From an uncultured bacterium (GTDB lineage: Bacteria; Patescibacteriota; Gracilibacteria; Absconditabacterales; Absconditicoccaceae), in the NCBI GenBank assembly GCA_947168815.1, contig CAMVNG010000001.1, positions 1 to 64,000 of the forward strand: DNA of 64,000 nucleotides. Direction: 5' to 3'. The stretch's first letter is position 1, and the number at the start of each line of letters is the position of its first letter. The notes below the pieces were generated by a model. It had not been told where the DNA came from and ran no database searches. It worked only from the letters and a program-made list of their open reading frames with translations. This document shows, piece by piece, positions 1-64,000 of the stretch. A program made the position numbers and the translations under genes.

Positions 1-285
1 GCAACAGAAGCATTATTGGAAAAATTAAAAGAATGAGATATTGTTGTAAATGCACTAGAATATTGAGGATTTGAAAAAGTTTGATATTTATGATTTAAAT
101 TACCTACAGAAGATATTAATATTACTACTCAGTTATGAGATTTGGTTCTATATGACTGAAACCAAGTTTCATTATTCTATAACAGCAATTCATGGTCATA
201 TACTAAACTATGAAAAGTTCAGAATATTACAGAATCGGATTTTTGAGATTGAGATATAACATTAACTTTCTCTTTATTAAAATAA
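1..285 (+). CDS. cyclophilin-like domain protein, 5' truncated by window edge
   Basis: The frame is open from base 1 to a TAA and contains many in-frame TGA codons, read here as glycine. The C-terminal part resembles the bacterial cyclophilin-like fold family (PF18050 type): a segment YLGFKLPTEDI, then GDLVLYDGNQVSLFYN, then a closing strand DITLTFSL, in the order seen in that family. Members are small beta-barrels, often secreted or fused to flavodoxin-like domains; their substrate is generally unknown. The N-terminus lies outside the window, so a signal peptide cannot be judged. A rho-independent terminator follows within 20 bases. The fold is a motif-level inference; the reading frame is certain under code 25. 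Confidence 0.6.
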
Positions 286-290
286 TCTAA

Positions 291-391
291 TAAAAAAATA
301 CTACGAAATCGAAGTGATCTACACTTCGATTTTTGTATTTAGTTTTATTTTTATCATACTAATGGCATAATTTATATCATATCTAGATATT
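291..391. repeat. 100-bp duplicated intergenic element, copy 1
   Basis: This stretch recurs at 4196-4297 with only about six differences. It holds a terminator hairpin (stem AAATCGAAGT / ACTTCGATTT) followed by an AT-rich arm ending CATATCTAGATATT. Both copies sit directly behind an intact gene and directly in front of a truncated C-terminal gene fragment. I see no flanking duplications or inverted ends that would make it an insertion sequence. Confidence 0.85.
306..334 (+). terminator. rho-independent terminator after the cyclophilin-like gene
   Basis: A 10-bp stem (AAATCGAAGT with ACTTCGATTT) is closed by a short loop and runs into a T tract. It lies inside repeat copy 1; an equivalent hairpin lies at 4212-4240 in copy 2. 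Confidence 0.8.
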
Positions 392-505
392 CATAAAAAG
401 AAAATTCCTTTAAATGAAAACTTCGCAAAAGATGATTATCGAAATGTAAAAGGGTCTCCTCTTCATCCTAATTGTAGATGTGATATGATACCATGTATTG
501 AATAG
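371..505 (+). pseudogene. remnant of a phage Mu gpF-like head protein C-terminus
   Basis: The frame running into TAG at 503-505 reads ...GSPLHPNCRCDMIPCIE, the typical C-terminal signature of phage minor head/capsid proteins of the Mu gpF / SPP1 gp7 group (P.HP.CRC). No start codon and no upstream coding sequence remain: the frame opens inside the duplicated element. I read it as a truncated phage gene left by recombination at that element. The signature is short, so the family call is tentative. Confidence 0.5.
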
Positions 506-551
506 ATATTGACATCTAACTTTTTATATTAAAAAAAATAATAATTTTATC

Positions 552-579
552 TTGAAATTTTTTCTTGGTTGGTTAAAAG
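552..579 (+). promoter_or_regulatory. promoter of the 6S-like RNA
   Basis: -35 TTGAAA (552-557) and -10 TAAAAG (574-579) are separated by 16 bases. The predicted start near 586 coincides with the first base of the RNA's closing stem. Confidence 0.55.
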
Positions 580-585
580 GAAAGT

Positions 586-755
586 GCTTAACATTTTAGA
601 GACTTTTTTTGATTATCGAGAGAACAATCATGTTTTTGGATATATCATCTAAAGTGAATAAACAAGCATCATATTGCGGTTTATTTTCACTTTGGATGAT
701 CGAAAGGTTTCTATCTTTGAAAATGTTAAGCACCCCGCAGTATGGTGCTTTTTTT
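586..755 (+). ncRNA. ssrS: 6S RNA-like long hairpin
   Basis: About 170 nt fold into one interrupted rod. The closing stem pairs GTGCTTAACATTTT (from 584) with AAAATGTTAAGCAC (ending about 733). A large central internal loop follows, then a long apical stem: CATCTAAAGTGAATAAAC near 646 with GTTTATTTTCACTTTGGATG near 679. This closing stem / central bubble / apical stem layout is that of 6S RNA, which binds the sigma70 polymerase holoenzyme. The 3' arm can re-pair as GCACC...GGTGC before seven Ts, giving a terminator. A promoter is correctly placed. The call rests on architecture, not sequence identity. Confidence 0.6.
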
Positions 756-821
756 GATAATTAGAAAATATTGTGGGTGTGCAACATAGTTTTCTTCTTT
801 TTATTTTCTAATTATATTATC

Positions 822-3167
822 ATGAAGAAAAACTTTTTATTTAAGTGAGTAGCTATGTTGGGAGCAATAAGCTTACTCGCAAACACATTATTGCCTGGAT
901 TGGCTCATGCAACAGATTTTATAGCTGTTACACCAAATGCAAGTATCAATAAAAGTAAAGCATTAAATGAAGTGTATAATTTTGTTTCTTATGCTACAGA
1001 TAAAAAAACTGTGTATGGAACTGGTAGTGTTAAGGTATTGAATAAGGGTACAGTTGTTAATGTGACAGAGAATTATCTAAAAGAGAAAAATGATAATTCA
1101 GAATTCCTTGGTAATGATTTTGTAGTTAGAGCTGTTGAAGTCTCAGAAGAAAAACTTCCCATATATGCAGAGGTAGGTTCAGAAGTACCTTTGCCAATTA
1201 ATGTATTAATTTCTAATTCTTCTGAAGCTGGAACTAATTATGATTTTGTATCATATAAAGGAGATACAGATAATGAGTGGTGAAACGGTAAGGTTAAAAT
1301 TTTAGAACAATGAACGGTTGTTACAGTCAAAGAAAATTATAAATATGATAATAGTAAAGAATTTGTTTGAAAAAATTTTTATGTAAGTAAACATGAATGT
1401 TTATTAGGTTGAAATCCATGTATTGTATATAGTGAAATAGAAGGAGATACTCCAACAGCAGCTTGATTCTATGTAAAAATCATTAGTTGAGATAGCAAAA
1501 ATGGATATGAATTTGTGTCATATGCTGATGAAAAATGAGATAGAAAATGGTGAGATGGTGAAGTTACTCTTGTAGAATCTGATAATGAAGAATATGAGAA
1601 AATAATTGTTTCTAAAAATTTTAAATTAGAAGATAAAAGTGAGTCAAGTTTTGTTGGTAAAAAGTATATTGTTAAAGCTATAGAAAATACAAAAGAGTGA
1701 TATGAATTGTATAGCTTGAACGGTGATGATGCAGGGATTTATGTTAAAATTTTAGGAGGTTCAAATACTGATTGATATGAATTTGTAGCATATGATCCAG
1801 CAGATAAAACAACAAAATGGTGAGATGGTAAGGTTACAGTTGATTATCAATATACAAAAGTAACAGTTACTGAAAATTATAAAAGGTATGACTGAGGTTT
1901 TGAGTGACAAAATTTTGTAGTGTATGAGACAGAAAATGGATGAGGAAAATATCCATTGTATACAACTGAATGAAATTTTACTAATGTTTATATTGCAGTT
2001 TCAAGTGGAGATGCAGAAGATCAATATAATTTTGTATCATATGATGATGAAGACTGAACTATAGAACGATGAAAAGGTAAGGTTAATGTTGTGGGAAAAT
2101 TCACGACTGTTGAAGTAACTGCAAATTATCCTAATGATTCTAAAGCTGTAGAGTTTGTTGGTAATAAATATGTAATCTATAAAACTGAGCTTTTAGATCC
2201 TGATACTTTTTATGAATTATATGAAACCAATGGTAGTTCAGCTAATATCTTTGTTAAAATAGATGCATATACTGTAACTTTCAATTCTAATGGAGGATCA
2301 GAAATTACAAATCAAATTGTTGCAGAATGAGCTAAGATTGAAAAACCAACAGATCCAACAAAAGATGGATATACATTTAAAGGATGGTTCTCAGATGAAA
2401 ATTTAACAACTTCTTATGATTTTGAATCTCCTGTTAATAATAAGATTACATTATATGCTAAATGGGAGCAGAATAAATCTTCAGGAGGTTCTTCATGAGG
2501 AGGTTCTTCATCAGGTGGAAGTTCAAGTTCATCTTCTAAATCAACAACAAAGACTGATACTAAAACAACAACAGGAGATAATAAGACAACAACCACAAAC
2601 GACAATAAAGCTGATACTAAATTAATTGAAAGCAATACAAACGCTAATAATAATTGAACTACTCCTGCATATAATGATAATTATTCAAAGGAAATGAATG
2701 ATGCTTATCAATTTGCTTACAAAAATGGAATTACAACAATGCCTTCTATTGATGAAGCAGATATGACTGGATGATTAACTAGAATTGCTATGGCTAAAAT
2801 GTTATCTCAATACGCTATTAATGTATTAGGTAAAACTCCTGATGCAACTAAGGTAATTCCTAATTTCTCAGATGTACCAGCTGAATTAAATGCTGAATAC
2901 AATAATTGAGTAACATTAGCATATCAATTAGGAATTATGTGAATTGGAATTGAAAAATTTAGACCATTCGATTTGGTAACTAGAGCTGAATTCGGAACAG
3001 CATTATCTAGAATGTTATATGGATTAGCTGATTGAGAATGAGATTCATGGTATAAGACTCATCTTAATAAGTTAATGGAAGAGAAGATCATTACTGTAGA
3101 TACTCCTGATTTGCAAGAATTAAGATGATACGTAATGATCATGCTAATGAGAAGTGCTCAAAAATAG
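822..3167 (+). CDS. secreted repeat adhesin with Listeria-Bacteroides repeat and S-layer-like C-terminus
   Basis: A 781-residue protein under code 25. The start at 822 gives a signal peptide (MKKNFLFKG, then a hydrophobic run ending GLAHA); a later ATG at 855 would remove its basic part. About five tandem beta-rich repeats follow, each with a YxFVSY segment, a W-G-x-G-K-V turn and a V-T-x-N-Y strand. Near residue 480 lies a Listeria-Bacteroides (InlB B-type, PF09479) repeat, from YTVTFNSNGGSE to ITLYAKW. Next come a Gly/Ser/Thr-rich linker and a C-terminal region resembling S-layer homology domains (TRIAMAKMLSQYA, then VTRAEFGTALSRMLYG). It is probably a wall- or S-layer-attached adhesin. Glycines are mostly TGA. 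A terminator follows. Confidence 0.8.
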
Positions 3168-3220
3168 AAACTCCCAATCTTTATTTGATTGGTGCTTCTT
3201 AATAGTATTATTTTGGCAGA

Positions 3221-3249
3221 AAAACCTCTTCAGTAATGGAGAGGTTTTT
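3221..3249 (+). terminator. terminator of the adhesin gene
   Basis: The stem AAAACCTCT / AGAGGTTTT is followed by a short T tract. Confidence 0.8.
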
Positions 3250-3325
3250 CATAATTAAAAATTTTTTTTCTTTTATTTTCAGAATATATTTCTATAACGA
3301 TTACATTTATTCAATACAAAATACC

Positions 3326-4198
3326 ATGAAAAAACATCTAATTCTAGCCACATTATGACTACTCTCTTTATCTCTAACTTTGCCAACTTATGCTTATACA
3401 GATGCTCAAGTTGATGCTAAAGTAACAGAGTTAAAATGAATAATAAATTTAATTTTTTCTAAACCTAAAGATAAAGAAAAGTATCAATATGTCTTTAAAG
3501 ATATCTTTGCAGGTTGTGCTAAAACTTGTAAAAATGAATTAAGTAAATTAGCTTCTGCTAAGCTTTTAGAAACTTATGATGAAGATTTTGAAGTTGTAAG
3601 GGATATCCAAGTTGATAGAGCTAATTTTCCTTTTGTAGGTGTAGTAGATTGAGATACTATTAAAGTAAAGGATTCTACTAATACTGAATATAGTGTAAGG
3701 ATGATAGGATTAGATTCTCCAGAAAGTTATGCTACAAGATATGGTTATACTGAATGTTTTTGAAAAGAAGCTAGTGAACATCTTAAAGAACTCCTTAAAG
3801 ATGCTGATAGAGTTACTTTAGAAACAGATCCTACACAATGAGAATTTGATAAATATGATAGAATGTTAGCTTATGTATTCTTAGATTGAGTAAATATTAA
3901 TCAAAAGATGATAGCTGATGGATATTGATGGGAATATACTTACAACCTTCCTTATAAGTATCAAACTGAATTTAAAAAAGCTCAAAAAACAGCAGAAACA
4001 AATAATTTATGATTATGGGCAGAAAATGCATGTAATTGAGAAAGAATAGCTACTGAAGAAATTGATACTACTTCTACTACAAAACCTTCTAATGTATGTC
4101 TAAATCATACTTGGATATCATGAACTAAATGAGGTTGCTACTATATAGATGAAGCTTGAGGTAAAGTTTATTGAGATCACGCATGTTGCGGTAGATAA
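3326..4198 (+). CDS. secreted thermonuclease (SNase family)
   Basis: A 290-residue protein with an N-terminal signal peptide (MKKHLILATLG... to about residue 24). Its central domain matches staphylococcal nuclease homologues: VVDGDTIKV, then RMIGLDSPES, KEASEHLKELL and YDRMLAYVFLDG, followed by IADGYG. These contain the expected Asp, Arg and Glu positions of the active site. The C-terminus carries a small Cys-rich module (CLNHTWISGTKGGCYYID...HACCG) often found at the end of such nucleases. The likely role is degradation of extracellular or prey DNA and RNA for nucleotide scavenging, which fits a reduced host-dependent genome. Its stop codon lies within repeat copy 2. Confidence 0.88.
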
Positions 4199-4297
4199 AA
4201 AAAATACTATGAAATCGAAGTGATCTATACTTCGATTTTTGTGTTTTGTTTTATTTTTATCATACTAATGGCATAATTTATATCATATCTAGATATT
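4196..4297. repeat. 100-bp duplicated intergenic element, copy 2
   Basis: Nearly identical to 291-391. It starts at the stop codon of the nuclease gene, contains the same terminator hairpin (4212-4240) and ends CATATCTAGATATT, where a truncated reading frame begins. Confidence 0.85.
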
Positions 4298-4418
4298 AGT
4301 TTCTACTGAAAAGTCAGAAACATGTAAATTCTCTGATGGAACCAACTGTGAAATTAAAACATTCATAAATCATGCATGTGATGAGGAAGAAAACGCTGAA
4401 GAAAACACTGAAGAATAA
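4293..4418 (+). pseudogene. remnant of a DUF333-type lipoprotein C-terminus
   Basis: An open frame without a start codon begins inside the repeat and reads ...ETCKFSDGTNCEIKTFINHAC, then an acidic tail to TAA. The C..F.DGT.C pattern is the end of DUF333 domains, also seen in the intact lipoprotein at 18907-19452. A terminator (4439-4468, stem ACAGGAT / ATCCTGT) follows. I read it as the 3' stub of a lost gene. Confidence 0.45.
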
Positions 4419-4438
4419 TTTAAAAATCAGCATAAGAA

Positions 4439-4468
4439 AACAGGATAATCACCATCCTGTTTTTTTTT
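4439..4468 (+). terminator. terminator behind the DUF333 remnant
   Basis: Hairpin AACAGGAT / ATCCTGTT with a run of nine Ts. Confidence 0.75.
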
Positions 4469-4535
4469 AATTAAAACTAGATTTTCTAAAAAAATTTGAT
4501 ATAGATATTTTAGCTTTATCAAAAATTAAACACTA

Positions 4536-5777
4536 ATGAAAAAACGAAGTTTTCTTATTCTTTTACTAGCATGCTACTGCCTAGTAAATCAAAGTTTTGC
4601 TGCATATCCAAAACTAAATGAAGCAAATCATAAATTCATCGATGCACAACTTACGCTTTTTCATAATAGCTCAAAAAGTGAAAAAAAGCAGAAATCAGAA
4701 ACCTTTGCTAATGTAGCTAACGATGCAAAGATACTTCGTAATGCTTATTTATGAGTATATACTTGAAATAAACTTAACTGAAAAATTCTTAATAAAGAGT
4801 CTATTGAAAACTGAATTCAACACTATAATACCCTTAATGATAGAAGAAAAAACGATACAATAGAAAGTCTAAAAGAAGTTCAAAATATAGCAGAAGAACT
4901 CCAAAGATCTTTTCAAATAGAAAGTGAAGAAGATTTTGAAGGATATGCTACAACAATCCTCCCTACTCCACTCTATTGGCTAAACAAAAAAAACGTAGAT
5001 ATCAATAGGATTATGTGATGAGAATGAACAACATGAATGTTGTTAGATTCTGCAAATACCATAGACCAACTAGGAATTGTACTTCCTAAAGGAACTCCAG
5101 TAACGCTTATCAAAGAAGTTAAAAACTGAAAATTCACCTATTATGAAGTACGTACAAGAGATTTTGATGCAGGATACTGAGAATCTGATTGATATTTCCT
5201 AGATTCAAGACTTGTAAAAAAGGAAGAATCAAAACCAGCTGAAGTAATTCATACTCTTCCTAGCATGAGCGAAATCTTTAAAACACTCATTGCTGCTATA
5301 GATTCACAATACATCTGGTGAGGATCATATTACCAAGGAATTCCAGAAATGAATGAACTATATCCAACACCAAGTGATGTTCAACTTTCTACAGGAGAAC
5401 AACAATATAAAATCCTTCAAGGAACAGATTGTTCAGGATTATTATGGCAAGCTACTAATGGATACACTCCAAGAAATACAAGATGACTTCTTACTTTCTG
5501 AGAATCAGTAGCTATCTCATGACACACTGTAAATGAAATAACTAAAATGGTAAAACCTCTAGATCTTATCGTTTGGGCATGACATGTAATTATTATTCTC
5601 GATAATGAACACGCTATAGAAAGTATCTGGAAAGCTAACTTTGAGTGAGGTGTTGAAATTGTAGATTTAAAAGAAAGACTCGAAGATATCTTCACAAGAA
5701 GACAACCTGTTAATGAATGGAGTGAATCAAAGCTTCCAGATAAAGAAAAATTTGTAATAAGAAGACGATTCAAATAA
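4536..5777 (+). CDS. secreted NlpC/P60-family peptidoglycan endopeptidase
   Basis: A 413-residue protein. The start gives a clear signal peptide (MKKRSFLILLLACYCLVNQSFA). A helical N-terminal part and an SH3-like middle region (VLPKGTPVTLIKEVKNGKF) precede the catalytic NlpC/P60 domain: the Cys motif GTDCSGLLWQATNG near residue 300 and the His motif AGHVIIILDN near residue 350. The family cleaves D-Glu/meso-DAP-type bonds in peptide stems. It acts outside the cell, in wall remodelling or possibly against a host wall. The gene is monocistronic and uses TGA for many glycines. Confidence 0.85.
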
Positions 5778-5825
5778 AAGATTAAAAGAACTTGAACATT
5801 AAAAAAATATCATTACATTATTGGT

Positions 5826-5885
5826 ATGAAAAAGCTTGAGGTGTTCGCACCAGCTCGGACTTGATCTGGAATCAAGTTTTTTCTT
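5826..5885 (+). ncRNA. short RNA candidate ending in a terminator
   Basis: A small hairpin (GGTG TTCG CACC) is followed by a terminator (ACTTGATC / GATTCAAGT region, then six Ts). TTGAAC near 5791 and an AT-rich -10 region lie upstream with imperfect spacing. It could simply be the terminator of the peptidase gene. A second promoter-like and terminator-like stretch follows to about 5960. Confidence 0.3.
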
Positions 5886-5993
5886 TTTAATAAAAAAGTC
5901 CTACGATTTTATAGTGAAACGAGGGAAGAAATTTAATCTTCTTCTCTTTTTTTATATCATAAAATTAATTTATAACAAAAATCCCATTCTTCA

Positions 5994-6680
5994 ATGTACA
6001 ACATAAAAATTTACGATAGAAAAAATACTTTCAAGACAACTTTAAGCGAAAACACAATTTCATGTAATTTTACTTTTTCTGCAACGGTATGAAGCGGACT
6101 TTCTTCACTAAAATTTGAGTATTATGGAAACTACAACATCCAACATAGGAATAGAATTAAAATTTTTAAAGAATGAAAAATAATCTATCAATGATATGTT
6201 ACATGAATCCAATGATTCTTTCCAACAGCTAACTATGAAGTCCTCTTTTGACCTTATGAAAAAGAGCATCACTTAACCTATTGAAAAAAAGTATTCTGAA
6301 TAGAAATCTCAGAAGACTCTACATCATATTACAACAAATTTAGAATCAATTATTCCTGATGAACACGAATTGTAGAAAACCAAAATGAAATCGGAACCTA
6401 TTAAGAAAGCTATCAAATCATTACCGATTCAACAATTAAAAATCTAACAACAGCACAAGCAAGAATGAATTCTCTATTTCAAGAAAATTGAATAAAAAAC
6501 ACAATAAAAATCAAAGTAAATAAAGACTACGACTACTTCTCAATACTTCCATAAGAAATTCTTAGCATAAGAAATACAAAAACAATCATCGAAAATAAAC
6601 CTATCAAACAAATTCACTACTCAAAAGATTCAGCTACAATCCTGCTTGAAAGCTACACCGCCTTAGAAGATTATCTTTAA
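5994..6680 (+). pseudogene. phage tail-like protein broken by two in-frame TAA codons
   Basis: One frame of 228 codons runs from ATG to TAA at 6678, with internal ochre stops at 6402-6404 and 6552-6554. The first segment (MYNIKIYDRKNTFKTTLS...) looks like siphophage tail/baseplate proteins that start with a 'M.I.IYD..' strand. The last segment (...KDYDYFSILP-stop-EILSIRN...) keeps the spacing of such proteins, in which a glycine usually follows P. Both stops are therefore plausible TGA(Gly)-to-TAA mutations. The frame between the stops is otherwise undamaged, which suggests recent decay. The family call is tentative; the two stops are plain in the sequence. Confidence 0.55.
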
Positions 6681-7037
6681 AAAGAAAGAGTAGGCATGAA
6701 ATCACACCTACTCAGAAACTCAAATACTTTAATCCCTTTCGCTCGCCACTACTAAGGAGTATAAGAGACGGATTCCACATTAGCCTTCAGTAATATGATC
6801 CTTGGGGAATCACTTGAAGGAATCTTTCACAACTGAAGGGACTCAACAAAATTTGTTTTTTTTGTATATTTCAGAGGTTTCCTCCTCTGACCCAGCTAAG
6901 TGACCTACCTTAGCCAGTGTGGTCCTAAAACAGCTAGCATTGCTCTTACAATACAACCCAATCAGCGACTACTAGCCTCATGTAAATCGTTACTCTGACC
7001 TGAGGTATAAAGCAGAAACAATGTGTCAACGTCGTTT
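6680..7037 (-). ncRNA. about 358-nt structured RNA (RNA1) with an LSU rRNA-like motif
   Basis: The unit lies on the minus strand between a good promoter (-35 TTGAAA at 7067-7072, -10 TATACT at 7044-7049, spacing 17) and a strong terminator (stem GAGTAGG / CCTACTC, 6688-6713). No convincing reading frame is present in either code. Hairpins are visible, such as CAGAGGAGGAAACCTCTG. Near the 3' end it contains AGTAGTGGCGAGCGAAAGGG (about 6728-6747), almost the universal 23S rRNA sequence AGTAGCGGCGAGCGAAAGGG. I do not recognise the family. It has neither tmRNA ends nor the conserved RNase P regions. Confidence 0.6.
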
Positions 7038-7043
7038 TAATAG

Positions 7044-7072
7044 AGTATAATAATTCGAATAACTAATTTCAA
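7044..7072 (-). promoter_or_regulatory. promoter of RNA1
   Basis: TTGAAA-N17-TATACT, with a predicted start near 7037. Confidence 0.65.
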
Positions 7073-7073
7073 T

Positions 7074-7157
7074 AAAAAAAAAGACTCCTCGTTATCACAA
7101 CGAAGGACTCAAATATGGTGCGTTACGTCTGAAAACAGACGATTTATGAAAGATTTA
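7074..7157 (-). ncRNA. about 84-nt small RNA with two hairpins
   Basis: Its promoter is TTGCAT (7188-7193)-N18-TATTAT (7164-7169). The transcript would hold a hairpin CGTCTG TTTT CAGACG and a terminator (GAGTCCTTCGTT / AACGAGGAGTC, then at least eight Ts). No coding potential is seen. It lies between RNA1 and the UGA-free gene at 7277, all on the minus strand. Confidence 0.5.
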
Positions 7158-7193
7158 TCAAAAATAATATAAAAATCCTAAACTTTAATGCAA

Positions 7194-7224
7194 GAAAAAA
7201 GGACACTTGTTTCAAGAGCCCCCT
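7194..7224 (-). terminator. terminator of the small membrane protein gene
   Basis: The hairpin around CTTG AAA CAAG extends to GG/CC at its base and is followed by six Ts on the minus strand. Confidence 0.65.
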
Positions 7225-7276
7225 TTCTAAAACCTCAGCACAACACTGAGGGAATAAAAATTAATCACTCTCCACT

Positions 7277-7489
7277 CTAGGGTGGATGTTTTATTGTGGA
7301 TGGATGACCGTCCATCGCGGACTCTGAATGCTCAGTAATGCATACCCCGAAGAAAAGAACCCGGATAACAGAAGTTCTCATATTCGCAAGGCAAAACTGA
7401 ACCCCATCTCCCATACTCGAAGTAATGGCAAGAAGGAGCAATAAGGCGACTGCACCAACAAACAGAGTATAGTCCACTGATATATTCAT
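7277..7489 (-). CDS. small single-span membrane protein, UGA-free class
   Basis: A 70-residue product with a hydrophobic segment VDYTLFVGAVALLLLLAI at residues 4-21. The rest shows no known domain. No internal UGA occurs and the stop is TAG. It has its own promoter, TTGCAT-N17-TAAAGT (7514-7542), an A-rich leader (AAAACAAAAACAG) directly before ATG, and its own terminator. This promoter-leader-ORF-terminator layout is the same as in the other UGA-free genes of the window, which is the main reason to believe it is real. Confidence 0.5.
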   Translation of the reverse strand: MNISVDYTLFVGAVALLLLLAITSSMGDGVQFCLANMRTSVIRVLFFGVCITEHSESAMDGHPSTIKHPP

Positions 7490-7551
7490 ACTGTTTTTGT
7501 TTTCGCGGAAAATACTTTAACATTTCATACCCTAAAATGCAAGTGATAATT

Positions 7552-7584
7552 AAAAAAAAGTATCCAGGAATTTCCTAGATACTT
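7552..7584 (-). terminator. terminator of the acyltransferase gene
   Basis: AAGTATCTAGG / CCTGGATACTT followed by eight Ts on the minus strand. The TAG in its 5' arm is the first in-frame stop if the gene's UGA were read through. Confidence 0.8.
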
Positions 7585-7601
7585 CTCTTTGTTAGGTAAT
7601 C

Positions 7602-8177
7602 TCAGTCCTTTAAATCGATAAATCCTTCAGGATACTTTGCCATCTTAGAGTTATACAGGCTTCTTATTTTATGTAAATCAGCCTCAAAATTATCCGTAGG
7701 AATAATCGTATCAAAGACTCCGATTGTCTTAGTCCTAAAATTCAAATACGCAGGGACGATAGGCACATTTGCCTGACGTGCAATCTCCCAGAAACCATGC
7801 TTCCACCTCTTCTGAGGCTTTCTCGTAGCTTCTGGAGTAATAGCGATAGAAAGATCTTTCTCATTCTTAAAGGCCTCTACTGCAGTACCAACCACAACAT
7901 TACGTTGATTACTACGGTCAATAGGAATACACCCCATCATACGAAGGAATGGACCTAAAGGCCAGAAGAAGAATTCTTTCTTAATGAACACTTTTCCGTT
8001 CACGCTACATGACCAAAGGAAAGCAGCGCCGAACAGGAAATCATCAGCAGACGTGTGCGGTGCGACTACAAAGACGCACCGATCAAGCTCTGGACGGTCC
8101 TTCTTATCAGGGATAATCAGTTTCCATCCACATAGTTTAACGAGCCAGATCCATAGTGTCTTGATAAATTTTTCCAT
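7602..8177 (-). CDS. 1-acyl-glycerol-3-phosphate acyltransferase-like protein (PlsC family), UGA-free and ending in UGA
   Basis: A 191-residue protein with the PlsC-type acyltransferase motifs: block I VVAPHTSADDF (the HX4D variant APHTSxxD), then KKEFFFWPLGPFLRMMG, IPIDRS, and block III ITPEATRKP. The family moves an acyl chain onto lysophosphatidate or a related acceptor at the membrane; a hydrophobic N-terminus (FIKTLWIWLVKLCGW) fits this. No internal UGA is present and glycines are GGN. The stop at 7602-7604 is UGA. Reading it as Gly would add nine residues, ending at TAG inside the terminator stem. Promoter: TTGACT-N17-TAATAT. The composition is clearly richer in GC than the neighbouring recoded genes. 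Confidence 0.8.
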   Translation of the reverse strand: MEKFIKTLWIWLVKLCGWKLIIPDKKDRPELDRCVFVVAPHTSADDFLFGAAFLWSCSVNGKVFIKKEFFFWPLGPFLRMMGCIPIDRSNQRNVVVGTAVEAFKNEKDLSIAITPEATRKPQKRWKHGFWEIARQANVPIVPAYLNFRTKTIGVFDTIIPTDNFEADLHKIRSLYNSKMAKYPEGFIDLKD

Positions 8178-8219
8178 AGAGCTTCTCTTTTAGTTTTTTG
8201 TATATGTTTAACATCAAAT

Positions 8220-8301
8220 ATATTATAAAACTATACCAATAAAGTCAATATAAAATTAATAAGATAATTCTATTGAAATAAAGTAACTGTTTGTTTATAT
8301 C
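8220..8301. promoter_or_regulatory. divergent promoters of the PlsC-like gene and the 8331 gene
   Basis: Minus strand: TTGACT (8243-8248)-N17-TAATAT (8220-8225). Plus strand: TTGAAA (8273-8278)-N17-TATATC (8296-8301). Both lead into A-rich leaders that lack a Shine-Dalgarno sequence. Confidence 0.65.
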
Positions 8302-8330
8302 TGTAATCGCTTAACAAAAAACAAATACAA

Positions 8331-8753
8331 ATGAGTAAATTAATGTACGTAAACAAGACGCAATTTGCACAGTTGCAAGGCGTTTTAACCGAGATCTTTA
8401 AAAAGGAGTTCTCCGAATGTTCTGCCGAAGATCAGAAAAAGATTCTTCGTGCAGTAAATGCAAAATCCATTAAGGACTTGTTACCCAAACAGCCACGAGT
8501 TTTCTGCCCCTACGTCAAGAAGGCCGAGAAGATGCGCGTCCTCCCCTACATCAACCTGGGGACATCCAGGCTAGACCTGTGCTGTAGCGAATCAACCTAC
8601 TACGTTCCTGGATATCCTATCCCCGGCAACCTGCAGGTATTCGCAATACAGGTAGACACGCCGTATTTCTCGAACAAGAACATCAACGACTACCAGGACG
8701 AACGGCTCCTCATCAACGTCATGAACGCGGTGAAACGAGAGCTGGACAAGTAA
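8331..8753 (+). CDS. unknown 140-residue protein, UGA-free class
   Basis: No family is recognised. The protein is soluble, starts with a basic helical part (residues 1-45) and continues with a beta-rich part holding several Pro, Tyr and Cys residues (CPYVKKAEKMRVLPYINLG). Composition drifts along the gene: the 3' half is strikingly GC-rich for this genome (codons CTG, GAC, AAC, CTC, ATC). No UGA occurs and the stop is TAA. It has its own promoter (TTGAAA-N17-TATATC), the leader AAAACAAATACAA, and a terminator at 8776-8808. It could be foreign DNA or a gene under strong codon selection. Confidence 0.7.
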   Translation: MSKLMYVNKTQFAQLQGVLTEIFKKEFSECSAEDQKKILRAVNAKSIKDLLPKQPRVFCPYVKKAEKMRVLPYINLGTSRLDLCCSESTYYVPGYPIPGNLQVFAIQVDTPYFSNKNINDYQDERLLINVMNAVKRELDK

Positions 8754-8775
8754 CAAGTAAATCTTCAAGCATTAA

Positions 8776-8808
8776 GGCAGCTATGTATTTTACTAGCTGT
8801 CTTTTTTT
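8776..8808 (+). terminator. terminator of the 8331 gene
   Basis: GGCAGCTA / TAGCTGTC stem followed by seven Ts. Confidence 0.8.
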
Positions 8809-8873
8809 ATTCCAAAATTGGATTAATTTAAAACTTTCATTACAATTAAAGTGTTTAGAAAGTTAACTCAGAT

Positions 8874-9485
8874 ATGGAAAAACATAATCTTTCAGAAAAG
8901 TTAATTATTGGTCCAAAAGTAAAACAAACAAAATCACAAGAATTACTTGAGAACTTAAAGAATGTTTCTAATGAAGAAATTGATGATTTTTCTGATTCAG
9001 TAAAAGATAGAATTGCACCAATAGAAAAGAAAATGAAATTAGAAAGAATAATTGAGAACTTCACAAAACGTCACGTAAAAGTAGAAGAAAATACTACTAT
9101 GAATGATATGAAAGGAACAACTGTTCATGCAAATATCCGATGACAACATTTCGATTATTTCATCTCTGATGAAAATTATCCTTACAATAAAATAAACTTT
9201 AAAGAAATAGTAGAAAATCAGTGATATAATTCAGCAGAAATAGAAAAAATGATGGTTGGTATTGTTAAATATCTTATGTCATACGATATAGGAAAAGAAG
9301 ATATTTATCCAGGTTCAGAATATGTTGAATCAATAAAAAAAGCATTAAGATTAGACTCACGATACCGATTAAGAGATAAAAATTACAAAGCCAATTACAC
9401 ACTAAACTGTGAAAAATGAGGATTTTCTTTCGTTGATGCAGAAAAGAATAACTACAATGCAAAATTTCTTTTAAAAAGTAGATAA
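8874..9485 (+). CDS. unknown 203-residue protein (code 25)
   Basis: The standard-code frame stops at 9143, but code 25 carries it to TAA at 9483. Residues 1-70 are charged and helical (SEKLIIGPKVKQTKSQELLENLKN), probably partly disordered. The C-terminal half is more globular (HFDYFISDENYPYNKINFKEIVE). CGA appears three times in aromatic surroundings (DS-CGA-Y-CGA-LRDKNYKANY), which would make more sense as Trp. No family is recognised. It shares a bidirectional terminator (9489-9518) with the convergent gene at 9532. Confidence 0.7.
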
Positions 9486-9488
9486 AAA

Positions 9489-9518
9489 AAGAGGATAAGT
9501 CATTCACCTATCCTCCTC
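9489..9518. terminator. bidirectional terminator between convergent genes
   Basis: GAGGATA / TATCCTC stem, with T tracts available on both strands. Confidence 0.65.
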
Positions 9519-9531
9519 TCTTAATCTTTTT

Positions 9532-10227
9532 TTAGTTTTCTTCTTTCTTCTTTTTTCTAAAGGGTACGTCTGTTATGTCCCAAATGAAGTCAAGGCAGAT
9601 ATCACGCTCCTTTTCAAACACCTTCTTATTCAATGCTGAGAATCCATAACGAATAAAGAGCACGATTGCAAGAACGAAAATGAGCACACCTAAGTTCATA
9701 ACCCAATGCCTATTATCAACATCGATATAGAACCTACCTCCTTTTGCATACATCTCCTTCAACTCTTTCACACTACCATACCTACTCTTGTAGCTAGCAT
9801 CAAACTTAGTAAGCGTTCTTAGCGGATATGATTTATTCTGATAATAAACCATAAATCCAGCTTTCGTCCATTGAATCTCTACTTGATTAGTAACCTTGTT
9901 TCGTCCATCATAAACATCTCCATCTTTAAACTGAAGCATCTTACTACGGAACTTAACGGTACAATCAGGGAAGGTACGCTCTACATAGCCTCCATAATCC
10001 TCATCCTGAATCAAATAGAAACCATGCACTTTTTTAACTGACACTACCTGAGCCTCTGGCTCAATATGCTGCTTATCACCAGTTACATAGTGAACATAGT
10101 AAATTACACAGCCTACAGCAAGAAGATTGAATCCTGTCAGGATAAGTTCCATAAGAACAAATCCAAACCAACGAGAAGTCGCAACTGCAACTTTCCTACA
10201 TTTCTCTAAAAGTTCCTTTGTTTCCAT
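9532..10227 (-). CDS. two-span membrane protein with extracytoplasmic beta domain, UGA-free class
   Basis: A 231-residue protein. One membrane span lies near residues 20-46 (FGFVLMELILTGFNLLAVGCVIYY written in parts) and a second near 178-197 (WVMNLGVLIFVLAIVLFI). Between them is an approximately 130-residue domain rich in beta strands and aromatics, resembling the layout of DUF3592 proteins. The C-terminal tail is strongly basic (RKKKKEEN). Promoter TTGTTT-N17-TAAACT (10258-10286) and the leader AAAACAGATACAAAT precede ATG. No internal UGA; stop TAA. The membrane domain architecture resembles that of the recoded genes at 19462 and 20122, but the codon use does not. Confidence 0.75.
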   Translation of the reverse strand: METKELLEKCRKVAVATSRWFGFVLMELILTGFNLLAVGCVIYYVHYVTGDKQHIEPEAQVVSVKKVHGFYLIQDEDYGGYVERTFPDCTVKFRSKMLQFKDGDVYDGRNKVTNQVEIQWTKAGFMVYYQNKSYPLRTLTKFDASYKSRYGSVKELKEMYAKGGRFYIDVDNRHWVMNLGVLIFVLAIVLFIRYGFSALNKKVFEKERDICLDFIWDITDVPFRKKKKEEN

Positions 10228-10376
10228 ATTTGTATCTGTTTTTTGTTTCTTAAAAGTAGTTTAGTAAAACAGCAAATAAAAAACAAGAGGTATTTATAAA
10301 AAGTTTTCCTAAACTATCTCTTGTTTTAAAACATAGTAATAGCTATAACTTCTTAAATAATAAAACTCCATCGAAT

Positions 10377-10484
10377 ATGAAAACAAAAAAAGACAACTAC
10401 GGTTCTGGTAAGAAATTACCATGGCATTTCGACAATGAAGATGGATTTTATCCAAAGCGTATTCCTCCTATTATGAGGCTCTAA
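10377..10484 (+). CDS. 35-residue small protein, UGA-free class
   Basis: ATG to TAA encodes a basic, Pro/Gly-containing peptide (MKTKKDNYGSGKKLPWHFD...). Its glycines are GGT and GGA. A terminator (AAGCAGAAT / ATTCTGCTT, 10487-10513) begins right after the stop. Its upstream region overlaps the promoter area of the divergent gene at 10227. There is no homology to go on; coding is supported by the terminator placement and the intact frame only. Confidence 0.4.
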   Translation: MKTKKDNYGSGKKLPWHFDNEDGFYPKRIPPIMRL

Positions 10485-10579
10485 ATAAGCAGAATGTTTC
10501 TATTCTGCTTTTTCAATTCAAAAAAATCAGCAGAAAATCCAACATTTCAAAGAATCTATATTTTTTGTCTAAAATTTAT

Positions 10580-10607
10580 TTGACAAATAATTTTTTTTTC
10601 TTATACA
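10580..10607 (+). promoter_or_regulatory. promoter of the DNA polymerase IV gene
   Basis: TTGACA-N16-TATACA, followed by an A-rich leader (AAAAAAAACAAAACCA). It shows that recoded genes use the same promoter type as the UGA-free ones. Confidence 0.65.
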
Positions 10608-10637
10608 AATAATTGTTTATCAAAAAAAACAAAACCA

Positions 10638-11717
10638 ATGCCAAGAATCGTATTTCACATCGACGTTAATTCAGCTTTTTTATCCTGGTCAGCTAAACAA
10701 GTTTTAGAATTAGGATATAAAGTTGATATTAGAGATATTGTTTGTGTAGTAGGTGTAGAAGAAATAAGAAAAGGATTCTGCATTGCCTGTTCAATACCAG
10801 CAAAAAAGTTATGAATCAAAGCTCCTATGAGAATATCAGATGCAAGAAAAATTTATCCAGGATTAAAAGTAGCTCCTCCAGATTATGAATATTATAAAAA
10901 ATGTTCAGATGAAATGATGGATATTCTTAAAAAGAAATTTGAACTCTTTCAACAATACTCTATTGATGAATGCTTTGTAGAATACACAGAAGAAATGCAA
11001 GAAACCTATGGAGATCCAGTTAAAGTAGCAAATGAAATAAGAGAATATATCAAAAAGAAATGCTGATTTACTGTCAATATTGGAATCTGAAATAATAAAT
11101 TTCTAGCAAAAATGGCTTCAGATTTTAAAAAACCTGATAAAGTGCATACCCTTTTCATAGATGAAATAGAAACAAAACTCTGGCCTCTTCCCATAAAAGA
11201 CCTTTTTGGTTGCTGAAGAGAAACAGAACCTAAATTAAAAAAACTCTGAGTACAAACCATTTGAGATCTAGCGAAATTAGATAAAGCAGTTCTTAAAGCA
11301 AGATTATGAAATCAAGGTGCAATGCTTTCTGATTTCTCACATGGAATAGACAATTCAAAAGTAGAAAATAATTACAATGATAGAAAATGTATTTGAGCAT
11401 CATCAATCACCAAAGTTGATACCAAAGATAGTAATTTTATTTATAGCTTTTATGAAGGATTTGCTGCTGAATTAGCCATAGCTTTAAAAGACAGAAATCT
11501 TGCATGAGATAGAGTTACCGTACACGTAAGATACACTGATTTTTCATATAAATCTCATCAAAGAAAACTCAATAATCCAATTAATACTCCAGAAGAATTA
11601 TATAATTATGCCATTGAACTCTTTAATGAACTCTGGAATAAACAAGAAGTAAATCTTGTAGGACTAACCATTTCATGACTACAAGATGCTAAATTTAAAC
11701 AAAATGGATTATTTTAA
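10638..11717 (+). CDS. dinB: Y-family DNA polymerase (Pol IV, DinB/ImpB type)
   Basis: A 359-residue protein. The N-terminus IVFHIDVNSAFLSW carries the first metal-binding Asp, and QQYSIDECFVEY carries the catalytic SxDE motif near residue 115. The little-finger part follows (GIGNNKFLAKMASDFKKPD, then GCGRETEPKLKKLGVQTIGDL, a helix-hairpin-helix). The enzyme copies damaged templates with low fidelity. The canonical Y/F steric-gate environment after HIDVNSAF is present. Glycines are mainly TGA. It lies just upstream of a methyltransferase gene, 46 bases away. The family is secure; the symbol is by family only. Confidence 0.9.
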
Positions 11718-11763
11718 GAAAAAAAGTATATATGCAAAAATCAGCTTTAAAAAAATAAATGAC

Positions 11764-12513
11764 ATGGATTTTCGAGAAGAGAAATTCAACTGATTAAGTG
11801 AAATATATACCAAATATAGACCTTCATATGCCACAACAAGCATTGAATATGTTTTAGAAAAAATAGAAAATTCAATTCAAACTATTGCTGATATCTGAGC
11901 ATGAACAGGAAAACTTTCAAAAGCATTTCTTGAAAAAGATCTTCAAGTATATGCCATAGAACCTCATAAAGAGATGCTAGAGCAAGCAAAAAAAGAGTTA
12001 CAAAGTTATCCTAAATGTAAACCCATCCAAGCAACTGCAGAAGATACAACACTAGAAGATACTTCAATAGACCTCATCACTATAGGTCAAGCCTTTCATC
12101 GATTCAATAATGCAGCCTTCAAAAATGAAGCAAAAAGAATTCTTAAAAAAGAAAAATATATTGCAATTTTCTATAATAATTGAGACAAAACTTCAGATCT
12201 CATACAAAAAATTCATGAACTCAGTAAAGAATATTGTCCACTATACAAAGGCTCAAGCTGATGATTAGAAAACCAAGAAAAAATATTTAAATCATTTTTC
12301 AAAACCTACGAAAAAAAAGTTTTTCCAAATAATTATTCTCTCACATTAGACGCTTTTTTATGATTAAATTTCTCAGCATCCTATGCTCCAAAAAAATGAG
12401 ATAAAAACCATGAAATCTATCATGAGAAGTTAACTACTCTCTTCAATCAATATTCAAAAAAAGGCATATTAACCATGCCTAATAATACAATTTTAAGATT
12501 TGGGATCCTCTAA
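11764..12513 (+). CDS. class I SAM-dependent methyltransferase
   Basis: A 249-residue protein with motif I IADIGAGTGKLSKAFLE near residue 40, an acidic post-I position (VYAIEPHKEML) and SIDLITIGQAFH near residue 105. The next codon is CGA (12100-12102), in the place where this family has the near-invariant Trp of AFHWF; this is the best single piece of evidence for CGA=Trp in the window. The rest matches the family (EAKRILKKEKYIAIFYNN). The methyl acceptor is unknown. Its last bases overlap the convergent NUDIX gene by four bases. Confidence 0.88.
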
Positions 12514-12938
12514 TTTTTACGATATTTTCAAAGATAATTTTCTTTCCATTTTCTAATAATCTCCTTATCAGTACTGAAAGTTAAATGCTCCTCCACTTCA
12601 TCAATAGGAAATTTTAACACCTGAGACACATCATCAATTGCTGTTTTTTCTCAAACTTCAACAACATCCATTGCAAAATAATGCACTTCGCAATCATTCA
12701 TCACTCAACGTCCTTCTCTAGAATAATAAGATATTCAAACTTCTCATAAAATCTTTCCTTTTACTCAAGTTTCCTCCAAAGTCTCTCTTAAAGCTGTTTC
12801 TTCCAAACTTTCTCACTCCTCGCAATGTCACTTAGGAAGAGAATAATCAGGATTATCTCTAAGTGATCTATAAACAACATAAATATTTTCTCAATCACAT
12901 AAGACTCCTCAAGCCTTTAATCTTTTTACACGTTCCAT
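12510..12938 (-). CDS. NUDIX hydrolase
   Basis: A 142-residue protein with a full Nudix box, GHCEEGESLEETALRETLEE followed by TGV, matching GX5EX7REUXEEXGU. The signature glycines are partly TGA, so the box appears only under code 25. The family hydrolyses nucleoside diphosphate-X substrates: oxidised nucleotides, diadenosine polyphosphates or capped RNA ends. A C-terminal WKENYLGKY tail follows. The leader is A-rich (TATAAAAAACAAAA) without a Shine-Dalgarno. Its substrate cannot be predicted from sequence. Confidence 0.9.
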
Positions 12939-13168
12939 TTTTGTTTTTTATAGCTAATAAAATGCGACTCATAACTACAAAAATGATTATATAAAACATA
13001 CTAGCACATTTCAACAATAGATTTTCGTCAAAAATAGCATAGGTATAAACTTCTCTTTCGCACAAAAGAGTAATTTTTTCATCATTTTTAAAAAAACTTA
13101 ATTTTTTAATTAAAATCTATTGAAATTTAAAAATAAATACTTAATTTAATATTAAATTTAAATTTATA

Positions 13169-13180
13169 TTCAGTACTGAA
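13169..13180. promoter_or_regulatory. palindrome at the antitoxin start, probable autoregulatory operator
   Basis: TTCAGTACTGAA is a perfect 12-bp palindrome whose last A is the first base of the ATG. Phd/YefM antitoxins bind palindromes at their own promoters. The position fits, but binding is inferred. Confidence 0.5.
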
Positions 13181-13395
13181 TGATTACAGATCAATGTGTA
13201 TCAGTAACAGATCTCAAGAAAGACATGAATGCAATCATAAAAGATCTAAAGAGAGAAAAAATCATCTTCGTAAATAACACACCTGTAGCGGTATTAATGG
13301 ATGTAAGAAAATATGAAAAAATATTATCTGAGAAAGATATCCTCTCAATTACTGTTGAACCAAAGTTTCCAAAAAAATTAGCTAAAAGAAAATAA
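13180..13395 (+). CDS. Phd/YefM-family antitoxin
   Basis: A 71-residue protein starting MITDQCVSVTDLKKDMN, then KIIFVNNTPVAVLMDVRKYEKIL. The pattern 'S.tdl....n.ii.......i.v..n..p.avlm....ye.l' is the Phd/YefM N-terminal DNA-binding fold. It ends in a basic tail (KFPKKLAKRK), possibly the toxin-binding part. A 12-bp palindrome at the start codon suggests autorepression. The next gene, 31 bases downstream, could be the partner but is no recognisable RelE, Doc or YoeB toxin. Confidence 0.75.
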   Translation: MITDQCVSVTDLKKDMNAIIKDLKREKIIFVNNTPVAVLMDVRKYEKILSEKDILSITVEPKFPKKLAKRK

Positions 13396-13426
13396 TAAGA
13401 TTCTTTAGATAAATGTAATATTACTT

Positions 13427-13708
13427 ATGAAAAACTACGTATCATTACAAGAAATCATGGAAATCTATTGTCTAGCTCATCACACCGCTGATGAAATTGT
13501 AAAAAAGTACTGCACTGATAAGTACAGAGATGAAAAAGACGTTTATGTGAAGTTCTCTGAATTCCACAACGTATATATTACAAGGTTTAACCCATCATTA
13601 TTCCCTTGAGAAAACAAAGAAGCTAATATTCTAACTGAAGCTTTCTCAGAACCAATAAGATGTAAACAAAAGAAATTGAAGAGATTAAATATGGTATGTA
13701 TGAAATAA
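13427..13708 (+). CDS. unknown 93-residue protein next to the antitoxin
   Basis: MKNYVSLQEIMEIYCLAHHTADEIVKKYC starts a helical N-terminus; the C-terminus is basic with two cysteines (RCKQKKLKRLNMVCMK). A single in-frame TGA (13607-13609) is read as Gly and carries the frame to TAA. It is likely co-transcribed with the antitoxin, with a terminator at 13724-13755. A toxin role is possible from position only. Confidence 0.55.
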
Positions 13709-13723
13709 ATAACACATAACAAA

Positions 13724-13755
13724 AAGTCTGGTCTGAATTAAGGCCAGATTTTTTG
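13724..13755 (+). terminator. terminator of the antitoxin operon
   Basis: AAGTCTGG / CCAGATTTTTT hairpin. Confidence 0.75.
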
Positions 13756-13808
13756 TATTTTTAAAAAAATCATAATATAATTAAACATCCTTTAAATAAA
13801 CAAAAAAT

Positions 13809-14846
13809 ATGATAGAAAAAATAAAAAATTATATAGCTGAAACCATCGAAAAGGCCATCTGGCTTTATAAAACAGATGATAAATACAGAAGCTTAATTAA
13901 GGGTATTACAATAGTTGCCATACTAGCAATATTAAATTTTTATTGAATTTACATCTTCGATAAAGTAAGTATAGATTTAAAAGGATTATTTTATACAACA
14001 ACAATTCGAGGTCTCGTCTGGTTAGCCGCAACAATCCTCTTTACTCTTCTTATGATTCCGCATGATCGTATTGAACCAGACATTGATAAATTACCTAAAA
14101 AAGTTGGTAAAGCTAAAGTCGTTATAGAATATACACCACCTAAATGAATATCTCCAAGTGAGGCATGACTCATTTATTATCTCTATTGAGAACGATCAAA
14201 TTTTGAGTGTCTACTCTACAAACGAGAGTCCGAATGACTAATTACAAGAAAAGAAGATGACATAAGTTGACACAGTATGATTATAAGAAATGAAGAATTA
14301 AAATATAATGTTCCTAAATATGAAAGAGAATTCCGAAACGAAGTCTTCTGAATAGAACATAAAGAGAGAGTTTCTGAACTCCAATTAAAGAAAAGAAAAA
14401 TAATAAAAAAATCTCAAAATTCACTTCTAAAAAACTGTATAGAGAAAGGACGATTAATAGGAGAACCAATAAAGAAAAAAGAAGAACAACAAAATAAAGC
14501 TGATAGTAATGAAGATCCAAACTCATGACGTATAGCACTTACTTTAATATTATTTGGATGTATGATTTTCCCTAGTATAATAATAGTTTTAATAGCCCTA
14601 TTTTTTATATACTATTCAACTGCAACAAGTAATCGTGTATATCTATGAAATCTTAAAAGAACAGAAAAATGAGATGAAATATATGCACATCTAATCTGAT
14701 ATAAATACTTTCTAGAACACTGTGAAGAAAAACAAATGAAAAAAATTCTTAAAGATGATCCAAACTTTAAAGATAAAACAATTCCATATATGATAGCACT
14801 TAGAATGGACCGAAAATTCTTAGATAAAGAATATCTTAAAGCATAA
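13809..14846 (+). CDS. DUF2207-like membrane protein lacking the usual extracellular N-terminus
   Basis: A 345-residue protein with a membrane span near residues 28-45, a second at 59-75, and a cytoplasmic winged-helix-like part (PPKGISPSEAGLIYYLYGE). A double hydrophobic segment lies near residue 243 (LTLILFGCMIFPSIIIV). The conserved DUF2207 end follows: YKYFLEHCEEKQMKKIL...TIPYMIALRMD. Compared with the full-length relative at 61220-62998, the long extracytoplasmic N-terminal domain and poly-Gly tail are missing. At 14223 a CGA aligns with a Trp (TGG) of that relative (LLYKxESEGLI against LLYTWIAEGVI). The function of DUF2207 proteins is unknown. Confidence 0.7.
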
Positions 14847-14921
14847 TTTTTCTAAAGTTTTTCTTTTGAAATCGATATAAATTTTCCTAAACTATGAACA
14901 ATTAGTTTATATGTTCATTGT

Positions 14922-17801
14922 ATGAAACTCTTCTTTTTTGATACAGAAACAACTTGAACAATGCCTTGAATGGATCGCATCATCCAATTCTGAGGTATTT
15001 TTTGAGAAATGAATGAAGAAGATTTTTCTTTTACACAAGAACAAACAATAAATCAATTAATCAATGTAGATATTCCAATTCCATACGCAGCAACCGCCGT
15101 TCATGGTATTAGAAATGAAGATTTAATTGGATACGATTACATAGATAAATATATCTATAAATTCTTAGCTCTCTGTTTAGAAGCAGATTATGTCATAGGA
15201 CATAATGTTTCTTTTGATAAAGCAATGCTTGTAGGAGAAGCAAAAAGACTCTGAATTCCGTTTGATGAAACAAAAGTACAACGGGTTGATACGATGAAAC
15301 CATCAACAGAACTCGTAAATTGAGTTTGATGAAAATGGCCTAAACTCACAGCACTTCATGAGTTCTTATTCTGAATAGGATTTGATTGAGCACATGATGC
15401 CATGGCTGATATAACAGCAACAAAAGACTGTTTTCTTGAACTTTGTAAATCATATCAATTCTATGAAAATTGAAGATTCAAAGATATGATTAGAAGAGAA
15501 AATAAAAACATAGATAATCTTCCATCATGTAATGAACTCTATAATAAAATATCAGAATCTTCTCCATATAAAGAAATAGCAAGAGAAAAACGAAAAGAAA
15601 ATCCTGAAGCATTAAAATTATTATTAACACTTTGAAACTGAAAAAGATCAGTTTTTCTTACCTGAAAAGCATGAACAGGTAAATCTACTCTTATGAAAGG
15701 AATTATTGCTTCATGTGAATCAAGAGATATGCATCCTATAATTCTAGGTTCAACAGGTATCTCAGCTTTAAATATAGGAGGACAAACCATCCATTCCTTT
15801 TACGCTATGTGAAAAGATAGTATCTACTATAAAGATCAAGCAAAATTAAGGAAAGTCAGACTTTCTAAAGCAAAAGTAGAACTTATTAAAGCTGCTCCAT
15901 TCATCATAATTGATGAAATTTCTATGGTCCATTCAAATACCATAGATGTCATAGATAAAGTAATGAGAAATTACTTATGAATAAATAGACCATTCTGATG
16001 AAAACAAATGCTTTTTGTTTGAGATATTTATCAACTTCCTCCTGTATGTACTGAAGAATGGATAAGAGAATTTTCAGATAAATATCAATCTGAACGATTC
16101 TTCCATTCAGATGTTTTTAAAGAACTTCAATACGATGTAATTCAACTCGCTATTAATTACAGACAGTGAGACGATAAACAGCTTTCAAATATATTAGATG
16201 ATATCAGAGATTCAAAAATAACAGAATCAGATATAGCTTATCTCAATGATTGTCGCTATCATGAAGTAAGTGAAGACGCAACCGTTCTCTATACGCATAA
16301 AAAAGATGTAGCTCTTCATAATCAACAAATGCTCGCATCTCTTCCATGAAAAGCATCAACAATTATAGGAGAAACTCGAAAAAAATTTCCAGAAAATATG
16401 AAACCAAGTAATGAAGAAATTGATATCAAAGTCTGAGCTAAAGTAATGATGGTGACTAATGATCCAAAATGAAGATGGGTAAACTGAAGTATTTGAGAAG
16501 TAATAGCATTAAACCTAGATGAAATAAGACCAAACATTGTAGTAGAAATTGATTGAAATGAATATGAAGTAGAAAAACATGTGCGAAGATACGCTCCAAT
16601 GAAAATGAATGAGAAAGGAAAATATGAAGAAAAAACTTTAGGAACGTATTCTCAATTTCCATTACAATTAGCATATGCCATTACTATTCATAAATCACAA
16701 GGATTAACTTTTGAAGAATGTATAATGAATATTGAAAATGTATTTGTATGAGGACAAGCCTATACAGCACTTTCAAGAGTTAAATCTTTATCATGATTAA
16801 AAATTTTAGGTAAAGTAGATCAATCAAAACTCTATTTTGATTACAGAGTTGAAAGCTTTAAACAGATCATAGCTATTAATAAACTCTGGGATAAAATCAT
16901 TTCATATTTACCACATCCAGATCTTTGTACAACCTATACAAAAGTAGAATATAAACCTGAAGACTGATTAGTAGTTTGCCATTGTTATGATTACTATCCA
17001 GTAATTTCATGAGATATTCAAAAATTTCATGATGCAATTTGTAGAAAATATAGAGAACTCTTAAATGAACAAGATATCGATTTTGTTGTAATAGAAGAGA
17101 AAAGAGAAAACATAGTTCCTATACAATGAATCTGATGATGATTATGAGAAGTAGACAAAGTAGTCATGAAGCCTGTCAAGGTCTGAAAACAATTAGATAA
17201 TGATAATCTTCTCAAAAAACTTAAAGCTTTAAGATTAAAACTAGCAAAACTTGAATGATTCTGATTTAAAATCTATATGGTAACTTCAAATGAAACACTT
17301 GAATTAATTGCAAAACATAAGCCAACTACCCTAGAACAACTAGCTCAAATTAAAGGATTCTGAGAAGCTAAAGTAGAAAAATATTGAGAATATTTCATTC
17401 AAACAGTAATAAATGCAGGATACTGAGAAAGTGATTATAACGAACCTGAATGAACCAAAACTTCATCTAAAAAAGAAAAAAAGAAGTCTTCATGAGAAGA
17501 CTATAACAAAGAACTCTATAAGAAATTAAAAATTAGAAGAACTCAATTAGCTCAGAAAAATTGAGTACCTCCTTTTATGGTATTCCATGATAAAACCCTA
17601 AAAGCTCTTGCATGAATTAGACCTAAAAGCAAAGAAGAAATGTTAGAAATAGATGGAATTAAGGAAGCTAAATATGAAAAATATTGAAAAGAAATGTTAG
17701 AAATTATCGTAGAAGAAGATATTAATTACGATGAAATCGATATTAAACACGAAATAAAACCAGGGAAAGACTACTTTAAAGTAGATGATGATCGAGGATA
17801 A
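14922..17801 (+). CDS. DEDDh exonuclease - Pif1 helicase - tandem HRDC fusion
   Basis: A 959-residue protein in one frame under code 25. Residues 1-165 form a DnaQ-like 3'-5' exonuclease: FFDTETTG (ExoI DxE), GHNVSFDKAML (ExoII) and GAHDAMADITAT (ExoIII, H and D). Residues 230-650 form a Pif1-type SF1B helicase: Walker A LTGKAGTGKST, Walker B IIDEISMV, VGDIYQLPPV, and AYAITIHKSQGLTFEECI with ALSRVKSL. The tail has two HRDC-like helical domains (LRLKLAKLEG...TTLEQLAQIKGFG and LKIRRTQLAQKNG...SKEEMLEIDGI). A single chain could unwind and trim DNA, probably at replication or recombination intermediates. CGA at 16584 sits where bacterial Pif1 proteins usually have Trp. Confidence 0.9.
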
Positions 17802-17808
17802 AAATAAC

Positions 17809-17836
17809 TTGATATTCATCAATGAATCAAGATACT
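17809..17836 (+). promoter_or_regulatory. promoter of the zinc-ribbon gene
   Basis: TTGATA-N16-GATACT, immediately behind the helicase stop codon. The leader AAAACAAAAAAACAATACA follows. Confidence 0.5.
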
Positions 17837-17862
17837 AAGCAAAACAAAAAAACAATACAACT

Positions 17863-18159
17863 ATGATAAAATGGCTAAAAGAAATCTTTAACAAAAGCCA
17901 AGAACAAAAATGTGAACATAACTGGAAACTTGAAGAACCAACCATGAATTTTGGTAATTCTTTTAAAATGTGGGAAGGTCCCATGTACGATTACTGCACG
18001 AAATGTGGAGAACGGAGACCCCATCCAGAATGTAGGCACTTGTGGTTCTTAGCACCCGATGACGATGAAAAAGTTGAATTTACCGTCAACGGAAAGAAAA
18101 TGGTACGAACCGCCGTTTGTGGAAAATGCGGTGCATCAAAGTATGAGGCGCTTAAATAA
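17863..18159 (+). CDS. small zinc-ribbon-like protein, UGA-free class
   Basis: A 98-residue protein with CEHNW near residue 17, CTKCGERR near 46, CRHLW near 57 and CGKCG near 87, so four to six cysteines sit in paired CxxC / CxH positions typical of zinc ribbons. In CTKCGERR one Arg is CGG and the other AGA. Arg is the usual choice there, so CGG reads as Arg in this gene. No internal UGA; stop TAA. It is flanked by its own promoter and a terminator (ATGAGGCG / CGCCTCAT, 18143-18175). Nucleic-acid or protein binding is possible; no family is recognised. Confidence 0.7.
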   Translation: MIKWLKEIFNKSQEQKCEHNWKLEEPTMNFGNSFKMWEGPMYDYCTKCGERRPHPECRHLWFLAPDDDEKVEFTVNGKKMVRTAVCGKCGASKYEALK

Positions 18160-18175
18160 AACGCCTCATTTTTTT
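18143..18175 (+). terminator. terminator of the zinc-ribbon gene
   Basis: ATGAGGCG / CGCCTCAT stem followed by seven Ts. Confidence 0.85.
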
Positions 18176-18183
18176 ATTTATAC

Positions 18184-18212
18184 TTGAATTTAAATCACTG
18201 CTTCATTAGAAT
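18184..18212 (+). promoter_or_regulatory. promoter of the 18258 gene
   Basis: TTGAAT-N17-TAGAAT, about 45 bases before the ATG. Confidence 0.55.
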
Positions 18213-18257
18213 GACGATGTCCGAAGAGGACGCAAAAATATATATATAAAAACCTAA

Positions 18258-18776
18258 ATGAATACTTATTTTAAAGAATTGGCTGAAGCCTATAAGGTTT
18301 CAACCTCAACAACCGTGAAAAGCGCTCTTTATGACGCTATAGTAAGTTACTCTAAAACTTATCGTGGAGATTACTCTTGCTATGACATGGATATGTTTAC
18401 AACACTTTACAAGTGTGCGTCAACTCCAGCTCAACGCAAGGATGCATTAAATCAAATGTATGCGATTATCGTTGACCCAGCTCTTCACTACGATGAGCTA
18501 GTGGAAAACTTCAAGGAGTTTTTCTCTTTGAATGAAGTACTTGCAAACGATGACATCGACCAATTTGATAATACATGCTATTATTTCCTCAAGAAATTTA
18601 GAAAACAATACGTAGAGTCAAAAGTATTCGCTAAGGCTGGTATGAACGATTTTACACCAGACGTACCAGTTAATGATGCAAAAGGCTACCTAAGACAAGC
18701 CATCGACCTTGTATTAAAATCAGGATTTAAGCTTGAATGCTACCTTATAGCTGAAGCGTATGCAAAAGAAATTTGA
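18258..18776 (+). CDS. unknown 172-residue helical protein, UGA-free and ending in UGA
   Basis: A soluble, mostly helical protein (MNTYFKELAEAYKVSTS...) with no recognised family. It has no internal UGA and ends ...AEAYAKEI-UGA at 18774-18776. A terminator hairpin (AAGCTGTGAG / CTCACAGCTT) begins seven bases later. If UGA were Gly, the next in-frame stop would be a TAG near 18930, beyond the terminator and inside the next gene, so the mRNA would have no stop. UGA must therefore be the intended stop. Codon use also differs from the flanking recoded genes. Confidence 0.75.
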   Translation: MNTYFKELAEAYKVSTSTTVKSALYDAIVSYSKTYRGDYSCYDMDMFTTLYKCASTPAQRKDALNQMYAIIVDPALHYDELVENFKEFFSLNEVLANDDIDQFDNTCYYFLKKFRKQYVESKVFAKAGMNDFTPDVPVNDAKGYLRQAIDLVLKSGFKLECYLIAEAYAKEI

Positions 18777-18782
18777 GCTAAG

Positions 18783-18810
18783 AAGCTGTGAGAACCCTCA
18801 CAGCTTTTTT
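18783..18810 (+). terminator. terminator directly behind a UGA stop
   Basis: AAGCTGTGAG / CTCACAGCTT stem with six Ts. Its closeness to UGA 18774-18776 fixes the end of the gene. Confidence 0.85.
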
Positions 18811-18906
18811 CTAATACACAAAAAAATAGATTTCGACTTGCATTTAACAACCATTTACATAGATTTTTTAGCATAAAAAGCTTTAAGAATGTAATTGATT
18901 CAAATT

Positions 18907-19452
18907 ATGAAAAGAATTTGAATACTTTCTAGTCTCCTAATCGTGAGTTTTCTCCTAGCAGGATGTGAATGTAAAGTAACCAGTACAATCACAACTGAAC
19001 CAACAGCTCATGAATACGATGCAGCAACTCAATTTTGTCTCAACAATTGATGAACTCACTCCTACATCATTTCTAAAGACGAAGAATATTGAGAATGTAC
19101 TTTCCCAAGTTGAGTTGGATGTAGAGATGATATTGTTATGACAGAAGATTGTTATTTTCTCCCTAATCTAGAAGACATTGATACAGAAGAAAAACGTCAA
19201 AGCTGATGTGAAAAAAGTGCAGAAAATCGAATAATCGATATGGTCCCTGGAGCAAAATTTGATAAAATTATTTGGGACGAGAACGAAGAAATTTCAGCAG
19301 ATGATGAATGAAACACTACAATGATTTCTAGAAATTTTGTTGTAAAATATCAAAAAGATTGATCTAATTGGGAAATGCCAGCAACTTGTGAAGCAAGTTA
19401 CTTAGATTGAAGTTTAGGTACAACTTTCGATCAAGAATATATTGTAGAATAA
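18907..19452 (+). CDS. lipoprotein with DUF333 domain
   Basis: A 181-residue protein. The signal peptide MKRIGILSSLLIVSFLLAGC has a lipobox (LAGC), so Cys20 is the probable lipidated residue. A DUF333 module follows: FCLNNGGTHSYI...EYGECTFPSGVGC, the usual 'C...GG...........G.C.f..G..C' pattern. The acidic C-terminal half has no recognised fold. TGA encodes many glycines. DUF333 domains occur in secreted and periplasmic proteins, sometimes with protease-inhibitor modules. A degraded copy of this domain end lies at 4293-4418. Confidence 0.75.
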
Positions 19453-19461
19453 TAAACTATT

Positions 19462-20067
19462 CTAATATCAATTTTCTTCCACAAAATCTAGATCAAAATA
19501 ATATTTTCTTGGATCCTCTGGATCTACATACACATTAATACTATCACCAACAGAAATCGTATGTTTTTTTAGTACAACATAAGGATTTATAGGCCCCTCC
19601 ATTGCGATATCAACATACTCTTTTAAAGTTTTTAATTCTGATTTTAATTTCATTTTCTTAAACATTCAAGGATCATTATTAATTTCTGATTCAACACGAG
19701 CAATCTCATCATTTAATAGTTTTATTGAAGTATCTTTCTTATCTAATTCATAAATAGCTCAATTATAATGAACCGTCATATCAGAAACAGAACGTCATCA
19801 ATATTCTAAGTCTCTATAAGAATAACTTTGATAAACATTACCTTCACTATCCTTAGAAAATATAATATACGAATAATATGATGAAGAATCTTCATCTCAA
19901 CTATGATAAAATCTTTTAATATCAAAAATTTTTGTAGATTTTACCATTCAAGTTCATTCATACTTTAATTTCTTTAACTTATTTCTGCGTATTTTCTGAT
20001 AAATACTAATTCAAATAATCAGACCTACAATTCAAACAAAAAACGCTAATGCTGCATAATCCTCCAT
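19462..20067 (-). CDS. single-span membrane protein with DUF3592-like domain
   Basis: A 201-residue protein. A hydrophobic N-terminus (MEDYAALAFFVGIVGLIIGISI) is followed by a basic stretch and a beta-rich domain (YIIFSKDSEGNVYQSYSY), then a helical pair and a last strand segment VGDSINVYVDPEDPRKYYFD. That final motif is typical of DUF3592-type domains, where 'Gd.v.v.ydp.np' is conserved. The standard-code frame ends at a UGA (19468), but code 25 continues two residues to TAG. It forms a probable minus-strand pair with the gene at 20122. Confidence 0.6.
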
Positions 20068-20121
20068 TTGAAAGAGAGAAAAATGTAAATTCAAAGAGAA
20101 ATATAATAATAATATTAACTA

Positions 20122-20895
20122 TTAACTATCTTTATCATCTTCACCATAAATAAAAGCACTTTCAATATCCACATAATATTCCTTATTATCTCCTTGTAGA
20201 GTATAAATATTAATTCTATCTCATTCACTTAAAAAATTCGGAAGATTAAATCTTGTAATAGAACTCTTATAAATCATATCTCAATTATCCAATCTAGCTA
20301 ATATTTGATATCTCATATCATCCCCCCTTAAGAATCATTTTCATTTCTTTTTTATTTGAGATATTTTACCCACATTTAAATCTCAAAATTCTTTTAACTC
20401 TTTTAGCTTATTATTCTTAACATATTTATAAAGCTTTACTGCCTGAACTAATGGAACAAGAACTCATATTATTCAAAAGAGAATTAATGTCTTTGCATTT
20501 TCTTCACTACTAGATGCTAATAAAACATATGCAGTAAGTGAGAGTAATCAAACAATTAGATAAAAATAAATATTCCTCCTCTCACTTTTTTCAGTATTAT
20601 AAAACCTTTTTACAAGTTCATTTCTCAATTCCTTTTGTTTTCATTTTTCATCTAATCAATCCAATTTTTTATTAAAACTCTGAATTGAAAGAACAATAAA
20701 GAAAAGCACAATTCATCAAAAAATAAGTGTAAGAGGACTAATTACTCAATAAATAACATTTATAAAAGCTGAAAATCAATCTAAATTTAAATAATATGTA
20801 CGATAAAATAGAAGTAAAAATCACGATAAAACAATTAAACAGGGAGCAATAGCCTGATACTTAAAAGTTCGCGTTGTATAATTAATATTTTTCAT
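20122..20895 (-). CDS. four-span membrane protein with DUF3592-like C-terminus
   Basis: A 257-residue protein with hydrophobic segments near residues 14-31, 44-70, 110-127 and 136-152, then a cytosolic or exposed beta domain (YQILARLDNGDMIYKSSI...LSEGDRINIYTLQGDNKEYYVD). The last motif mirrors that of the downstream neighbour at 19462, so the two are likely related by domain and co-transcribed. All membrane-segment glycines are TGA. The function is unknown. Confidence 0.65.
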
Positions 20896-20954
20896 AATTA
20901 AAAATACAAAATATAAAACAAGTTCGATATATCAATTTCTATATTAATTACAAG

Positions 20955-20986
20955 CAAAAAATAGCGGCCGGAAATAACCGCTATTT
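20955..20986 (-). terminator. terminator overlapping the stop of the 20981 gene
   Basis: AAATAGCGG / CCGCTATTT stem with Ts on the minus strand. The TAG stop lies in the 5' arm. Confidence 0.8.
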
Positions 20987-21328
20987 GTTCTGATCAACTT
21001 CAGTGGACCAGCCCTCTCTATCAAAGTTAACAGGATACTTAGTCAGATTGGTGATAGTAACCTTCACACAACCACTCACATCAGTAGCCTCCTCAACCAA
21101 GAAGCACTTCTCCCAACCTTTTCCACAGTGTGGATAATCGATTGTAAACTTGTCACCGAAGAGATTGTAGTAGAGTCGACCCATCTTATCTATACCAGTT
21201 GTAATGGTTGACTCATAATTGTCTTCACTCTCATTTCCAACCTTTACTCTAAGGACGGAATTAAGGCGTCTACCTGAGAATCCCTCACCAGGTATTTGCA
21301 AATGAAATGAATAGTTTAAACTTCTCAT
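20981..21328 (-). CDS. unknown 115-residue beta-rich protein, UGA-free class
   Basis: MRSLNYSFHLQIPGEGFSGRRLNSVLRVKVG starts a product that looks like an all-beta domain, ending ...DREGWSTEVDQNK. No signal peptide or membrane span is present. No UGA occurs and glycines are GGN. It is strongly promoted (TTGACA-N17-TAATAT, 21361-21389) and divergent from a recoded lipoprotein gene that has an equally good promoter. Leader: AAACAAATATAAAAAACAG. No family is recognised. Confidence 0.7.
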   Translation of the reverse strand: MRSLNYSFHLQIPGEGFSGRRLNSVLRVKVGNESEDNYESTITTGIDKMGRLYYNLFGDKFTIDYPHCGKGWEKCFLVEEATDVSGCVKVTITNLTKYPVNFDREGWSTEVDQNK

Positions 21329-21360
21329 AACCCTGTTTTTTATATTTGTTTGACAACAAT

Positions 21361-21423
21361 ATATTATACAATTTATTACAAAATGTCAATAGAATTTGAC
21401 AATTTAAAAATTTACTATATAAT
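21361..21423. promoter_or_regulatory. back-to-back promoters
   Basis: Minus strand: TTGACA (21384-21389)-N17-TAATAT (21361-21366). Plus strand: TTGACA (21396-21401)-N16-TATAAT (21418-21423). Both are close to consensus. One serves a UGA-free gene and the other a recoded gene. Confidence 0.75.
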
Positions 21424-21456
21424 TTATAAAACAACCTTTTATTTAATACAAAAAAC

Positions 21457-23565
21457 ATGATTACAAAAACACTAAAAGCGCTAAGTATTGTGTTCATGTC
21501 TACTGGTTTAGCCATTTTACTTTCATGATGTGAATGAATTCCTGGAATGGAATCTTCTAATGAAGGAGAACATAATGTAGCCTTAAACGTTGCTGAAGCT
21601 AAAGAAGATGAAAACAAATTACCTTCATTTGAAGAAGTAATTAATGCTTATAAAGATGCAACTATCTGAGCTCTTGAAAACAGAATTCAAGAAAATGTAA
21701 AAACAATAAAGAATGAAGATGTTACTTCAGAATGAAAATGAAAATTCTCAGTTAAATATGGAGAAACAAAAGGTAATATCACTTTCTCATTCTCAGGAGG
21801 AATTGATAAAGCTTTTGAAAACCTAGTAGCATACTTCAATGTAGGACTAGGATTAGAAAATGGGAATAGAATCGATGATGACTTTCCAAATACATTAGAT
21901 CTTCTAGGAGGATACGGAGTATTCTTAGAAAAAACAAACGCATTCTTCCAACTTTCAGAATTAAAAATTGATGGACTTAAAGAAGCTATCATTGATGAAG
22001 ACGATGAAGAAGACAATAATAAATGGGAATTAATCCAAAAATTCATCAAAAAAGTAAAAGGAAAATGGATTGAAATCAATAGTGAAAAGATTTGTGACGA
22101 AGAATCAGATCAATATTCAGAAGAAGGTTGTGATTTAAAAGAAGGTATTCAAGCATTCATGGAAGGATTTACATGAGCACTTGAAAATAAAGAACAAAAA
22201 GACGAAAAGACTCAAGAAATTATAAAGATTTCAACAGCTATTATGAAAGCTGGTACAGCAAGTATCTTCTCAACAAAAGTACTTACTGATGCTCAAGAAA
22301 CAACATATGAAGGAAAGCCTGCATATAGTTTCAAGATTAATGAGAAACAATTAGAAAGTGATATTAAAGATATTGCAAAAACAGTAACTGAATACACTGC
22401 TAAAAAAGATTATGAAGAAAGAAAACAATGGTATGATGATGATACAACATTTGAAAAATATCTTCAAGAAGAACTTAGAGAATTAGAAATTCAATTAGAT
22501 AAAATCTTTGATAAATACTCAATCTGAGAAGTAAAAGCATACCTAGTATATAATGAAGAATCAAAAGATTATGACTTAGTTATCGACAGAATTGAATTAA
22601 AATACCACAATACAAGAGAACAATATAATTATGGTCATAGCTTTGAAGAAGATAGTGATACTCCATTATATGTTACAGTAGAAGAAAATAAATTAATTAA
22701 TATTGCATACTCATCAGTTAAAAAGACATTCGTTGTTGTTCTTAGTGAAGATAATGAAGCAAAATGAAAATTCACAACAACATATTCTAATGATGACGAA
22801 AGCTTCTCATTCAAAACAGTAATTGAAACACCTCGAGAAGAAGAAGGATTATTAGAAAATGCAATTGTAATAGAAGTAAGTGCTAAAAATAAAAAAGAAG
22901 AAAAAACAGATAGTAGTAACTTCAATATCTCAGTAAAACTTAATAGAGAAGTTACATCAATGGATTATGACCTTGAATTATGATTTGAAGGATCAACTAA
23001 GACAACAATCTGAGAAAAATTTGTAAGACCTGATACTACTAGTGCAATTCCATTCGCAGTATTAGAAAAACATATTGAAAAATTAGAAAAAGACATGCAA
23101 GGACCTAGTGATAGAGATGCTCAAAGAAAAATGGATCTATCACAATTAGGTACAGCAATCTTATCATATTATAACAACAAAGGAGAATATCCAAAGGCAA
23201 CTTGAAAAGTAATGAGTGTTAAAGAATTAGGAAAAGATCTTAAAGAAACAGTTGACCTAAAAGAAATCCCTAGTGATCCAGACGCTAATAATTCTTTCGT
23301 ATTCAATTGAACAACTTTCAAATGAGAATATGCATATAAAACTATGATAAAAAACACTATTAAAAACGGTGGATATATGTTAATAGCAAAAACTGAAACA
23401 GCTAACAGCGCAAACTATCTCTCAACTATACCTATTCCTGAAGATTTAAAAGAAATGAAAACTTGTTGGTATATAACAAAGTGAGATAGTGCTAGTACTA
23501 AAGTAGAAGACGGTAAATGTACTTATACTGATGAAAGTCAATTAAGATACGTTTATACCTTCTAA
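21457..23565 (+). CDS. large lipoprotein with pilin/pseudopilin-like C-terminal module
   Basis: A 702-residue protein. The signal peptide ends in a lipobox (LAILLSGCEG, so Cys25). The bulk is a charged, repetitive beta/alpha ectodomain with acidic stretches (IIDEDDEEDNNKWE). The last 170 residues look like the globular part of type II pseudopilins and type IV pilins: RDAQRKMDLSQLGTAILSYYNNKGEYP, then IPSDPDANN, then YAYKTM..NGGYMLIAKTE. Here that module is attached to a lipid anchor rather than to an N-terminal pilin helix. Terminator at 23589-23614. The role may be in surface assembly or adhesion; this is inference. Confidence 0.7.
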
Positions 23566-23588
23566 CATAGAATAAAGACCTTAAAAGA

Positions 23589-23614
23589 AGTACTTCATTT
23601 GAAGTACTTTTTTT
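23589..23614 (+). terminator. terminator of the large lipoprotein gene
   Basis: AAGTACTTC / GAAGTACTT stem with seven Ts. Confidence 0.85.
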
Positions 23615-23632
23615 ATATCGAAAAATTTTAAA

Positions 23633-24306
23633 TAAAAAAAAGAAGCAGATAATATCTACTTCAAAATTCCCAAAGAGAAGTAGTTTATGTAAATGTCATA
23701 TATGCTAAACAGGCTATTAACCTGATCAGTATCTCAATGCCCTTAGGCTACCCTAAAGAAAAAGATTCACGAGATAACAAATAATACTATTTTTTATCAA
23801 AGGAAATAAACCAGTGAGTTGGATAGATCTTATACCAAGAACCTCTCTTGAATAAAATTGTTTACTCTAACCAACAATAGCATATCGAAAAGCCAAATAC
23901 ATTATTTTCTTAACATTGCCCTTATAAGTATTAAGTATTCATAAATGTTAATATGGTAACAAGCATAGGTAATACTCATGCATATTACATTTTTAAAACG
24001 GATACACTAATAACAAGAAGTTATAAGAGATAATAAGAACAGTTCTATCTGAATAGTCATTTAATTTACTCAGTATGAATTTCTTAATCTTTAAAGAAAT
24101 TCAAACAAGAAACAAACCTTAATCACCGCTCCTCTATTACAAGAAATAAAGACATTAGTTTCAATTGGATCATATTCAAAAGAAACAACATAGAATGATT
24201 TGCACATTCAGCAGATAATTAAAGCAAATGTTGAACTTTTCTTTACATAAACCATTTTAAAGATCTCTCAAGTTCCATCTAAGAAATTCTTATGTTTCTT
24301 GATGAC
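23633..24306 (-). ncRNA. about 0.67-kb RNA (RNA2), probably non-coding
   Basis: The unit runs on the minus strand from a promoter (TTTGCA 24337-24342, N18, TATAAT 24313-24318) to a terminator (GAAGCAGAT / ATCTACTTC, 23642-23662). It fills a gene-free 870-base gap. Internal hairpins are visible, for example GAATTTCTTTAAAG / AAGAAATTC. A 72-codon frame (24309 to about 24091) opens with an ATG four bases after the -10 box and contains two TGA-Gly codons. It would need a leaderless mRNA, so I do not call it as a gene. The RNA family is unknown. Confidence 0.45.
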
Positions 24307-24312
24307 CATATA

Positions 24313-24342
24313 ATTATACAAAAAGCATGCCCTATTTGCAAA
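24313..24342 (-). promoter_or_regulatory. promoter of RNA2
   Basis: TTTGCA-N18-TATAAT on the minus strand. Confidence 0.6.
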
Positions 24343-24483
24343 TTTTCAGCGATTTTTTTGTCAAAAAAGTTTCTAGGTAAGAACTAGTATTTCAAAGATT
24401 AAATATTGACATTAAAGGAAAATCTTGTTTTTTGATAAAAATTAAATATATTTGCCTTTAGAAAAACAAAAACAAAAAAATCT

Positions 24484-25056
24484 ATGAGTTACTTTTTGCT
24501 AATCCTTGCAATAATCTTTGCTATAGCTGGATTAATTGCCGCTAACGTTGGTTTCAAAAACGACGTTAAAGCCCTATCTATTGGTGGAACAGTTCTGTTT
24601 CTCCTTGATGTGGGAGTGAGTGTATGTTATCTCTTTGGGATTGTGATTCCCCTCTTAGTCGTTTTCATCGCTATAGCGGCAGGATTTTCTGCCTTAGCAT
24701 TAGCACAAGAGGATCTTGAACTAAACAAATTTGCTGTTTCCTATGCTGTAATTGGATTATTCTTCTATGGAATATCCTACATCATATGGTATCAGCAAAA
24801 CTGGTTCCAAACCCTAGCAGATGCATGTTGTATTCTCTTCTGCATTATCACGATCTGTATGCTTTTTCATACAAAATCAGATAGAATTCCAATTCTTTCA
24901 AGTATCTATGACTTCATTTTAATCATCGCAATAAGCTATCTTATTAGCGCAAAAGGCCTTGATAGAACTGAAGTATATGTAACTGGAATTGTAGGTGCAG
25001 CAATCATCTATGTAATTAGGAGCACTATTCTGTATTTTTATTACAAAAAGCGTTAA
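24484..25056 (+). CDS. six- to seven-span membrane protein, UGA-free class
   Basis: A 190-residue protein made almost entirely of membrane helices (FLLILAIIFAIAGLIAANVG, ALSIGGTVLFLLDVGVSV, further spans near 60, 85, 115, 140 and 165), ending in a basic YYKKR. No transporter or exporter signature is recognised. All glycines are GGN, which contrasts with the TGA glycines in membrane spans of recoded neighbours. The leader is A-rich (AAAAACAAAAACAAAAAAATCT). Terminator at 25066-25104. The promoter is less clear than for other members (TTGACA near 24408, no well-spaced -10). Confidence 0.7.
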   Translation: MSYFLLILAIIFAIAGLIAANVGFKNDVKALSIGGTVLFLLDVGVSVCYLFGIVIPLLVVFIAIAAGFSALALAQEDLELNKFAVSYAVIGLFFYGISYIIWYQQNWFQTLADACCILFCIITICMLFHTKSDRIPILSSIYDFILIIAISYLISAKGLDRTEVYVTGIVGAAIIYVIRSTILYFYYKKR

Positions 25057-25065
25057 GACTCTTCC

Positions 25066-25104
25066 GGAGTTCCTTAGAAACCCTAAAGGAACTCCATTTT
25101 TTTT
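25066..25104 (+). terminator. terminator of the 24484 gene
   Basis: GGAGTTCCTT / AAGGAACTCC stem followed by eight Ts. Confidence 0.85.
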
Positions 25105-25193
25105 ATTTAAAAACAGAGTATAAAAAAGGCTGCAAATTGACAAATTCAAGCTCAAAAAATATAATTATTATGTTTATTTACTTAACAATAAAT

Positions 25194-25532
25194 ATGTCAG
25201 AAAACCAAATATTTAAAGAACTAGATATCGAACATAAAAGAGACTATATGTGGCGTCTATTTGCACCAAGAGTTGAAAATATAAAAGACTGAGCAAAATA
25301 CCTAGAAACCTTTGTACTAGGAGCCTCAGAAGAACAATTAAATCGTTTCTATGATGCAATGATAAGTTGAGATAGTGATTACATAGCAAAATTAATAAAT
25401 GATATAAAAACAAAAAAAGCAGAAGTGATAAAATTAAAAAATAACTTTGCACATGAAGTAATGGAATATAAAGAAAATAAAACAAAAAAAGATTCTGAAA
25501 AAGAAATGGACGAACAATTACAAAATATCTAA
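25194..25532 (+). CDS. unknown 112-residue helical protein
   Basis: MSENQIFKELDIEHKRDYMWRLF opens a fully helical, charged protein with a C-terminal coiled-coil-like stretch rich in Lys and Glu. Two in-frame TGA codons are read as Gly. It is the first gene of an apparent three-gene operon (25194-28434) with gaps of only 22-24 bases. No family is recognised. Confidence 0.65.
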
Positions 25533-25556
25533 TTTATTCATTAATTTTCCTAAAAA

Positions 25557-27509
25557 ATGGCAAGACCAGACGAAATAAATGACACTCCTAGTGTTCCAGC
25601 ACAAAATACCGATGTTCCAAGTATTCCTGCACCAAATGGTTGAGATCCGGATAGAAATGAAAATGAAGGGAACATTCAATCAAGAAATTGAGGTGCTGAT
25701 AGAGAAGAACGAAGACTTCAAGAAAGCCAAGATGCCAAAAAATTTACAGAAGAAGAATTAGCTCAAAGATTAAAGGATATCAAAGATATCAATGAACTAA
25801 AAAAAGTTCTTCAAGAAATCATCTGAAGCATGGAAAAACAACTAATGTCCATATTACAAGAAATTAGTGGATGAGATGGACCAACATGAATACGAAGCTA
25901 TGAATGAATTTGAAATCTTGATGATGAATATTGAGATGAAGAGCTATCACTTTTCGAAAAAAAATGAATTGATATAATGAATAAAGCTAAAAACTTATTA
26001 GCTCAAATTGAAGAATGAAATGCTGAAGTAAATCTTCTTACTTTCTTACAACAAGCAAGTTCAGAATTATATCAAACCCAAAACAAGGCTGAAGAAGATT
26101 TAAGAACAGATATGAAAGATGGAAAACTTACTTATAGAGCATTCACAAGTCAGGAAACTTTTGAACATAGTTACGCTTTTGGATGATCAATGCTATTCTT
26201 TTCTCACAGCAATCCAAATAAGTTTAGAGAACTATTAAACTCTAAATCAACAGGAAGATTAATTGGAGAAGTTTTCTCAATTTCAGAATGAGCTTGAGCT
26301 TTTAATGACTGATATGCAGAAATCAAAAAAAGATTAAATTGAAAAAATATCTTCGATGAAATTGATGATATCGCAGCTGATTGACATGATAGAGAATTAG
26401 ATTGGACTGCTGATTTTCTAGAAAATATCACCGTAAGTGGTATGCTAAATAACGGAAAAATTAATGACTTAGATAAATATATTTCAACCTATAAAGATTC
26501 CGAAAGAATAAAAAACAATATAAGAAAAAAACTTAGAATGAATATTGTTAGTTCTATGTGATGAGGTTTAGATTCTGATTCATTTTTATCTGATATCTTA
26601 AAACACTTTGATGAAGTAAAACAATCTCCAGTACTTTGAGATATTGCTAAAGAATTAGAAGAAACTAATCCAACAATCAGAGTATTTAATGAAATGAAAG
26701 AAGATATTAATGAACAAGAAATAGATATTTTAAAGAACAAAAGAGTTAACGCTCTAATGGTATTTGACAATGATGATTTAGCATGATCATGAGCTGAATA
26801 TTTCAAACCAAATATAGCAAAATTTAAAAGACTATGATATACTACCGAAATTGAAAATACAAAAACACCAGATATGGAAAAAGTTGTTCTCCAAAAATGA
26901 AATAATGAAAACGAAAGAATTACACTCTGCCGATTAAAAGAAATTTATTCTGAACAGAATGCTGATAAACAAAGTGAATCATATGATAGAGTATTTAATG
27001 AACTCAAGGGTAATTCTTATAATCTATTCTCATTAAGATGACACTGTTATAATACTGAAGAAATGGCATGAAGATTATGAGAACTTTGAATGGTTAGTGA
27101 ATCAAGCATTCTTATCGATTGATGATGCTGAAATGCAAGACATACTGACGAATACATAAATTGAGGTATAACTTGTCCTATGTTTACCTATACAAATACG
27201 TGAAAATGAGCAACAACCGAAGCACTTGTTGATATCATTCTTAGAGAAAAGAATAAATGAGGTAATTTATGAACATTATTAAGCAGTATTAAACAATGAA
27301 TGAATTGAAATAGTCCAACATTAAAGTGGATGAAAACAATGAATATGCCAGATTCTCCATATACACTATACTCTTTAGCTAAACAAAAAATCAATCGTGA
27401 TTATGCTGCTATAGAAACAGGAGCTTGAGAACCAAGAACATGAGAAGAAATAACTCCAGTTGCTTCTGATGACATAGCAATGAATACCGGATCAGATGAA
27501 GGACTATAA
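25557..27509 (+). CDS. clan CD-like cysteine protease domain protein (CHAT/caspase-like C-terminus)
   Basis: A 650-residue cytoplasmic-type protein without a signal peptide. The N-terminus is disordered (Pro/Asn/Gly-rich), followed by a long helical region. Near residues 495-560 lies FSLRGHCYNTEEM, then SSILIDGGCGNARHTDEY, then TNTGKGATTEALVDIIL. The order RGH...[hydrophobic]-GGCG...GTG.....L matches the catalytic His and Cys blocks of clan CD peptidases such as the CHAT/caspase-like proteins of Bacteroidetes. It is co-transcribed with an L,D-transpeptidase. A role in processing or regulated proteolysis is plausible. The family call is by motif only; many glycines, including one in GGCG, are TGA. 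Confidence 0.55.
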
Positions 27510-27531
27510 TATTTATCAATAAAATATCATT

Positions 27532-28434
27532 ATGAAAAAAACAATTAGAAATATCGCACTTTGAGCTGTAATGGCTGCACAATTATCAACTACAGAACCA
27601 GTAATGGCTCAGAATCTTCAAGACTCAAAACAAAATCTAATAGAAAACTTTGAGGCTAATAAAGCAACAATGAATAATTCAATGCAAAGTATTCTATCAA
27701 ACAATAAAAACAGCATTCTCTATTTCACAAAACAAAATACTAAAGCGTATAACGATGCTGAAGGAAAAGAAGAAATCTGAGCTATTCCAGAAGGAACTTA
27801 TCTTCGTAAAAATCAAATCAATACAGAAGAAAGTAATGAAGACTATATCAGTTGTACCTTCAGAGATAAAAAAATATGGATACCAACAGCTGCCCTACAA
27901 GAAAGCGACGATAATCTAGCAATAAGCTACCTAAAACCAAAAACAGAAAAATCTATCGTTGTTGATAAAATCAACAGAAGAATGCTTGTATATGGTAACT
28001 ATGGTAAAGAGCTCTTAAAAGAATTCAAAATCGCCCTATCTCCATGGGGAGAATGAGATAAAATCATTGAAGGAGACTGAAATACACCAGAAGGTAAATA
28101 TTATGTTTGTTACAAAAACCCAGCAAGTTCATTCTGAACTCATCCTCAAACAGGTAAACGCTTAGGTTCACTTCAAGTCTCTTATCCTAATCTTCAAGAT
28201 GCAACAGAAGGATTAATCTCATGAGATATTAATAAAGCACAATACCAAGGAATCAAAGCAACAATCCAAAAGAAAGGAATTCCTAGTCAATGAACATCAC
28301 TTTGAAATTATATCATGGTTCACTGAGGAGGTAGTGATTATGACTGGACAGCCTGATGTATGGCACTAGAAAATGAAGATATGCTTTGGTTATATACTAA
28401 TATCTGATCCTGAACTGATATGTTCATATGGTAA
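27532..28434 (+). CDS. secreted L,D-transpeptidase (YkuD family)
   Basis: A 300-residue protein. A signal peptide (MKKTIRNIALGAVMAAQLS, then VMAQ) is followed by an SH3-like part and a YkuD domain: SIVVDKINRRMLVYGNYGKE, TPEGKYYVCYKN, and the active-site block YIMVHGGG...WTAGCMALENEDM, with the expected His and the Cys of HGx..SxGCxR/A. The enzyme makes 3-3 crosslinks in peptidoglycan or attaches proteins to it. It is last in the operon with the protease-like gene. The terminator at 28436-28463 also serves secA from the other strand. Confidence 0.9.
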
Positions 28435-28435
28435 G

Positions 28436-28463
28436 AAAAAAGCTCCTATTAAGGAGCTTTTCT
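28436..28463. terminator. bidirectional terminator between the transpeptidase and secA
   Basis: AAAAGCTCCT / AGGAGCTTTT stem with A/T tracts on both sides. Confidence 0.8.
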
Positions 28464-28464
28464 A

Positions 28465-31400
28465 TTATTCATCTTTTCAGTGACATTTCTTATATTTCTT
28501 TCCACTTCCACAAGGACATGGATCATTTGGTCTTACTTTTCATTGAGGTTTTACAACTTTTTGTTCAGGTTTTTCATCAGCATCTACAACCTCAAATACT
28601 TCATAATCATCATTATTTTCAAAGATCTTAGCTCTAGAATCTTCTTCATTAGCAACAACAACTTTCTTTTGTTCTACTGCCTTTCTAGCTGCTCACATAT
28701 TACGAGAAGCAGAACTTAAGATTTCAATTACTTTTTCTTGATTATTTTCTTCTTGAATAAGTTGAACAGCCTGTTGTTGAGTAGCTATAGCATCAAAATC
28801 AAGTTTAAGAAGATAAGATGCTGTATTATTAATAATATTAGCTAATAATTCTTGGAATTTCTCAAATGATTCTTTCTTATAAATTACTAATGGATCCATT
28901 TGAGCATAAGACATAAGTCCAACCTTTTCTCTTAAGTTACTCATCTCATCAATATGATCTACCCACAATTTATCTAAGAAATGAAGATGAACTTCTCTAA
29001 AGATTTGGAACAAAATCTTAGTATCAAGAGTATCAAAAATTCTAGTAAAGTATGCATCTAATCTTTCCAAAAGTGCAGCTTTTAAGGTCTCATAATCTAA
29101 TTTAGAAAGTTCTGCATGTTCTGGTTGAGTAATATTCAATCCAAATTCTTTATTCAAAAGAATTAACAAATCACTTACAGATTGACCAGTATTTTCAGCA
29201 CTTGTAATCTGAGTTAAAACAATATTTTTACTTTCAGTTAAGAATTCATCCTCAAATGATTCAACATACTTCTTTTGCATTTCTTCATCATCCTCACTCA
29301 TAAGGATTTCATCTCTAATATGATATACTCTCTTTCTTTGCTTATCTACAACACTATCATAATCAAACAAATGCTTTCTTATTCCAAAATACCATCCTTC
29401 AATTTCTTTTTGAGCTCTAGTAATATTCTTAGTAAATTGTTTTTGTGTCAATTCTAGATTCTCTAAATCATCCTTAGATAATAACATTGATGCTAATGAT
29501 TGGAATTTTTCTCCTCCCATCTTTCTCATCAAAGTATCATCAAGAGCAACAAAGAATACAGAAACTCATGGATCTCCCTGTCTTCATGCTCTACCTCTTA
29601 ACTGATTATCAATTCTTCTAGATTCATGTTTTTCAGTACCGAGAATGAAAAGACCAAAGAAAATATCTTTTTCAAGAGTTTCTTTAGAAGTATCTAATGC
29701 ACTTGGATTAAAGATAACTTTAGCATACCAATCAGTATTAGCCTTTCTCTTAGTAGCTTTTTGAACTACAACTGTTCCATCTTCTATCTCAATAACCTTA
29801 TTACTATCAAAATTAGAAAGATTATACTGCTCCATCAAAGCTTCAACAATAAGATTCAATTCAACTTCAGAATATACTTTAGCAACAACTTTTTGACCAG
29901 CTTTAATAGTTTTCTTAAAGAATTTAACATAATTCTCAGCCATTTTTTCATTTAATCCATCCTCTAGCTTAATATCTGTTCATCTACCTGCCATATTTGT
30001 AGCAACTACAACAGATCTATATTTACCTGCATTAGAAACGATATTAGCTTCTTGTTCATGGAATTTAGCATTAAGCACATAGTGAGTAATAGCTTCTTTA
30101 TCCAAAATTTTAGAAACATATTCTGATGTAGCAATATCTGCAGTACCAATCAAAATAGGTTGTCCAATCTCATGGTAAAACTTAATATAATCTTTAACAA
30201 ACTTCCATTTAGTATGCTGATTAAAATATACTTTATCATGCATATCAACTCTGATAACAGGTCTATTTGTAGGAACAATAACAACTTCTAACTCATAAAT
30301 CTTAGAGAATTCTTCTCACTCTGTTGAAGCAGTACCAGTCATTCAACAAAGTTTTTTATATTGTTTGAAGAAATTCTGATAAGTAATAGTAGCAATAGTC
30401 TGAGATTCTCTTTGAATTCTTACACCTTCTTTAGCCTCAATAGCTTGATGAAGACCTTCAGAGAATCTTCTTCCAGGCATAGTACGTCATGTGTGTTCAT
30501 CAACAATTAATACTTCTCAATTAGAGACAATATAATCCTTATCTTTAATATACACAGCCTTAGCTTTTAAAGCGTTTTCAATATGATGAATCTCTTCATA
30601 TCCCATATCTTTATAGATATTCTCAACCTTCAAAATTTCTTCTAGTTTAGCAATACCTCTTCAAGAAAGCTGAGCTGTCTTAGTTTTTTCATCGATATAG
30701 TAATCTCAATCTTCTTCTTGTTCCTTTCAGTATTCATCATTAAGGATTTCTTGGATGAATCCCTTAGAAACCTTTTTCTTTTGAGAACAAGGAGTTAACA
30801 AATTAACAACTTGAGCATAATACGTATATTTTTCAGTTGGTTCTTCTCTTGGTTGAGAAATAATAAGTGGAGTTCTTGCCTCATCAATCAAAATACTATC
30901 TATTTCATCCACAATGGCATAATTTAAAGGTCTCCAAGTCAAAGACCTTTCTTTCATTGATTTAACAAGATTATCTCTTAGGTAATCAAATCCAAGTTCA
31001 GTATTTTCAACATAAGTAATATCTTTAGCATATTCTTCTCTTCTTCTAGCAAGTGGTGTAGATTTAACTACAGAACCTACAGTTAATCATAACCAAGTAT
31101 ACACATGAGCCATCCATTCACTATCACGAGAAGCAAGGTAATCGTTAACAGTTACAACGTGAGCACCTTTTCAGCTTAAAGCATTAAGATAAACGGGAGC
31201 TACAGCAACTAAAGTTTTACCCTCTCATGTCTTCATTTCAGCGATTTTTCCTTGATGAAGAATAATTCATCAAATCATCTGAACATCATAAGGGATCATA
31301 TTCCAATTCAACTCTTGTCCTTTAACTTTAACAGTAGTTCAAACAAGTCTTTTACAAGCCTGTTTTACAACAGCAAAAGCTTCTGGAAGGATATCGTCCA

Positions 31401-31578
31401 AACTTTCACCTTTCTCAATTCTAGCTTTAAATTCTTCAGTCTTAGCCTTTATCTCATCATCACTTAAACTATCATATTCTGCATAATGATAATTAATTTG
31501 TTTAACTATAGGGAGAATAGCATCAATTTGTTTTTGATTATAGTCTCAACCAATAAAATTCATAATCCAATCTAACAT
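28465..31578 (-). CDS. secA: SecA preprotein translocase ATPase
   Basis: A 1037-residue protein, longer than the usual ~900. Nucleotide-binding domain 1 has Walker A AEMKTGEGKTLVA and the Walker [19 protein letters not shown]. The preprotein-binding region, [19 protein letters not shown] and QLRGRAGRQGDPG follow in order. The C-terminus is a SEC-C zinc motif ([15 protein letters not shown]). An insertion of about 90 residues ([18 protein letters not shown]...) lies between GTDIKLEDG and [10 protein letters not shown], as in some SecA subfamilies. It drives Sec-dependent export of the many signal-peptide proteins in this window. It stays open only with TGA as Gly; several invariant glycines are TGA. 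Confidence 0.97.
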
Positions 31579-31754
31579 AATTCGTATACGCTTTATCTTA
31601 AATAAAATATTTTTCAAATAATAGTTTCCTTCAAGTTTTCTTTATAGTAATTTAGTATAAGAAAGCAAATAGTATTTCGCCTCAAAACAATCTAAAATCT
31701 TGACTCTTTAATGATAGCTTGAATAAAAATAAGTTTCTAAAATAACAAGGGATG

Positions 31755-31787
31755 AAAAAAGCGATTACAGAAAAAAAGAACCGCTTT
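31755..31787 (-). terminator. weak terminator of the 31791 gene
   Basis: AAAGCGG / TCGCTTTTTT can pair on the minus strand around a T-rich loop. Confidence 0.45.
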
Positions 31788-31790
31788 AAT

Positions 31791-32009
31791 CTAGACTCCA
31801 TGGACCTGTACCCAATCTTCAAAATCATTAAAATAAGCATTAAAGAAACTCTCAGAAATGAGATCTTCATCCTTTAATAAAAAGGGTTTCCCCTTAACGA
31901 TTTTATAGATACGGCCATCATAATACTCCAAAAAACTTTTCGCCTTTTTGGACGGCATACAAGAAAATGCCCAATCCTTTAGGGTCTTTAATTTAGCATT
32001 ATTTTCCAT
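31791..32009 (-). CDS. unknown 72-residue protein, UGA-free class
   Basis: MENNAKLKTLKDWAFSCMPSKKAKSFLEYYDG... is a small soluble protein with no family match. There is no UGA and the stop is TAG. Its promoter (TTGCAA-N16-TAATTT, 32036-32063) starts only a few bases downstream of the upstream lipoprotein's stop, so it is a separate unit. The leader AAATATAAAAACAAAATGGT precedes ATG. Composition is only mildly different from its neighbours. Confidence 0.6.
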   Translation of the reverse strand: MENNAKLKTLKDWAFSCMPSKKAKSFLEYYDGRIYKIVKGKPFLLKDEDLISESFFNAYFNDFEDWVQVHGV

Positions 32010-32069
32010 ACCATTTTGTTTTTATATTTCTCCCAAAATTAGAAATTTTTTCTAAGATTGCAAGTTATA

Positions 32070-32648
32070 TTATCAATAAATACATTGTCCATCAACAACT
32101 TCTGCCATCTCAGTTTCTTCCTTTACTCAAGCTTTTTCCATAAAACATCTATTATAATATGGAATACCATCTTCTCAACACACTGTCTCCTGTTCTTGTT
32201 CATAACATTCAGCGATATATTGTTGATAATCAGACTCAAATTCATCAAAATCAGAAACAAAAGCTGGTGAAACTGTAAACTCACATGTTCACTGCATAAT
32301 ATCTCGTATATAACAAAACTCATGATCACTAAAGACACAAACATATTCTCAATTATCATTCCTAGTAACCTCACCATTATTATCAATACATTCCTGTTCT
32401 GCAGAAGGATACAATCAAGAATCCTCTCAGAATTTTTCTCCCACACCTTCCATATCTGCTAAATAAATTCCTCTACCTCATAATAAACAAAAAGGAACTC
32501 ATTCATCATCTAAAGTGACTTTTCAATCATTATCATGACATACTTCCTGAGCAACAGGATAAAGATTCTTATCAACACTACCCTTTCAGCATCATACTAA
32601 AATAAATCAAAGAAGAAGGAATAACCCCAATATAGAAAATTTTTTCAT
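32070..32648 (-). CDS. lipoprotein with Kazal-type protease-inhibitor-like domain
   Basis: A 192-residue protein: signal peptide MKKFSILGLFLLLGFILVGC with lipobox LVGC. Three Cys-rich segments follow. The first two (QEVCHDNDGKV...FCLLGG and QECIDNNGEV...YVCVF) resemble DUF333-like turns. The last, CYEQEQETVCGEDGIPYYNRC followed at 25 residues by VVDGQC, fits the Kazal pattern (VCGxDGxxYxNxC...G.C). Kazal domains inhibit serine proteases. A surface-anchored inhibitor would suit a cell living on another organism, but this is inference. Glycine in the critical VCGxDG is TGA. Confidence 0.65.
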
Positions 32649-32728
32649 ACCTAAAAAATAAGGAGATAAACTAAATAAAAGGTAGTATTCCAAATCAAAA
32701 ATACAAGTATAAATAATAAAAAACAAGC

Positions 32729-32756
32729 TTGAATTTTAATGCCAAAATCCTAATAA
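32729..32756 (+). promoter_or_regulatory. promoter of the 32785 gene
   Basis: TTGAAT-N16-TAATAA followed by the leader AAAAACAAATACAAAT. Confidence 0.5.
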
Positions 32757-32784
32757 AAAAAGACGAGAAAAAACAAATACAAAT

Positions 32785-33246
32785 ATGAAAAAAGAATTGT
32801 CTTACAGTCAGTTAGTAGCAAAGAAAAAACGGCTTGCAAAAAGTCGAGACAATTGGTTCCAAAAAGCAAGAGTCATTGAACGAGAAATTGATCATGCAAA
32901 TGCAGAGCTAAGAAAAAGCGGACAGCTTCCAACAGAAGCCTTCGAAAAAGAACAAAACAAACGTTCTAAAGCTCACACACGTGCAATTCTCAAAACAAGT
33001 GAAGTCGCTAACAAAATCAATCTCCTAGAAATCCAAATCGAGGAAGCAAGAAAAAAACTCACTTGGAAATCTATTGTTGCTGATGCAAAATTCAGAAAAA
33101 ATCTCGAATCATTTTCAAAAGAAATTGAGAGAATGAAAAAAGAAGATGCGATTGACAAAATTAGAGACAAAGAGCTTGTTGGAACCCTAGATCAACTCTA
33201 TTCCTTAGTCGAACAACTAAAAAGGAAACATCCATCAAAGAGCTAA
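32785..33246 (+). CDS. coiled-coil protein, UGA-free class
   Basis: A 153-residue protein, almost wholly helical with heptad-like spacing (SYSQLVAKKKRLAKSRDNW, VIEREIDHANAELRKSG, EVANKINLLEIQIEEARKK). Several Arg residues are CGA or CGG (KKKRLAKSRDNW, VIERE). Trp at those positions would break the basic or coiled pattern, so they read as Arg. No UGA; stop TAA. A terminator (AGAGCTAAAG-type stem, 33237-33267) follows at once. The function is unknown. Confidence 0.7.
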   Translation: MKKELSYSQLVAKKKRLAKSRDNWFQKARVIEREIDHANAELRKSGQLPTEAFEKEQNKRSKAHTRAILKTSEVANKINLLEIQIEEARKKLTWKSIVADAKFRKNLESFSKEIERMKKEDAIDKIRDKELVGTLDQLYSLVEQLKRKHPSKS

Positions 33247-33267
33247 GATTATCTTTAGCTCTTTTTT
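33237..33267 (+). terminator. terminator of the coiled-coil gene
   Basis: AAAGAGCTAA / TTAGCTCTTT hairpin with Ts; the TAA stop lies in its 5' arm. Confidence 0.8.
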
Positions 33268-33281
33268 AATGTAAAATATTC

Positions 33282-33310
33282 TTGAAATCGACTTAACGAT
33301 TACATATAGT
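33282..33310 (+). promoter_or_regulatory. promoter of RNA3
   Basis: TTGAAA (33282-33287)-N17-TATAGT (33305-33310). Confidence 0.65.
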
Positions 33311-33316
33311 GATATC

Positions 33317-33669
33317 AGTTCATTGAGAGGTTGTGAAGCCTAGACCAATCTTTGGAAGGAAAACTAGAAAAAAGAAGATAGCGCACCGTCTATTAACGGT
33401 TAAATATGCACAGTACATTCAATCTTTCCTTGAAAGTAGTCTTACGATAAGGAAGAAGGTTACGATACACGAGAGTGCAGCACTTCTAGTTCTGTAAGTT
33501 AAGTAGTCATTGTAATCTCAAGACCGCTGTCGCTGTCCAAAAGGAGAATATGCTAAAACTTGAAGCAAGTGAACCTTATCTGGAAACCCCCTATATTAGG
33601 GAAAGATAAGATTCCCCTTACTATCTTCGTTAGGCTTTAGAGAGAGTTGAACCTCAACTCTCTTTTTTC
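33317..33669 (+). ncRNA. about 353-nt structured RNA (RNA3)
   Basis: It lies between a good promoter and a strong terminator (AGAGAGTTGA / TCAACTCTCT, 33641-33669). Long-range helices close the molecule: GAAGCCTA (near 33344) with TAGGCTT (near 33631), and inside it GAAGATAG (near 33391) with CTATCTTC (near 33621). Between these 5' strands is a small hairpin CCAA TCT TTGG. This nested closure implies a defined fold. No long frame is seen in either code. It shares some short RNase P-like strings (AAACTTGAAGCAAG) but lacks the paired core regions, so I do not call it RNase P. Confidence 0.6.
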
Positions 33670-33680
33670 TTTATCTTGCC

Positions 33681-33709
33681 TTGAAATTAAAAAGTCATTT
33701 AACTACATT
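33681..33709 (+). promoter_or_regulatory. promoter of the 33739 gene
   Basis: TTGAAA-N17-TACATT, right behind the RNA3 terminator. Confidence 0.55.
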
Positions 33710-33738
33710 TATGCTGCTAAATAAAAAAACAAATCTCT

Positions 33739-34128
33739 ATGGCTAAAATTTTAAACATACTCAGAAAACTTACGAGAGTACAAGCTAGAGAAGGCTTAGC
33801 AGAGCCCCATCTACTCGAAACTCTTGTTGCTGAAGACTACCTTCGCAAAGAAGGATGGTCTATTGATCACACTGAACTTGAAAGTTCTGAGCCTCATGTA
33901 ATCTTCGTTATGGAGAAAGAGATTCCCTGCTGCCCAGCTCCTCATCACTTCATGCTATTGAGATTCTACAAACTGATTTTCAGCTTTGATGAATTCAAAC
34001 AATACGTTGATGAACACAAAGAAGACATCATGAGAATTGATTTCTTCGAGGAGAAGTATGGAGACAAACAAAAGCTCCTTGCACAGCACATTCCCTACGG
34101 ACTCTACTTCTACGAAATTACTGAATAA
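33739..34128 (+). CDS. unknown 129-residue protein, UGA-free class
   Basis: MAKILNILRKLTRVQAREGLAEPHL opens a mixed alpha/beta soluble protein. It contains a CCPAPHH cluster (IPCCPAPHHFMLL) that could bind a metal, and ends FYEITE. No internal UGA; stop TAA. It has its own promoter and terminator (CTGATTC / GAATCAG, 34140-34174). No family is recognised. Confidence 0.7.
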   Translation: MAKILNILRKLTRVQAREGLAEPHLLETLVAEDYLRKEGWSIDHTELESSEPHVIFVMEKEIPCCPAPHHFMLLRFYKLIFSFDEFKQYVDEHKEDIMRIDFFEEKYGDKQKLLAQHIPYGLYFYEITE

Positions 34129-34139
34129 CCACAATTAAG

Positions 34140-34174
34140 CTGATTCGATAGCATCATATTGAATCAGTTTTTTT
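34140..34174 (+). terminator. terminator of the 33739 gene
   Basis: CTGATTC / GAATCAG with seven Ts. Confidence 0.75.
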
Positions 34175-34192
34175 AAATTCATAATTTTCTTA

Positions 34193-34221
34193 TTGAAATC
34201 ACCTGTAGTATTACATACTAT
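34193..34221 (+). promoter_or_regulatory. promoter of the 34265 gene
   Basis: TTGAAA-N17-TACTAT. It rules out the upstream TTG start, which would lie in the -35 box. Confidence 0.6.
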
Positions 34222-34264
34222 ATTTCATTGGAAACAAAATGTCCCACTAAAAATAAAATTAATT

Positions 34265-34525
34265 ATGGAAAAAGAAATGCAGGGTATGATTGTGAATCTA
34301 AGACTTGGCCACCAAGCAAAGATCACAGTGACTGACAACAGCATTGTCAGGTTCGAGTTCGGCAACGAGAAAGAAGGAATGAGTCCCTACGATCTCAACA
34401 AGCACATTGATCATCTCGAGAAAGCTATCTTAGAGTTCAAAAAGGTAAATTCCGACTACGAGCCGAAAGTGCCCCTCTATCAAGGGAAGAATGTTGTGGT
34501 ATACTACTACAAGCGAATCTTGTGA
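34265..34525 (+). CDS. unknown 86-residue protein, UGA-free class, probably ending in UGA
   Basis: The start at ATG 34265 is chosen because the promoter occupies 34193-34221. The product (MEKEMQGMIVNLRLGHQAKITVTD...) looks like a small alpha/beta domain. Codons are GC-rich for the genome (AAG, GAG, CTC, TTC). UGA at 34523-34525 ends the frame. If read as Gly, seven residues would follow to a TAA at 34544 that lies at the foot of the terminator (34545-34576). Both ends are possible here; by analogy with the sister genes I prefer UGA. Confidence 0.65.
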   Translation: MEKEMQGMIVNLRLGHQAKITVTDNSIVRFEFGNEKEGMSPYDLNKHIDHLEKAILEFKKVNSDYEPKVPLYQGKNVVVYYYKRIL

Positions 34526-34544
34526 ACTCTACAACCAAAGAATT

Positions 34545-34576
34545 AAAGAGCCTCTTAAACTAAGGAGCTCTTTTTT
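34545..34576 (+). terminator. terminator of the 34265 gene
   Basis: AAAGAGC / GCTCTTT hairpin with six Ts. Confidence 0.75.
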
Positions 34577-34604
34577 AAAAAAACTGACCATAAAAATGGC
34601 CAGT
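34577..34604 (-). terminator. terminator of surface protein gene copy 1
   Basis: ACTGGCCAT / ATGGTCAGT stem and Ts on the minus strand; the same hairpin occurs at 37836-37863. Confidence 0.75.
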
Positions 34605-34997
34605 CTCTTATTATAAAACATCAATTCTAATCAAATAATTTCTTAATAGACATAAATACTGAATAAAGAGTTCCAAATTCCATATCACTTTCATCCCCTT
34701 CTAACTTACTTAGAACTTCCTTAATTTCTGTAAAATCTTTTTCTGTATATTGGTCTACGATTCTATTAACAATAGCTGCAAATTCATCATTATAGATATT
34801 TCTACTTACCATGAATTCTTCCAATGGAACATTATTTTCTTTATGGATACCCATAATTGATAATCTACAAAGCTTAGTAATAGCTCTCTTTTCATTATCA
34901 GTAAAATCCTTTTCATCTGTATAGCTATGACAAGCTGCACCAATTCAATTAACTTCTTCTCTACCTTCAATTAATTGTGGATACACTTCAAGCAAAA
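34577..34997. repeat. about 420-bp near-identical repeat, copy 1 (3' end of surface gene)
   Basis: It covers the terminator and the last ~120 codons of the surface protein gene at 34627 and is almost identical to 37836-38256. Divergence rises abruptly upstream in the genes, which suggests recent gene conversion or duplication limited by function to this anchor region. Confidence 0.85.
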
Positions 34998-37683
34998 TAT
35001 TTGTCATAACAGCAACTTCTCATCTAGTAAGATTTTGTTCTTCAACTCTTGTTGCTTTCTTTTTAGTTTCTTTAACAGCTTCAACCTTAGATTCCTCAGT
35101 CTTTTCGACAGCTGGAGCTTCATTTTTCTCCTCTACTACATCAGCAGAATTATGTTCTTCTTTTTCCACAGCTGGAGTTTTAACTACTCCGCTTCCACCT
35201 CATCAAATACCACTATTATTTGAAGGAACATAAGGATCACCTTCTGAATAAGCCACAAAAGTAGAAGCAGAACAAGTATAAATAACAACAAATCTTTCTC
35301 CATTTTTCTCCTCTACTAAAACATCTTCTCAATTATATTTATCAAGTTTAGGTTCACCATCCTCACACTCATTATGCTGATTTAATGTCAATCCTGTAAA
35401 TCAGAACTCTTCATCTCAAGCATGTTTTACTCTTACTTTAACATATTCAGTTGTTGTATTATTAACAGGAACTTTTACTGAAATAGGAGCAGAGAATTTA
35501 GCTGTTCATTCAATCTTATTATTATCAGTTTGATCATGGAAAGTAATTTCCAATCATCATTGATATTCAGCAACTTTACCAGAACTTACGACAATTTCTT
35601 TATCCTGAACAGTTGTAACGTTATCTGTCGTCTGAACAACACTATCATCCAATTCATCAGCAACAATTTGTACTCAATTATCTAAAGTTGCATTATTCAC
35701 AGTATCTCAAATTGAAACTGTTGTCTCAGCAGCAATAACTTTATTATTCTTAGAAATATATCATCATAAAACTCCTTGTCAGAAACTAGAATTTTCAGGT
35801 AATTTTAAATCTCACAACACATTCAAATAATTTAAAACAGAATACATTGCTTCAAGTAAACCAGCATCAATAGTAAAGTCTCAATCAATAGTAGTATTAT
35901 TAAATACATCTACATAAAAATCGATATCATCTCAAGTAATCAAAACATCACCACCAATCTTTAATCTATTCAATGAACCATACTTCGCAACGATATCTTT
36001 ACCATAAATTGTAAAATCTCAGTCAATCTTTGAATCATTAAAACCATACATCAAATCAATAGTATTTCAAGAAATATTAACATCTCATGAAATTTGAGAC
36101 CAAGTAAATCATGGTAATTTAATATTATCTCAAGTAATATTTAAACTTCATTTAATCTTTAAAGCAACAGGTATTCCTGACGATAATTTAATAGTATTTC
36201 AACTCACGTTAAAATCTCATAAAATATTTGTTGCTTGAAAGAAGTATCATCAATTGAGATTCAAATCTGTATTAATGAAATTAATACTTCATGAAACTAC
36301 CTCATTTCACAAAGTAAAAAGATTATAAAGATAAGTAAAGTTCGTATTAATAAATGATAAATCTCAAGATATTCAACGGGGACTTATATTATTCAAGTAA
36401 ATAGTTAATCATGAGAAAATTAAATCTCATCAAAGTGTTGAATATCAAAAAGAACTATCAAGATTAAAATTAGTTGGTTCACCTTCTGATTGAAAAACCA
36501 TATCAGAATTTACAACAGAATATCTAAATGAATTATACAATTTATTCAAAGAACTAGGAAATACTAAATTTCAATTAATTTCTGTCTCATTAAAAGAATA
36601 AGTAATTTGCTCCAAAGATTCTGGAAATACTATTGTTCAATTAGTAACAGAGCTTCCTCAATCGTAAAATTCTCATCAAAAAGAATATGAAGTAATATGA
36701 TTAATTCACTCTCAAATCACAACCTTTCCATTTTCTGTAATCTCTGAATCCATAAAAGAATAGGTCATTGTTCAACTAAATCATTTAACTTCAACTTCTC
36801 AATTAATTCTAGACTTATCTAATAAATAAGTAACTCCCATTGACGGAATATTATGTTCATTTCTATAATCCGTAATATCATAAACTATCTTTCAGTTTAC
36901 ATCAACATAATACATCTGAGAAATATAATTTTTGAATGTTAAGACTGAATTTTCAGCAACTGTAAATCCAAATGGATAATTCCAAGAAACATTAGGATCA
37001 ATTGTAATATTTCATACAAATGTTGCTCAAGAAAAAGCATAAGACCAAACATTTACTTTTTGAGGGAATACGACACTTTCAACTGTCTTTCACAAAAAAG
37101 TTCAATCCTTAACTGAAGTATACTTATCATCTCAGCTACCTGAAGTAGGGATTACTATATTAGTCTCATCACATAAATATTTACTCAAAATCAAAGTTCA
37201 AGCATCATTATATTCATATTCATAACATCTATTCAAATATTGCTCTGGAGTTTCTGAAGTACTATTTGAATCAGTTACAGATTGATTATTATCATTTTGC
37301 TCATTTCAATTATCCTGATTATCTGTATCAGGTGCTGAAGTATTCATTAATAATGGAGCAGGACTTGATAAAAGAGTATTTGAAATTTGAGGAGTATTAT
37401 CTCAATCATTTCCACTATCTCAAGAATTTGCATCATCTGTATCACCTGAAGTATCTCATGAATCAGTTCAATTGTCTCAATTATCAGTATCTCACGAATT
37501 ATCTCAGCTATCTCAACTGTCTCAATTACCCATATTATCCTGATTATCTCCTTGTCATTGTTGATCAGTTACTGCAGGTGTTTCCGATTCTTCAGGATCA
37601 TCACCATCTGCATACGTAAGCACTGGCATAAAATTACTCGATAGCAGCATAAGCATACTAAAAACTCATAACATTCTCTTCAT
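34627..37683 (-). CDS. giant surface protein with Gly-Asp-Ser linker, beta-solenoid repeats and a shared anchor
   Basis: A 1018-residue protein. A signal peptide (MKRMLGVFSMLMLLSSNFMPVLTYA) leads to a long linker of G-D-S/N/T repeats (residues ~45-95), in which the glycines are TGA. Next comes a region of ~25-residue repeats with an alternating pattern (INGNLVFPSSLNKLYNSF and similar) resembling BspA-type or beta-helix solenoids. A beta-sandwich-like segment (EYQGGLEITFHDQ...YVKVRVKHAGDEEFGF) follows, then a Lys/Glu-rich spacer. The 120-residue C-terminus contains RGEVAVMTNILLEVYP and SIMGIHKENNVPLEEFMVSR, S-layer-homology-like and probably the cell-surface anchor. It is probably an adhesin. 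Confidence 0.75.
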
Positions 37684-37835
37684 GTGTGTAGTAGTTATTT
37701 GATATAAAAAACCTTTTCAATAAATTATATACCAACATTAAATTTTTACAAATAATATTGACTTTTTTTATTTACATTATTTAATAATGAATATAGCCAT
37801 TGAAATCAGAATCATTTGGTAAAAAAATCCATTTT

Positions 37836-38256
37836 AAAAAAACTGACCATAAAAATGGCCAGTCTCTTATCATAAAATATCAATTCTAATCAAATAATTT
37901 CTTAATAGACATAAATACTGAATAAAGAGTTCCAAATTCCATATCACTTTCATCCCCTTCTAACTTACTTAGAACTTCCTTAATTTCTGTAAAATCTTTT
38001 TCTGTATATTGGTCTACGATTCTATTAACAATAGCTGCAAATTCATCATTATAGATATTTCTACTTACCATGAATTCTTCCAATGGAACATTATTTTCTT
38101 TATGGATACCCATAATTGATAATCTACAAAGCTTAGTAATAGCTCTCTTTTCATTATCAGTAAAATCCTTTTCATCTGTATAGCTATGACAAGCTGCACC
38201 AATTCAATTAACTTCTTCTCTACCTTCAATTAATTGTGGATACACTTCAAGCAAAA
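37836..38256. repeat. about 420-bp near-identical repeat, copy 2
   Basis: Counterpart of 34577-34997, at the 3' end of the second surface protein gene. The promoter regions of the two genes (37690-37820 and 40592-40720) are also alike, so the whole unit was duplicated in tandem. Confidence 0.85.
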
Positions 38257-40591
38257 TGTTTGTCATAATAGCAACTTCTCATCTTGTAAGAGTCTGTTCT
38301 TCAACTCTTGTAGCCTTCTTTTTAGTTTCTTTAGTTGTTTCAACCTTAGATTCTTCAGTCTTTTCAACAGCAGAAGTTTCATTTTTCTCTTTTACTAAAT
38401 CTGCTGAATTATGAACAGGTTCTTGTTTTACTGAGCTAGAACTACTAGGACCAGAAGATCCTCATGCTGGAGTACTACTACTTGGAGTATTAACAACAGG
38501 ATCACTTTCTAAATATGAAACAAATGTAGAAGCAGAACAAGTATAAATAGTAGCAAATCTGTCTCAATTATCATCGAATTCAACTTTTACATCCTCTCAA
38601 TTATATTGATCATTTTGAGCTACTCAATCAATACATTCGTTTTCAGGATTCAAGGTAAGACCTGTAAATCAGAAATCTTCTCATGCATGCTTAACTTTTA
38701 CTTTTACATATTCTTGATTTGGATTAGCAACTGGAATCTTAATAGCAATTGGAGCAGAGAACTTAGCTGTTCATTCTATTCTTTCTAATGTTCATCCATT
38801 ACCAATATTTTCAAAATAGACTTCAATTCATCATTGATATTCAATAACCTTACCTGATGTAGCTTGAATTTCAGCATTTTGAACTGTTGTCACACCAGAA
38901 GTTTCAACAACTTCAGAACTTTCAACTACATTTGCTACAATATTAATATCATCAATAATAGTTTTAGGTGTATTTTCACCAACAGAAACTGTAGTATTAT
39001 ATCCCATAGCAGTACTTCCTGCCGTAATTACTCATCACAATACTCAATCTCAGAATACTGAATTTTCAGGTAATTTTAATTTTCCTCAAAGTTTTAATGA
39101 GTTAAGAACTCAATTTTGAGCCCTTAATTCTGAAGCATCAATCTCCAAGTTTCATGCAATAGTCAAAGCATTAACAACATCAGTATCTAGATTTATAGTG
39201 TCTCATGACATATAGAAATCTCATGAAATATTAGCACCATTTAAAGCACCATACATCAATGAAATCTTATTACCTCTCATTACAAAATCACCTCAAACTC
39301 TTAGACCTTGTAACACACTTTTCAATGGAATTTCATTTCAAGACAATAGAAAATCACCTCAAACACTATAAATAGATAGACCTCATTGAGAAATATTAAT
39401 ATTTCAATTTGATGAGACACTAAAATCTCAATCTATTGCTGCAATATTTGAAGAATGAAATGAAAGATCTCAACAATTATCACAAATAAAACTTCAACTC
39501 AATGATGCACCATAAAAACTTTCAAAAGCAGCACTCGTTCAACTAAATATCATATCTCAACCCAATTTAGCCTGGTAGAATCATTTAATAGTAGTTGTCG
39601 AAGCTCAAAACATTAAATCTCAATTAATAGTTGATAATTGAAAAACTGAATTAGCAATATATTCTAAAGTATCAGGAAAAACTAAACCTGTATCAATAGT
39701 TGCATATGCAAAAGCATTATTTCACATTGTAACCAAACTATTAGGAAACACAATATTTCAACTAATATGTGATTGGTAGAATGAATTATCAGTAATTGTT
39801 GTTATTCCATCTCAAATAATAACATTTCAATTTTCTCATAATGTAAGATATTGTAATGCATTCCACAAAGTTCCTTCTCAATTTAATACTAATTTTCAAT
39901 CAACATTCATTCTTGAAGAATATCTAGTAATAGCTCATCAATTAATAGTTAATTCACCCCCTTCTCTAACCTCTACAGCAGTTAAATTATAATCATTTCA
40001 TAAAGATACTTTTCAATGTTCTCAAATTATAGCACCTTCGAATGAAGTTCTAGCAACATCTCAATTTTCAAATGTCATTTCTCAATCCAAAATTGCTCAC
40101 TCAAAAATTCAATAAGATGAATCAGTTATAGTACTTGCAGGTTTTTGAAAAGATTTAATAACATGTCCATTAAAAGCTCATCTTCCAATCCATGTAACTC
40201 ATTCAGGAATAACTACATTTCCTCAATCTTCACAAGTATATCCTAATAAATTAGTACTACTCAATTCAAGACAAGGATCATCAATTGTAATTTGATGAGA
40301 ACCTCAATTACTTCAAGAGTTATCTCAGTTACCTGAAGTATCTCAACTGTCTCAATTATCTGTATCTCAAGAATCGACATCATTAGTATCTCATGAATTA
40401 TCTCAGCTATCTCCACTGTCTCAGCTGTCTCAACTATCTGTATTATCTTGATTGTCTCCTTGTCATTGCTGATCATTTACAGCTGGTGTTTCTGGCTCTT
40501 CTGGATCATCACCATCTGCATACGTTAACACTGGCATAAAATTACTCGATAGCAGCATTAGCATACTAAAAACTCAAAACATTCTCTTCAT
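37886..40591 (-). CDS. giant surface protein, tandem paralogue with the same anchor
   Basis: A 901-residue paralogue of the 34627 product. It has the same signal peptide start (MKRMFGVFSMLMLLSSNF), the same G-D-S/N linker with TGA glycines, diverged solenoid repeats (about 115 residues fewer in total) and a C-terminal 75-residue block that is identical. Conserved ends around a variable middle are what an antigenic or receptor-switching pair would show. It has its own upstream region with the same TTGACTTTTTTxTTTACATT arrangement as its twin. Divergent from the GtrA gene. Confidence 0.75.
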
Positions 40592-40761
40592 TTGTGTAGT
40601 ATTAATTAGATATAAAAATCCTTTTCAAACAATTATATACCAAGAACAAAAATTTACAAATTATCTTGACTTTTTTTGTTTACATTATTTAATAATAAAT
40701 ATAACCATTGAAATCAGAATCATTTTTAATTAAATAACTCAATTCAAACTAAAAAAATAAG

Positions 40762-41199
40762 ATGACACCAGAAAAGAAAAAAATATATCATCATGCAAAA
40801 AAAGAAGCAAAACACGCTTTCCTCTATTTGATATTATCGACAGTTTGAGCCTTCGTAGATTGTCTTATTTTTCTTACATTAACGTATTTATGATTACCAA
40901 TCATCCCATCAAATATAATAAGTGACGTTTGAGGTATGATAACATCATTTTCTCTAAACCTTAAAGGAAATTTTAAACATAATGATCATGTAAAACTCAG
41001 ATTTCTTTCCTATATTATCATCTCACTCATCTGAATGTGAATCTCAACCACCATGGTATATTGATTCATCGTATGGATATGATTTCCTAAAGCAATAGCC
41101 AAATTTCTTCAAATCATTATCATGGCAATACCACTCTATCTAGCAAATAGATTAATCACGTTCAGAAACGTAAAAAAACCAATAAAAGATTGAAATTAG
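40762..41199 (+). CDS. GtrA-family membrane protein
   Basis: A 145-residue protein with four membrane helices (YLILSTVGAFVDCLIFLTLTY, IISDVGGMITSFSLNLKGNF, LSYIIISLIGMGISTTMVYG, LQIIIMAIPLYLANRLITF). The N-terminal 'G...D...f..l' and the C-terminal 'N...tFr' match GtrA/DPMS-like proteins (PF04138), which help flip or transfer lipid-linked sugars in glycan synthesis. It lies next to surface protein genes, which may be glycosylated; that link is inference. Confidence 0.8.
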
Positions 41200-41260
41200 A
41201 ACAACTATTCATAATAAAGAAAACAAGAAATAATTTCTTTTAAACCATATTTTTTCAAAA

Positions 41261-42430
41261 ATGAAAAAAATCACAGTTCTTTCATTACTTATTCTAACTT
41301 CTCTAACTTTAACTGGTTGTTTCTGAACAAAAGAAAATCCAGAACAATGAAATAAAGCTCCAATAAAAGGAGATAAAGAAGTTATCTCAATCCTAGAAAA
41401 ATTCGCAGATGAATTAAATGTAGACAAAGAAAATATTAAACCAAGTGAATTTGATCGAACGAATTTCGACAATCAACCGTATGAAGAATACACTCTCAAT
41501 GGATATACTCTAGCAGAGATAAAAGGTGTTGCACCTAAAAACTTAATCGAAACAAGTAAATTCTTTGATTGATGGCATGTAAATTATATAGGAGATGAAG
41601 CATTCTGATCACGAATAGAATATACTAATGACAACATCATTTGTTATTATAGTCTATCTCTTGAACAACAAATTCCATATGAATTAATGGTTTGAGAAGA
41701 TGAAAACTGAAATGAAATAACAGATTATGAAGAGAGATGGAAAGAATTCCAAGAAATAGCAACCTATGAAACAGAACTCACTTGTTGAAGACTTCCTGAA
41801 AACACACATAGATTAACAGATTACAACTTTGATTTAGCTGGAGCTGAACCTTCCTGGAATGCAGCTATGAGAGGATGAAAAATAATGCTTAATGATGTAA
41901 ATTGAATTAAATACTTCTTCCCTGATACCGTAAATCAAGAATGAGAGATAATTGAATTCTCATGATACAACATAAAATGAATGATAAAAAAAGCAAAATG
42001 TAGTAATGATTGATTAGGAGAAGAACATGACTACACTGCTAATTTCACTTTCACAACAGATGACTGAGAATTATTTTATGAATGATGTGCAGATGAAATT
42101 GAATTTGAATTTACAGAAAGTGAAGAATGAACACTTAAAAACTTTATCAAAAAAACAAACTACAACTATACTCAAGAATACGATGCTAATGAGCTAAATT
42201 ATGTCATACAAGAAATTACAGACAATTATATGCAAGTTAATTTCTACATAAACGAGGAAAACTGAGAATATCATAACTATCAAGCTATCTTTGAAAAAGT
42301 TGATAATGCATGGAAAGTAATTTACGAAGGAGATGGATACAATATAAGCGATGAAAAATGTGAAGAACTTAATCAATATGATAATAACCTCATGGAAATG
42401 TTCTTCTTAGTTACCTGTCCAAGAGGATAA
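41261..42430 (+). CDS. lipoprotein of unknown function
   Basis: A 389-residue protein. Signal peptide MKKITVLSLLILTSLTLTGC with lipobox LTGC. The ectodomain is acidic, with paired Cys residues (CYYSL...LTCGRL; AKCSND...GCADEI). The segment from AKCSNDG to ADEIEFEF resembles small META/MliC-like beta-barrels, but not enough to assign. It ends with a TCPRG tail. It is probably exposed on the outer face. CGA occurs twice next to aromatic-friendly positions (FGS-CGA-IEY, FD-CGA-TNF). Confidence 0.65.
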
Positions 42431-42631
42431 GAAAAAGCCTCCTACTACAAACAGCAAGAAGCTTTTAACGTCATCCTAGAAAACAATTTTCCACCTCTAA
42501 TACCTAGAAAAGTCATTTAGCAGTAATCTCACGACCGTCCTAAATTGATAAACATTTTTATTAATTTAATTTTCGTATGAAAAAACATTTTCTATAACTG
42601 AGTAAAAGAAAAATTATTAAAATTTCAAGAT
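42431..42631. other. gene-free stretch
   Basis: About 200 bases between a recoded lipoprotein gene and the first UGA-free gene of the next island. A weak hairpin (AAAGC / GCTTTT, 42435-42467) may end the lipoprotein transcript. I see nothing else. Confidence 0.5.
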
Positions 42632-42667
42632 AAAATAAAGGAGGCAACCAGAAATCTGGTCCCCTCC
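42632..42667 (-). terminator. terminator of the 42683 gene
   Basis: GGAGGGGACCAG / CTGGTTGCCTCC stem on the minus strand followed by a T-rich stretch. Confidence 0.8.
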
Positions 42668-42682
42668 AAAATGAAGATTGTT

Positions 42683-42901
42683 TTACATAGATCCGGCCAA
42701 GCAGCTAACTACAAAGGCGAGACCCAACATCATCGGCAAAGCGATGAAAGTCAAAATAATCCCGAGAACAAAACTCAGACGTACCTGTTTTTTCTCATCC
42801 TCAGTCTTACATTCATCAAGCGCTTTTTGGATTGAATATCCTATAGGCGAGAAATCAGGGTAATAAACCCCGTAAACATTTAGATAGTAAAGATCGTTCA
42901 T
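42683..42901 (-). CDS. small single-span membrane protein, UGA-free class
   Basis: 72 residues from ATG 42901 (a TTG six bases upstream is less likely). A soluble N-terminus (MNDLYYLNVYGVYYPDFSP) is followed by a charged stretch and a C-terminal membrane helix (LGIILTFIALPMMLGLAFVV). Promoter TTGATT-N17-TATTGT (42935-42963). No UGA; stop TAA. It is the most downstream of four monocistronic UGA-free genes in a row on the minus strand, each with its own terminator. Confidence 0.65.
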   Translation of the reverse strand: MNDLYYLNVYGVYYPDFSPIGYSIQKALDECKTEDEKKQVRLSFVLGIILTFIALPMMLGLAFVVSCLAGSM

Positions 42902-42934
42902 AGGCAACTAATTTAGTTCTCTTGATTACTCTAT

Positions 42935-42963
42935 ACAATAAATAATACCAATATTGAAATCAA
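42935..42963 (-). promoter_or_regulatory. promoter of the 42683 gene
   Basis: TTGATT-N17-TATTGT on the minus strand. Confidence 0.5.
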
Positions 42964-42971
42964 GAACAAGT

Positions 42972-43010
42972 TAAAATTAAAAATATCGAGAGTTATATCT
43001 CCCGATATTT
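42972..43010 (-). terminator. terminator of the 42993 gene
   Basis: AAATATCGGGAG / CTCTCGATATTT type stem; the TAA stop lies in the hairpin. Confidence 0.8.
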
Positions 43011-43304
43011 CTTTAATACGTCCTTTAATTGACTGAGCATATACCATGCAAGAACTACTGGTAACGCAAAGGTAATTGCAATTGCAATGACATGTAAGAA
43101 TGATCTCAGAATTGAATCCTCAGGAGCCCAAGTATAAATATACGATGCCCATTCCCAAAGATGAGAAAGGATAATCGGTTCATAACTCAGATTAGCAACT
43201 CTACTGCAACCACCACCTAAAAACACATCAGCAGTAATAGCGCAAAGAAACACTGCAATAGCTCCAACAAAGATCAAATGTAATAAAAGAAAAAATTTTC
43301 TCAT
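42993..43304 (-). CDS. two-span membrane protein, UGA-free class
   Basis: 103 residues from ATG 43304. Membrane helices lie near residues 4-26 (FFLLLHLIFVGAIAVFLCAI) and 66-92 (SFLHVIAIAITFALPVVLAW). A Cys/Trp-containing loop between them probably faces outside, and the tail is basic (LKDVLKKYREI). No UGA; glycines GGN. Promoter TTGTTT-N17-TATAGT (43331-43359); leader AAAAAAACAAATACG. No family is recognised. Confidence 0.65.
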   Translation of the reverse strand: MRKFFLLLHLIFVGAIAVFLCAITADVFLGGGCSRVANLSYEPIILSHLWEWASYIYTWAPEDSILRSFLHVIAIAITFALPVVLAWYMLSQLKDVLKKYREI

Positions 43305-43330
43305 AAGCAATACGTATTTGTTTTTTTCTT

Positions 43331-43359
43331 ACTATACGGATTAAGTAATTCAAAAACAA
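43331..43359 (-). promoter_or_regulatory. promoter of the 42993 gene
   Basis: TTGTTT-N17-TATAGT on the minus strand. Confidence 0.55.
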
Positions 43360-43361
43360 GA

Positions 43362-43396
43362 TAAAAAAACTAGACTAATAAAATATTAGCCTAGTA
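43362..43396 (-). terminator. terminator of the 43391 gene
   Basis: ACTAGGCTAATA / TATTAGTCTAGT stem with seven Ts on the minus strand; the TAG stop overlaps the 5' arm. Confidence 0.8.
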
Positions 43397-43975
43397 ATTT
43401 TTTAAATGTTTCAACGCATCTCTTCCCCAATCTGAACCCTTAATCTTCGCATCTAGCAAAGTAAGTGACAACAAACTCTCCATAAGAATACCTCTTACAA
43501 CACCTAAGAGCTCTTCTACTTGTTCTCTTCGTGTAATCTCTAAGAACACTGGCTCATCAGGAACAACTCCTGTAATGTTAACCAATGAATCCAAGATATC
43601 AACGAATACAAACTGAGCACACTCAATGTTTTTTTGTTGCTGCTCCTCCTCCGACAATAATACTGAAGTTTTAAATTCTAACTCCTTCTTAGCAAAGCTT
43701 TCCATAAGATCACTAACTCCAGTAATCATTTCACGAAGCTTCAAAAGAAGTTTCATTGTCTCCTTCCTCATTGAACTAATCTGAGTATAAAGGACACAAA
43801 TATTAACACTAAATAGCAAAGCAAAACAGAGATAGACTGACGAATCAGAAAACACGCCGAAAAAAGCACAAATACACATAACGAAAAGCCCAACAATGCT
43901 AATTGTACTTGCAGTAGCAATGATGAAACTTCTCCTCCTACGAGACTCCTGTAAACGTAACAATGTTGATTCCAT
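43391..43975 (-). CDS. membrane hairpin plus coiled-coil protein, UGA-free class
   Basis: 194 residues. An Arg-rich start (MESTLLRLQESRRRRSF) leads to two membrane helices (residues ~18-40 and 48-62), then a long amphipathic helical region (SSMRKETMKLLLKLREMITG, ESFAKKELEFKTSVLLSEEE) and a short C-terminal part (GSDWGRDALKHLKNY). The membrane hairpin with a cytosolic coiled coil could be a membrane-organising or sensor protein; no family is recognised. Promoter TTGTAA-N17-TATAAC (44000-44028). No UGA; stop TAG. Confidence 0.65.
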   Translation of the reverse strand: MESTLLRLQESRRRRSFIIATASTISIVGLFVMCICAFFGVFSDSSVYLCFALLFSVNICVLYTQISSMRKETMKLLLKLREMITGVSDLMESFAKKELEFKTSVLLSEEEQQQKNIECAQFVFVDILDSLVNITGVVPDEPVFLEITRREQVEELLGVVRGILMESLLSLTLLDAKIKGSDWGRDALKHLKNY

Positions 43976-43999
43976 ACCTTTTGATTTTTGTTTTTTTAA

Positions 44000-44028
44000 G
44001 TTATACTTAACTGGCTAAACCATTACAA
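44000..44028 (-). promoter_or_regulatory. promoter of the 43391 gene
   Basis: TTGTAA-N17-TATAAC on the minus strand. Confidence 0.55.
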
Positions 44029-44043
44029 GAGAAAAAGAAAAAT

Positions 44044-44078
44044 AAAAAAAAGGCAACAACTGTATTACAGAAGTCACC
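44044..44078 (-). terminator. terminator of the 44099 gene
   Basis: GGTGACTTCTG / CAGTTGTTGCC stem with G-T pairs, then eight Ts on the minus strand. Confidence 0.7.
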
Positions 44079-44098
44079 TCTAGATCTCACAATTCATT

Positions 44099-44461
44099 CT
44101 AATCGACCTTTTCACCCAAAAGAGCCCTTAATCTAATTTCTATCACCACAGTAATCAACGATGCAGCGAACAAACTAGACACATACGTAATTCCCCAGAA
44201 ACTAGGTAAGCTTACATGCTTTACACCATACACCAGGAGACCAAACAACAAGAAGAATGCTGGAATGATGATCCATGACACCTTATCAACATTCTCTTTC
44301 ATGTGCTTCGTAAGACTCGAGAGAGGAACCCATCCAAATGAAATTGGGAAGGCCATCAGAAAGATATAACACCAGTGCTCGCACTTTGTCAGCGCAACGA
44401 TTACTCCAAGCAGAAAGCAAAGAAGTAAAATCGAAATGTAGAGTAGAATTGTTTTTACCAT
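44099..44461 (-). CDS. four-span membrane protein, UGA-free class
   Basis: 120 residues from ATG 44461. Helices lie near residues 4-25 (ILLYISILLLCFLLGVIVAL), 31-47, 64-82 (WIIIPAFFLLFGLLVYG) and 90-108. The tail is basic then acidic (RLRALLGEKVD). The -10 box TATAAT precedes the leader AAAAAAACAAATATTAACG; no good -35 is seen. No UGA; stop TAG. Unknown function. Confidence 0.65.
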   Translation of the reverse strand: MVKTILLYISILLLCFLLGVIVALTKCEHWCYIFLMAFPISFGWVPLSSLTKHMKENVDKVSWIIIPAFFLLFGLLVYGVKHVSLPSFWGITYVSSLFAASLITVVIEIRLRALLGEKVD

Positions 44462-44554
44462 AAGCGTTAATATTTGTTTTTTTATTATACTAAACAATAG
44501 CTCAAACTAATTCAAGCAGAAATACACAAAATTATTAAAAAAAATTAAAAGATA

Positions 44555-44589
44555 TAAAAAAAGAAGACAATCTCCCCAGATTGTCTTCT
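44555..44589 (-). terminator. orphan minus-strand terminator
   Basis: AGAAGACAATCT / AGATTGTCTTCT stem with seven Ts. No gene is visible directly upstream; it may back up the sRNA terminator at 44636. Confidence 0.65.
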
Positions 44590-44635
44590 ATAACATGAAC
44601 AATAAACAATATTTAATAATAAAAGGTAAAAAAAC

Positions 44636-44720
44636 AAAAAAAGAGGAGTTCTAAACTGTAGAAATACATGGCCGTTAGAATACTCCTCCAAAATGTCCTC
44701 ACTTCACAATGAAGTTCATT
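44636..44720 (-). ncRNA. small RNA ending in a long terminator hairpin
   Basis: The hairpin GAACTTCA TTG TGAAGT is followed by a long stem (GAGGAGTATTCTAA with TTTAGAACTCCTC, 44643-44688) and seven Ts. A promoter-like TTGCAC (44746-44751) lies upstream with an AT-rich -10 region. No reading frame. Part of the UGA-free island 42.6-44.7 kb. Confidence 0.45.
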
Positions 44721-44879
44721 TTTATATTGAAAAAGTACACTTTAAGTGCAAGATTATATATAAAGAAAGAACTAATAACTTTCAAGGAAACATATAAAAA
44801 AACAAACCAATTAATATCTTGATATCAAATAAGTGAATGATTAAATATAAATATTCACTTTAAAGCTAGCTCCTCAATC

Positions 44880-46568
44880 ATGGAAAATTCAATAAACAAT
44901 AACGAACAATATAAAATAAGAAAAACTGCTGAAAATCTAGTCTCTCTAGAAGAAGATAAAGCCTGTACGGAGCTTATTAATATCCTAATGAAAACCTCTA
45001 CTAATTTTAAAAAAGGATATTATAACATAGCAAAACAACTTCAAGAAAGTCTAACCTTCTGAAAAGAATATGACTACAATCAAGATATATCAACTCTCAT
45101 AGAGCAAACACAAAAGGATGGAACACAAATTCAAAGAATAGGAAACCTCATGAAAGGATACAGATATCTTTGAGAAGGAGACAAACAAATGTCTAAATAT
45201 TTTTGTAGTGTCAAAGAAGAAGAAATCGCAACAGAAAAGCTCTGAAAACCATTTACGAAATATGCAGAAAGCTTCATAAGAACCTACTTTGCTTGTGCTT
45301 ATGACTTTATGAAAACAACATGAAAAATTCCTACCATTACTCCAGTACTAAAAAAAACTTTTCTAAAAATTTCAAGACGTTATATTACAGATCAAATAAA
45401 AAAACTAGAATTCAGTGAAGAAAATTACAAAGAATGTTTCAATGAAATCCAATGACTCTTAGAAGAGAATGGTGTAATTCTAGAACCATCAAATAATATC
45501 CAAGAAAGCTTTATAAAACTCTGTAGAGAAACCTATCCTCTTGCAAAACCATATTGTGATCAACTCTTTGAAAATAAGAGTTTCAGAAAAAAATTTCTAG
45601 AAAAAGAAGTAAATAGTTGAATTAATCAAACAACAGAAAAATTTTTTGATAGTATCGTAAAACTTGTTGATGACTATATAGCACAGCACCCTGAAGATGT
45701 TTGAGAACAATGAAGGAATGGAATAATCACAGATAATATCATCTTTAACTATAATAACCTTAGAGAAGAATCACTATGGGAAGATATGATTCTCGCAAAT
45801 TATTTCTTAGAAATAGTAAATACTTTTAAACAAGAACATAATAGGAAACTCGCTGCTCAAAAGAAAAAAGAAGAAACAAATGTAATTCAAGAAGAAATTC
45901 CAATTGTTAATCTTTGAGAAAATAGCCTACAATTCCTCAGCAAAGAAGATGAAGAAAATATAAACAAAGCTATCTCATACTTCAACTGTGATGATAAAAA
46001 GAAAAAAAGTATCAAAAAATTCTTCAGAAAACTACTAATAAAATGACTTCCACGAAAAATAAATGAATTTAAGAAAATCTTCGAAATTGAAAATATTCCG
46101 GCTTGAACAGAAAATATACTTATTGATATATTAGGGATTGAATACGTAAACGAAAAAGAAAATAAAGATAATAATGAAGAATCACCAATTAAAATCCAAG
46201 AAAATACTCAAGATGAACAAATCAATACTCAAGAAAATAAAGAAATAATAATCGAAGATCCTATTACCTCATTTCTAGAACGTATAGAAGGAAACTGATA
46301 TACCATACCAAACAAACCACTTCTTACAGAACAAATTGAAAATTTCTGTAAAAATTGAAACAATAAAACTGTACTAACAAATCTCTTAAAGAATCAATCT
46401 TTTTGAGGACTCCTCTTCCATAGAAACTGACATAAAAAAGCTCGTATTCTTCCAATTTGAAGAACAGGACGGAGACTCCTTTTAATAAAAGATTCTTGAG
46501 CAACAGAAGTTGATGGATTCTATAACCACAACGATTATGAATTTAATCTCGCTAAAATTAAAAATTAA
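44880..46568 (+). CDS. unknown 562-residue protein, tandem paralogue A
   Basis: A soluble helical protein (MENSINNNEQYKIRKTAENL...) in repeated modules. Its last ~60 residues (GHKKARILPIGRTG-CGG-RLLLIKDSG...EVDGFYNHNDY) are nearly identical to those of the next gene. That block has the strand-turn pattern of a RelE/ParE-like small domain (R.GRR.lli......i..fy.h.dY), but this is weak. A CGA at 46053 (LP-CGA-KINEF) matches Phe in the paralogue, which fits an aromatic (Trp). CGG here and CGA in the paralogue occupy the same site. Function unknown. Confidence 0.65.
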
Positions 46569-46588
46569 TTTAACCTCAAGTAATAAAT

Positions 46589-48301
46589 ATGGAATACTGA
46601 AACAAGCAAGATGCATTAAAATTCTATAATATCTCCATAGAAAGTAATAATGAAATGGATTCTCTTTTTCATGATGAATTTATAAAACTCCTCTGCTCAA
46701 GATCACGAGAATTCAGAAAATTTTATCAAGAAATAGCACATGAAGTCTTAACAAATCTACAAGGATATATGCAACATAAAGAACAAACAGAAAAGACTAT
46801 CCAACAATTAATGAATACAATAGACATAAAAGCGGATGAACTTCAAAGAACAATAAATCTCCTAAAAGGAACTTACTACGTCGCAGAAGGAAGATATGAT
46901 ATTGCAAACGAATATATGGATATTTTACCACAATGAGATAGTCTCCCTTTTATAGCTACACCATTTAAAAGCTATGCTAACCGTTTCATTAGAACAGTCC
47001 AGAAAGCTGCAATAGATCATATGAGACAAACAGAAAAATTTCCTAGTGCTGAAAATCTTGTAAAAGCTACTATGTGTAAATTTGCTAAAAATCAACTTGA
47101 ATGACAAATAAAAGGAATCGATTTTTCAGAAAATAATATAAAAGAAAATTTCTGAGAAATTTCAGCACTTCTAGAAGAAGAAGGAATACAAATCGAAGCA
47201 TCAGAGAATATCCAACAATCATTCATCAAATTATGTAGATCAAAATACCCTCAAGCAAAAAAATCATTAGATTATCTCTTCGAAAACAAAAAATTTAGAA
47301 ATGAATACATAAACCAAATATGTAATAATCTTACTCTATTTCTAAAGACATACTTCAATGCTGTTGTAGAAGATACAAAAAAAGCTATGGAAGAATGAAA
47401 AATTATATGAGAATATCACTCTAATATAACAAACAATATCCTTTTTAACTACCATGTATTTGTAAAAAATAACTACGTTTTCGAAGGACAAATCCTCTGA
47501 AAATATTTTCTAGAAGTTCTCAATGCCTTCAAAGAGGATCATAATAAAAAAATTAAAGCAAAAGAAAAACCTATGGAAAAAGAAAAAACGCCAATTCTTT
47601 CTAATGACGATATTCCAATACAAACACAAAATAAAAATGGACGAAAATTTCAAATCAATGAAGAAACCCACGCAACAATTGAAGAAGCTATTTCTCACAT
47701 AAAATCAAATGAACAAAAAAAATCAAGCATGATTAAATATATTGCAAAACTTCTTATAAAAGATCTCCCTTTCAAATTTAATGATTTCAAAAAAATCTTT
47801 AATCTCCAAGAAATTCCTGAAGAAACAATAACTATAATAACAGAAAAGCTCTGAATGGAATACGAAATTGGAAAAGAAGAAAAAGAAAGTACTCGGAATA
47901 AAAAAACCGAATCAAGAAAATGAGAAAATATTACTGGAAATACCAAAACAACAGAAGACACCACACCCACAAAAGAAATTCCTATTGAAGAAACAGAAAA
48001 GTATTTCCTTGAACATATAAAAACACTTTGTTTCTCCATTAAAAATGAAAATCTTCTAAAAAAACAAATTGAAGAATTTTGTAAAAATAATAGACATAGA
48101 ACAACACTAAATAATCTTCTTAAGAATCCAGAAGTAGGAAAAGTATTAGCTCATAAATGAGGACACAAAAAAGCACGTATTCTAGCTATATGAAGAACAG
48201 GACGAAGACTACTTCTAATCAAAGATTGAGAAAAAATTGAAGTAGATGGATTCTACAATCACAACGACTATCTAAATAATTTGGCAAAAATCAAAAACTA
48301 A
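46589..48301 (+). CDS. unknown 570-residue protein, tandem paralogue B
   Basis: It follows the 44880 gene by 20 bases and has the same domain plan: an N-terminal helical part, two modules with NIQQSFIKLCRSKYPQAK / LIKDLPFKFNDFKKIFNL, and the conserved C-terminal block (GHKKARILAIGRTG-CGA-RLLLIKDGE...VDGFYNHNDY). Overall identity to its neighbour is moderate, but the C-terminal 60 residues are strongly conserved, so that block is probably the functional core. Its stop overlaps the stop of the convergent phosphodiesterase-like gene by four bases. Confidence 0.65.
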
Positions 48302-49452
48302 ATTACTTTCCACAATAGTGGAATATCTATCTCCTCCCTACTAATTCATCAATGATTTCAAAGAATAGGTTTCCTCTCCTGTCCTAAAACACTATCAACT
48401 AAAATATAATTTTCTTTCATAACAAGAATATAATCTCAAATCCTATCTAAGAATCCTTTATGAATTTCTCAAGTTCAAAACCATCAATTATCTAATAAAT
48501 CTTTACTCTTATAACAATCACAATATTCAGAGAAATGTTCTCATACCCATTTCTCAAACTCTTCTCCTCTACCTACCTTAACATGACAAAAAGCAGCTCT
48601 AGTTTCTCAAGCCAAAGGCATAGAAAGCATATCAACAAATTCTGGATAATCCTCTGCCTTTATATTTCTCTCTGGTATTGAGTCAATCATTCAATGATCT
48701 GCTGTTAATAATAACAAAGTATTTGTTCCCTCAATTTCTTTTACCAATTCATCTAAACACTTAAATAAATGCCTTGCATATTCCTTAGTTTGATTACTAT
48801 TAATTCAATTTGCATGACACAATGAATCAAAATCTGGATCATAACAATAACAATATTTTTTATTCTTAGAACCCTTAATAACCTCTTTTAATTTTTTACA
48901 TAAATCAGAAAAATCACTACATCATATTCTAGTAGCATGCTTACTAAAAGATCTAGAATATTCAGAAGTTACTAAATTAAATCTATTAAAATAACAATTC
49001 TCCCTCTCAGAAGACTCATATATTGAAGGCGTATCATAATAATAGCTACAATCAGTTTTAATACTTAATTCAACTCATGTTCTTGTAGCAAAAGGTAAAA
49101 GTGCTGTTACGACACCAATCTCTTTTAAATAAGCATACCATCAAGGTAATCAATGCTCTTGAGGTGTCTTTCAAGTAGCTAAACTCGTTAATGCAGGAGC
49201 TGTAGCTGAAGGAAAAATTGGATGAATAACCTGATGATTATAAACCCCTAATTCATTAGAAAAATATTTTTCAAGAAAATGATAAGCAAATCAATCAATA
49301 ACAAACAAAATAACTGAATCAAAATTCTTAATATAAGATGAAGGCAAACTTCATAATTCAGGATGATTACTTTTTAAAGAAGAAAATGCATTAATTAAAG
49401 AAGCAAGTAAATTCACTGTATTATCTTTATCATAATTAATTGGAGAATGCAT
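48298..49452 (-). CDS. alkaline phosphatase-superfamily phosphodiesterase/pyrophosphatase
   Basis: A 384-residue protein. Motifs: ILFVIDGFAYHFLEKY (metal Asp, D-G-), HPIFPSATAPALTSLATGKTPQEHGLPG (nucleophile Thr/Ser), and LLLLTADHGMIDS (D-H-G) near residue 255, with a late GNHGG. This is the type I phosphodiesterase / nucleotide pyrophosphatase layout (PF01663). No signal peptide, so it acts in the cytoplasm. It is the last gene of a minus-strand operon that starts with a radical SAM-PHP fusion. Confidence 0.85.
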
Positions 49453-49479
49453 TGATTCGATAATATAGAAAATAAAAGA

Positions 49480-50070
49480 CTAATTAACTATTTTTCATCT
49501 CATTTTCTCATAAACTATTCTCGCCAATCACATTGAAAAACTATACATTTGAGAATTAGAAATATAAGGAATTTTTTCAATACTTTTTCATTCCTCTCAA
49601 AACTTAGAAAAAAATCTTTGATAAGATAGCTCAAGTGGAAATACTAATCCACTCTCAGCCTTCAACACATCATCTAAACAAAACTCATACAAAAAACTTA
49701 TTTTATTTAAACCTCAAATCTCTTTAATTTTATAATAGTTATAAGTAGACATCTTACTATCACCAGACACATAATAATCTCACTTCTTTCACTCTAAATT
49801 AACCTCATCACTAAACAAAACAATAGCAGGCAACCATCATAAATTTTCTCCATAAAAATCAGAAAAACAATGGACTGAATTTTCAAGCATAACCTTCTGA
49901 GCTTCCAAAGAAATCCCATGACATATACTAACTCCTAAAGTAAACAAAAATTGATCCCATTGAAAATCATCAAAAGGAATTTCAAAAACAGCAGAAGTTA
50001 ATCTTTTCAATCAATAATTACTCACCTCCTCTACATATCTTTTTTGTGTTGAGTATAAGAATTGCTTCAT
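49480..50070 (-). CDS. unknown 196-residue protein in the radical SAM operon
   Basis: MKQFLYSTQKRYVEEVSNYGLKRL... is a soluble protein with several aromatic residues (DFQWDQFLFTLG, CFSDFYGENLGWLPAIVLFSDE). It overlaps the upstream kinase-like gene by 40 bases in another frame, a sign of translational coupling. No recognised family; possibly an enzyme specific to this pathway. Confidence 0.65.
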
Positions 50071-50957
50071 TGATAAAGCCTTTGCATACGATTATAAAAA
50101 TCATGCATCATCGCAACCTCCTTAGAATTCTTAGGATAATGCAAGCTCACTAAAAACTTATAAATATCATATCATGAACGCCTATATTCCTTTAATTTTT
50201 CTTTTGAATATCATAATGTTTCAAGAAAAAACTTTCTAAATTCATCATACCAATAAATATCTCAAATATGATGACACAATAAAAGAATACTGAATATAAG
50301 TTTTCAAATATCTTCATCTTCATTTCCCTCCTTAATCTGTGGATCAAGAAGCATAACTTCACCTCAAGAAATAAAAAGATTATCCATCTTTAAATCTCAA
50401 TAAACGAGTCCATTCTTATAGAGTTCATCCAAAGAATCGATAAGTTTTTTTAATGAAACAAATAATTCTGATGAATCAACATCTTGATGTCACTCAGAAA
50501 TAAAAGTTCATAAATCCTTTCATTCTATATAAGGTGTAATCAAAAGATTATCAATTAATTGTACTTGAGTATCATCAATAGTTGAGATTCATAATGCATT
50601 TAATTTCTTATAATCCTCATATTGTTTACTAATAATATCTGTACATTTATTCTCTTTTAAAAGAGTATTAAATTTTTCTTTATCCTCTAAATAGACTCTA
50701 AAATTAGACCAAATACTTCTATCTCAAAGATTAGTCTTCACCACATATTTTTTTCATCAAGAACGATATCTAAAAACCCGATTTGTGAAATTATAATCGT
50801 TATTAATTAACTGCAAGTCAGTAACCTCTCAAAAATTCTCCACTAACAAGTCATTTATATGTTTTTTTACCAAAGAAACAAACTCTTGAAAACGTCAATC
50901 CATTTTCTCTTGCTCATGAATATTCATCTCTTCAGCAATTACTGTTGTTTCTTTCAT
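50031..50957 (-). CDS. kinase-like phosphotransferase (APH/choline kinase fold)
   Basis: A 308-residue protein. N-lobe: NDYNFTNRVFRYRSGGKKYVVKTN (nucleotide loop and Lys). C-lobe: a linker LLITPYIEGKDL, the catalytic loop LVYGDLKMDNLFI (G/H-D-L-K-x-D-N) and the metal motif VMLLDPQI. This is the eukaryotic-like/aminoglycoside phosphotransferase fold, in which small hydroxyl metabolites such as choline, sugars or nucleosides are phosphorylated. The usual His of HGD is Tyr here (VYGDLK). It sits between HAD phosphatases and the phosphodiesterase-like enzyme. Confidence 0.75.
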
Positions 50958-51592
50958 CAGAGTAAAAACAATAATAAAGAATTAATATCTTCATAGATAA
51001 ATTCTTCAGTTAATCATTCTTTTATAAAATCTTCTGCACTTGTATATCATGTTAATACAGCATAAAAAGCTACTCAAGCATCTCTAGCTGCATAATAATC
51101 AACTAGGGCATCTCATATATAAATTATTTCAGATACATCAACTCCTAACATTTCTAATACTTGTGTAAACACAAGTGGATTAGGTTTTTTATACTGCATA
51201 TTTCATGAATGGAAGATAACAGAACACTGATCTTTTATTCAAAGATAGTCTAATTTTTCAATAGTCTTAACCTCAGGTCCATTCGTTAAAACTCAATATT
51301 TATATCATAGTCCAGCTAATTCCTCAAGATATGTAACATCAATAAATTTCTTTTTAAGCATTGTCTTTTTTAATTCATTATAATGCTGTTTTGCATTTTC
51401 AACACTATCATATTCACCAAAAAAATGTTCAATATTCTTATCAAAATCTCATCACATATACTGCTCTAAAAATTCATTTTGATCTATATTTTCAATTCAA
51501 TACTGTTTACCTAATGCTAAAAAGATAGAATATGAATTCATAAAGGTTTCTAATAAAGTATCATCAATATCAAATATCAAATATTTTCACAT
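50939..51592 (-). CDS. HAD-superfamily hydrolase A
   Basis: A 217-residue protein. Motif I LIFDIDDTLLETF, motif II VLTNGP, motif III with KKPNPLVF, and motif IV IIYIGDALVDYYAARDAG: the phosphoglycolate phosphatase/beta-phosphoglucomutase-like class with a helical cap. It overlaps the kinase-like gene by 19 bases. The paralogue lies next door (51596). Confidence 0.88.
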
Positions 51593-51595
51593 AGT

Positions 51596-52222
51596 TTAAA
51601 GATTATCAAGTAAACTTATAACATCCTTATATATAAATTTGCTATTGAGTCAAGCATTAATAAAATCATCAAATTTCGTAAATCACGTAAGCATAGCATA
51701 AAAACAAATCCCCGCATCTCTAGCTGAATAATAATCCTCCAATGAATCTCCAATAAAAATAATTTCATTAAATTTCCCTTTAACTCCTTCAAAAACCTTA
51801 GGAGAAGGTTTCTTATACTGCATATTATCTCAATGAAAAATCAAAGAACAATCATCTTTAATTCATAAAAAATCTAACTTTTTCGTCGTTTTTTCTTCAT
51901 TTCAATTAGTAAGAATACCTATTAAATATCACTTATCATTCAAGGAATTAAAAATAGTTTTTATATTATCATATATTGCATCATAAGGAACAACCTCTCA
52001 AGCTTCTTTATAATATTTCATATATAAATCAGAAGAAATTTCTGGAATCAATATGCTCGCCATCTCAGTAATTGATTTTTTTCAATAATAAGAAAAATAT
52101 AAATCATAATCAGTTAACGGAACTCAACATTTCTCACATATTAAACAATGTTTTTTATACGCATTTTTAGAGGTATAAAGCAAAGTATCATCAATATCAA
52201 AAAGGATTAATTTAGCATTCAT
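51596..52222 (-). CDS. HAD-superfamily hydrolase B
   Basis: A 208-residue protein and paralogue of the 50939 product. Motif I LILFDIDDTLLYTS, motif II ILTNGN, KKPSPKVF and IIFIGDSLEDYYSARDAG. The two share the unusual segment G(N/D)NMQYKKP. Keeping two related phosphatases side by side suggests that two different phosphorylated intermediates are handled. It overlaps the radical SAM gene by 11 bases. Confidence 0.88.
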
Positions 52223-54278
52223 TTTCTTGGAATACATTATAAATTCTCTCATATTCATATTCCGTTAATCAAAAAGTTCATGGATAAATATCATAGAATT
52301 CTGGTCTACTTTTAGGTTTTCAATGATAATCACTTCATCATACAACTAATAACATCCATTCATTAACTGCTTTTTCTAAAATTCTTTTTGTTTCTGGAAT
52401 ATGTGTTTTATGATACACTTCAATTCAATCTAAACCTAATTCTTTTAACCTCCAAATTTCTCTTAACAAATGCTTATAATCAATTCATACATTAGTACTT
52501 TTTCATCAAAAAGGTCTATCCCATCAAGGATGAGCCAATCAACAAATTCATCAAAGTTCTTTAACAAGAGGAATAATCTCCTCTGCTCTCAAATATTCAC
52601 TATACGTTTCCTCCTCTGAAATCTGAGAAAGATATTTTTCTTTAACAAGATCAATTTCTTCTCAAGTAATCTGTGAAATATATTTAGCAAGACAAGACCT
52701 TGTCATCAATTGCTTATATGGAGTTTCATACGTTCAATCAGGAGTAATTCCTTTTAACATTTCATCAAAATCAGGTAATTCAAATCACTGTGATTGTAAC
52801 TTTTTTACTTGATCATAGAAAAAAGAATTTTTAATCTCTAATGGTTTTCTAATCTTCTCTAAAAAGTTTTTATCTAATAATCATTTTCAATAACAAAGAA
52901 GATGATGCTTTCTATCAGGAGTATTTCAATCAGGATGAGTCACCACATTAACTTCTATTCAAGGGAAAGGAATCTCAATTCAAAAAGATTCTGCCTGCGA
53001 AACCATCTCATCATAATTCTCAGCAACAAAATTATGTTCAGTAATACACATAGTAGAAACTTTATACTTTTTTGCCTCCTCTAAAACTTCTAAGAAAGTT
53101 TTTTTTCAATCAGAATTGATAGTATGAACATGTAAATCAACAGGAAATTGAAAATCATTCTCTTCCAACTTTTTCTCTCTTAATTTTCTATTTTTCATCA
53201 TAAATACATCATAAGAAGGAGAATAATTTCATTCTTGATGTATTTCACCTGATTCAATAATTCAATCTATTAGCTTTTCTTTATCCTCTTCAAACAAAAC
53301 ATCCATTGGATCTATCCAACTTTTATAAGCAATATCATTAGGGAAATAGATTACTCTTCTTATTTTACCATCAGGATCTAACTCCTCTGAAACCTGTTCA
53401 AAATCAACACATACGTTATCTTTTACAAAAGAATGAACATGAATATCACTCTTATGTAATGAGAACTTTTCTACAAATCATTCATTTAGAAAATAAGGAG
53501 TATATTCATCAATATCTTTAACATTCTCTATTCAAAAAATAAAGAACTCAGAATTTTTAATATATTTTAATGGAGTTTTTGAATTAGAAGCAGCTCTAAA
53601 AATAAACTTATTAACTCAGTTTTCTCTTCAAAACTGAATATAATTAAAGATGTCTACTTCTGTCCATATTCAAACTTTATTTAAGAAACAACTAAACCTA
53701 ATACTACACTTATCGCTGCATCATCAAAGATACTTTATCTGTTCATGAGTTAATCAATGAAAATCTCACCAAAAATTCATAATTTTCTTATTATTTTCAT
53801 AACGATAATCAGCTAAACTTAAAGTTAATTTATTAACTCAATAAGAAATTAAAACATCAAGTAAATACTGTCCATGATAATCCATGAACAAATTAGTTCA
53901 ATTGGTATGCAATATAATATCTTTAAATTTTCACTGTAAATATTGGACCAAAGAAACAAGATAATGAGCATTAATTGTAGGTTCTCATCAAGAAATTCAA
54001 ACAGCAGATATTTCAGCAACTTGAGCAAAATCAATCACCTTTTTTAAATAATCAGTTACAGAATGTTGCTGTGATTTAGGATAAAAAGTTATTCAATTAA
54101 AACAGAACTTACATCTAGCGTTACAATATCAAGTTGTTTGAATAGTTAAAATAGCATTATTGCTGACGATAAAACGTCAACCATTATAATTAACAATCTT
54201 ACATTTTTTATACAGGACTCAATCAATTAACTTACCGTCTTCTCAAATATATTCAACAATTCCATTATTTAATGACAT
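52212..54278 (-). CDS. radical SAM - PHP phosphoesterase fusion
   Basis: A 688-residue protein. Residues ~45-290 form a radical SAM domain with QTTGYCNARCKFCFNG (CxxxCxxC iron-sulfur motif) and VGISGGEPTINAHYL (SAM-binding GGEP). Later cysteines (GGCSDKCSIRFSC) could hold an auxiliary cluster. Residues ~390-680 form a PHP domain: VDLHVHTINSDGKKTFLEVLE (HxH and D), TEHN, GIEVNVVTHPDGN, GLAHPGWD and GSDYHGKP, which together carry the metal ligands of PolIIIA-type/histidinol-phosphatase-like phosphoesterases. First gene of the operon. The substrate is unknown; one chain may build and then dephosphorylate a product. Confidence 0.88.
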
Positions 54279-54422
54279 AGAGCCATATTTAAATAATATA
54301 AATAGCTGCACTAATATATTATCAAAAGTCATATCACTAATCAAGAAGAATTACATTATTTATTGACTTTTTATAGAAAGAAAACTATACCTTAGTTGTT
54401 TTATTATTTATTCATAACAAGC

Positions 54423-55265
54423 ATGAATAATAAAGTAAGATCTGATAGCAATAATTCAAGCAATTCATTCTCTAAAACACTTAGAAATGGACTTATAGCT
54501 ACATCTTTATTATTTGCACTTTGATCACAACCAGCAGAATCAAAAACTGTTGAAAAGAATATGAATAAAATAGAAATGACAACAGATAAAGCTGCCACAC
54601 CCATAATTGAAAACGTAGAACAACAATCTACTCCCAATTATATGAAACAAGTTGAAGCTTGAGTAAAAAAATATTATCCACAATATGCTGATTATTTTAA
54701 AACCACAATAGAACTTATCAATACAGTACCAGAAAATATAAAAAGTAAAATAAACTATTTAATGCACGATAATTTTGATCTCTTTGAAGACGATATTACA
54801 ACAGAAAAAGATAAAATAGCAACAATTCTAATGTTCTACGAAACTTTTTTTGGGAAAAACTATTTCTCAAATCAAAATGACGTTAAAGTAATTTCAAAAG
54901 AATTATGATACGATATTAGATATTCAGCAGCAAAAGAAATAAATTCATGATTCACAAAAAACATGGGAAAAAAATATCAAGAAATAATGCAAATTGAACT
55001 AGAAGTCCTAAACGAAAAAAAAATCCAAAATGAAAAATGGGAAAAATGAAATAACTCACCAGAAGTAATACAACAAGACATAGAAAAAACATTAATGATT
55101 CGATCAAAACTATTCGATAAAAATCTTATAGAATGGAATAACATAAAAGATATTAAAGCCATCCAAACAGACGTAAAAAACTATATCGAAATATGTAATA
55201 AAACATGAAAAAAACCAAGCCCAATTTGACAAAAATTCATTGATGAATATAATAAGATTAAGTAA
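54423..55265 (+). CDS. probably secreted 280-residue helical protein
   Basis: A polar, Ser/Asn-rich start precedes a hydrophobic segment (NGLIATSLLFALGSQPAES) that looks like a signal peptide after a long n-region. The rest is helical and charged (NYMKQVEAGVKKYYPQYADYF...). No family is recognised. It is 35 bases upstream of the 55301 gene and likely co-transcribed. Confidence 0.6.
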
Positions 55266-55300
55266 TTCTAACTTAATCTTTAAAAACATTTTTGAGGGCA

Positions 55301-57445
55301 ATGGATTCAATAGATAATAATCAATTGCAAAACGAAAGTTTAGAAACAAAATTAAACAATTTTTTTTCTAATATAGAATTTTCTGAAAATCAAAAAACTA
55401 GAATAATAGAATGTATCAACAAATATAATGAGAAAAATCAGGAAAACTCCGAAGAGGAGAATATTCAAACAGCATTAAGAAAGATAAAAAGATACATAAA
55501 AAAAGAAGGACTCGAAAAAGCAATATCAATGTTTGAAAACGAAATAAATCCAAATAACGACCCAATTACTTGAAAAAAAGTTGAAGAAACTATTATACCT
55601 GAAACAAATACTGAAATAAACCAAACAAATAATACAACTGATAACCTAACTGATCTCTGAGATATAAATAAAACAGAAACATGAGAAAAAAACGTTGAAG
55701 AAATTAAAAAAGCACTAGAAAAAGCATACAGCTCAGTAGATGACAAATATAAATTCTCTCCAAACCAAGAACAAGAGAGAAAATCAAAAATAGAATCACT
55801 ATCTCCTACTGTAAAATCAAAACTTAAAGAAGCAAATGTTCCTGAAGAACAATATGCTGACTACCTTTTAACAAGAGATAGAATTCCTCTTTCAGATACT
55901 TCATCAACAACTCAAGACTTCTTACAATCTTTAAGAGATTTTGAAGATACTCTATGATTAAGAGAAGAAACAAAATGAGGACTTCCACTAACTTATAGTG
56001 AATCAACTTTCACAGATAATGAAGATCTAAATAATTTCAGAGAAACAGATTCAAGAATAAATAATATCAATACAAATCTATCATATTTTTGAGAAAACAT
56101 AGACCTTGAAAATGAATATTCACCAACAAAAATTCAAAATATCATTCAAAAATATAAACACTTAGAAGGAATCTATAACTGAACAAACTATATTCAAAAT
56201 CCAGAAAAATTTGAAATACTTAGTAAAAAAATGAATGAATTACTAAGTAATCCAGATGAAATTCTAAGTAATAAAGCAGATATTAGAGACTATATTCAAG
56301 AACTAGAAAATTCAAATCAATGGATTACAAAATTCATACAATGATCTGCAGCACAAGCACCTTATCTAGGATTAATTAATTACCTAGATTCTTATGAAGA
56401 TCCATGAGAACAAAATTTTGCTAATAAATTCAGTAATTTAAATATCGATCTTACACAAGACCCAGATGATGAAACAATGAATATTAAGGGTATCATTGAC
56501 TGAAATCCAATAACCTTCTTTTATCATTTTAGCGAATGAAAAACTAATCTAGAATGTGATGATATTCTTAAAAAAGACTGAATATACAAAGAAGGTGAAG
56601 ACAATACAAAATGGAGATCAGATTTAAATATTGATATGCCTAGTCTACAAGACATTATTAAAAACTTAGAAGATATCCCAGCAGAAAAATACCAAGATAT
56701 TTTAACATCAAGTAACAATATAAAAGAGTTTCAAACCTGAATTTGGAATCTTGTTTGAGATGCCGTTAAAGACAGTTTTGCAGATGACGAAAATATTAAA
56801 AATCGTTTATCACGTTACACAGAAAAGAATCTAACCTCTCAATCATTTATCTCAACATTCATTACAGATAACTTCAACCCCTATCTTAATGAAAAATGTA
56901 GTGAAGATAAAAATGATATGAAAGATATTCTAGAGCTCATAGATAACACTACAGAAAGAGCTAATAAATATGAACTTAGAAACCTAAAAAAATGATTTGA
57001 AGATGCTCAAGAAATCCTCAATAAAACTCCAGAAGAAATTCAAAAAATAAAAGATCCAGTAGTAAGAGATAATTTCCTAGGTCTAAAAAATGCAATGCTT
57101 TCATGAAAAAATGAAGAATGGGAAAAGAATTTTATCAACTTCTTCAATCTTTTCAAATATAAAGAAGTAGACCATCCAGATTATAAAATCAATATTGATG
57201 ACTTTAACAAATTCATAAATCTTTCAAAAAAGACAATAAATACTAACGAGAATGATTTAAATACCTTCTCTCCAGAATTCCAAGAAAAATATAAAGAATT
57301 AAATAATCCAACAGAAAAAAAAGCTCAAGACATTGAAACTATTCACAATGAAGAAGAAGAAAATGAAGCTAAAGATCCTAGAACTTTAGAAGCCATCGAA
57401 TCAGAAATTAACAAAACTTTTGAAGCAACTGAAGAGAATGTCTAA
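55301..57445 (+). CDS. large acidic helical protein of unknown function
   Basis: A 714-residue, Asn/Glu/Lys-rich protein without signal peptide or membrane span. The start at ATG 55301 is preferred over an in-frame TTG at 55292; a purine stretch GAGGG lies just upstream. Coiled-coil-like and disordered segments alternate (NIQTALRKIKRYIKKEGLEKA; KYKHLEGIYNGTNYIQNPE). The end overlaps the convergent tex gene by three bases. No recognised domain. Confidence 0.6.
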
Positions 57446-59706
57446 GAAAATGTAATATTTCATCATAACGTAAATCAAGAATCATCGCTCCTTTCTTTTT
57501 TAGGAGCTTTTTCTTTTCTCTCAACCCTATTTACTTGATTTTCTTCTCATTTCATAGAAAGAGACAATCTTTCTTTTTCTAAATCAATATCTAACACTCT
57601 TACCGTCACTTGTTGTCAAACTTTGACAACATCGATAGAATTTTGAACGTAATAATCTGCCATTTGAGACTTATGTACTAATCAATCATTATGCAATCAA
57701 ACATCTACAAAAGCTCAAAAATCAGTAATATTTCTTACAACTCATTGTAATTTCATTCCAATTTGTACATCTTTAATATCCAAGACATCAGACTTAAAAC
57801 AAGGTTTTTCAAGCTCCTCTCTTGGATCTAATCATGGTCTTTGTAATTCTTTCAAACAATCCTCCATTGTCTCAAATCAAAGTCCATACTTCTCAGCTAA
57901 TTTTTCAATCTCTCAATCAGAATACTCTTTTAAAACCATAGGTAATTTAACATCCTTTTTCTTTAATCACAATTCATTTTCTAAATAACTATAAACTTGT
58001 TTATAACAATCAGGATGAATTCAAGTCTCATCTAACACTTCTTTTCATCACTTAATTCTTAAGAAACCGATAGCTTGTTCATATGCCTTAGGTCATAATC
58101 ACTTAACTTTTTTAATTTCTTTTTTATCTTTAAATTCTCAATTTTCATCTCTATAAGCAACAATATTTTTAGCAATACTTAAAGATAATCAAGCAACATA
58201 TTGTAGCAATGTATAACTTGCAGTATTAACATCAACTCAAACAGAATTAACAATATCTTCTACCTTTTCATTTAATTTTTCTTTCAAAAACTTTTGATCT
58301 ACATCATGCTGATATTGTCAAACTCAAATAGCTTTTGGATCAATCTTAGTTAATTCAGCTAATGGATCCTGAACTCTATGTGCAATACTAATAGCTCCTC
58401 TAATAGTAACATCCAAAGAAGGATATTCTTCTTGAGCTAATTCAGAAGCAGAATAAACAGAAGCTCAAGCTTCAGAAGTAATTAAATATTGTAAACTTAA
58501 TTTATTCTTTCTAATAAAATCAGCAACAACTTTCTCAGATTCTCTAGAAGCAGTTCAATTTCATAAAACAATTAAATCAATATGATACTTCTTAACTAAA
58601 TCTAATAACGTTTGTTCAGCCTCCTCTATTTTATTTTGTGGCTCAGTAGGATAAATAACAGACTTCTCCAAAAACTTTCATGTCTTATCAACAACAGCTA
58701 ATTTACATCAAGTTCTAAAAGCTGGATCAAATCAAAGAACAGTTAACCCTTGTACAGGTGGAGTTAATAATAACTGTTTTAAATTCTCTCAGAATACTTT
58801 AATAGCAGCTTCATCAGCCCATCTCTTTTTATCTGCTCTTAATTCTCTTTCTAAAGAAGGTAATAACAATCTATCTAATCAATCATCAATTGCCTCTTGT
58901 AAATAACAAGAAGAACTCTGAGCATCACGAGGCATAAAATATTTTTTAGAATATTCATCAATTTTTTCTTTAGAAAAAGTTAATTTAACAGAAAGTTGTT
59001 TTTCTTTTTCAGCTCTAGCAATAGCCAAATAAGCATATGAAGGCATATCAGCTAATTTCTTATTATATTCTTTATAAATCTTATACACTCAATTTTCATC
59101 AAAAGTCTTAGTTGCTTTAGTTTCAAGAGCACTATGATTTTCTTCAAAACTCTTTAAATCATCTCTCAAATCAGCATGATCTGAAACTTCTTCAGCAATA
59201 ATATCTTTAGCTCATTGGATAGCCTCCTCAACATTTTCTACAGAAGTCTTCTTATCTCAAGTATCTTTAACAAACTTTTCTGCTTCTTTTTCAAACTCCC
59301 CTTTACTAAGTTTTGCAGTCTTTAAAACATTAGCCAATGGCTCTAATCATTTAGCCTTAGCAATAGTTGCTTTAGTATTCTTTTTCTCCTTAAATGGTCT
59401 ATATAAATCTTCAACCCTTGCCAACGTTTCAGCACTTAAAATCTGTTCTTTCAACTCAGGAGTTAACAATCATTTTTCATCAATTAAACGAATAACATCT
59501 TGTTTTCTTGCTTCAAGATTTTTCGTATACATATAAATCTCATAGAAATCACGCAATTGTTCATCAGTTGCTCATTTCGTCATTTCTTTACGATAACGAG
59601 CAATAAAAGGAACCGTATTCCCCTGATCTAAAAGAGAAATAATATTATTAATAACTAAGGTTTCCATTCATGTTTTTCCTCTAATCTGTTCTATCAATCA
59701 AGCCAT
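57442..59706 (-). CDS. tex: Tex-family RNA-binding transcription accessory protein
   Basis: A 754-residue protein with the Tex order: an N-terminal helical domain ([26 protein letters not shown]), the YqgF/RNase H-like domain (VLGFDPAFRTGCKLAVVD), tandem helix-hairpin-helix ([42 protein letters not shown]), and an S1 RNA-binding domain ([34 protein letters not shown], written in parts). The C-terminal tail is Lys-rich. Tex acts on transcription and structured RNA. Glycines in the conserved motifs are often TGA. Full length for the family (~750). Confidence 0.95.
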
Positions 59707-59769
59707 AACAAAAATATATAAGATTTAAAGTAGACAAATAATGTCTATATTGTCGATACATAAATATAA

Positions 59770-59961
59770 TTAGTCTTTATCCCTTATTTTAGCCAATTTA
59801 TTTTCAAATCTCTCTAATCATGGAGTAATTTGATCTGGCAATAATTGCTTTTTTTCAGGAGTTTCAGAAATAGCTTTACTCAAATCAGTCTTTTTAGTAG
59901 CCTCAACAATAGGATTCTCTAAGCTTTTAGATATTTCTTTTTTAGTATCATTTTCAGCCAT
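59770..59961 (-). CDS. 63-residue small polar protein
   Basis: MAENDTKKEISKSLENPIVEATKKTD... is short, charged and probably disordered. One TGA is read as Gly (QITPGLERFE). It lies upstream of tex on the same strand, 64 bases away. Coding is supported by a clean frame with an ATG and a code-25 glycine; no homology is known. Confidence 0.4.
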
Positions 59962-60021
59962 AAAAAAAGAGAAAAAGATAAAAAATCAAAAGTATGTTAT
60001 GTTAATAATAAAAAATTTCAA

Positions 60022-60367
60022 GATAAAAAAAAAGAACCGAGAAGAATACTTTCGGTTCGGATGGTTACACTTGAACCCCGAACAGCAGCCCTTAGAATAC
60101 AGAAGGCTTATTAATGTTAGTAAAACATTTAACCTACTAACAGTAATATACCTTATACATTTAGGACTTGAAGATCTTCCAAATTCCTTCAACACTTCCA
60201 ACAACGATTAACACTCAAAAATTCCAAAACAACACTTAAACAAAATTCGGGTTCAAGTTATTGTGATAAATTTTCGCCAATTGGGTAAGCTAATCATTTT
60301 ATCGTTCCCCACACACCTAGAACACCTAGTCTGCACAAAGAAAGTTTTTTTACTTTTGTTTAGTATT
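60022..60367 (-). ncRNA. about 346-nt structured RNA (RNA4)
   Basis: Minus-strand unit from a promoter (TTGTAA 60396-60401, N16, TAAATA 60374-60379) to a strong terminator (GAACCGA / TCGGTTC, 60033-60058, nine Ts). A long-range helix pairs CTTGAACCCG (near 60250) with CGGGGTTCAAG (near 60072), closing a large domain. The 5' part has the repeat-like AGACTAGGTGTTCTAGGTGTG. No plausible protein in either code. Its length is close to that of RNA1 and RNA3, but I see no shared sequence. Confidence 0.5.
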
Positions 60368-60379
60368 TATTTTTATTTA

Positions 60380-60676
60380 CAACTACATCATAATATTACA
60401 ATAAAAAAATACAAGAATATATCGTAAAAATCCCCTAAACCTCAGTTATCACTTTTTCTTTAAAAAATGATATAATAAGATTTACAATATAAAACAATAG
60501 GTAATAAGCGGGATAAAAAATCACAAAAATTCATGAAAATAAGCCAAAAATCATCAAAGAATAGCAAAAATTTTTAATTTTTTTCTCAATTTGAAGAAAA
60601 ATGATCATATTTTTTAAAAAAAATATTTTTAATGAACAAAAAATTTTAGAAAAAATTACACACAAAATTTAGTCAC
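60380..60676. other. AT-rich gene-free stretch
   Basis: About 300 bases, very rich in A and T, between RNA4 and the 60772 gene. I looked for DnaA boxes and found none of the TTATCCACA type. I see no gene; it may hold spacer DNA or regulatory sites. Confidence 0.5.
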
Positions 60677-60704
60677 TTGATTTTAAATCAACAAAAAATA
60701 TACT
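60677..60704 (+). promoter_or_regulatory. promoter of the 60772 gene
   Basis: TTGATT-N16-TATACT. An inverted repeat (GTTATTAAG, 13 bases, CTTAATAAC; 60711-60740) lies at the predicted transcript start and could be a 5' UTR hairpin or an operator. Confidence 0.55.
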
Positions 60705-60771
60705 ACACATGTTATTAAGTATTATTTGTTGCTTAATAACTTGTAAATAAAAAAAATAATACATCTAATTT

Positions 60772-61170
60772 ATGTTAAAAAACACTGTTGTAAATCAAGG
60801 ACGTCTCGACTCAGTTATGCTCGAGACCAATGCTAGACTTACTAAAGAGGTAAGTATGCTAGATGAGGAAATCAAACGCAATGCTCATTTGTTTGATACT
60901 CCTATTTTCAACGGATTCTTAAGAGACAAGATTACAAGAATCCAAAATCAGATTCGTGAGATGAATATCTTAGAAGGTGGTTCATCCTTAAAAGTAGATT
61001 CCTCTGCTCAAAAAAATGTAGACTGCTTATTAGACCTTCTTTATGGTCCAGCTGCAGAGACTTATGGAACTACTCCTGGTATTCCTCTCGACATTATTTT
61101 ACCACGATTGCTTCCTTATTTCAAAAAAATTGCAGAAAGCAATGGTATTCTTAAAAGAGAAGCTTGTTAA
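60772..61170 (+). CDS. unknown 132-residue helical protein, UGA-free class
   Basis: MLKNTVVNQGRLDSVMLETNARL... is a soluble helical protein with a coiled-coil-like N-terminal half and a Pro/Tyr-rich second half (LYGPAAETYGTTPGIPLDIILP). No UGA; glycines GGN; codons CGT, CTC and GAG contrast with the flanking recoded genes. Stop TAA; terminator AAAATGCTGGT / ACCAGCATTTT at 61185-61212. No family is recognised. Confidence 0.7.
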   Translation: MLKNTVVNQGRLDSVMLETNARLTKEVSMLDEEIKRNAHLFDTPIFNGFLRDKITRIQNQIREMNILEGGSSLKVDSSAQKNVDCLLDLLYGPAAETYGTTPGIPLDIILPRLLPYFKKIAESNGILKREAC

Positions 61171-61184
61171 CGTGGAAAACCTAA

Positions 61185-61212
61185 AAAATGCTGGTTATGT
61201 ACCAGCATTTTT
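61185..61212 (+). terminator. terminator of the 60772 gene
   Basis: AAAATGCTGGT / ACCAGCATTTT stem with Ts. Confidence 0.85.
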
Positions 61213-61219
61213 CTCTATA

Positions 61220-62998
61220 TTACCAACTACCTCATCATCATCAACCACCTCATCCTCAACTAAATCAACCTCATCATCATCCTCATCCTCAACTAAATCA
61301 GCTTCATCATCAACCAAAATATCTTGTAGGTGTCATAAAATTAAAAGAAGAATCAGTAATTCAACTAGAAATTGAACGAGTAAATGAAGAGAAAGAACTA
61401 TCACCTCAAGAAAGTCATCACATTTCAGTAGCTTTAAGAACCTCAACATTATAAAGATCCTGATACTGATTACATTTAGCAACCCGCTTATCTCCTATTC
61501 ATAAAGCAATAGCATAAGGCAAAATCTTTTCACAATAATGAGGATCCTGCTTAATAAGGAAATTTAATTTATCATTCTCAACTGCTAATAAATACTTTCT
61601 AAATCACATAATTTTCTCCATAACATCCTTTCATTTCTCAGTCAAATGCTTTTCATCTAAGTTAAGAGAAACCATAAATTGTAATACCAAATACCAAACA
61701 ATATAGATAACAGGAAGCAAGAAAGCAACTAATGGAAGAAACATAAATAATAAACCTATAAAAAGAAAAGGCACCCAAACAGTCATTGAATAATCTGAAG
61801 GTTCTCTTCATATAAGAGTCTTTTTCAAATGCTCTTGTCTCTCCTCCATTTCATCATAAAATCCTTTAGAAATAGCTTTCATTCTATCAGTTCAAAGGAG
61901 TCTAGCTGCTCTATTTCTAAACAAAAAATTCCAAGCCCTCTCTTCTAATGATAAATCAATCTTATAATCAAAATCACCTCTAAAAAAGGTATCTTTCTGC
62001 TTTATAACATTAAAAAGATAATCTCACTTTAACTTATCTTGTTTCATTTCTATTACCCCCTCAGCAATCCAAGTATATAATAGTACTGCTAAAACATCTG
62101 ATTTTCAAAGATTATCCCAATTATAAATCAATGCAATCTCCGCAGGAGAAACCTCCTTAGGTGGATCATAATAAATAATATCTCTTATACGTTTCCATTT
62201 CCTTCTTGAAAAAGGATGAAGAACAAACTTAAAACCTCATATTAAATATGAAATAACTACAAAAATAATTCCAAAAGTCATACCCTTTTCACGCCAATCT
62301 ACACCATAATAAAATGACAAAATTCTTGATTTAACGTACCAATAATACTTATACAATCAAAAACCTGAATTCTTTATAACTCAATTAGGAAATCTAATAG
62401 CAAGAGTTACTCCCTCATATCTTCAAAGTGTTATAGGACTTTTATTTGAAATAACATTATCTTTCAACTGTAGATCTACAAATCAAGTATTTCAATATGC
62501 TCATTTCACTGCATAATAATCATCCTTATTTAGCTTTACACTCTCAGGCAATTTAATACTAAAATTAAACCAATTAATATCAGTATTCCATCAAACTCAT
62601 AACACATTCCAATATAATTCATCCCATCAAGAAAAAGATCTAACAGAGTTACCTACAGTATATTTTATATCATAAGCATGTCATCAACGAACATATTTAG
62701 CTTGTTCACCAATCTGAATACGATACACTTGATCATAAAACATCACTTTATAAGGATCTAACACAGAAACATTATAAATTGGAGTTATCCATCAACTAGC
62801 AAGCTTATATGGAAGATCTCTATAAATACCATGCCTACTTTCATTAAAATATACCTCAATCTTTTCATGTGCATTCAATTCTCAATTTTCTAATAACTCA
62901 AAATCTGCTGTATAGTTACCAATAGTATATCACCCCAAATCAGCACTACAAAAAGAAAAACAAAAAATCAGAGAGAAAAGAACGAAAAGTTTTTTCAT
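61220..62998 (-). CDS. DUF2207-family membrane protein with poly-glycine tail
   Basis: A 592-residue protein: signal peptide (MKKLFVLFSLIFCFSFCSA), a beta-rich extracytoplasmic domain (YNVSVLDPYKVMFYDQVYRI..), a membrane span near 240, a cytoplasmic part with PPKEVSPAEIALIYNW, two further spans near 375-420, and FRKYLLAVENDKLNFLL...ILPYAIALGIGDK, all in DUF2207 order. The C-terminus is GGGGSGFSGGGGGGGGGF and more of the same, the classic Gly-rich DUF2207 tail. Here most of these glycines are TGA in tandem, so the DNA looks like a TCATCATC microsatellite. Function of the family is unknown. Confidence 0.88.
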
Positions 62999-63094
62999 TA
63001 AAACTTTAAAGGTAAAAGATTACTGCAAAAGATATTAAAAATTTTTTTATAAAATACAATTGAAACAGTAACCAAGAATAATTATACTAATCCT

Positions 63095-63183
63095 GCTTCG
63101 AGTGGAGCCACCACCGATGGAGCAATCTACCAATTAATTCTGACATTTCTGACCTGTGTTGAGATAATACGGGTCAGTTTTTT
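63095..63183 (+). ncRNA. small RNA, first of two sharing a terminator sequence
   Basis: Promoter TTGAAA (63060-63065)-N17-TATACT (63083-63088). The transcript has small hairpins (GCTTC GAGTG GAGC; CCA..TGG) and ends TGACCTGTGTTGAGATAATA + CGGGTCAG + Ts. The terminator loop TTGAGATAATA recurs in the sRNA at 63769-63846, on the other side of the UGA-free lipoprotein gene. No coding frame. Confidence 0.55.
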
Positions 63184-63197
63184 CTTTTATAAAACAC

Positions 63198-63226
63198 TTG
63201 ATTTCAATCCTCCTGTTCCATAGTAT
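63198..63226 (+). promoter_or_regulatory. promoter of the 63253 lipoprotein gene
   Basis: TTGATT-N17-TAGTAT, 27 bases before the ATG. Confidence 0.6.
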
Positions 63227-63252
63227 AAAAACATAAATATATACAAAAACTA

Positions 63253-63681
63253 ATGATGAAGACGTTAACCTTCGTGAAATCTGCAATCGGGATGATTGTA
63301 ATTTCAGGGCTTCTCGCATGCCAAAATGCGAATCCATTAGAATCAGCAGAAGCTTTTTATGAGCTCATGCTAGCAACAGAGAAAGGCGATAACCTTGTCT
63401 TAAATCACTTCCCAAAGGTTCTTAAATCTATGGAACATCTTTACCAAGGTGATATCTTTAAAACAGAAAAGGATACTTTGCAACTTGTTTGCTCTTATCC
63501 AAATCAAAACGATACTATTAATCGTTATCCATTCTATTTTATGAGAGACAACCACGGTAACTATTGGTCAATGTTCCATGAAAAAGATGACAGATATCAT
63601 ATCTACCGTGAAGACTCGGAGAAAGCCAAAGATTGGTTCAAGGATAAACAAGCGTCCTTGGATGAGAAAAATAATAAATGA
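63253..63681 (+). CDS. lipoprotein of unknown function, UGA-free and ending in UGA
   Basis: 142 residues: signal peptide MMKTLTFVKSAIGMIVISGL followed by lipobox LLAC (Cys23), then a small alpha/beta domain (AEAFYELMLATEKGDNLVLNH...). No internal UGA. It ends ...DEKNNK-UGA (63679-63681), six bases before a terminator (GTCCCATCG / CGATGGGAC). Read as Gly, the frame would pass through the terminator and run about 35 codons to a TAA near 63807, beyond the mRNA end. So UGA is the working stop here. Flanked by two small RNA genes. No family is recognised. Confidence 0.75.
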   Translation: MMKTLTFVKSAIGMIVISGLLACQNANPLESAEAFYELMLATEKGDNLVLNHFPKVLKSMEHLYQGDIFKTEKDTLQLVCSYPNQNDTINRYPFYFMRDNHGNYWSMFHEKDDRYHIYREDSEKAKDWFKDKQASLDEKNNK

Positions 63682-63685
63682 CTAA

Positions 63686-63716
63686 AGGTCCCATCGATTC
63701 CGATGGGACTCCTTTT
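63686..63716 (+). terminator. terminator directly behind a UGA stop
   Basis: GTCCCATCG / CGATGGGAC stem, then a short T tract. Confidence 0.85.
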
Positions 63717-63768
63717 AAATAAAGAATTTTTGATTTGACAAAATTATCAATATTTCTATAGTGAAATT

Positions 63769-63846
63769 GCTGTAATGTGCAGCAGCAACATCATAATTTT
63801 TTCATAATAGCTGGCCCTTGTTGAGATAATAGGGGTCAGTTTTTTA
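63769..63846 (+). ncRNA. small RNA, second of two sharing a terminator sequence
   Basis: Promoter TTGACA (63735-63740)-N16-TATAGT (63757-63762). The RNA starts near a hairpin GCTGTAATGTGCAGC and ends with CTGGCCC TTGTTGAGATAATA GGGGTCAG + Ts. The loop is the same as in the sRNA at 63095-63183. Confidence 0.55.
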
Positions 63847-63853
63847 TTATATT

Positions 63854-64000
63854 TAAAAAAACCTCTGAAATGGCAAACCAAGACAGAGGTAATAGCATTA
63901 AGCCGACCCTCACAGGCAGACCTGTTAGAATTTGATAGAAGCGTCTCCCGACGAAAAACCTAAAACTTCTAGTTCTTTGAAAAAGAAAAATTATCAGTAC
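63854..64000 (-). ncRNA. rnpB: probable 3' end of RNase P RNA, cut by the window edge
   Basis: A minus-strand RNA enters from the right edge and ends at a terminator (CCTCTG / CAGAGG, seven Ts, 63854-63890). Just before it is a small hairpin ACAGG-TCTG-CCTGT followed by GAGGGTCGGCTTA. In type A RNase P RNA the P18 hairpin is likewise directly followed by the P4 strand AGAACCCGGCTTA. CGGCTTA is identical and the order agrees, but the preceding bases differ. The 5' four-fifths lie outside the window. Confidence 0.4.

Follow-up and report, generated by a model that had tools for sequence, protein, structure and literature searches.

Six tightly packed minus-strand genes between positions 48298 and 54278 of the 64,000-nucleotide stretch analysed here (the window) form a discrete accessory block, headed by a gene that fuses a radical SAM domain to a PHP phosphoesterase domain. 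The cassette is real and unusual, and its mechanism is weakly constrained. We know of no described pathway that matches the fusion and its gene set. A literature search likewise found neither a radical SAM-PHP fusion nor a matching pathway, which agrees with an earlier sequence-only reading of this DNA to which no named pathway with this gene order was known. We tentatively read the six genes as an accessory metabolic cassette that would carry out the radical tailoring of a phosphorylated small molecule and then remove its phosphates; this is quite possible, although we would not call it probable.

The window lies on a contig of a genome of 1.29 Mb. Translation of 48298-54278 with table 11 gave no long ORF; with table 25, in which TGA is glycine, six minus-strand ORFs were obtained. 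This code is supported by the GGEP motif of the radical SAM domain, both Gly codons of which are TGA, and by the genome's Radical_SAM and ribosomal L6 matches, within which the sole stop codon encountered was TGA. Radical_SAM matches across the genome number 10. From the fusion gene to the phosphodiesterase gene, in transcription order, the junction spacings are -47, +3, -19, -40 and +27 bp, and the six genes are therefore as tightly arranged as the sequence-only reading had described. The first ATG of the fusion gene is at 54278 and a TTG lies in frame at 54344. The divergent intergenic region (54279-54422) holds putative promoters both ways, by consensus match only: the plus-strand neighbour gene at 54423 has the candidate TTGACT-N17-TATACC, and the promoter of the minus-strand operon is probably located in this region too.

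Regarding the fusion protein (52212-54278, minus strand, 688 aa), its radical SAM part covers residues ~40-345 and is followed by a linker and by the PHP part at 378-688. The Radical_SAM model PF04055 matched at 2.6e-14 (54.2 bits against a cut-off of 29.5), which places the domain in the radical SAM superfamily. The cluster motif C52xxxC56xxC59 and the GGEP motif at 97-100 are intact, as are the metal ligands of the PHP domain, in line with what had been read from the letters. In the alignment of the radical SAM family, residues N314, S320 and W321, which make up a C-terminal N...SW motif, are invariant or nearly so. The same alignment showed no conservation of second-cluster or C-terminal Cys; cysteines 187, 191, 197 and 290 of the radical SAM part vary among the relatives, and the domain is thus not of the SPASM/twitch type.

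A profile built from twelve members of the family was compared with the PDB, and MoaA was the best match (4.5e-20), followed by tetraether synthase and viperins. MoaA is the GTP 3',8-cyclase of molybdenum cofactor biosynthesis and viperin is the ddhNTP synthase, both acting on nucleotides. The radical SAM barrel (42-300) aligns to MoaA 16-260 and shares its CxxxCxxC and GGEP motifs. Nevertheless, the domain reached only 44.5 bits against the MoaA equivalog cut-off of 284, and it differs from MoaA in lacking a conserved second-cluster Cys set, in its N...SW motif, in its fusion to PHP and in having no adjoining MoaC gene. The AlphaFold2 model of the domain had a mean pLDDT of 62 and was good in the barrel. 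With this model Foldseek retrieved viperin, MoaA and BlsE, the top matches being viperins (3.2e-10, TM-score 0.67-0.68 by target length), with which the domain also shares a single conserved core cluster. However, it reached 36 bits against the cut-off of 180 of the prokaryotic viperin equivalog, the identity is ~14%, and its partners are a fused PHP domain, HADs and a phosphodiesterase instead of a nucleotide kinase alone. The placement against viperin and SPASM families that had been proposed as a check therefore leaves the domain outside both, by cut-off or by the Cys test. Because the MoaA and viperin cut-offs are missed, no C-terminal Cys is kept and N314, S320 and W321 are near-invariant, it belongs to a separate, uncharacterised MoaA/viperin-related family that is also found in phages and Bacteroidota.

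These other members, which include Dulem virus 40 XCD03711.1 and its relatives, share the core and the N...SW motif and fall together with the fusion's domain into a single tree group of 14 members (87/88). They differ in having no PHP domain and in being paired, in most loci, with a second small radical SAM protein of the P0011 type. Some of them adjoin NAMPT/NAPRTase and NAD synthase genes of NAD salvage.

The PHP half matched PF02811 at 4.6e-10 (40.5 bits against a cut-off of 26.4) and shows the metal-ligand motifs HxH, D, H, E, H and DxH, at H383/H385/D390, E414-H415, E442, H583 and D650/H652. Its best NCBIfam match was the PHP-type phosphoribosyl 1,2-cyclic phosphate diphosphodiesterase (2.5e-15), at 56.5 bits against an equivalog cut-off of 500. 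Further matches were to 3',5'-nucleoside bisphosphatase (8.5e-14) and RNase RNM (5.9e-13), all of them far under the curated cut-offs, and in the PDB to 3e0f, 2yb1 and 7ug9, the last a 5'-3' exoribonuclease. At the superfamily level, then, the domain is nearest to enzymes for cyclic phosphates, nucleoside bisphosphates and RNA ends. In the C-P lyase route, the step of the radical SAM enzyme PhnJ is followed by a PHP-family cyclic phosphodiesterase; the formal order of radical SAM and PHP phosphoesterase is the same here, and it is the PHP model of that route that matched best. However, besides the distance to its cut-off, the radical SAM domain is MoaA-like and not PhnJ, and the operon has no other phn gene.

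The remaining genes, all on the minus strand, begin with two HAD-superfamily phosphatases. HAD A (51596-52258, 220 aa, HAD_2 7.6e-22) shares 47 bp with the fusion gene, and HAD B (50939-51592, 217 aa, HAD_2 1e-28) is its tandem duplicate, 44% identical, the repeat being detected also in the DNA. Both carry the DxDxT, KKP and GD motifs of HAD phosphatases and best fit small-molecule enzymes of the phosphoglycolate-phosphatase type; HAD A also has a weak match to the polynucleotide 3'-phosphatase model (0.0048). The protein-kinase-like phosphotransferase (50031-50957, 308 aa) stayed below the cut-offs of Pkinase (1e-5, 25.5 bits against 31.7) and RIO1 (2e-4, 21.3 against 22). It has GDLKxxN and LLDP motifs, and its catalytic residues K74, D188/N193 and D205 are present. 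The 196-aa orphan protein (49480-50070) had been described as without family and indeed no family match was found; its AlphaFold2 model, made without relatives, had a pLDDT of 34. Among 192 class genomes neither this protein nor the kinase-like one has a credible relative. A weak orphan match in one of the genomes (G186, E 0.006) was rejected, as its frame opposes a longer GTPase-like reading frame. Finally, the phosphodiesterase/nucleotide pyrophosphatase of the alkaline phosphatase superfamily (48298-49452, 384 aa) matched Phosphodiest PF01663 at 3.7e-23 (83.1 bits against a cut-off of 23), as an NPP-like member, and its metal ligands D53, D209/H213, D252/H253 and H367 are intact. Its relatives in four genomes (G182, G091, G023 and G151) stand alone, with no cassette partner nearby. 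Thus, the catalytic motifs of all the cassette enzymes are intact, and all of these enzymes can be assigned to known superfamilies, which leaves the orphan as the sole exception among the proteins.

The cassette is absent from both congeners compared, the two nearest relatives, in which the genes on its flanks are collinear with those here. In one of them (G229) only AAGAGC stands between the stop of the 46574-48301 ortholog and the TTGACA promoter of the 54423 ortholog. The segment that this genome has and G229 lacks is approximately 48302-54362, about 6 kb, reaching from the shared stop region (48298-48301) to just before the TTGACT element at 54363. The other congener (G221) has the downstream genes at their usual positions, a degraded upstream flanking gene and no operon. 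Neither a direct repeat longer than 8 bp nor a mobile gene was seen at the flanks. A gain here is favoured over a loss in the congeners because the cassette is rare in the order. TGA makes up 110 of the 146 Gly codons of the operon (75%), compared with 54% for the remaining ORFs in the window; this share equals or exceeds that of most neighbouring genes and is similarly high in all six genes. Such high TGA use indicates that the cassette has long been resident in code-25 genomes, and on the same count a recent import from a code-11 organism is unsupported.

Among 288 class genomes the sole other clear match, to both halves of the fusion, was in a Candidatus Peregrinibacteria MAG (G183, JABILX010000004.1), whose PHP is 39% and whose radical SAM protein is about 26-28% identical to the respective halves. 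The two genes are adjacent, but they are unfused and convergent on opposite strands, with an overlap of 20 bp. The adjoining HAD gene is not orthologous to the cassette HADs (27% over 85 residues), and the kinase, the orphan and the phosphodiesterase are missing. The neighbourhood search that had been suggested thus recovered the pairing of both halves, but neither the fusion nor the other four partners. No comparable locus was found in the other 48 genomes of the order (one, G058, had only a weak PHP match), in 89 further genomes of the order of the Peregrinibacterium or in 380 sampled genomes of the phylum. Pattern scans with the fusion protein across genome and viral collections returned no relatives, and none of the PHP matches in other Patescibacteria adjoins a related radical SAM gene. 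PHP and radical SAM neighbours in two Bacilli loci (L084, L087) were rejected as a different system, with a SPASM-type radical SAM protein and aminotransferase, glycosyltransferase-like and acyltransferase-like genes. In a PHP tree of 39 proteins the fusion and its Peregrinibacteria counterpart are united in a single clade with 100/100 support and a long stem. In the radical SAM tree their pairing is weak (81/45) and takes a basal position in the family, the rest of which consists of phage and Bacteroidota proteins and one Lachnospiraceae protein. The whole six-gene set was therefore found in one genome only, and the pairing of radical SAM and PHP in a second lineage. By these comparisons the pair is the conserved core; the same is not demonstrated for the other four partners. 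Since only the pair recurs elsewhere, the six-gene pathway rests on operon structure, and the link between radical SAM and PHP on comparison.

The cassette combines six activities, two of which share one chain: a radical enzyme, a phosphotransferase and four hydrolases of phosphate esters. For this reason stepwise tailoring is the simplest reading. A phosphorylated substrate would be supplied by the kinase-like protein or by cell metabolism. The radical SAM domain would cleave SAM and perform a radical reaction on this molecule, most likely a nucleotide- or sugar-phosphate-like one, and the fused PHP domain would hydrolyse the product at a phosphate ester or a cyclic phosphate. HAD A and HAD B could strip leftover phosphomonoesters, the phosphodiesterase could open a phosphodiester or pyrophosphate, and the orphan may serve in binding or transfer, or as a partner subunit. 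We infer in this way the substrate, the order of steps, the product and the sharing of one pathway by the kinase, the phosphodiesterase and the orphan. The sequence-only reading had suggested, as an example, a nucleotide- or lipid-linked headgroup, a substrate class that is not readable from sequence, the radical SAM domain being nearest to MoaA and viperin and failing both cut-offs. The relatedness to MoaA, viperin and BlsE and the NAD-salvage neighbours of some phage and Bacteroidota relatives tilt the substrate weakly towards a nucleotide- or ribose-phosphate type, weakly because the radical SAM model is only moderate and the superfamily is catalytically diverse. For a lipid-linked substrate, what might speak is solely the radical core common to GDGT/tetraether synthase. 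A more specific version, in which the bifunctional enzyme rearranges a phosphorylated nucleotide or sugar by radical chemistry, hydrolyses a phosphate of the product and heads a new pathway by which this genome-reduced bacterium of a candidate phylum would make a modified nucleoside-type molecule aimed at its host or its phages, we consider unlikely.

The tight, overlapping operon, together with the radical SAM/PHP adjacency with a HAD alongside in the Peregrinibacterium, supports the pathway reading. Counting against it, the full set occurs in one genome, that HAD is not an ortholog and HADs are common, and the phosphodiesterase relatives are solitary. The interpretation given in the sequence-only reading is thus supported in part. 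The recurrence of the pair alone outside this genome, the solitary phosphodiesterase relatives and the kinase and the orphan having no relatives in the class samples would fit a loose cluster of phosphohydrolases without a common pathway, in which the fusion acts by itself and its neighbours are passengers. This we regard as somewhat unlikely, as the five successive junctions are at most 27 bp, three of them overlapping and all in a single orientation, the set was gained or lost as one block, and all six genes have comparably high TGA use.

The insertion pattern, with empty sites in the congeners, also brings to mind an anti-phage or competition cassette, in which the radical SAM domain would make a modified nucleotide or nucleoside toxic to phages or to neighbouring cells, much as ddhNTPs are made by viperin, with the kinase and hydrolases tuning its phosphorylation. 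Viperins are the best structural matches of the domain, weak pVip matches (2.8e-10) were obtained, and related radical SAM proteins are borne by phages. However, no PADLOC system was matched, the pVip and kinase matches being superfamily-level and of single genes, the viperin equivalog is far from reached, no adjoining defence or mobile gene was recognised and the high TGA use indicates a long stay in code-25 genomes; a role of this kind is improbable. Even less likely is a part in RNA end-processing or modification, with the radical SAM domain modifying RNA and the PHP domain, the HADs, the kinase-like protein and the phosphodiesterase trimming or repairing ends. The PHP matches to RNase RNM (RNase AM/RNM), 3',5'-nucleoside bisphosphatase and 7ug9 and the weak polynucleotide 3'-phosphatase match of HAD A point that way, but the PHP matches are far under the curated cut-offs, the HADs fit small-molecule enzymes best, and neither an RNA ligase nor a domain for RNA binding is present in the cassette.

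Few biosynthetic pathways are known from the ultra-small bacteria of this group, and a self-contained radical SAM-PHP cassette would suggest that a cell of this kind makes a new product. The separate-gene version in a distant lineage shows that the pairing of radical SAM and PHP is not a one-off. Furthermore, the cassette offers an entry point to an uncharacterised radical SAM family common to phages and Bacteroidota.

Two large neighbouring genes on one side of the operon (44709-46568 and 46589-48301) encode paralogous proteins, neither of which has a Pfam match. Each of them is about 41-44% identical to one gene at the corresponding position of a congener, a related genome without the operon there, and the pair arose by local duplication. 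There are also two large neighbouring minus-strand ORFs (34630-37737 and 37889-40660) whose N-termini are much alike (MKRMLGVFSML.. and MKRMFGV..); they are probably duplicated surface or secreted proteins.

Outside the window, at locus L114 (7088-9236), the gene for a relative of the operon's phosphodiesterase shares an overlap with one whose product is similar to spore photoproduct lyase, which is also a radical SAM enzyme.

Regarding the Bacilli loci, a PHP/radical SAM cluster was found in L084 (5217-11744) and L087 (8977-15438), and also in L086, L088, L089, L091 and L093. A LysR-like regulator stands ahead of the cluster, which encodes a PHP protein, a deoxyribosyltransferase-like protein, a radical SAM protein that carries cysteines in its C-terminal part, and a glycosyltransferase-like protein, as well as a DegT-type aminotransferase. 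It also includes acyltransferase-like genes. This is a further radical SAM-PHP neighbourhood that seems unrelated to the operon.

In three phage/Bacteroidota loci (L080, 7055-13599; L053, 6067-12062; L052, 1565-9035), containing relatives of the fusion's radical SAM half, we found two neighbouring radical SAM genes of about 230 and 345 aa. Our literature search found no paper on this pair beside NAD genes. A NAMPT/NAPRTase adjoins the pair and, in two of these loci, an NAD synthase lies close by; the arrangement suggests a part in viral NAD or nucleotide chemistry.
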